Source: a virus. Taken from it: 31,253 nt of DNA. Shown here one piece after another: positions 1-31,253 of the stretch (position 1 is its first letter; each line of letters opens with the position of its first letter). Under the pieces are notes generated by a model that saw only the letters and a list, made by a program, of their open reading frames with translations, ran no database searches and was not told the origin of the DNA. The stretch covers positions 1-31,253 of the IMG/VR virus record IMGVR_UViG_3300025508_000099; one strand, 5' to 3'. Position numbers and translations under genes: made by a program.

Positions 1-35
1 AATAACAAGCATAACCCTATATAACTATAAAGTAT

Positions 36-63
36 TTGATTATTCTATTTTATAGGTTATTAT
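36..63 (+). promoter_or_regulatory. possible sigma70 promoter
   Basis: TTGATT at 36-41 and TATTAT at 58-63 with a 16-base spacer, about 50 bases before the first small plus-strand ORF. In such AT-rich DNA this match could be chance. Confidence 0.3.
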
Positions 64-110
64 AGAAGGGCATTAAAGCAAACTATTAATTAAATAAAAA
101 GGGTTTTATT

Positions 111-191
111 ATGTGGGACGATCTTGATATATTCGAAGAAGAAATAGGTGCGGATGACTGGGCAAATGTGGGAGGTTTTGAAGATGAATAA
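111..191 (+). CDS. very small acidic protein (26 aa)
   Basis: ORF ATG-TAA of 26 codons encoding a strongly acidic, Trp-containing peptide (starts MWDDLDIFEEE, ends GGFEDE). Its stop overlaps the ATG of the next small ORF at 184, the tight coupling seen throughout this genome, which is the main argument that it is real. There is no strong Shine-Dalgarno; the G-run at 101-103 (GGG, before TTTTATT) is the only candidate. No family recognised. A chance ORF cannot be excluded. Confidence 0.4.
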   Translation: MWDDLDIFEEEIGADDWANVGGFEDE

Positions 192-309
192 CGAAGAACT
201 AAAGCGAGCTATTTCATGGTATGTCAATGATGATTATAGTTTAAGCACAATAGCACAACATTTTAATATTAGTGTTGAGCAATTAAAAAGTGAAATGAAC
301 AACAAATAA
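184..309 (+). CDS. small helix-turn-helix-like protein (41 aa)
   Basis: A 41-codon ORF whose ATG lies inside the end of the preceding ORF. It has a good ribosome binding site (GGGAGG at 169-174, about 10 bases upstream). The middle (residues about 16-36, SLSTIAQHFNISVEQLKSEM) has the spacing of a single helix-turn-helix: a short helix, a turn at the Asn, then a second helix. It could be a minimal DNA-binding regulator, but 41 residues is short for an independent fold. This is a pattern-level reading with no family assignment. Confidence 0.5.
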   Translation: MNNEELKRAISWYVNDDYSLSTIAQHFNISVEQLKSEMNNK

Positions 310-349
310 AACTAGACAAACAGCAAGGATGCTGTATAATTACTTACAA

Positions 350-432
350 GCAATAAGGAAAGGCCGCTCACCGAAGAATTAATATTTTAGGGGGTTATCA
401 ATACACCAGCGTGAGTGCAATTTAATATAACT
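350..432. other. non-coding stretch with TTATCAATAC motif (copy A)
   Basis: No credible gene lies between 310 and 438. The stretch contains a G-run followed by TTATCAATAC (395-404) and then a TTTAATATAAC block. A similar arrangement recurs near 1210-1318. Function unknown: possibly a regulatory site or small RNA. ctcac/gtgag arms flank the motif but give only 5 bp. Confidence 0.3.
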
Positions 433-438
433 AAACGG

Positions 439-471
439 AATAAAGATATAACAAAAAGCTATATCTTTATT
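439..471. terminator. bidirectional hairpin terminator
   Basis: Perfect 12-bp inverted repeat (439-450 with 460-471) around a 9-base loop, with T/A-rich flanks on both sides. It sits just beyond the stop of the leftward gene at 478 and downstream of the rightward small ORFs, so it can end transcripts from both directions. Confidence 0.7.
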
Positions 472-477
472 TTATTA

Positions 478-744
478 CTAAAGGCCGCGTATATAATCCC
501 ATAGATCATGGTCGCACAATGTAGCTTGCACTTTTCCATAATTACCAACACCTTTTAACCGCCAAATAGTGTTAAAACCTTCGTGCTCTAACTGATAAAG
601 GTATTCTATACACTCGACGCTTAATGCATTAAAAAAGTGAGCTAGTGAAAAATTATTACCTAGTGATAAGCGACCAACATCTATAAAAATCAGCTCTATC
701 TTATCACCGTAACTGTCTATCGTATTAAATATTTTATGTTTCAT
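478..744 (-). CDS. hypothetical protein (88 aa)
   Basis: Complete ORF of 88 codons with ATG 13 bases after an AAGG-type ribosome binding site. Soluble, mixed composition, no membrane segment and no motif I recognise. It is the last gene of the leftward series; the hairpin at 439-471 follows directly. It is probably co-transcribed with the 91-aa gene upstream (31 bases apart). Function unknown. Confidence 0.6.
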   Translation of the reverse strand: MKHKIFNTIDSYGDKIELIFIDVGRLSLGNNFSLAHFFNALSVECIEYLYQLEHEGFNTIWRLKGVGNYGKVQATLCDHDLWDYIRGL

Positions 745-775
745 TTTATAACCTTTTTAATAATGTAGTAAAAAC

Positions 776-1051
776 CTATTTATTCAAGATATTATTTTTA
801 ATCGTTTCAAAATCAGCGGGTTTTAACCTTTCGCTTATTTGCAATCCTAACACGCCACCGTAGGCCGCTTGTAATATTGAACCTATTATCCATATATAAT
901 CACTATTAAACCTTGCTAGTTTATCAGTATGGCGGCTTAAATGCTCTTTGTGAGTAGTTGCCCATTGTATTGTGGTAACACTATTAACAAGCTGCTTAAT
1001 ATCTACTACATTATTATTACAAGACAATCCAAAAGGAGTATAGTTAATCAT
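776..1051 (-). CDS. hypothetical protein (91 aa)
   Basis: Complete ORF of 91 codons with an AGAGA-type ribosome binding site before the ATG. The central part (residues about 52-70, IWIIGSILQAAYGGVLGLQ) is hydrophobic enough for one weak membrane or buried helix. No family recognised. A strong bidirectional hairpin (1127-1168) isolates this two-gene unit from upstream transcription, so it should have its own promoter within about 75 bases, though I see no clear consensus. Confidence 0.6.
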   Translation of the reverse strand: MINYTPFGLSCNNNVVDIKQLVNSVTTIQWATTHKEHLSRHTDKLARFNSDYIWIIGSILQAAYGGVLGLQISERLKPADFETIKNNILNK

Positions 1052-1126
1052 AATGTTGAGTCTCTTTTAATTGCTTGATTATTTCAAGTGGTGCAATTAT
1101 CCGTTATTGATAGCCACCTGTAAAGG

Positions 1127-1168
1127 AATAAAAAAGCATATAAAACCTATTTATTATGCTTTTTTATT
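1127..1168. terminator. bidirectional hairpin terminator
   Basis: Perfect 14-bp inverted repeat: 1127-1140 pairs with 1155-1168, with a 14-base loop. The arms carry A- and T-runs, so RNA from either strand gives a stem with a U-rich 3' side. It separates the 478-1051 gene pair from the stretch to its right. Confidence 0.7.
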
Positions 1169-1209
1169 ATATAGAAAAGCTTGCAATGTTTGGCCTTTTC
1201 CTTTATTAT

Positions 1210-1318
1210 AGATTCAGTTACTAGGGAAAAGCAACGTTTACCAAGGCATAAGCTAAGGGGATTATCAATACGGGCAACACGCCTAGCAGTTTATATAACT
1301 TTTAGTTATAAGCTTATA
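1210..1318. other. non-coding stretch with TTATCAATAC motif (copy B)
   Basis: Between the hairpin at 1168 and the promoter at 1502 there is no credible gene. A 65-codon ORF here has no ribosome binding site and an unusual composition. The stretch contains GGGGATTATCAATAC (1257-1271), followed 18 bases later by TTTATATAAC. It resembles copy A at 350-432 in the order and spacing of blocks. Role unknown. Confidence 0.3.
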
Positions 1319-1391
1319 ACATTTTGGAATATAGGAAATATGAAATTCTGGCGAATGATAAAAAGTGGATACCTTTAAATACTAAAAACGC

Positions 1392-1470
1392 CGTTTGACT
1401 AAAATTAAAAAGTGCGTTTGACTATTTTTAGAATCTAGGTTTATAGAAAAATGAAACCTCTCGTTTGACA
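1392..1470. repeat. three CGTTTGAC repeats
   Basis: CGTTTGAC occurs at 1392, 1415 and 1462. The first two are CGTTTGACTA and are exactly 23 bases apart. A fourth copy, CGTTTGACTA, is at 2771, in the 3' end of a leftward gene. On the plus strand each contains a TTTGAC hexamer like a -35 element, and they lead up to the real promoter at 1502. They could be operator sites or decayed promoter copies. Confidence 0.5.
1418..1438. repeat. left direct repeat flanking the homing cassette
   Basis: TTGACTA-N7-AATCTAG. A near-identical TTGACTA-N6-AATCTAG lies at 2278-2297. The pair encloses the promoter, the HNH-AP2 gene and its 3' inverted repeat. Confidence 0.45.
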
Positions 1471-1501
1471 AAATTTTTACTATTAAATTATCCAAGGAGG
1501 G

Positions 1502-1530
1502 TTGACAAATATCAATAGTCGTGGTATAAT
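1502..1530 (+). promoter_or_regulatory. consensus sigma70 promoter
   Basis: Perfect TTGACA (1502-1507), 17-base spacer, perfect TATAAT (1525-1530). It lies 29 bases before the ATG of the HNH-AP2 gene and explains why the reading frame looks open back to 1502. Transcription from here runs against the surrounding leftward genes. Confidence 0.85.
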
Positions 1531-1558
1531 ACAGAAAACAATAATCAGGAGTAAAAGT

Positions 1559-2212
1559 ATGGATTTAGTAGGCGTAGTATTTGAGAGATTAACCGTATTA
1601 GAAAAAGACCCTTTGAGAGATAGTAATGGGAGTTCTAAATGGATATGTAAATGTGAATGCGGGACTATCAAGAGTGTTTTGCATGGAAATTTGAGAAGTG
1701 GTCATACTAAGTCTTGTGGGTGTATCCATAAAGAATCTAGCACATCCCATGGACTTTCAAAACACCCTTTATATAAAGTTTATATGTATATGAAAAAGAG
1801 GTGTAATAATATAAAAGATACGGGCTATGCGCGTTATGGAGGTCGTGGTATAAAAGTATGCGACAGTTGGTTGGAGTCGTTTGAGAACTTCTATGAAGAT
1901 ATGAAAGACGGTTACAAAAAAGGCTTAGAGCTTGATAGAAGGGATAATAATAAGGGGTACTCTAAGGAGAATTGCAGATGGGTTACTTCTGCACAGAATA
2001 ATATGAATAGAGGTTCTTTTAAAAACTCAAGTAGTAAATATAAAGGCGTGACTAAAGTTAAGAGTAGCAATACCTACAAAGCGCGTATCTATAAAGGTGG
2101 TAAAACATACAATCTAGGTACATTTACTTGTGAAAAAGAAGCTGCTGAAGTTTATAATAAGAAGGCACTAGAATTGTTTAAGGAATATGCTAATTTTAAC
2201 AAGATAGGGTAG
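1559..2212 (+). CDS. HNH homing endonuclease with AP2 DNA-binding domain (217 aa)
   Basis: Free-standing homing endonuclease of the HNH-AP2 type. It cuts a target in a related genome so that its own gene is copied in. Layout: N-terminal Cys-rich zinc-binding segment (C30, C32, C34, C53, C55); central HNH-type nuclease region with the LELDRRDNNKGY...ENCRWVT...QN pattern (about residues 115-155); C-terminal AP2 domain (SKYKGV...ARIYKGGK...LGTF...EAAEVYN...EYANFNKI, about 160-217). The start is the ATG at 1559, behind AGGAG at 1547; the frame upstream of it is the promoter. It is the only rightward gene among the leftward early genes and carries its own promoter and 3' inverted repeat. It is clearly related to the endonuclease at 10756. 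Confidence 0.93.
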   Translation: MDLVGVVFERLTVLEKDPLRDSNGSSKWICKCECGTIKSVLHGNLRSGHTKSCGCIHKESSTSHGLSKHPLYKVYMYMKKRCNNIKDTGYARYGGRGIKVCDSWLESFENFYEDMKDGYKKGLELDRRDNNKGYSKENCRWVTSAQNNMNRGSFKNSSSKYKGVTKVKSSNTYKARIYKGGKTYNLGTFTCEKEAAEVYNKKALELFKEYANFNKIG

Positions 2213-2222
2213 GAATCCTAAC

Positions 2223-2275
2223 AGGAGGAATAATCTTTAACAATAAGATAAATAGTATTAAAGATTATTCCTCCT
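2223..2275. terminator. 18-bp inverted repeat, likely bidirectional transcription barrier
   Basis: 2223-2240 pairs perfectly with 2258-2275 around a 17-base loop. No T-tract follows, so it is not a classical intrinsic terminator. Its place between the converging HNH gene and the leftward 81-aa gene suggests a terminator or RNA-stabilising stem. Confidence 0.6.
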
Positions 2276-2277
2276 AC

Positions 2278-2297
2278 TTGACTAAATTCTAATCTAG
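2278..2297. repeat. right direct repeat flanking the homing cassette
   Basis: TTGACTA-N6-AATCTAG, matching 1418-1438. It overlaps the last codons and stop (2289-2291) of the leftward 81-aa gene, so the left copy may be a duplicated piece of that gene's 3' end. Confidence 0.45.
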
Positions 2298-2534
2298 ACC
2301 CCTACTGATCTGCTTCTTATTCTTAGATAACAAAACCTTGACACTATCTACCCTGAAGTTATACAAATTTGTTATAATATCTAGTTCAGATGGCTGCAAT
2401 ATCCTCCCTGTACCTAAATAAACCAGAGTAGGTAACTGTTTCAGATTATTGCAGCCATAATTCATGATAATCTCATCGGCTATCTTGCTATAGCTTAAAT
2501 ACTGCCCTTTATACTTAATCACATTCTCTGTCAT
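2289..2534 (-). CDS. hypothetical protein (81 aa)
   Basis: Complete ORF with GGGAG ribosome binding site and ATG. The protein has a segment LSYSKIADEIIMNYGC (residues about 13-28) that could form helices, and a basic C-terminus (LLSKNKKQISRGLD). No family recognised. It is preceded on the same strand by the repeated element at 2575-2684, 40 bases from the start codon, so its expression may be affected by that element. Confidence 0.6.
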   Translation of the reverse strand: MTENVIKYKGQYLSYSKIADEIIMNYGCNNLKQLPTLVYLGTGRILQPSELDIITNLYNFRVDSVKVLLSKNKKQISRGLD

Positions 2535-2574
2535 AACATTTACTCCCTATTATCCATAGTTTGTGTAATACCCT

Positions 2575-2684
2575 TATATGCCCCTGTAAGCCATTCTAAG
2601 CGAGGGTAAATATAACCCATCCTACCCTACTACTAAAGGCTAAAAAGCTCTTAGAATGGAATCTAGAGTCTTCTAGGGGTATGT
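2575..2684 (-). repeat. dispersed structured element, copy E1
   Basis: Read on the minus strand this 110-base element starts ACATACCCCTAGAAG and ends GGCTTACAGGGGCATATA. By hand count it matches the copy at 28837-28946 at about 78 of 110 positions and the copy at 26360-26469 at about 76 of 110, both without gaps. The end arms pair (CCCCT with AGGGG). An internal 10-bp perfect inverted repeat, CCATTCTAAG / CTTAGAATGG, joins element positions 26-35 and 85-94. It lies between two leftward genes in the sense orientation. It may be a structured leader RNA, a regulatory DNA site or a small mobile repeat. Confidence 0.75.
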
Positions 2685-2766
2685 TTTGTAGCTATTTATA
2701 CTCTACCCTGATATGATATTTATTTTTACATAAATTACAGAATATGAGTCTTAGTAAATACTAGAT

Positions 2767-3000
2767 TCACCGTTTGACTAAAAATCCATCCTCAAACACT
2801 AATGTATCATCTCCATTACCACTATATAACATCACATAATCAATAGTATCAAATGATGAGTTATATTGGGCATAACTGTGAGCCTCTTGATACTCATCTT
2901 TAGAGTATTCCAAGGCTAAACGTTTACCATAGATATCTACTACTTCTGTGACATACCCATCTACTGCTAATTCTACATCTTTAGTATTACTGTCTAACAT
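2767..3000 (-). CDS. hypothetical acidic protein (77 aa)
   Basis: Complete ORF with TGAGGTG ribosome binding site before ATG. Acidic, soluble, Tyr-rich (SKDEYQEAHSYAQYNSSFD near the middle); no known motif. Its last codons contain a CGTTTGAC repeat in the complementary sense (GTCAAACG). It is followed by about 80 bases and then by element E1. Confidence 0.6.
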   Translation of the reverse strand: MLDSNTKDVELAVDGYVTEVVDIYGKRLALEYSKDEYQEAHSYAQYNSSFDTIDYVMLYSGNGDDTLVFEDGFLVKR

Positions 3001-3016
3001 GATAACACCTCATTAA

Positions 3017-3220
3017 TTAAAGAACTCTTACTGCTGCACTCATAAAACTATCTACGTCTATGTAAATATCATAGTTTTTAACATAGCATACATTAGTTTT
3101 ACTAATAAAGATCGCTCTATCTGCATATCTCCCCAACTTCATCTTACATTCTATACGTACATGATCTACATAATTAGTGGAGAAAAATAATAATAGAAAT
3201 AGTCCTAGTTTAAAATACAT
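3017..3220 (-). CDS. small protein with N-terminal hydrophobic segment (67 aa)
   Basis: Starts MYFKLGLFLLLFFST, a short positive end followed by a hydrophobic run typical of a signal peptide or membrane anchor. The remaining 50 residues are polar with two Cys. The start overlaps the end of the upstream membrane protein gene, so the two are probably translationally coupled. No family recognised; an exported or inner-membrane peptide is the best description. Confidence 0.55.
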   Translation of the reverse strand: MYFKLGLFLLLFFSTNYVDHVRIECKMKLGRYADRAIFISKTNVCYVKNYDIYIDVDSFMSAAVRVL

Positions 3221-3431
3221 ATACTATAGCTACTAAGATTAGATGCCATACTGTAGATAATGATCCTAACAATGTTAATAACTTCCATAATACAATAGGT
3301 TTATCTTTTTCTAAGCGTGTAATAGTATAATGATCTTGTTTACGCGTTAGTGTGTGATAACTCCATAACCATAATAACATGGAAGCTATTAGTTGGATGT
3401 ATAATTGGTATTCATTGTAAAAATGTTGCAT
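3210..3431 (-). CDS. small membrane protein (73 aa)
   Basis: Two hydrophobic segments (about residues 10-24, LYIQLIASMLLWLWS, and about 48-71, LWKLLTLLGSLSTVWHLILVA) with a charged loop between. I chose the ATG at 3431 because GAGAGGGA precedes it; the frame is open to 3512 but that ATG has no ribosome binding site. Likely an inner-membrane hairpin protein; function unknown. Confidence 0.55.
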   Translation of the reverse strand: MQHFYNEYQLYIQLIASMLLWLWSYHTLTRKQDHYTITRLEKDKPIVLWKLLTLLGSLSTVWHLILVAIVYVF

Positions 3432-3524
3432 AATTGTTCCCTCTCTAGTTAAATTAAATTGATATACAGGAATCCTTTGTTTTCGGTTATTTACTAATAA
3501 CAGGGATTCCATTGTTTTGTAGTG

Positions 3525-3944
3525 TTATACGGCTTCTCGTAACTCACTGCGAATTTTCATAATGATAACCCCTAAGTGGTTGCTACCTCTACCATTACAA
3601 ATACCCCAGAAAGTGTCACCCCATCTATTCCCTTCCTGTATTTCTCTGTCGCCCGTACCTAGCAGCTTTGACTTAAAAGGTTCTTGTGTGTACTTCTGAC
3701 GAGTCAAATCTTCCATTACTTCCAGCTTCACTTCGTCCCAATCATCTCTAATTGTAACCTTCTTGCCAGCCCGTTTTGCCTGCCCTGCGGTCATGCCAAC
3801 AAAAGGTTTTCGCTCATTCTTAACGACAGTCTTAGCTGCTTGGTAGGCGTTCTCAGTAGATGGGTAAGCCACACCATCTAAAAACACCCAGCAAGGAGTG
3901 AAGTTGCTTAACCATCGTTTACTTCCTTGAAATTCTTTAATCAT
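3525..3944 (-). CDS. NADAR/YbiA-family protein (139 aa)
   Basis: Member of the NADAR (YbiA, DUF1768) superfamily. Enzymes of this fold hydrolyse N-glycosidic bonds, either in riboflavin-pathway intermediates or by removing ADP-ribose from guanine. Family signatures visible: RWLSNF (10-15), the WVFLDGVAYPSTENAYQAAK stretch (19-38) with the conserved Glu 31, and the C-terminal NRWGDTFWG box. The start at 3944 follows GGAG; the 24 codons upstream form a hairpin-containing leader. The gene is visibly richer in G+C than its neighbours, and a 10-base inverted repeat flanks it, suggesting acquisition from elsewhere. In a phage it may counter a DarT-like ADP-ribosylating defence; that is inference. 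Confidence 0.85.
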   Translation of the reverse strand: MIKEFQGSKRWLSNFTPCWVFLDGVAYPSTENAYQAAKTVVKNERKPFVGMTAGQAKRAGKKVTIRDDWDEVKLEVMEDLTRQKYTQEPFKSKLLGTGDREIQEGNRWGDTFWGICNGRGSNHLGVIIMKIRSELREAV

Positions 3945-3955
3945 TTTAATTTCTC

Positions 3956-3976
3956 CAAAAGCCGTATAACAACGGC
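3956..3976 (-). terminator. short hairpin with T-run before the NADAR gene
   Basis: On the minus strand GCCGT-TGTTAT-ACGGC (3976-3961) is followed by TTTT. It lies between the upstream membrane-protein gene and the NADAR start, so it can act as a partial terminator or attenuator. Confidence 0.5.
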
Positions 3977-4023
3977 ATAGTTTTGACATCCTGCGCTGCG
4001 CTTGTCTGCAACACATGCTTAGG

Positions 4024-4524
4024 TTATGTGTTCAATCCTATACACACACTTACTAATAGGTAAATTACTACTAGGGCTACTTGAGCTGTAAATAAGGTGG
4101 TAGCAATACTTAACCTATTTGATTGGGTGTTATTTTCACCTTTATTACTTTCGTAGGTGTCACATAAGTCAACAAGAAAGCCATAGTAACAATCATCTAA
4201 ATCTTTATTAATGTAAGAATCATATAATTTATCTATGTTGTTTGTTCCTGCTACATAAGTTAACCTTCTAGTCCATATTTGTGCTGCCATCCAATAAACT
4301 GCAATAGAACATAAAAGGATGCAGGAGAGGATAGAATCATACAATAAAGTATTATCCACATTAAAAAATATCTTATTTGATAATAGTAATCCAGAAAGAG
4401 CAGCCGAAGATGTTACTATAACTTTAACCCTACTTCTTATATCTTCGCTCATATCTAGTATGGTTTTATTATTTTGGGTTATATTATCTATAACCCATGT
4501 TTGTTGTTTTGTTAATTCACCCAA
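4024..4524 (-). CDS. multi-pass membrane protein, TTG start (166 aa)
   Basis: The start is TTG at 4522-4524, supported by AGGGAG about 7 bases upstream; the next in-frame ATG is 24 codons later. Membrane segments at about residues 33-50, 60-82 and 143-163, with a polar region of about 60 residues (IDKLYDSYINKDLDDCYYG) between the second and third. The arrangement of two N-terminal helices, a cytosolic helical part and C-terminal membrane helix recalls SLATT-like small membrane effectors, but I cannot confirm that. Function unknown. Confidence 0.65.
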   Translation of the reverse strand: MGELTKQQTWVIDNITQNNKTILDMSEDIRSRVKVIVTSSAALSGLLLSNKIFFNVDNTLLYDSILSCILLCSIAVYWMAAQIWTRRLTYVAGTNNIDKLYDSYINKDLDDCYYGFLVDLCDTYESNKGENNTQSNRLSIATTLFTAQVALVVIYLLVSVCIGLNT

Positions 4525-4648
4525 AGGAAACTCCCTAATGTTTAATATTGAAAATGAACCTAAACCTCAGCCAGAAACTACACACGATAGTAATGTAGAT
4601 ATAATTAAAGATAAAGGTAAAGGTAAATAAAACATAACAAGTCAAATC

Positions 4649-4676
4649 AAGTGGACTACAAAAAGCGTAGCCACTT
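4649..4676 (-). terminator. hairpin, probable terminator
   Basis: 4649-4659 pairs with 4667-4676 (10 bp with one bulged base). It follows the stop of the leftward 82-aa gene by 15 bases. The T-run after the stem is weak, so termination may be partial. Confidence 0.5.
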
Positions 4677-4691
4677 ATTTGGTCGTTATAT

Positions 4692-4940
4692 TTACCATGC
4701 GTACTTAAAAGCACTAGCAAACATTGTCTGAAAGGCGCTCATAGCCTTACCATGTAAGCCGTCACGACTGATACACCAATCTCTAGTACATAAGAATTGA
4801 GTCATTAAGTAATGATCTCCTTGATAAGCATCATGCAGATGTTCAAACATCTCTGCTTGCTGCTTAGAATCTAAGAAATAAATAGCTTCTGCTACTTCTT
4901 TCGGTGATAAATTTACTTTAAGATTTATAGTTTTTTCCAT
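4692..4940 (-). CDS. hypothetical protein (82 aa)
   Basis: Complete ORF with GGAGAG ribosome binding site. The N-terminal part (INLKVNLSPKEVAEAIYFLD) reads as a strand followed by a helix, then helical segments with four Met and three Cys. Small phage proteins with a similar LSPKEVAEAI opening occur widely, but I cannot name the family. A hairpin ends the gene. Confidence 0.6.
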   Translation of the reverse strand: MEKTINLKVNLSPKEVAEAIYFLDSKQQAEMFEHLHDAYQGDHYLMTQFLCTRDWCISRDGLHGKAMSAFQTMFASAFKYAW

Positions 4941-4973
4941 TATGACTCTCCAATTTAAAATATAACAACGTAA

Positions 4974-5603
4974 TCAATTTGAGCAACCATCTCGCCATCT
5001 CCTCACTGTATTGGAATGTTTACCAGTTACTTCCGCAACCTCAGATATAGTATACCCTTCTTTTATCATTTGTAAAGCTTTTTCTTTAGTAGATGTAGAA
5101 TTATTCTCTAGTTCAGCTAATCTACTATCTGTTACAATAGCATGTTCTACTAATGCTTCTGTAATATTCTCTAAATCCTCTACACGTTTAGCTAGATTAA
5201 CATAAGCACTGAGAGAGTTCAATAGACTACTTAATGTAGTAGACTCTCGTAAACTGCGCTTAACTCCTGTATTCCACACATCCTTATCTTTCATTAATGT
5301 ATATGTAGGGTGGTTTACATTATTCTTAATACTATAATCAATAATATTCTTATATACAGGGGAATGCTTAACTGTCTTCACCCACGTTTCAGGCTTATTG
5401 TGCTTATTAGAGACAACAGATAGTGCTTTAGTAGCATCATCTCCGGTGTCTAGCACATAAGTGTAGGCTTCATTAGTTTCTTGTTTAGAAGCTCTAAGCT
5501 TGCGTTTAATAACACCATCATCTATTAACTCTTGAATGAGAGAACGCTTCTCAGATTCTTGTTCTACTATTAGACGCTTTAGGTCATTGGAGTCTTTAAT
5601 CAC
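4974..5603 (-). CDS. putative DNA-binding protein with C-terminal HTH (209 aa)
   Basis: Starts at GTG (5601-5603) overlapping the stop of the upstream membrane peptide. Residues about 134-165 (LAKRVEDLENITEALVEHAI...ELENN) have coiled-coil heptads. The C-terminus (residues about 173-206, EKALQMIKEGYTISEVAEVTGKHSNTVRRW) is a clear helix-turn-helix of the transposase/resolvase-like type ending in Arg/Trp. The order coiled coil then HTH suggests an oligomeric DNA-binding regulator or replication accessory protein acting on phage or host DNA. The exact family is not recognised. Confidence 0.7.
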   Translation of the reverse strand: MIKDSNDLKRLIVEQESEKRSLIQELIDDGVIKRKLRASKQETNEAYTYVLDTGDDATKALSVVSNKHNKPETWVKTVKHSPVYKNIIDYSIKNNVNHPTYTLMKDKDVWNTGVKRSLRESTTLSSLLNSLSAYVNLAKRVEDLENITEALVEHAIVTDSRLAELENNSTSTKEKALQMIKEGYTISEVAEVTGKHSNTVRRWRDGCSN

Positions 5604-5787
5604 AAGACTTGACCAAAGCTATAAATATAGAGGCCATCATAACGAAAACTGCAAACATACCTACTGCCACTGAGGTAGCCATTGCGTACCAAGTATCTCC
5701 TAAATAAGTAGATATAATATGGAACAGGAATGATATTAAATATACCACTATAATAGGTAATAATATCCACAAATATTTAACTTTCAT
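5596..5787 (-). CDS. small two-helix membrane protein (63 aa)
   Basis: Two strong hydrophobic helices (about residues 5-27, YLWILLPIIVVYLISFLFHI, and about 37-59, SVAVGMFAVFVMMASIFIAL) joined by a short turn. GGAG ribosome binding site. The size and topology fit a holin-like or membrane-altering peptide. There is no lysis gene next to it, so that role is not supported by context. Confidence 0.6.
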   Translation of the reverse strand: MKVKYLWILLPIIVVYLISFLFHIISTYLGDTWYAMATSVAVGMFAVFVMMASIFIALVKSCD

Positions 5788-5850
5788 AATAAATCTCCAA
5801 TATATATATATCTGAATAATATTCTACCCAGATTTTTTAATATGTAAAAT

Positions 5851-5870
5851 CCTGTATGGTAAAATACAGG
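5851..5870 (-). terminator. hairpin downstream of the Cys-rich gene
   Basis: CCTGTAT (5851-5857) pairs with ATACAGG (5864-5870) around a 6-base loop. On the minus strand it is followed by ATTTTA. It lies 7 bases after the stop of the 70-aa gene. Confidence 0.55.
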
Positions 5871-5876
5871 GGTTAA

Positions 5877-6089
5877 TTATTCTTCATCTAATTCTACATG
5901 AATTTCAAACCTATTACAAAGAAAGTCTTTATCTACATTCATAGATTGTTTACCGTAGTACCCATACTGCTTTGCATCTTCATTCATACATAAATAACCC
6001 ATATAGACGTTAGGTACTTTTGCATTCATTTGAAAGTACTTACAATCCGAACACGTCCTTTCCTCTTCTGCTGCTTCTTTAAAATCCAT
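5877..6089 (-). CDS. small Cys-rich putative zinc-binding protein (70 aa)
   Basis: The start at ATG 6089 has GAGGGTAAGG just upstream and sits 4 bases past the stop of the preceding gene. The longer open frame upstream is only that gene's shadow. C13 and C16 (CSDCKYF), C34 and C58 (LCNRFE) give a CxxC...C...C pattern with an aromatic after each Cys group, as in small phage zinc- or iron-sulfur-binding proteins. Role unknown. Confidence 0.65.
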   Translation of the reverse strand: MDFKEAAEEERTCSDCKYFQMNAKVPNVYMGYLCMNEDAKQYGYYGKQSMNVDKDFLCNRFEIHVELDEE

Positions 6090-6093
6090 AACC

Positions 6094-6297
6094 TTACCCT
6101 CTTCTAAACCTAACTTCATCCCACCATATCCTATCACCATTATTATGTAAAGCATAACCTTCATTATTAATGATATAAAGAGTAGTCTCAGAGTTTTGAG
6201 GAACAATACGTAAAGTAAGTCCCTCAGTATCACAACGCTTTTGTAAAGCACTATTGAAGTCTTGCTTCTTCCACTGTTTAAATTCATCTGGTGACAT
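6094..6297 (-). CDS. hypothetical protein (67 aa)
   Basis: I chose ATG 6297, preceded by AGGAG; the frame is open to 6327 but the earlier Met lacks a ribosome binding site and would overlap the upstream gene. The protein opens MSPDEFKQWKKQDFNSAL (helical) and then seems strand-rich (TLRIVPQNSETTLYIINNEG). No family recognised. It is tightly packed between its neighbours (1 and 4 bases). Confidence 0.6.
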   Translation of the reverse strand: MSPDEFKQWKKQDFNSALQKRCDTEGLTLRIVPQNSETTLYIINNEGYALHNNGDRIWWDEVRFRRG

Positions 6298-6298
6298 A

Positions 6299-6574
6299 TT
6301 ATAATTCTCCTGTTGTAATACCATCAATTAACCAAGATAATCTATGAGCGCAACACCATCTGTCAGAGATGTAAAGCATTTCATAATAATTATCTTCCTT
6401 ATTATAGCCTCCCAGCTCCCCTCCCGCTCTAAAATCATCTTCTTCGGTAGCACACCTCTTATATAGCTTTATCAGTGCGGGTAACAGAAGTTTAAACTTC
6501 TCAATAGATTTAGTATCTAAATAGTAATTGAACGCTTTGTTTGTCAGATAATGTAGTTTCTCTGGTCTCATCAT
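6299..6574 (-). CDS. hypothetical protein (91 aa)
   Basis: ORF with GAGGA ribosome binding site, starting MMRPEKLHYL. Helical N-terminal half (FNYYLDTKSIEKFKLLLPALIKLYKRC), acidic middle, and a C-terminal RWCCAHRLSWLIDG stretch with adjacent cysteines. No family recognised. It is part of the leftward series with 8 bases to the upstream gene. Confidence 0.55.
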   Translation of the reverse strand: MMRPEKLHYLTNKAFNYYLDTKSIEKFKLLLPALIKLYKRCATEEDDFRAGGELGGYNKEDNYYEMLYISDRWCCAHRLSWLIDGITTGEL

Positions 6575-6581
6575 TCAATCC

Positions 6582-6971
6582 TCATTTAATTAATTTAATA
6601 GGGAGCATAACCCCACGATTACTAACAAACTCTGCTACAGCACATAAACGTGTAACTCCATCTTCAATAGTTAATGTAGATAAGTTAATTACTACAGGCT
6701 TATCACTCCAACATGATCCCATACCATGATTGTATAGCTTCTTAGATAAGTGTAACACACGATTAGCCTGTTTACTAGATAAAGGTGTATGATCTAAATT
6801 ATCTAGTAAATACTGAGCTATATGTTTACTCATTGAGTATATCACATTATCTGTATATACGTCCACTTCTTTCTTATAGGAGTCTAATGTGTATATAATT
6901 TCATTTACGTCTACATTAGAGTTTCTGGTGAAATTATATGTATCTAATACTTGTTGTACTCTAGTGTTCAT
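6582..6971 (-). CDS. hypothetical protein, weakly ParB-like C-terminal region (129 aa)
   Basis: The start is ATG 6971 behind AAGAGGTG. This ATG overlaps the stop of the frameshifted upstream ORF. Residues about 95-117 (VVINLSTLTIEDGVTRLCAV) resemble the loop-helix of ParB/Srx-type domains, where an xDGxxRL box binds nucleotide, but the rest of such a domain is not obvious. The function stays open. Confidence 0.55.
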   Translation of the reverse strand: MNTRVQQVLDTYNFTRNSNVDVNEIIYTLDSYKKEVDVYTDNVIYSMSKHIAQYLLDNLDHTPLSSKQANRVLHLSKKLYNHGMGSCWSDKPVVINLSTLTIEDGVTRLCAVAEFVSNRGVMLPIKLIK

Positions 6972-7156
6972 CAGATTCACCTCTTAGTGTAAGGAGTTCA
7001 TCATAAGAGGCTATTACTACTTCATTATTCTCTAAGTAATCCACTACCTGTCTACCTAACAAAGCCGCCCTAAAGTATAACTCACTATCAGATTTAGCTG
7101 TAGCCTCAAGATACACTTTATTAAATTCTTTAGTCAGTTGATCTAACTATATCCAT
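6961..7156 (-). pseudogene. small early gene with apparent frameshift at its start
   Basis: A good reading frame on the minus strand runs from about 7146 to the stop at 6961-6963. It encodes about 60 residues (LDQLTKEFNKVYLEA ... LTLRGESDEH) and overlaps the next ATG in the usual ATGA-like way. The only ATG with a ribosome binding site (GGAGA, ATG at 7156) is in another frame and meets a stop after 8 codons. Removing one base near 7148 would join ATG to the long frame. So this is either a recent frameshift, a sequence error, or a gene starting at an internal GTG. It would be the first gene of the leftward operon. Confidence 0.55.
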
Positions 7157-7185
7157 AATATTCTCCAATTGGTTAATGTGAAGCT

Positions 7186-7214
7186 ACTATACAGACTACT
7201 TGCCTATATGTCAA
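7186..7214 (-). promoter_or_regulatory. leftward sigma70 promoter
   Basis: On the minus strand: TTGACA (7214-7209), 17-base spacer, TATAGT (7191-7186). It lies 30 bases before the first leftward ATG and should drive the early genes from 7156 down to the left. Confidence 0.8.
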
Positions 7215-7228
7215 CCTTAAATTAATAC

Positions 7229-7257
7229 TTGACTTGTATTATTAGAGGGTGTACTAT
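7229..7257 (+). promoter_or_regulatory. rightward sigma70 promoter
   Basis: TTGACT (7229-7234), 17-base spacer, TACTAT (7252-7257), 29 bases before the ATG at 7286. It is back to back with the leftward promoter, with 14 bases between the two -35 boxes. Confidence 0.75.
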
Positions 7258-7285
7258 GCGTGGAAACTAACCGAGGAGATATCCA

Positions 7286-7459
7286 ATGAGATTACACAAT
7301 AAAGTAGTAGAAGATTCTAGCGGCATTAAATATATTATTCTATTTGAGCATGGTAAACTAGATACACCATTATGTATTATTAGTGAGTATGAATGGAAGA
7401 ATTTATCTAGTGAAGTTTTTACTAATATGCTAAACTTTGGAGATGATAGAGAAGATTAA
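7286..7459 (+). CDS. hypothetical small early protein (57 aa)
   Basis: First gene of the rightward series, 29 bases after a good promoter, with GAGGAG ribosome binding site. The 57-residue protein (MRLHNKVVEDSSGIKY...) appears beta-rich at first and ends acidic (FGDDREDN-like tail, NFGDDRED). The position of the first promoter-proximal gene is typical for a host-takeover peptide, but no function can be read. Confidence 0.65.
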   Translation: MRLHNKVVEDSSGIKYIILFEHGKLDTPLCIISEYEWKNLSSEVFTNMLNFGDDRED

Positions 7460-7488
7460 TTTCTGGAGATTTTTTAGTTTAGGATTTC

Positions 7489-7497
7489 TGGTACAAT
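7489..7497 (+). promoter_or_regulatory. possible extended -10 promoter
   Basis: TG-G-TACAAT (7489-7497) with only a poor -35, 31 bases before the denV-like gene. It may add to transcription from 7229. Confidence 0.4.
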
Positions 7498-7527
7498 AAA
7501 ATACAAATTAACTAAAGGTAGGTAGAT

Positions 7528-7965
7528 ATGACACGCATTAACATTGTAGAGCCAGAGCAACTAACCAAGCAACATCTATTAGCAGAATATAGAGAATTAC
7601 CAAGGGTATTCACACATGTATTAAAAGCTATCGAATCTGGCAAGACACTAGATGACTTCAATATTCCAGATAAATATACTATTGGTAAAGGACATGTCAC
7701 CTTCTTTTATGACAAGTGCCCATATTTAATGTGTAGATATCTTAGAATACGGAATACTCTATTAGAAAAATATAATTGTAATTTAGATGGTAATTTTCAT
7801 AAGAGAGTTGTAACTAACTATAAAAATATTCCTGTAGCGTTTATGGCAAATTGTTACCGTCCAACACCAGAAGAAATCTATCTAAATATGTACCGTTTAG
7901 CTAATAGACAGTATGGATTAGGTGATGATAATGATAAACATGTACTAGGAGAATATAATGTATAA
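7528..7965 (+). CDS. denV: pyrimidine dimer DNA glycosylase / AP lyase (T4 endonuclease V type, 145 aa)
   Basis: Homologue of T4 DenV, which cuts the glycosyl bond at UV-induced cyclobutane dimers and then the abasic site. The opening MTRINIVEPEQLTKQHLLAE matches T4 DenV closely. The catalytic Thr2 (N-terminal amine), His16, Arg22, Glu23 and Arg26 (AEYRELPRV) are all present at the T4 positions, as is the GHVTFFYDK box (about residues 54-62). Length 145 against 138 in T4. The C-terminal third is diverged. It is early, near the first rightward promoter, so it probably protects or repairs the incoming genome. The gene overlaps the next start by 8 bases. Confidence 0.95.
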   Translation: MTRINIVEPEQLTKQHLLAEYRELPRVFTHVLKAIESGKTLDDFNIPDKYTIGKGHVTFFYDKCPYLMCRYLRIRNTLLEKYNCNLDGNFHKRVVTNYKNIPVAFMANCYRPTPEEIYLNMYRLANRQYGLGDDNDKHVLGEYNV

Positions 7966-8170
7966 ACAAATTAGAGATATAACAGTTGCATTCATAGTAT
8001 GGTTTGTGTTAGCATATATCTGTACAGCATTAATGGCATCTGTTATAGAATTAGAGAATTACTTTAATATTTATAAGTGGAGTGAGCATGAAAGAGGGTT
8101 GTTGCTAGGTAATATCTTTTGCATAGGATGGCTAGTGTTTAAACAAATTAAGAGTAAAGAGGGAAAGTGA
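7958..8170 (+). CDS. small membrane protein (70 aa)
   Basis: Two hydrophobic segments (about residues 8-28, TVAFIVWFVLAYICTALMAS, and 47-62, GLLLGNIFCIGWLVF) and a basic tail (KQIKSKEGK). GGAG ribosome binding site inside the end of denV. Likely an inner-membrane hairpin; function unknown. Confidence 0.6.
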   Translation: MYKQIRDITVAFIVWFVLAYICTALMASVIELENYFNIYKWSEHERGLLLGNIFCIGWLVFKQIKSKEGK

Positions 8171-8171
8171 T

Positions 8172-8810
8172 ATGAAGATAGTTACAATTAGTGATACACA
8201 TAGTATGCACAGGCAACTAACAATACCAGACGGGGATGTCCTGATACATTCAGGGGATTTTTTAGGTAATGGTAGACTCTCCCAATTGGAAGAGTTTTGT
8301 ACTTGGTTAAAGGAGTTACCTCATAAGCATAAAATAGTTGTAGCAGGAAACCATGATACGTGTTTAGAACACCTTGCTACTAGAGATAGAGCTATCGAAA
8401 CTATCAAAGGAGTAGCTACATACTTAGAGGATTCCTCTGTAGTTATAGATGGTATCAAGTTCTACGGCTCTCCTTGGCAACCTTACTTCTATAATTGGGC
8501 ATTCAATCTACCCAGAGGTAATATAATTAAGAAGAAGTGGGATATGATCGAAGAAGATACTAATGTATTGATTACACATGGGCCACCTCATACTATCTTA
8601 GATCACTGCGAGGATGGTCACGTAGGGTGTGAGGAACTATATAAAGCTACATGTAGATTATCTAAGCTGGGTAATCTAAAACATCATATATTTGGACATA
8701 TACATGAAGGATATGGTACTGAGACTATACGAGGAACTACCTACCACAATGCAAGCAACTGTACAGGAAAGTATGAACCTATTAATAAAGTGTTGACATT
8801 TAATATTTAG
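8172..8810 (+). CDS. calcineurin-like metallophosphoesterase (212 aa)
   Basis: Binuclear metal phosphoesterase with all motifs in order: SDTHS (DxH, residues 7-11), HSGDF (26-30), AGNHDT (58-63), ITHGPPH (about 136-142) and FGHIHEG (about 174-180). The compact form with GSPWQPYF resembles the MPPED/UPF0046 branch, which cleaves cyclic nucleotides or phosphodiesters in vitro. Whether it acts on nucleotides, RNA ends or a signalling molecule is not readable. It lies 1 base after the membrane peptide gene and is followed by a new promoter, so it ends a small early unit with denV. Confidence 0.9.
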   Translation: MKIVTISDTHSMHRQLTIPDGDVLIHSGDFLGNGRLSQLEEFCTWLKELPHKHKIVVAGNHDTCLEHLATRDRAIETIKGVATYLEDSSVVIDGIKFYGSPWQPYFYNWAFNLPRGNIIKKKWDMIEEDTNVLITHGPPHTILDHCEDGHVGCEELYKATCRLSKLGNLKHHIFGHIHEGYGTETIRGTTYHNASNCTGKYEPINKVLTFNI

Positions 8811-8812
8811 AG

Positions 8813-8841
8813 TTGCAATATCGTAAAGCTAATGGTATAGT
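8813..8841 (+). promoter_or_regulatory. sigma70 promoter
   Basis: TTGCAA (8813-8818), 17-base spacer, TATAGT (8836-8841), 41 bases before ATG 8882. An overlapping alternative uses TTGACA at 8793-8798. Confidence 0.6.
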
Positions 8842-8881
8842 AGTAGAAGATTAATTAAATAACTGAAACGAGGATAGACAA

Positions 8882-9103
8882 ATGATTGAGACATTTTTTA
8901 TAGTAGTGTTATTTACGATAGGTGGTGAACAAAAACTTATAGATGGTTGGTATCCAAGACAGTCTGATAATTATGAGGCTTGCCAGAAAGGTGTTACAGG
9001 CATACAGAAGTACTTCTTTAATAATAGAGATAATATTGCAGATGAGATACAACAAATAGAAGTCTCCTGTAGAGTAGTTCTATTGCCTGCAATGGAAGTT
9101 TAA
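8882..9103 (+). CDS. small secreted or membrane-anchored protein (73 aa)
   Basis: The N-terminus MIETFFIVVLFTIGG is a short hydrophobic anchor. The rest contains two Cys (ACQKG about residue 34 and VSCRV about residue 62) that could pair in the periplasm. GAGGA ribosome binding site and its own promoter upstream. No family recognised; small periplasmic phage proteins of this shape are common. Confidence 0.6.
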   Translation: MIETFFIVVLFTIGGEQKLIDGWYPRQSDNYEACQKGVTGIQKYFFNNRDNIADEIQQIEVSCRVVLLPAMEV

Positions 9104-9130
9104 TATAAACAGATATATATATATCTACTA

Positions 9131-9242
9131 TAGAAGCTCCTGTAAGCCTCTGTACGGGCAAGTAGTCTAGGGGTATACTACCCTACAGGGTACTACCTAA
9201 ACGTGCTGCGGTGAGGCTTATATGGCGTTCTCAGGGGTGTTT
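9131..9242 (-). repeat. dispersed structured element, copy E2 (reverse orientation)
   Basis: On the minus strand it begins AAACACCCCTGAGAACGCC and ends CGTACAGAGGCTTACAGGAGC. The last 20 bases match copy E4 almost exactly. It is the most diverged copy. It has its own perfect arms: TAAGCCTC with GAGGCTTA (8 bp), and TACCCT-GT-AGGGTA. It is the only copy opposite to the local transcription direction. It fills the gap between the genes at 8882 and 9263. Confidence 0.65.
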
Positions 9243-9262
9243 GTTAAGAGGTGAAGTAATCT

Positions 9263-9487
9263 ATGAATATAATCCCACACGCCAGAGAAAGGTTAAGAGA
9301 AAGGACTAATATTCACCCCTCTGGTTGGATAAGAGCTGCTAAATTAGCTTATAGTCAAGGTGATAATAAGAAGATTATTAGGAAATGTAAGTATAGAGGA
9401 GTAACCTATAAGGCTGAATATCTAGGTTTAGTGTGGATATTTGACTGGCAAGGTACTGTACTGTATACTGTAATAGGTAAGAATTAG
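9263..9487 (+). CDS. hypothetical protein, DUF4258-like (74 aa)
   Basis: Opens NIIPHARERLRERTNI, the HAxxRxxER helix seen in DUF4258 and related small proteins, some of which are toxins. The remainder looks like strands (YRGVTYKAEYLGLVWIFD) with a final LYTVIG strand. AGAGGTGAA ribosome binding site. The resemblance is by eye only; an RNase or toxin role is not established. Confidence 0.5.
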   Translation: MNIIPHARERLRERTNIHPSGWIRAAKLAYSQGDNKKIIRKCKYRGVTYKAEYLGLVWIFDWQGTVLYTVIGKN

Positions 9488-9503
9488 AATTATAAGGTTT
9501 AAT

Positions 9504-10742
9504 ATGGGAACGCAATTAGAAGCTATAGACCTAATTAATAAAGGTGGTAATGTATTTCTCTCAGGTGGAGGAGGAGTTGGCAAGAGTTTTCTTATTGAGA
9601 AAATAACCACAAAAGATACTGTACTATCATCCTCCTCTGGACTAAGTGCCTTACACATAGGAGGGGAGACAACACATTCCTTATTTGGACTACCTAGAGG
9701 TCTTTACACAGAGAAAGATGCAAATACTATTAGCAGCACATTCAGAGCTATATTCAGTGGAACTAAAGTTAAACGTATTATAATGGATGAGATTTCTCGT
9801 ACACGCGCAGATAACTTGGATTTAATTGATATTAAACTTAGAAAAGTAAGAGAGAATGATCTACCCTTTGGAGGCATCCAAGTAGTATTAGTAGGAGATT
9901 TATTCCAATTAGCCCCCATAGTAGATGTATCAGAGAAGAGGATATATAGGCGTTTATATAAATCTCCTTGGATGTTTCACTCTAATGTATGGGATAGTGC
10001 CGATTTTACTACAATATGCCTAACAAAGGTATATAGACAAAGTAATGCAGAGCAAATCAAAGTATTATCCACTATAAGAGAAGGTGGAGAGGGGTTGGAG
10101 TCTGCTATAGAAAGTGTCAACTCTTGGTGTGTCTCTAAAGAGTTAGATAATAGGTTTTATTTATGCTCTCGTAATATAGATTCAGATAAAATTAACAATA
10201 AGTTCTATAAACTTAATACTAATCCAGAGGTAAAATACCCATCCTATAAAGTAGGCATAAAAGGAGAGGAGACTCTTATAAAAAATACAGATTTATTCTT
10301 AAAAGAAAATATGAGAGTAATAATCTGCGTAAATGATTCAGAAGGTGAGTATAGGAATGGGGAAAGGGGGTATATACTAAGCTTACACCCGAAGTACGTA
10401 ACAATAAAGAAAGATGATGGTACTATTGTAGATGTAGGTTATAAAAAAGAATCTACCTATAAGTATAAGATGTCTATAAAGGGTTTAGTTAGGAGTTTAG
10501 ATAAAACTATAAAAACTATTCCCGTTAAGGCAGGTTATGCTATAAGTATTGATAAAGCACAAGGGATGAGTTTAGATAATATTTATATAGATTTAGGTAA
10601 TAAACCTAGACTTGCAGCAGGGTTGTGTTATACTGCACTATCAAGAGTGAGAAATCTGGAAAACTCTGAGTTGAGTAGAAAGTTGACAATGGAGGATGTT
10701 ATAGTAGATAAAAAGGTTAAACAGTTTTATGAGGATTTATAA
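9504..10742 (+). CDS. SF1B DNA helicase, Dda/Pif1/RecD2-like (412 aa)
   Basis: 5'-3' DNA helicase. Walker A GGGGVGKS at residues 21-28, Walker B IIMDEIS with D95-E96, motif III VLVGDLFQLAP (about 128-138), late motif VI-type YTALSRVRN near residue 388, and KAQGMSLDNIYIDL before it. Size and motif set fit phage Dda, which helps start replication and displaces proteins from DNA. It lies upstream of the other replication genes and next to an HNH endonuclease gene. Start ATG 9504 follows AAGG. Confidence 0.9.
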   Translation: MGTQLEAIDLINKGGNVFLSGGGGVGKSFLIEKITTKDTVLSSSSGLSALHIGGETTHSLFGLPRGLYTEKDANTISSTFRAIFSGTKVKRIIMDEISRTRADNLDLIDIKLRKVRENDLPFGGIQVVLVGDLFQLAPIVDVSEKRIYRRLYKSPWMFHSNVWDSADFTTICLTKVYRQSNAEQIKVLSTIREGGEGLESAIESVNSWCVSKELDNRFYLCSRNIDSDKINNKFYKLNTNPEVKYPSYKVGIKGEETLIKNTDLFLKENMRVIICVNDSEGEYRNGERGYILSLHPKYVTIKKDDGTIVDVGYKKESTYKYKMSIKGLVRSLDKTIKTIPVKAGYAISIDKAQGMSLDNIYIDLGNKPRLAAGLCYTALSRVRNLENSELSRKLTMEDVIVDKKVKQFYEDL

Positions 10743-10755
10743 GAAGAGGTGAACA

Positions 10756-11436
10756 GTGCATAACAAATTAAGATTAAAAGGCCAAATCTTTGGAAGATTA
10801 TGGGTAATAGATGAAGATCATAATAGAACTAAAGCTTCAAAAGTAAAATGGGTATGTCTTTGTACGTGTGGTAATACTACTAGTGTAGTAGGTAGTCATC
10901 TAAAGAATGGCTGTATTCGATCCTGTGGGTGTTTAAAAATAGAAACTACTATTAAGATGAGTACTAAACATGGCTTAACAGGACACCCTTTGTACACTGT
11001 ATGGTTAAACATGAAACAAAGATGTAATAATCCTAAAAATAAGAATTATAAGAATTATGGGGGAAGGGGTATTACTATCTGTGATAGGTGGTTAAATAGT
11101 TTTCAGGATTTCTATGATGATATGATAAATGGTTATAAAGTGGGATTAGAACTAGATAGGATTGATAATGATAAAGGATATTATAAAGTCAATTGTAGGT
11201 GGGCTACACACAGTCAAAACTTAATGAATAAGGGTGCTGATATAGGGAAATCCAGTAAGTATAAAGGAGTACATTGGAGTAAGGCAAGTCATAATTGGGT
11301 AGCTAGGGTTATGAGAGGAGGAAAACTTCATCATCTAGGTTATTTTACAGATGAAAAAGAGGCTGCATTAATTTATAACAAGAAAGCTAAAGAACTTTTC
11401 GGAGAGTATGCTAATCTAAACAAGGTAGAGTATTAA
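10756..11436 (+). CDS. HNH homing endonuclease with AP2 DNA-binding domain (226 aa)
   Basis: Same build as the gene at 1559: Cys segment (C34, C36, C38, C57, C59), HNH-type region LELDRIDNDKGY...NCRWAT...QN (about residues 122-160), and C-terminal AP2 domain SKYKGVHWSK...LGYFTDEKEAALIYN...EYANLNKV (about 168-223). The start is GTG at 10756 with AGAAGAGG upstream. It sits 13 bases behind the helicase gene in the replication series, in the same direction and without its own clear promoter. Homing enzymes often sit beside conserved replication genes. The neighbouring helicase gene is intact. Confidence 0.93.
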   Translation: MHNKLRLKGQIFGRLWVIDEDHNRTKASKVKWVCLCTCGNTTSVVGSHLKNGCIRSCGCLKIETTIKMSTKHGLTGHPLYTVWLNMKQRCNNPKNKNYKNYGGRGITICDRWLNSFQDFYDDMINGYKVGLELDRIDNDKGYYKVNCRWATHSQNLMNKGADIGKSSKYKGVHWSKASHNWVARVMRGGKLHHLGYFTDEKEAALIYNKKAKELFGEYANLNKVEY

Positions 11437-11445
11437 CTATAAATG

Positions 11446-11477
11446 ATATCGTTATCAATAGAGATGTGCAACGATAT
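11446..11477 (+). terminator. hairpin after the second homing endonuclease gene
   Basis: ATATCGTT (11446-11453) pairs with AACGATAT (11470-11477) around a 16-base loop. There is no T-run, so it may be an RNA-processing stem or a boundary of the inserted gene rather than a terminator. Confidence 0.4.
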
Positions 11478-11506
11478 TACAATAATTTGAAGTATGGAGT
11501 TAAGTA

Positions 11507-11746
11507 ATGACAAATTCTCACCACTGCACAACACTAAACCTTAGGTATAAATTACCTCTAAGTAATAAGGAATTAGCTACACTAGATATGTATTACTCTT
11601 TATATGATAGCAAAAAATTCATTAAAGTGTTAGGCACTTCTTGTATAGTGTTAAGTATAAAAGAATCTAAATTCGCTCACTTATCTTATACTGAATTAAA
11701 AATAGATATTAAATTACAACAAGCATTAACATTAAAGGATAAATGA
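11507..11746 (+). CDS. hypothetical protein (79 aa)
   Basis: ORF with GGAG ribosome binding site. The protein contains YKLPLSNKELATLDMYYSLY and ends basic. It has no membrane segment and no motif I know. The stop overlaps the next ATG, so it belongs to a tightly coupled group of five small genes before the primase-helicase. Confidence 0.55.
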   Translation: MTNSHHCTTLNLRYKLPLSNKELATLDMYYSLYDSKKFIKVLGTSCIVLSIKESKFAHLSYTELKIDIKLQQALTLKDK

Positions 11747-11943
11747 TGAGAAATTATATACAAGTAAAAGAAATTGATGGTACGAATGTAGTAATAAATG
11801 AGGATTCAATAACACACTATTACGGGAGTGGAACAAGAGATGGTAATAATTATACTGAGGTGATACTAACTAGAGGCTTAGTGCGTGTGGATCTACCCTT
11901 AGAACAATTTAATAGTATTATTAAGAGGATAAGTAAGTTATGA
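11743..11943 (+). CDS. small FlbD-like beta protein (66 aa)
   Basis: Pattern IQVKEIDGTNVVINEDSITH...TEVILTRGLVRVDLPLEQF is that of short FlbD-like proteins common in phages: strand, turn, strand, then a helix ending at IIKRISKL. The residue order of the strands and the ILTRGLV box are the evidence. No catalytic residues. The exact start may be the first or second of two adjacent ATGs. Confidence 0.55.
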   Translation: MMRNYIQVKEIDGTNVVINEDSITHYYGSGTRDGNNYTEVILTRGLVRVDLPLEQFNSIIKRISKL

Positions 11944-12152
11944 AATTAAGTGAATGCAAATTAGGATTAGTAGTGCAAGGTGTAGACAATACTTACGATG
12001 AAATGATGAGTAAAAGAACTGGTTTTGGACACATATTAGGTTTTGAAGTGGTAAATAATAAATTATATGTTGTGGTACAGATGCCAGATAATCATAAAGG
12101 CTTCATTAACACTTACCTAGAACATCATCAGATAAAACCACTTGAGGATTAG
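11940..12152 (+). CDS. hypothetical small beta-rich protein (70 aa)
   Basis: ATG overlaps the previous stop. The protein reads as an SH3-like barrel of strands (LGLVVQGVD...GHILGFEVVNNKLYVVVQM...INTYLEHHQIKPLED), a form common among small phage proteins that describe 'G-x-V-x-G' barrels. Function unknown. Confidence 0.5.
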   Translation: MKLSECKLGLVVQGVDNTYDEMMSKRTGFGHILGFEVVNNKLYVVVQMPDNHKGFINTYLEHHQIKPLED

Positions 12153-12155
12153 AGG

Positions 12156-12332
12156 ATGACTGACCAACACAATATACAAAATATATTAGCTAGATTACAA
12201 AATGAAGGTAAGGGAGATTATACTAAATACCGCTGTGGAGAAACATACTTAGAATACTACTCCAAAAAAGAGGGTGATTGTATATACTTCGAGTTCGATA
12301 AAGATGGTAAACTATTAGATATTAGTGCTTAG
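12156..12332 (+). CDS. hypothetical protein (58 aa)
   Basis: Short ORF with ATG 3 bases past the previous stop and a GAGG ribosome binding site. A helical N-terminus (NIQNILARLQNEGKGD) is followed by a Tyr-rich strand region (YLEYYSKKEGDCIYFEFDKDG). Codon use is like its neighbours. No family recognised. Confidence 0.55.
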   Translation: MTDQHNIQNILARLQNEGKGDYTKYRCGETYLEYYSKKEGDCIYFEFDKDGKLLDISA

Positions 12333-12341
12333 GAGGGGGTT

Positions 12342-12563
12342 ATGGATAATTACACAGATGAAGAGTTATGCAGTACATTAAGAGAAAATAATGGATTAAT
12401 CAATTGCCAAGCTCAAATACAGGCAGCGGATAGAATTGAAGAGTTGTTAGAGACAGTAAAAAGGTTAAATAACACTATAATATCTATAACTGAACCTTAT
12501 AGCTTTTACCCACCATGTATTAATAATTCAGAAGAGAATGTAACTAAGATACTTAAAGAATAG
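12342..12563 (+). CDS. hypothetical helical protein (73 aa)
   Basis: GGAGGGGG ribosome binding site. Contains the QAADRIEELLETVKRLNN helix common in small phage proteins of the Ea22/restriction-alleviation type ('AADxIExL'), followed by a Pro/Tyr segment. The similarity covers only this helix, so no function is assigned. Confidence 0.55.
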   Translation: MDNYTDEELCSTLRENNGLINCQAQIQAADRIEELLETVKRLNNTIISITEPYSFYPPCINNSEENVTKILKE

Positions 12564-12581
12564 TATGAGAAGTAATAAAAT

Positions 12582-14420
12582 ATGACTGAACACGAAAATG
12601 GTATATGGATAAAAAATGTAGAATGCCCCTTCTGCTCCTCTTCTAATAATTTAAGCTTATATGAAAAACCAGATGGCATTATAGATGGATTCTGTCAAAC
12701 TCCAGATTGTCCCGATGGTCAATATAAGTCTACCAATAAATTAGCAGAAACTTTCCTAGCAGAAGAATATGACATTAAGAAGTTAATTAAAACAAACAGT
12801 AATAAAAAACAGGAGGAAAAGGTGATTACTAGAACTAGACGTAGTAAGACTAAAGAAAAAGCTCCTATTAGTAAGGAACAATTTAAAGAAATTATAGATA
12901 ACTCATCACTAAAAGGTGGTGGCTATCGTAAGATTAAAGATGAGTGGAATAAATACTATGGAGTAAGGACTGAATTTGATGGGGATGGTGCTGTAAAATG
13001 CAGATACTATCCTGTGACTCAAGGAGTAAATGATTCTGGTAAGCCTAAGATAACTGCGTTTAAGAAACGAGTGTGTGCTACTAAAGATTTCTACCCTACT
13101 GGACTATTATCTATGGATAGTGATTTGTTTGGGCAGTGGAAATGCAGTAGTAGTAAACGGGTGATAATCTGTGGAGGAGAGGAGGATACAATAGCAGCCA
13201 GACAGATGATTGAAGAATACCGTAAGCGTAAAGGTAAGGATAGCATAGCACCTATTGATGTAGTATCCTCTAGTCTAGGAGAGGGTAGTATAGATAAACA
13301 ATGTCAGAAGCAATATGATTTCTTAGATGGATATGATAGTATCATCTTAAATCTAGATAATGATAAAGCAGGTGATCTTGCTGTAGAAAAATTACTTAAA
13401 GTTTTACCTTATTTAAAAGTAAGGGTCATGGAACAGCCAGAGGATTGTAAAGACGCTTGTGATGTACTTAAAAATGGGCTTGCTAATGATTATATTAGGA
13501 ATATTTACAATGCTAAAAAACCTGTAGTTGCAGGTATCACTGGAAGTAGTACAATATTCGATGGAATCTTAGAGAACGTATCTAAGAAGAAAGTACCTTT
13601 ACCTAACTTCTTAGATAAAGTTAATGTTATGCTGGAGGGTGGTTTATCTATGAACACCTTTAACATTATAGCTGCCCATACCAGCGTAGGTAAGAGTACA
13701 GTTACTAATGAAATACTCTATCACTTAGTAATGAATGCAGAAGATAAGGTAGGTGTTATAAGCCTAGAGGCATCTAAACATGTACTAGGAGAGCAATTAC
13801 TATCCTTACACTTAAACAAACGCATAGCATCTATATCAAATGAAGATGATAAGGTTAAGTTCTTACTTGATAATAAGGATAAATCAGAAGAATTACTCAG
13901 AACAGTAGACGGAGATGATAGATTTTACATTATGGACGATAGAAGTTATCTATCTAATCCAGAGGAAGTGTTTAAGAATATAGATAAACTTATTAGAGGC
14001 TTCGGTGTAAAGTTAATTATCATTGACGTACTATCTGATTTGATGGATAATTTAGATATAAATGCACAAGCAGAGTTTATGGGCAGGATTAAGAAAGTAA
14101 TTGCAGCTAATGAAGTAATTATTATAGGCATTATGCACATGCGTAAGGAGATGTCAGGGAAGGAAGTAAACCCTCATTCTGTAAATGAACACAGTATTTA
14201 TGGAAGCTCTACTGCTATTAAAAGTGCTAGTACGGTAATTCTTATGTCAAGAGATAAACTGGCTGAATGCCCAGAAGAGAAGAATACTACAAGAGTAACA
14301 CTAACCAAAAATAGGGGTAATGGTGTTACAGGTAAATGTTGTGAGATATATTATGACTATAAAACTCATAAACTGCATGACAAAGATGATTGGTTAGAGA
14401 ATAATACTGAGGAGTATTAA
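12582..14420 (+). CDS. T7 gp4-like primase-helicase (612 aa)
   Basis: Bifunctional replication enzyme: it makes RNA primers and unwinds the fork ahead of the family A polymerase. Domains in order: zinc-binding primase domain (C15, C18, C38, C43); linker; TOPRIM primase core with E200-E201 (CGGEED) and D259-x-D261 (LDNDK); RecA-like hexameric helicase with Walker A HTSVGKST (366-373) and Walker B LIIIDVLSD (D482), then GIMHMRK and the C-terminal KSASTVILMSRDK. Length 612 compares with 566 for T7 gp4. It abuts the next gene (0 bases) and lies 278 bases before the DNA polymerase gene. Confidence 0.95.
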   Translation: MTEHENGIWIKNVECPFCSSSNNLSLYEKPDGIIDGFCQTPDCPDGQYKSTNKLAETFLAEEYDIKKLIKTNSNKKQEEKVITRTRRSKTKEKAPISKEQFKEIIDNSSLKGGGYRKIKDEWNKYYGVRTEFDGDGAVKCRYYPVTQGVNDSGKPKITAFKKRVCATKDFYPTGLLSMDSDLFGQWKCSSSKRVIICGGEEDTIAARQMIEEYRKRKGKDSIAPIDVVSSSLGEGSIDKQCQKQYDFLDGYDSIILNLDNDKAGDLAVEKLLKVLPYLKVRVMEQPEDCKDACDVLKNGLANDYIRNIYNAKKPVVAGITGSSTIFDGILENVSKKKVPLPNFLDKVNVMLEGGLSMNTFNIIAAHTSVGKSTVTNEILYHLVMNAEDKVGVISLEASKHVLGEQLLSLHLNKRIASISNEDDKVKFLLDNKDKSEELLRTVDGDDRFYIMDDRSYLSNPEEVFKNIDKLIRGFGVKLIIIDVLSDLMDNLDINAQAEFMGRIKKVIAANEVIIIGIMHMRKEMSGKEVNPHSVNEHSIYGSSTAIKSASTVILMSRDKLAECPEEKNTTRVTLTKNRGNGVTGKCCEIYYDYKTHKLHDKDDWLENNTEEY

Positions 14421-14696
14421 ATGAATAAAGAATTAGAGCAAGTAGTAGAGGCATGTGATAATATAGACGCTGATATATGGGAATGTCTTGGTCGGGAAGA
14501 TGAGTACCCACAATTAGAGATTACAATGACAGCTATGTATGGTTTACATGTTAAGTTCTTGGGTGAATCTATCTGGTATTCAGATGATGACATGAGAGAA
14601 TGGATTGAAGATGAAGGTGACTATGAACCTATAGAGCCTTATTTACGTAAGAAGATTAATGAGAAGATTGAGTTTATTAAAAAGATAAAGGTGTAA
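14421..14696 (+). CDS. acidic hypothetical protein (91 aa)
   Basis: The ATG directly follows the helicase stop. Very acidic, with many Asp/Glu and Trp (WECLGREDEYPQLE, WYSDDDMREWIEDEGDYEP), and a lysine-rich end. It lies between primase-helicase and polymerase, so it may be a small replication accessory or a DNA mimic; neither is shown by the sequence. Confidence 0.6.
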   Translation: MNKELEQVVEACDNIDADIWECLGREDEYPQLEITMTAMYGLHVKFLGESIWYSDDDMREWIEDEGDYEPIEPYLRKKINEKIEFIKKIKV

Positions 14697-14698
14697 AA

Positions 14699-17371
14699 AT
14701 GGCAGTTAACATTACAGGAGATATCGAGACTAATAATCTACTCAACAATGATAGTATTTGTTATAATTCATCGCCTTATAAACTTAAAGATACTTACAAA
14801 ACTCACTGTATTGTATTAGAGATACATGAGACTAATGAGATTATAGCATTCTACAATGGGAAGAAGTATATTCTGGATGGTCGTGAGTTTATTGAGAAAG
14901 ATGATAAGTACACTTATGAGTTGAAAGATTATGAACCTATTGAATACACGCATTATCAATTAAGGGAATTTCCTGATTACATTAAAGGTATTAAGGATTT
15001 AGATAAGGTTGTATTTCACAATGGAATTAACTTTGATTTCCTCTCCTGTAAGTTGTACTTCGGTATGGACTATACTATTGGTGGGTTAGACGGAGAGTCT
15101 GATACGTGGTGTGGTAGAGAAGTGGATATTGTAGATACAATGATCTTATCTAAAACATTAAACTCTGATCGTTTATGTGGTCACAGTCTAGATAAATTAT
15201 CTAAAGTAGCTGGAGGTGCTGAGAAGGTAGATTTTAGACCACACGTACCTAAGAAAGATAAGTACAATACATTTGCAGTGGATATGTTGTACTACAATAT
15301 TTTTGATGTGAAGTCTAATACAGATGTATATAATTACTTAGAGAAAGAACGTAAGCAAGACGATTGGAATTGGGATGCAGCTATTAGATTAGAGAAGAAA
15401 GTGGCAGAAATAGTATGTCGCTCTAGTCACAGAGGATTCAAGTTTGACATAGAATTAGCTGAGAAATGTATTCGTGAGCTTGACGAACTCATGGAAGAAA
15501 GACGACAACGTGTAGAACCATTACTACCACCACGACCAGCTACTAAGAAGTTTCTAAAGGAACATACACCTCCTGCTAGTCAGATACTAGAGAAGGAGAT
15601 TCCATTCCCTAAGTCATTCTTTAACAAGAAGATGAAGTTAAGTAAGACGGGCGAGAAATGGCTAGAGAAATATGATGCCACTTATAATGAAGATAAATGT
15701 GAGATTGAAGTAAATGGTATTACATTAAAGAAAGACTATGATACAGGTGGTGGCAATTATAGTTTTCCTCCTGTAGCATTTACAGAGAAATCTTTATCGG
15801 CTAATATTAAGAAGTTTGCAGATAAACATGGTGGTAGTTATGATGAGGATAATTTAACTATTATAGTGTTTGGTGAGACTATGAAGTTACCTATTGATGT
15901 GAAGGCGTTGAAGACTCACATGGTGGCTGAAATTAAAAATACTACCCATATTAAAGAGTGGCTGGTATCTCTAGGATGGCAACCATCTGAGTATAAGATG
16001 AAGGACATTACACTAAAGTCTGGCACTAAGATTAAGCGCACTAAGGAAGAACTGGAAGTAGCTGTAGATAGGTATATAGAAGAGACTCTTAATTCTGAGT
16101 TTTGTTCTGATCGTTGCAAACACCTAAGAGCTAGGCCTACTTACTTGAGTTTAAAAAGTAAGATGATGGAAAAAGCAGAACGGTATGGATGTAAAGTTCT
16201 GACCAACGCTTCCTTCACAGTAGGCCAAAATAAAGAGTTGTGTAAGGATTTAGAACGTATTGCTGAGAGATTTCCTTACGTACAGGATATTGTAGAATAT
16301 CTTACATATAAACACAGGCGTTCAAGTATTTTAGGTGGAGATGCAGATTGGGATAGTGATGAAGAAGCTGAAAAAGGGTATATGGCTCATGTAAGGGAGG
16401 ATGGGAGAATTGCTACGGAAGCTGATACTTGTGGTTGTGCATCAAGTAGATTTAAGCATAAAAAGGTTACGAATATTCCTCGTACTACATCTTTATATGG
16501 CAAACAGATGAGGGCTTTGTTTGGAGTAGATAAAGATTACTTACAAGTTGGGTATGATTTTGATAGTCTAGAGAATGTAATTCAGGCACACTACACTTGG
16601 GGTTATGATAGTGAGGATAAACCTTACTGTAATTCTCTAGTAAGACCTAAACCTCTGGACGCACATACAATCATGGCAGAAGCCTTGTCTCTAACATTAG
16701 GTACAACATTTGATAGAGGTAGTGCCAAATCTGTGAACTATTGTATTGCTTATGGAGGACAAGCACCTAAAGTAGCTCAGACTATCGGCTGTGATGTCAA
16801 AACAGGAGAGAGAGTATTTGACACCTACTGGGAAGTTGCTAAACCTCTCAAGATACTACAGGATAAGTTGACTAAATGGTGGGAAGTAAAGGGAGATAAG
16901 AAGTATATTATCGCTCTTGATGGCAGGAAGATATATACTAGGGCTAAACATGCCCTCTTAAATTCTTTATTCCAAAGCGGAGGGGTTATTTGTGCTAAAG
17001 TAGCGGCAGTTTACCACGATAAGTTAATTAATGATGCAGGACTATCTTGCGATTTCTTTAAGGATGACTGGAGAAATAAGAAGTTCTCACAATCACTTAT
17101 AATGTTTCATGATGAAGCGCAGATAGAAGAGAACCGTGAGAACTTTATATTTAAATCTTTTAATAGTAAAGAAGAAGCGTTGACTTTTAGTAAAGAAGAT
17201 GATAAGATATGGTCTGAGCCTATTTATAAAGGAGATAGAGTGTTCTTAGGTTGGAGTCTATCCTCTGAGCTGATAACCAAGGCAGTAGATATGACTACAG
17301 AACATTTTAAGTTGAAAGTACCATTGACCGCAGGGTATGCAATTGGTAAAGATTGGTCGGACTGTCACTAA
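14699..17371 (+). CDS. family A DNA polymerase, T7 gp5-like (890 aa)
   Basis: Replicative polymerase with 3'-5' proofreading. Exonuclease: Exo I D8/E10 (GDIET), Exo II HNGINFD (H107-D113), Exo III Y199/D203 (YYNIFD). Polymerase: motif A with D620 and E625 (YDFDSLE), motif B R673-x3-K677-x3-Y681 (RGSAKSVNYCIAYGG), motif C HDE (804-806). It ends GKDWSDCH, the usual T7-like C-terminus, so the protein is complete. At 890 residues it is longer than T7 gp5 (704); the extra length is spread through the exonuclease-to-thumb region. Immediately after the stop lies a homing-endonuclease remnant. Upstream context: primase-helicase. Confidence 0.97.
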   Translation: MAVNITGDIETNNLLNNDSICYNSSPYKLKDTYKTHCIVLEIHETNEIIAFYNGKKYILDGREFIEKDDKYTYELKDYEPIEYTHYQLREFPDYIKGIKDLDKVVFHNGINFDFLSCKLYFGMDYTIGGLDGESDTWCGREVDIVDTMILSKTLNSDRLCGHSLDKLSKVAGGAEKVDFRPHVPKKDKYNTFAVDMLYYNIFDVKSNTDVYNYLEKERKQDDWNWDAAIRLEKKVAEIVCRSSHRGFKFDIELAEKCIRELDELMEERRQRVEPLLPPRPATKKFLKEHTPPASQILEKEIPFPKSFFNKKMKLSKTGEKWLEKYDATYNEDKCEIEVNGITLKKDYDTGGGNYSFPPVAFTEKSLSANIKKFADKHGGSYDEDNLTIIVFGETMKLPIDVKALKTHMVAEIKNTTHIKEWLVSLGWQPSEYKMKDITLKSGTKIKRTKEELEVAVDRYIEETLNSEFCSDRCKHLRARPTYLSLKSKMMEKAERYGCKVLTNASFTVGQNKELCKDLERIAERFPYVQDIVEYLTYKHRRSSILGGDADWDSDEEAEKGYMAHVREDGRIATEADTCGCASSRFKHKKVTNIPRTTSLYGKQMRALFGVDKDYLQVGYDFDSLENVIQAHYTWGYDSEDKPYCNSLVRPKPLDAHTIMAEALSLTLGTTFDRGSAKSVNYCIAYGGQAPKVAQTIGCDVKTGERVFDTYWEVAKPLKILQDKLTKWWEVKGDKKYIIALDGRKIYTRAKHALLNSLFQSGGVICAKVAAVYHDKLINDAGLSCDFFKDDWRNKKFSQSLIMFHDEAQIEENRENFIFKSFNSKEEALTFSKEDDKIWSEPIYKGDRVFLGWSLSSELITKAVDMTTEHFKLKVPLTAGYAIGKDWSDCH

Positions 17372-17373
17372 AG

Positions 17374-17514
17374 AGGGTGGCTAAATTTAAAAAAGATGGT
17401 AAACAAAAACATCTAGGTAATCATGTATTGGAAACAGATGCAGCCAAGGCCTATAATGACTACGCTTTTAAGATTAATGGTGAATACGCCTACTTAAACA
17501 AAATAGAGGATTAA
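17374..17514 (+). pseudogene. remnant of an HNH-AP2 homing endonuclease (AP2 domain end)
   Basis: In the frame read from 17374 the DNA encodes 46 residues, RVAKFKKDGKQKHLG ... AAKAYNDYAFKINGEYAYLNKIED, then TAA. This matches the last two thirds of the AP2 domains of the genes at 1559 and 10756 (RVMRGGKLHHLGYF..., EYANLNKV). It has no start codon and no nuclease part, and begins 2 bases after the polymerase stop in another frame. Thus a third endonuclease once stood here and lost its front by deletion. Its 3' end still supplies AGAGG as ribosome binding site for the gene at 17516. Confidence 0.85.
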
Positions 17515-17515
17515 C

Positions 17516-17914
17516 ATGAAGAATGATTATGTAGAAACTATAGTAAATAAAATACCTATCTCTAGACAAGTAGAAGTGTACAATAAACTAGATAACTGGG
17601 AGTGGTTTGAAGAATTACCAGAAGATGAGCCTAATTACTATGTACCTAATAGTGTAAGAGGATATTTTCTTTATTTTCTACAGAAAGCTATAAGTCGTAA
17701 TTTTAGTGGCAAACGTAAACCTAATTCACCCTCCCCTGTACTATGGTCAGACATAGTAGAAGAAAAAGTAGGAGGTTATAAAGACAGATGTAATAGGTAT
17801 AGTGTATTTATGAATAGCTATAGGAATAAGAGTGTAGAGGGTTTAACACAAATAGATTTAATAAGAATGTTGAATAAATTAGATGAAATCAATGGAGAAA
17901 TAAATGAACGATAA
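17516..17914 (+). CDS. hypothetical protein (132 aa)
   Basis: ATG 1 base after the AP2 remnant. Hydrophilic protein with WEWFEELPEDEPNYYVP near the front and a helical C-terminus (IDLIRMLNKLDEINGEIN). No motif recognised. The end overlaps the next start by 11 bases, so it belongs to the polymerase-to-SSB gene series. Confidence 0.6.
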   Translation: MKNDYVETIVNKIPISRQVEVYNKLDNWEWFEELPEDEPNYYVPNSVRGYFLYFLQKAISRNFSGKRKPNSPSPVLWSDIVEEKVGGYKDRCNRYSVFMNSYRNKSVEGLTQIDLIRMLNKLDEINGEINER

Positions 17915-18158
17915 AACAAGATATAAAATTGGAGATGAACTAAAAGCAACCTTAGTTATCACAGAAGAGGATGAATATGATGATGAAAAACATTATTCTT
18001 TAGAGGTTAAAGGATTACCTGATGCAGGTATAGATAATGTTTTCACTCAGGAAGAATTAGATCAAGTATTCAATCGTGCTTTTATTAAACGTAAATTACA
18101 AGCTGATATTGATAAAGCAACTAAACTATTAGAGGAGATGAATAATAATGATGCCTAA
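17904..18158 (+). CDS. hypothetical protein (84 aa)
   Basis: GGAG ribosome binding site inside the preceding gene. A strand-rich first half (IGDELKATLVITEEDEYDDEK) is followed by a C-terminal helix with heptad-like spacing (LQADIDKATKLLEEMNN). Possibly a small dimer. Function unknown. Confidence 0.55.
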   Translation: MNDKTRYKIGDELKATLVITEEDEYDDEKHYSLEVKGLPDAGIDNVFTQEELDQVFNRAFIKRKLQADIDKATKLLEEMNNNDA

Positions 18159-18342
18159 ATTTCTATCACAAGTCCCTATTAATGACTTCGAGCATGAAGA
18201 TGGAGGTAAGGGATTAACATTAACGTATGAATGGTTAACTGAACAACTTAGAATAGGAGGGGTTATGGAAAGTAATGAGGTTATTAGTCAAGTAAATGTA
18301 GCACATGAAGGTATTGTGTTATTTGTTAAGGAGGGAATGTAA
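18148..18342 (+). CDS. hypothetical protein (64 aa)
   Basis: Starts inside the end of the previous gene (MM) and ends one base into the next start region. It contains VPINDFEHEDGGKGLTLTYE and a strand-like end (AHEGIVLFVKEGM). No family recognised; supported by tight coupling and ribosome binding site GAGGAG. Confidence 0.5.
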   Translation: MMPKFLSQVPINDFEHEDGGKGLTLTYEWLTEQLRIGGVMESNEVISQVNVAHEGIVLFVKEGM

Positions 18343-18791
18343 TGTTATTTTATATATTATGGTTATTGGCTTTTATAGCAGTAATACTAGGAGTCATAAA
18401 GTCATTCCATAGGTATGATGAAGGTGGAGGCTTCTTTATGATAATATTTGGTATAGTATTTTGTATTATACCCCTAGTATCTTGGATTAGCCATTCCAGT
18501 GATCTTTCTAACATTAAGAACCAACACTTGAATATAAAAGAATATCAATTGCGTGTGGATAGTTTACAAGAGAGGTTAAATAACTTTGACTACCCAGTAG
18601 GCGCATTAATGAATGCAGATACTCCAGTTGCAGCCATTGTTAACTCACTGTCTCATGCAGAGTCAAAACTATTAGCAGCAAAAGAGAGTATGATTGAAAG
18701 TATTAAAGACGTAGATGCTAGAAAATTAGGGCCAATGTCAGGAGTTATTAACTTCGTTGGCGATTATAAACAACAAACTGAATTAAATTAA
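18342..18791 (+). CDS. two-pass membrane protein with periplasmic or cytosolic helical tail (149 aa)
   Basis: Membrane segments at about residues 2-21 (LFYILWLLAFIAVILGVIKS) and 31-50 (FFMIIFGIVFCIIPLVSWI). Then an extended helical region (LNIKEYQLRVDSLQERLNNF and AESKLLAAKESMIESIKD), likely a coiled coil. AAGGAGG ribosome binding site. The general form resembles LemA-like or phage membrane scaffolds, but I cannot assign it. It may anchor a phage complex at the membrane. Confidence 0.65.
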   Translation: MLFYILWLLAFIAVILGVIKSFHRYDEGGGFFMIIFGIVFCIIPLVSWISHSSDLSNIKNQHLNIKEYQLRVDSLQERLNNFDYPVGALMNADTPVAAIVNSLSHAESKLLAAKESMIESIKDVDARKLGPMSGVINFVGDYKQQTELN

Positions 18792-18804
18792 TAGGAAATG
18801 TAAT

Positions 18805-19074
18805 ATGACGACAGTAAACTTTAAATATGAAAATGGTGACTTACTTAGAGATAAAGTAACTAAACTGGAAGGTATTGTGCGTGTACGTGCAGAGTATTCT
18901 ACAGGGTGTCACCACTATGGATTGCAACAACAGAAGGTATTAGAAGCGGGGGGTACTCCAGAGTGGGTGTGGTTAGACCAGTCACAATTAGAGTTAGTAG
19001 AAAATGGTGTGGTAACTTATGATGTAAACCCAGAGACTACTAGTGGGTCATTTCCATCAGGGCCTAATCAGTAA
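18805..19074 (+). CDS. conserved phage small protein (89 aa)
   Basis: The pattern DKVTKLEGIVRVRAEYSTGCHHYGLQQQ ... PEWVWLDQSQLELVE is typical of a widespread phage/prophage family of small beta-barrel proteins (turn 'TGC..YG', then 'W.D..LE'). The tail is Ser/Gly/Pro-rich. AGGAAATGTAAT leads into ATG, a leader shared with the next gene. Role unknown. Confidence 0.65.
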   Translation: MTTVNFKYENGDLLRDKVTKLEGIVRVRAEYSTGCHHYGLQQQKVLEAGGTPEWVWLDQSQLELVENGVVTYDVNPETTSGSFPSGPNQ

Positions 19075-19109
19075 TAAACTAATTAAATTAAACTAAGAGG
19101 AAATGTAAT

Positions 19110-20222
19110 ATGAGCTTGAAAAAGAAACAACTAGAATCACAAGGCGAAGGTCTTAACTACAACTTCATTCACGGTCAAGTGGAGGACGATACACATGATG
19201 CACGCATCTCTGTTATTATTGATGCTGGAACACAGGAAGCAGCAGAAGCAGTGTATGGTACTAAAATGGATGTTACTAACGTATCGTACTTCTTAACAGA
19301 AGAGGAAGCATTTGATTATGGAGATCGTGCAGAGAAGATTGTAGGTGGGTATATCTATGGAGAAGAAGGCTGGGATGAGCAGCCAGAAGAAGTAGAGGCT
19401 ACTAAGGAGATTATCGAAGAATACAAAGTAGATGCAGAAGTAGGACAGACATTATATCAAGTAAACTTTAAGATCGTGCAGCCTAAGCCAAGGGAAGAGG
19501 TTATCTATGCTGTAGACTTAGTAGACACGTATGTTAATTATAAAGAAGATGGTACAAAAGAAGATGCACTTCAATACCGCGTGTGGTTAAACCAACGTGA
19601 TTTTATGACTAAAGAGTTGAAAGGCTTCTCTACTAACTTTGCACCACCTAAAGGTAAGAACAACAAGGGTTGGACATTCTCTCCTTTATCTATGCACTCT
19701 AAGTTAGCAGAAGCTACAGGTGAGCTAGATATTATCAACCCTCAGAGCGCAGATCATGGTGATCTATCTTTATTACTAGATAAACCTATTGGCATCCCTA
19801 CTACACAAAAGCACTCTGAAAGTAATGGTAAGGAATATATTAACTTAAAGATTGGTGCGCCTGTACGTCTATCTAAGAAATTACTTAACTTAGGTATTAC
19901 AGAATTAGATTGCACACCAGAAGCTATTGATTTTGAGACAGCTACAGTAGAGCAATTTGAGAATGCTAAACCTAATAAATTGGTGATTGCTAAAATCAAG
20001 AAGTCTATTGATTATGAAGGCTCTCAGATGCAGAAAGCATTAGAAGAGTGGGAAGCTAGTAAAGGAAGTTCTAATAAAACTGAGGTAGCCGATGAAGATA
20101 AGCAAGAGACATCCAAAGAAGAAGTTCCTAAGAAGTCAGTTGAGAAAGCGAAGGCTAAAACTAAAGCTCCTGTAGATGATGAAGAAGTAGATGCAGATGA
20201 TGTATTTGGTTTAGATGACTAA
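19110..20222 (+). CDS. probable single-stranded DNA-binding protein (370 aa)
   Basis: Assigned from position between polymerase and exonuclease genes, and from its C-terminus. A Lys/Glu-rich linker (about 315-350) is followed by the strongly acidic end DDEEVDADDVFGLDD, the kind of acidic tail with a final aromatic-hydrophobic tip that T7 gp2.5 and bacterial SSB use to contact replication partners. The N-terminal 300 residues contain strands consistent with an OB-type fold (DVTNVSYFLTEEE, IYAVDLVDTYVNY). At 370 residues it is longer than T7 gp2.5 (232). The fold itself cannot be shown by eye. Confidence 0.65.
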   Translation: MSLKKKQLESQGEGLNYNFIHGQVEDDTHDARISVIIDAGTQEAAEAVYGTKMDVTNVSYFLTEEEAFDYGDRAEKIVGGYIYGEEGWDEQPEEVEATKEIIEEYKVDAEVGQTLYQVNFKIVQPKPREEVIYAVDLVDTYVNYKEDGTKEDALQYRVWLNQRDFMTKELKGFSTNFAPPKGKNNKGWTFSPLSMHSKLAEATGELDIINPQSADHGDLSLLLDKPIGIPTTQKHSESNGKEYINLKIGAPVRLSKKLLNLGITELDCTPEAIDFETATVEQFENAKPNKLVIAKIKKSIDYEGSQMQKALEEWEASKGSSNKTEVADEDKQETSKEEVPKKSVEKAKAKTKAPVDDEEVDADDVFGLDD

Positions 20223-20266
20223 GCAATAATAGCATACACAAGGATGTGTATAATCTAGGAGGACGT

Positions 20267-21466
20267 ATGGGATTAAAGAAGAATAAACCAGTAGACGGAA
20301 GATTAAAACAGTTTCCAGATAGTAAACTAACAGCAATCTTAGATACAGATTGGTGTGCTTATAGTATTGCGAGTGTGGGAGATGAGTTGTACATAGAGGT
20401 TACGCACAATGGTACAGGCAAGACTGTAGAGTTTAAAAATGTAACTGAGTTCAAAGGTAAAGGTAAGCAATTAGGTGGCTGGTTAGGGGAACAGAATATT
20501 AAACGTGAGGCTAAAGGTAAGCCATTACTGTCTCTTGATGACTTCACTATAGAGCCTAAACAAAGACGTAAGAAGGAGTATGAATATAAAACTATCAAGG
20601 AAACTGAATATAATAAGAAAGATTATAGAGGGTGGACTGTTATAGGTGAACCTGATTTAGATGGGGATATTCAATTAAGAAAACCTATTACGGATGATGA
20701 AGCCTTAGTACGAATCTTCTATTCTGCCAAATCTACTATTAAGAAAGCATTAGCGGATTTAGGTACACATAAGTATGAATCTTACTTAGGAAAAGGTGGT
20801 AAATACCGCGAGGATTTATCTACACTGCTAAAGTACAAAGGTAATAGAGATAATACTTTACGCCCTCTTGTAATGAAAGATGTAGTAGAATATTTAGAAC
20901 GATCCTTTGATAGTACCGTTATAAATCACATCGAGAATGATGATGCAGTTGTAATGAGGGCTTATGGTGATCCTAATGCTGTAGTAGTAGGAGAGGATAA
21001 AGATTTCTATGGATGCCCAGTAAAATTCTTTAATGCTAATCGTCCAGAAGAAGGTATTATAGATGGAGATTGTTTTGGAGAGTTACGAAGAGAGGGGGCT
21101 AAGAATAAAATAAGAGGTCATGGCAGATTATTCTCTTATTGGCAAATGTTAGCTGGTGATTCGTCTGATAATTATAAAGCGAGTTGTCACTCTGATGTTA
21201 GGTATGGAGATGTAGCAGCTTATAATGACCTTGTAGATTGCAAAGATGATAAAGAAGCTCTAGAGAAAATGATAGAGGTGTTCAAGCGTTTATATCCAGA
21301 ACCTAAAGTAGTTAAATCATGGAGAGGCCATGAGATGCTAATAGATTGGTTGTATGTAGCTAGAGAGCAATTTAGAATGGCTACCATGTTACGTTGGGAA
21401 GGGGATAGTAGAACGTTGGATACGGAGCTTGCTAAGTATAATGTGGAGTATAGTTATGAAAACTGA
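20267..21466 (+). CDS. 5'-3' exonuclease, T7 gp6/FEN-like (399 aa)
   Basis: PIN/FLAP-type nuclease that removes RNA primers and degrades 5' ends. Metal-binding motifs: ILDTDW (D26/D28), NHIENDDAVVMRAYG (about 215-229), VGEDKDFYG (about 234-242), and MLAGDSSDNY (about 294-303), the order found in T7 gp6 and T4 RNase H. A Lys/Arg region (KYKGNRDNTLRP) matches the arch. The start is ATG 20267 with AGGAGG 10 bases before; the frame is open 21 bases further. A small ORF starts in its last codons. Confidence 0.85.
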   Translation: MGLKKNKPVDGRLKQFPDSKLTAILDTDWCAYSIASVGDELYIEVTHNGTGKTVEFKNVTEFKGKGKQLGGWLGEQNIKREAKGKPLLSLDDFTIEPKQRRKKEYEYKTIKETEYNKKDYRGWTVIGEPDLDGDIQLRKPITDDEALVRIFYSAKSTIKKALADLGTHKYESYLGKGGKYREDLSTLLKYKGNRDNTLRPLVMKDVVEYLERSFDSTVINHIENDDAVVMRAYGDPNAVVVGEDKDFYGCPVKFFNANRPEEGIIDGDCFGELRREGAKNKIRGHGRLFSYWQMLAGDSSDNYKASCHSDVRYGDVAAYNDLVDCKDDKEALEKMIEVFKRLYPEPKVVKSWRGHEMLIDWLYVAREQFRMATMLRWEGDSRTLDTELAKYNVEYSYEN

Positions 21467-21590
21467 ATATAAACTATGGCACTTTACCTATGAAAGTGTA
21501 GGTAAAGTTACTGTTATATATTGGAAAGATGTACCTATAGTAGAAAGGGTATGTAATCAGGTAATGATATTTGGATGGTGGCTATATTAG
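21456..21590 (+). CDS. hypothetical protein (44 aa)
   Basis: Short ORF beginning inside the end of the exonuclease gene and ending just before the AGGAGG of the next gene. Residues MKTEYKLWHFTYESVGKV then IYWKDVPIVERV and a hydrophobic end, MIFGWWLY. It fills an otherwise empty 136 bases, with codon use like its neighbours. Weakly supported start (GGAG at 21445). Confidence 0.5.
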   Translation: MKTEYKLWHFTYESVGKVTVIYWKDVPIVERVCNQVMIFGWWLY

Positions 21591-21602
21591 GAGGAGTAAC
21601 TA

Positions 21603-21803
21603 ATGAAACAAGTAGCAATACTATACAAAGGTGATAAACCATCTTACCCAGAAGTAGAGGATATGGAATATACATACATTAAGAATCCTTGGCATGTACA
21701 TGGTATGGCATTCGATGGACTGATAGTAGATGATATGAGTATAGATAAGAGTTTGGTTAAACAAGCTATGAGTTATGTGAGAGAAGGTGACTATGACACC
21801 TGA
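21603..21803 (+). CDS. hypothetical protein (66 aa)
   Basis: AGGAGG ribosome binding site. An alternating strand-like protein (QVAILYKGDKPSYPEVEDM, MEYTYIKNPWHVHG, LIVDDMSIDKS). No motif recognised. The end overlaps the next start by about 10 bases. Confidence 0.55.
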   Translation: MKQVAILYKGDKPSYPEVEDMEYTYIKNPWHVHGMAFDGLIVDDMSIDKSLVKQAMSYVREGDYDT

Positions 21804-28948: not shown

Positions 28949-29353
28949 ATGATTAATGAGAAGTATGAAGGTACAGATAAGATTATTGAAGTAGGGGATA
29001 GGGTTATGTATGGAGGGGAAGTTACTGAGATTGTTGATATAAACCTTTATGAAAGGTTATCTAATGATTATAAACTGGGAAATAGTGTATGGTTAGTGAC
29101 GAAAGGGTCTTTACAATACATAGGGGGTAAAACACCTCATAAACATAGAGATTTAATCATTGCATGGGCAAATGGGGTTGAGATTGAGTACCTAACAGTG
29201 GATGGGACGTGGGATAGTATGTTTAGTCCTATTTGGAATCCTCTGTGGGAATATCGCATCAAACCTTCTAAATCTCCTAAACAATTACACAAAGAACGTA
29301 TCCAGAAAGAGATGGAGAAATTAGCTAAAGACTTAGAGGCATTAGATATATGA
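28949..29353 (+). CDS. conserved phage protein (134 aa)
   Basis: The start ATG 28949 uses AGGAG inside element E4. The region RDLIIAWANGVEIEYLTVDG then W...PIWNPLWEYRIKP matches a widespread small phage family ('H-x-x-LI-x-aWAxGxxIqy...W...W...YRIKP') of unknown function. Here it is preceded by an SH3-like first part (EVGDRVMYGGEVTEIVDINL) and followed by a helical tail (LHKERIQKEMEKLAKDLEAL). It is a fusion of two small phage modules. Confidence 0.7.
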   Translation: MINEKYEGTDKIIEVGDRVMYGGEVTEIVDINLYERLSNDYKLGNSVWLVTKGSLQYIGGKTPHKHRDLIIAWANGVEIEYLTVDGTWDSMFSPIWNPLWEYRIKPSKSPKQLHKERIQKEMEKLAKDLEALDI

Positions 29354-29523
29354 TTACAGCAGCAGAACGTGAAGCTGAGTTTAGGAAGGATTGGGAGGCT
29401 CTACTAGATAAACATGAAATGATAGTAGATTATGATGATGGACAGTTAAACCTGTATGGCTGGACTAGATATACAGAAGATGGCATAACCACAGAGAAAG
29501 ATTTTGTAAATTTTAACCTATAA
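29350..29523 (+). CDS. hypothetical protein (57 aa)
   Basis: Starts in the stop of the previous gene (ATGA overlap). A helical first half (AEREAEFRKDWEALLDKHEM) and strand-like rest (VDYDDGQLNLYGWTRYTEDG). No motif recognised. Support comes from the overlap and neighbour-like codon use. Confidence 0.55.
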   Translation: MITAAEREAEFRKDWEALLDKHEMIVDYDDGQLNLYGWTRYTEDGITTEKDFVNFNL

Positions 29524-29554
29524 ACAATAACCCCATAACATAAGAAACAATAAT

Positions 29555-29992
29555 ATGACAGCAGTAACGGAGTTAACACTTGTGGTAGACAATGAAGAGT
29601 CATTTAAGAAAGAATTATTTAATCAGATCATGGAGGCAGGGGATCATATAGCAGAAGAAGCTTTCACATTAGTTAATAAACGATTAGCTATAGAGAAGGA
29701 AGTGAAATCATTCCGTAGAAGTATTAAAGTGCCTAGACAGCTACCACTAGAATTAGTAGATACAGATCATCCAGAGATAGATAAGATACTATTCAATGCG
29801 GGGTTCGATACAATCAATTCTAAGTGGATTATAGATATCTGTTGTTATACATGGCAAGATAAGATGAAGTGTGGTGCTGTTGTACTAGGCACAGAGAGAT
29901 TAGATAAGAAGTGGCTACAGAGTGGTAATCGTAGTGATGATGCCTTTTATTATACAAGTAGAGAAGTATTACAAGATGGTATGAAGCGGTGA
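29555..29992 (+). CDS. hypothetical protein (145 aa)
   Basis: ATG after a weak ribosome binding site. A helical N-terminal half (ESFKKELFNQIMEAGDHIAE, LVNKRLAIEKEVKSFRR) is followed by a mixed C-terminal half with paired Cys (IDICCYTWQD). Function unknown. The end overlaps the last rightward gene by 4 bases. Confidence 0.55.
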   Translation: MTAVTELTLVVDNEESFKKELFNQIMEAGDHIAEEAFTLVNKRLAIEKEVKSFRRSIKVPRQLPLELVDTDHPEIDKILFNAGFDTINSKWIIDICCYTWQDKMKCGAVVLGTERLDKKWLQSGNRSDDAFYYTSREVLQDGMKR

Positions 29993-30222
29993 ATAAAAGT
30001 ACACTACAGTTTAAGATATACCCTGTGCTAAACAGGCAGGGTGTTAGATATATAGTAAAAGAGAATAAAATGTTTGGCAAGTATCTCGCATATACAGAAG
30101 GAGATAACTTTACTAAGACTTATAGAGAAGATGCAACCAGTTGGAGTAGTCCTGATAAGGTTGTAAGATGTCTTAGTAAGGCATTTGGAGATAGGTTTAC
30201 AATAGTAGATAATTATTTATAA
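29989..30222 (+). CDS. hypothetical protein, last rightward gene (77 aa)
   Basis: GTG start in the end of the preceding gene (AAGCGGTGA). A strand-rich protein (LQFKIYPVLNRQGVRYIVKE, MFGKYLAYTEG) with a C-terminal helix (PDKVVRCLSKAFG). No motif recognised. It ends 13 bases before the end of the leftward gene at 30236, with no clear terminator between. Confidence 0.55.
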   Translation: MNKSTLQFKIYPVLNRQGVRYIVKENKMFGKYLAYTEGDNFTKTYREDATSWSSPDKVVRCLSKAFGDRFTIVDNYL

Positions 30223-30235
30223 AATACTATCAATA

Positions 30236-30745
30236 TTATATAGCTTTATGTGTCCTATCGAAGTTATAATTTATCTTATAAATATCTACTATAGCATTTG
30301 ATCGTACATAAACTGTTGCACCATTTGCTTCCCATGTACCTAATGTATAAGCACTAGGTAAGCCATAAACTATACCTCGCTCAACACTCGCACCTTTAGG
30401 GAATACAAAAGTTTGCTTATATAACTCTCCAACCGCCCCACCTATATCTACCCATACCTCAAGCCATTGGTTTGCTGCCGAAGGTACTGCTTTAAAATAA
30501 AGCATCATATCTAAAGCATCTCCATTCCTACCTGTAATTACAGAACCATCATAAAACGTTGCAATATCTGAGGGTTTTTGACTATCAATAATAGTACCCG
30601 CATTATTAGGCAGGATAGTATCTGTATCTGCCGACACTGTAAACGATGTCCCTAAATCAACATGAACTGTATCGACATAACTAGCCCACCCAGATGTATT
30701 ACCACTTAATTTACCACTTCCTCTTTCACCTATTATTATAGTCAT
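30236..30745 (-). CDS. probable virion structural protein (169 aa)
   Basis: A Gly-, Ser-, Thr- and Val-rich, Cys-free protein with repeated beta-strand character (TSFTVSADTDTILPNNAGTI, ATVYVRSNAIVDIYKINYNF) and a predicted jelly-roll-like core (QWLEVWVDIGG). This composition is typical of phage head-decoration or tail-fibre-like proteins. GGAG ribosome binding site. It is the first leftward gene after the replication region. The N-terminal GERGSGKL is not a P-loop. Confidence 0.6.
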   Translation of the reverse strand: MTIIIGERGSGKLSGNTSGWASYVDTVHVDLGTSFTVSADTDTILPNNAGTIIDSQKPSDIATFYDGSVITGRNGDALDMMLYFKAVPSAANQWLEVWVDIGGAVGELYKQTFVFPKGASVERGIVYGLPSAYTLGTWEANGATVYVRSNAIVDIYKINYNFDRTHKAI

Positions 30746-30754
30746 AATAATCTC

Positions 30755-31039
30755 CTACACTTCTTGTACGTTAATAGTAGTCCCTAATGTATCTCTAGCC
30801 TTGCACCATATCTTTAAACTACCTACTAATGTATTGGCTGTAGCATAAGGGTTATCTGTATTAGTTATGGGTACTCCTAGTGTATCAGAGTCAACTGGTG
30901 TAGCTGTCTGTTCTAGTACTAGCAATTCTCCACTTCCCTTGTTAGTAATCAACATAGGTGTTCCTACAGCAATACCGCTCACTGTATTAATATCTATCCA
31001 AGTTTGCCCTATAATAATATCTGGTAATGTCTGTGCCAT
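30755..31039 (-). CDS. small virion-like protein (94 aa)
   Basis: Short beta-rich protein (IIGQTWIDINTVSGIAVGT, PMLITNKGSGELLVLEQTAT, TLVGSLKIWCKARDTLGTTI) like the small head or tail accessory proteins found beside structural genes. AAGAGA ribosome binding site. It lies 9 bases upstream of the 169-aa gene on the minus strand, so the two form a unit downstream of the terminator at 31064-31116. Confidence 0.6.
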   Translation of the reverse strand: MAQTLPDIIIGQTWIDINTVSGIAVGTPMLITNKGSGELLVLEQTATPVDSDTLGVPITNTDNPYATANTLVGSLKIWCKARDTLGTTINVQEV

Positions 31040-31063
31040 AACGTATTTCTCTTATTTTAAATG

Positions 31064-31116
31064 TAAAAAAATCCCCTAACTTAACTACGCAGAGGGGGAC
31101 ATAGTGTTAGGGGATT
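31064..31116 (-). terminator. intrinsic terminator, leftward
   Basis: 11-bp perfect stem: AATCCCCTAAC (31070-31080) pairs with GTTAGGGGATT (31106-31116), loop of 25 bases. On the minus strand the stem is followed by a run of T (opposite the A-run 31064-31070). It ends the transcript of the gene cut by the right window edge. Confidence 0.8.
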
Positions 31117-31151
31117 AGTTTAATTAGTAATTGTATTGTATATTATTCTTA

Positions 31152-31253
31152 TCAGTTCATCTTATCCATAACTTTACTAAATGTATCTTGTAACATCTTA
31201 GACATAGTTTCTTGCGCTACTATAGCATCTTTTATCTTCTGTTGGGATTTCTT
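31152..31253 (-). CDS. C-terminal end of a leftward gene (partial, 33 aa seen)
   Basis: An open frame runs from the window edge to TGA at 31152-31154. The visible end is helical and polar (KKSQQKIKDAIVAQETMSKM, DTFSKVMDKMN). This could be the tail of a structural or scaffold protein, followed by the terminator at 31064-31116. The start lies outside the window. Confidence 0.55.
   Translation of the reverse strand, partial: KKSQQKIKDAIVAQETMSKMLQDTFSKVMDKMN

Follow-up and report, generated by a model that had tools for sequence, protein, structure and literature searches.

A free-standing homing endonuclease gene spreads because its product cuts alleles without the gene, usually close to a neighbouring essential gene, and repair then copies the gene in; the presence of such genes beside phage polymerases, and also their decay, is well known. 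Among the closest described systems is the IPA-HNH family of phage ICP1 and others (Barth et al., 2023; PMC10448857), free-standing genes that encode an N-terminal HNH-like and a C-terminal AP2 domain and lie near replication genes, with a DNA polymerase gene in 29% of the surveyed neighbourhoods; a frameshifted inactive copy was described in the same survey. The T4 seg and mob endonuclease genes are promoter-less operon cassettes, within which embedded promoters for the downstream genes hinder deletion and so favour retention of the endonuclease gene (PMC2988022). HNH enzymes of T7-like and SPO1-like phages (I-TslI, I-HmuI, I-PfoP3I; PMC3428280) and those of collaborative homing (PMC3984707) are likewise associated with phage DNA polymerases. 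The locus described here, part of a 31,253-nucleotide stretch of viral DNA (hereafter the window; features lie on its plus strand unless stated), differs from each of these. Unlike the IPA-HNH genes it keeps only the AP2 end, abutting the polymerase stop codon, and in a cousin lineage the tail has come to serve as the end of another ORF. Where the T4 genes carry promoters, it carries a putative Shine-Dalgarno sequence in the last codons, which outlasted the enzyme. Finally, the T7-like and SPO1-like enzymes lie in introns or target intron sites, whereas the window has no intron here and the protein belongs to another subfamily.

The remnant follows a family A DNA polymerase gene (14699–17371, 890 aa; Pfam DNA_pol_A, E = 2.2e-14) that aligns end to end with its relatives and is complete to the usual C-terminus (...DWSDCH; stop TAA at 17369–17371). 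Motif A of this polymerase reads SLENV, where the relatives compared have SLEAR or SLEAK. After a gap of 2 bases, and in a different frame, 46 codons (AGG GTG GCT AAA..., 17374–17511, 138 bases) run to a stop at 17512–17514, so that the remnant occupies 17374–17514; a frame open across 46 codons was found in only 1.6% of base shuffles. The next gene (17516–17914, 132 aa) begins with its ATG at 17516, right after the remnant; it was matched by near-identical records only, has no family match in Pfam or PHROGs, and is replaced by unrelated genes at the corresponding position of the cousin contig L005. Two further assemblies (L004 and L007) have a junction identical to that of the window, which excludes an assembly error. 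The predicted RNA fold energy at the junction was like that of shuffled sequences (z = –0.99), and promoter-consensus matches within the remnant were as many as the shuffle mean.

When the 46 residues were searched against the window, the only matches besides the remnant itself were the C-terminal ends of two intact HNH-AP2 genes (11299–11430, 48% identity, E = 1.9e-7; 2081–2206, 43%, E = 5.9e-6). The alignment with the protein of the gene starting at 10756 scored 93, whereas 3000 residue shuffles averaged 27.9 (sd 4.4) and reached 52 at most. In PHROGs the remnant matched the end of the HNH-endonuclease profile phrog_99 (E = 5.3e-7), and of its phage matches (30 listed of 245) all but a few hypothetical or unannotated records are named as HNH or homing endonucleases. 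No Pfam AP2 match was obtained on the remnant, presumably because the fragment is short. It aligns with residues 182–225 (44 residues) of the intact 226-residue protein, in which the Pfam AP2 match spans 167–215; about 69% of the domain, its last part, is thus kept together with the C-terminal tail. In a structure model of the intact protein, poor as a whole and with a local pLDDT of about 70–80 in the AP2 part, that part is a three-strand sheet plus a helix, and by this model the remnant is without strand 1 and keeps most of strand 2, strand 3 and the helix. The remnant therefore has a C-terminal AP2 domain that lacks its first strand and lies 2 bases from an essential replication gene, the DNA polymerase; it has no N-terminal HNH nuclease domain, and the interval from the polymerase stop to 17374 contains no HNH codons, which makes it a remnant and not a member of the HNH-AP2 (IPA-HNH) homing endonucleases. 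These data identify it as the 3' end of an HNH-AP2 gene. The original prediction, that the last two thirds of an AP2 domain follow the polymerase stop in another frame and resemble the ends of the two intact proteins, was borne out by the measured 69% and by identities far above shuffles. Its further statement that the fragment has no start holds for ATG; a TTG at 17353, within the polymerase gene, and a GTG at 17377–17379, 6 bases past the polymerase stop and, judged from sequence, a possible re-initiation start, are both in frame.

Both intact genes (10756–11436, phrog_374 E = 1.8e-79; 1502–2212, phrog_374 E = 7e-76) encode HNH plus AP2 in a single open frame, with Pfam AP2 matches of E about 8e-4, which is under Pfam's cut-off. 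The copy at 10756–11436 lies directly behind a RecD-like helicase gene and is not found at that place in the cousin. Conversely, an intact HNH-AP2 gene of the cousin (L016) sits between the homologues of window genes 24179–25258 and 25248/25260–25523, which adjoin in the window and leave an empty dock at 25240–25265. Each copy is thus present in one lineage and absent from the other at a conserved site, the presence/absence polymorphism expected of a homing element. Elsewhere in the window, a minus-strand gene (3525–4016) encodes a NADAR-family protein (riboflavin-intermediate N-glycosidase and anti-phage NADAR models), a possible defence or counter-defence gene.

The last codons of the remnant appear to double as a translation signal. 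The remnant ends in AACAAAATAGAGGATTAACATG, and the codons for N-K-I-E-D/E (AAATAGAGGA) hold a Shine-Dalgarno-like AGAGGA at 17505–17510, within the K-I-E-D tail codons and 5 bases upstream of the ATG at 17516. The cousin's intact gene L016 has the same anatomy: it starts within the end of its upstream gene and ends in AATAAAATAGAGGAAAATTAATATG, where the ATG of the second gene begins, so that the tail motif (AATAGAGGAAAATTAATATG at the gene end) is the putative Shine-Dalgarno of the downstream gene, as in the remnant. That the 3' end of the lost gene was left as the ribosome binding site donor of the next gene, as had been proposed, is well supported by this anatomy, and the remnant appears, from the arrangement of these signals, to have been retained for that purpose. 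The intact HNH-AP2 gene of an unrelated phage (L185) uses its tail in the same way with other bases, and several distant HNH genes have a Shine-Dalgarno of another sequence in the tail while others have none. We therefore rejected the AP2 tail as a specific signature of a Shine-Dalgarno carrier; because distant copies vary in both sequence and presence, a tail-borne signal reflects general gene packing.

We asked whether the flank behind the polymerase holds endonuclease genes in other phages. A polymerase-alignment search returned 69 viral loci, of which 56 were used for the dock count, and in 10 of the 56 an endonuclease gene starts 5–71 bases past the polymerase stop. By Pfam the dock genes belong to NUMOD4-HNH_3, HNH_3, HNH_3-AP2, Endonuclease VII and GIY-YIG families; that of L084, although unmatched in Pfam, is similar to HNH-AP2 proteins. 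Another of the ten, the Endonuclease VII gene of L068, is interrupted by an in-frame TAG and is a second decayed copy in the polymerase dock. In L068, endonuclease-like sequences occur before, within and after one polymerase gene (1934–2332, 5049–5426 and 5989–6417), the last being the one with the TAG. Endonuclease-like matches within 1 kb of the polymerase numbered 15 upstream (0.27 per kb) and 10 downstream (0.18 per kb), with 3 inside the polymerase, against 5 in about 174 kb (0.03 per kb) and 11 in about 172 kb (0.06 per kb) farther out; as the downstream queries are themselves among the matches and the loci were not dereplicated, this density count is an indication and not a test. Together these observations support a recurrent endonuclease dock behind the polymerase in relatives. 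The original prediction had named this junction in related phages as the place to look for an intact HNH-AP2 gene. Endonuclease genes do occur there, as counted above, but among the relatives searched none was an intact HNH-AP2 gene bearing the remnant's tail behind the same polymerase, and the ancestral full gene at the remnant site is accordingly one that we infer. A search for a full gene with GEY[.]YLNKIE returned four contigs, all from the window and cousin lineages, a longer tail returned only two near-identical records, and the tail had no match in bacterial and archaeal genomes. The shorter tail GEYAYLNKI was found at the end of the intact L185 gene.

The cousin lineage (L005/L006), whose polymerase is 72% identical overall to that of the window, has kept a different piece of the same tail. 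Its polymerase gene (L005:5001–7796) encodes about 42 additional residues near the C-terminus that the window polymerase does not have. Behind the polymerase stop lies a 66-residue ORF, Cys-rich at first and ending in ...FLCIEFE-LNGEYTYLNKIED, in which the end corresponds to the last 13–15 codons of the remnant's AP2 tail, joined in frame. This ORF (L005:7799–7999), whose ATG overlaps the TGA stop of the polymerase gene, is apparently a chimeric new gene that is translationally coupled to the polymerase. Its Cys-rich part has no AP2 similarity and weakly resembles a small Cys protein of the window (5877–6287) that ends near the FE position; homologues were limited to the ORF itself in viral contigs, with none significant in named phages. 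Window and cousin share here an island of 54 bases (17474–17527, 89% DNA identity) that comprises the AP2 tail, the Shine-Dalgarno and the start of the next gene, with dissimilar flanks. With 46 codons kept in the window and 13–15 in the cousin, two different truncations took place.

The island lies in a block of about 1.7 kb (16391–18070) that takes in the polymerase's catalytic half together with the dock and the gene after it. As far as 16391 the window is about 90% identical to the cousin; identity then drops to about 57% across the catalytic half, is high in the island, stays low until about 17870, is mixed as far as 18070 and returns to about 90% beyond it; apart from the island and part of 17891–18070, the block is at about 40–65%. 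The polymerase gene is a chimera relative to the cousin, with about 90% DNA identity in the N half and about 57% in the catalytic half (16391–17371). The N halves of the two polymerases are 89% and the C halves 53% identical, and window and cousin are nevertheless sisters in both half trees, so that one lineage probably obtained its C half from a remoter relative within their group. We interpret the block as a recombination replacement tract between sister lineages. Homing co-conversion would yield a tract of such kind. However, the block was rejected as proof of co-conversion, since the primase, SSB and exonuclease genes differ equally with no endonuclease nearby; the lineages are mosaic elsewhere, and the tract around the remnant need not come from homing. 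Along 9504–25523 the window and the cousin genome (G002) form a patchwork in which small genes near 90% identity alternate with replication genes at about 28–46%.

We conclude, with a probability of roughly 0.85, that a free-standing HNH-AP2 homing endonuclease gene once occupied the dock immediately after the DNA polymerase gene and left the remnant as its 3' scar. A cassette of this kind would fit a compact operon because its start meets or overlaps the end of the upstream gene and its last codons (N-K-I-E-D/E) bring the Shine-Dalgarno of the downstream gene. Once the enzyme was no longer useful the gene body would be lost; removing the last codons as well would shut off the next gene, and the tail would therefore remain as a translational linker, of 46 codons in the window and 13–15 in the cousin. 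The sequences themselves show what the remnant is, the dock in relatives, the ribosome binding site borne by the tail of intact copies and the two truncation points, whereas homing activity, this order of events and selection for the tail are inferred from them. As to how the body was lost, the proposal of a deletion reaching close to the polymerase stop stands for the loss of an HNH-AP2 gene down to its 3' end and not for a single deletion as the mechanism. Because the dock lies within the replacement tract, the body may have been lost by in-place deletion or by exchange, and recombination is as likely as a simple deletion; given the different truncation point of the cousin, exchange or separate losses are equally possible as one deletion. 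Only short chance repeats were found when repeats marking a deletion end point were sought.

An alternative is that the fragment arrived already truncated, within the tract that replaced the catalytic half of the polymerase, illegitimate recombination at the polymerase stop having produced the junction. The fall in identity at 16391 with recovery only near 18071, the contrast between the polymerase halves and the position of the tail as a high-identity island within the tract would all fit, and we consider such an arrival possible though unlikely: intact endonuclease genes lie at exactly this spot in many relatives, which makes a local loss simpler, and the cousin independently retains the tail end. 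That the fragment is still a gene is improbable. A 45-residue peptide could be made by re-initiation at GTG 17377 and might act, for example, in DNA binding or in translational coupling between the polymerase gene and the gene at 17516; the rarity of so long an open frame among shuffles and the open, coupled ORF with the same tail in the cousin, whose ATG overlaps the polymerase stop, speak for it. However, strand 1 of the AP2 sheet is gone by model and alignment alike, the GTG has no Shine-Dalgarno at a proper distance, and the L004 and L007 copies are nearly identical and so offer no divergent copies for gauging selection on the residues.

Two further readings have very little to recommend them. 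If the 46 codons belonged to the 3' end of some unrelated conserved gene, with a chance likeness to AP2, relatives should show them as the end of that gene, and the cousin's last 13–15 codons do end another, Cys-rich ORF. The tail of this ORF is itself AP2-derived, however, and the loss of an endonuclease is not refuted by it: the Cys-rich part is without AP2 likeness and resembles, weakly, the other small Cys protein ending near FE, the 44-residue match is far above shuffles, and GEYAYLNKI recurs in the intact HNH-AP2 gene of an unrelated phage. Chance likeness is already contradicted by these matches and is highly improbable. Equally remote is an endonuclease borne by a group I intron or intein of the polymerase. 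Such elements do interrupt related polymerases, as in phage nepoznato and in the matches inside polymerase genes (the nepoznato polymerase, L023:2492–6061, has in its catalytic half an in-frame insertion of about 320 residues that is not in relatives and is probably an intein), but the window polymerase runs without a break to its normal C-terminus, and the fragment comes after the stop. The whole window has no Rfam family match, and a self-splicing intron carrying the endonuclease was rejected.

The scar of a free-standing gene thus illustrates what survives the death of a phage homing endonuclease, the next gene having taken over the cassette's exit ribosome binding site as its own. The flanks of this family A polymerase emerge as a repeatedly colonised endonuclease dock, consistent with published surveys, and the cousin offers a small example of a new ORF built from an endonuclease scar. 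More tentatively, and with considerable doubt on our part, homing endonuclease tails may be reusable translational linkers that outlive the enzyme, fuse to small genes and serve as homology islands for exchange. If so, last codons that double as the next gene's Shine-Dalgarno would explain why the tail survives, the 66-residue chimera of the cousin would be a case of in-frame fusion, and lineages would use these islands to swap neighbouring modules, for instance the polymerase's catalytic half. The remnant itself is an instructive but ordinary relic; of greater interest is that two lineages reuse its tail as a linker.
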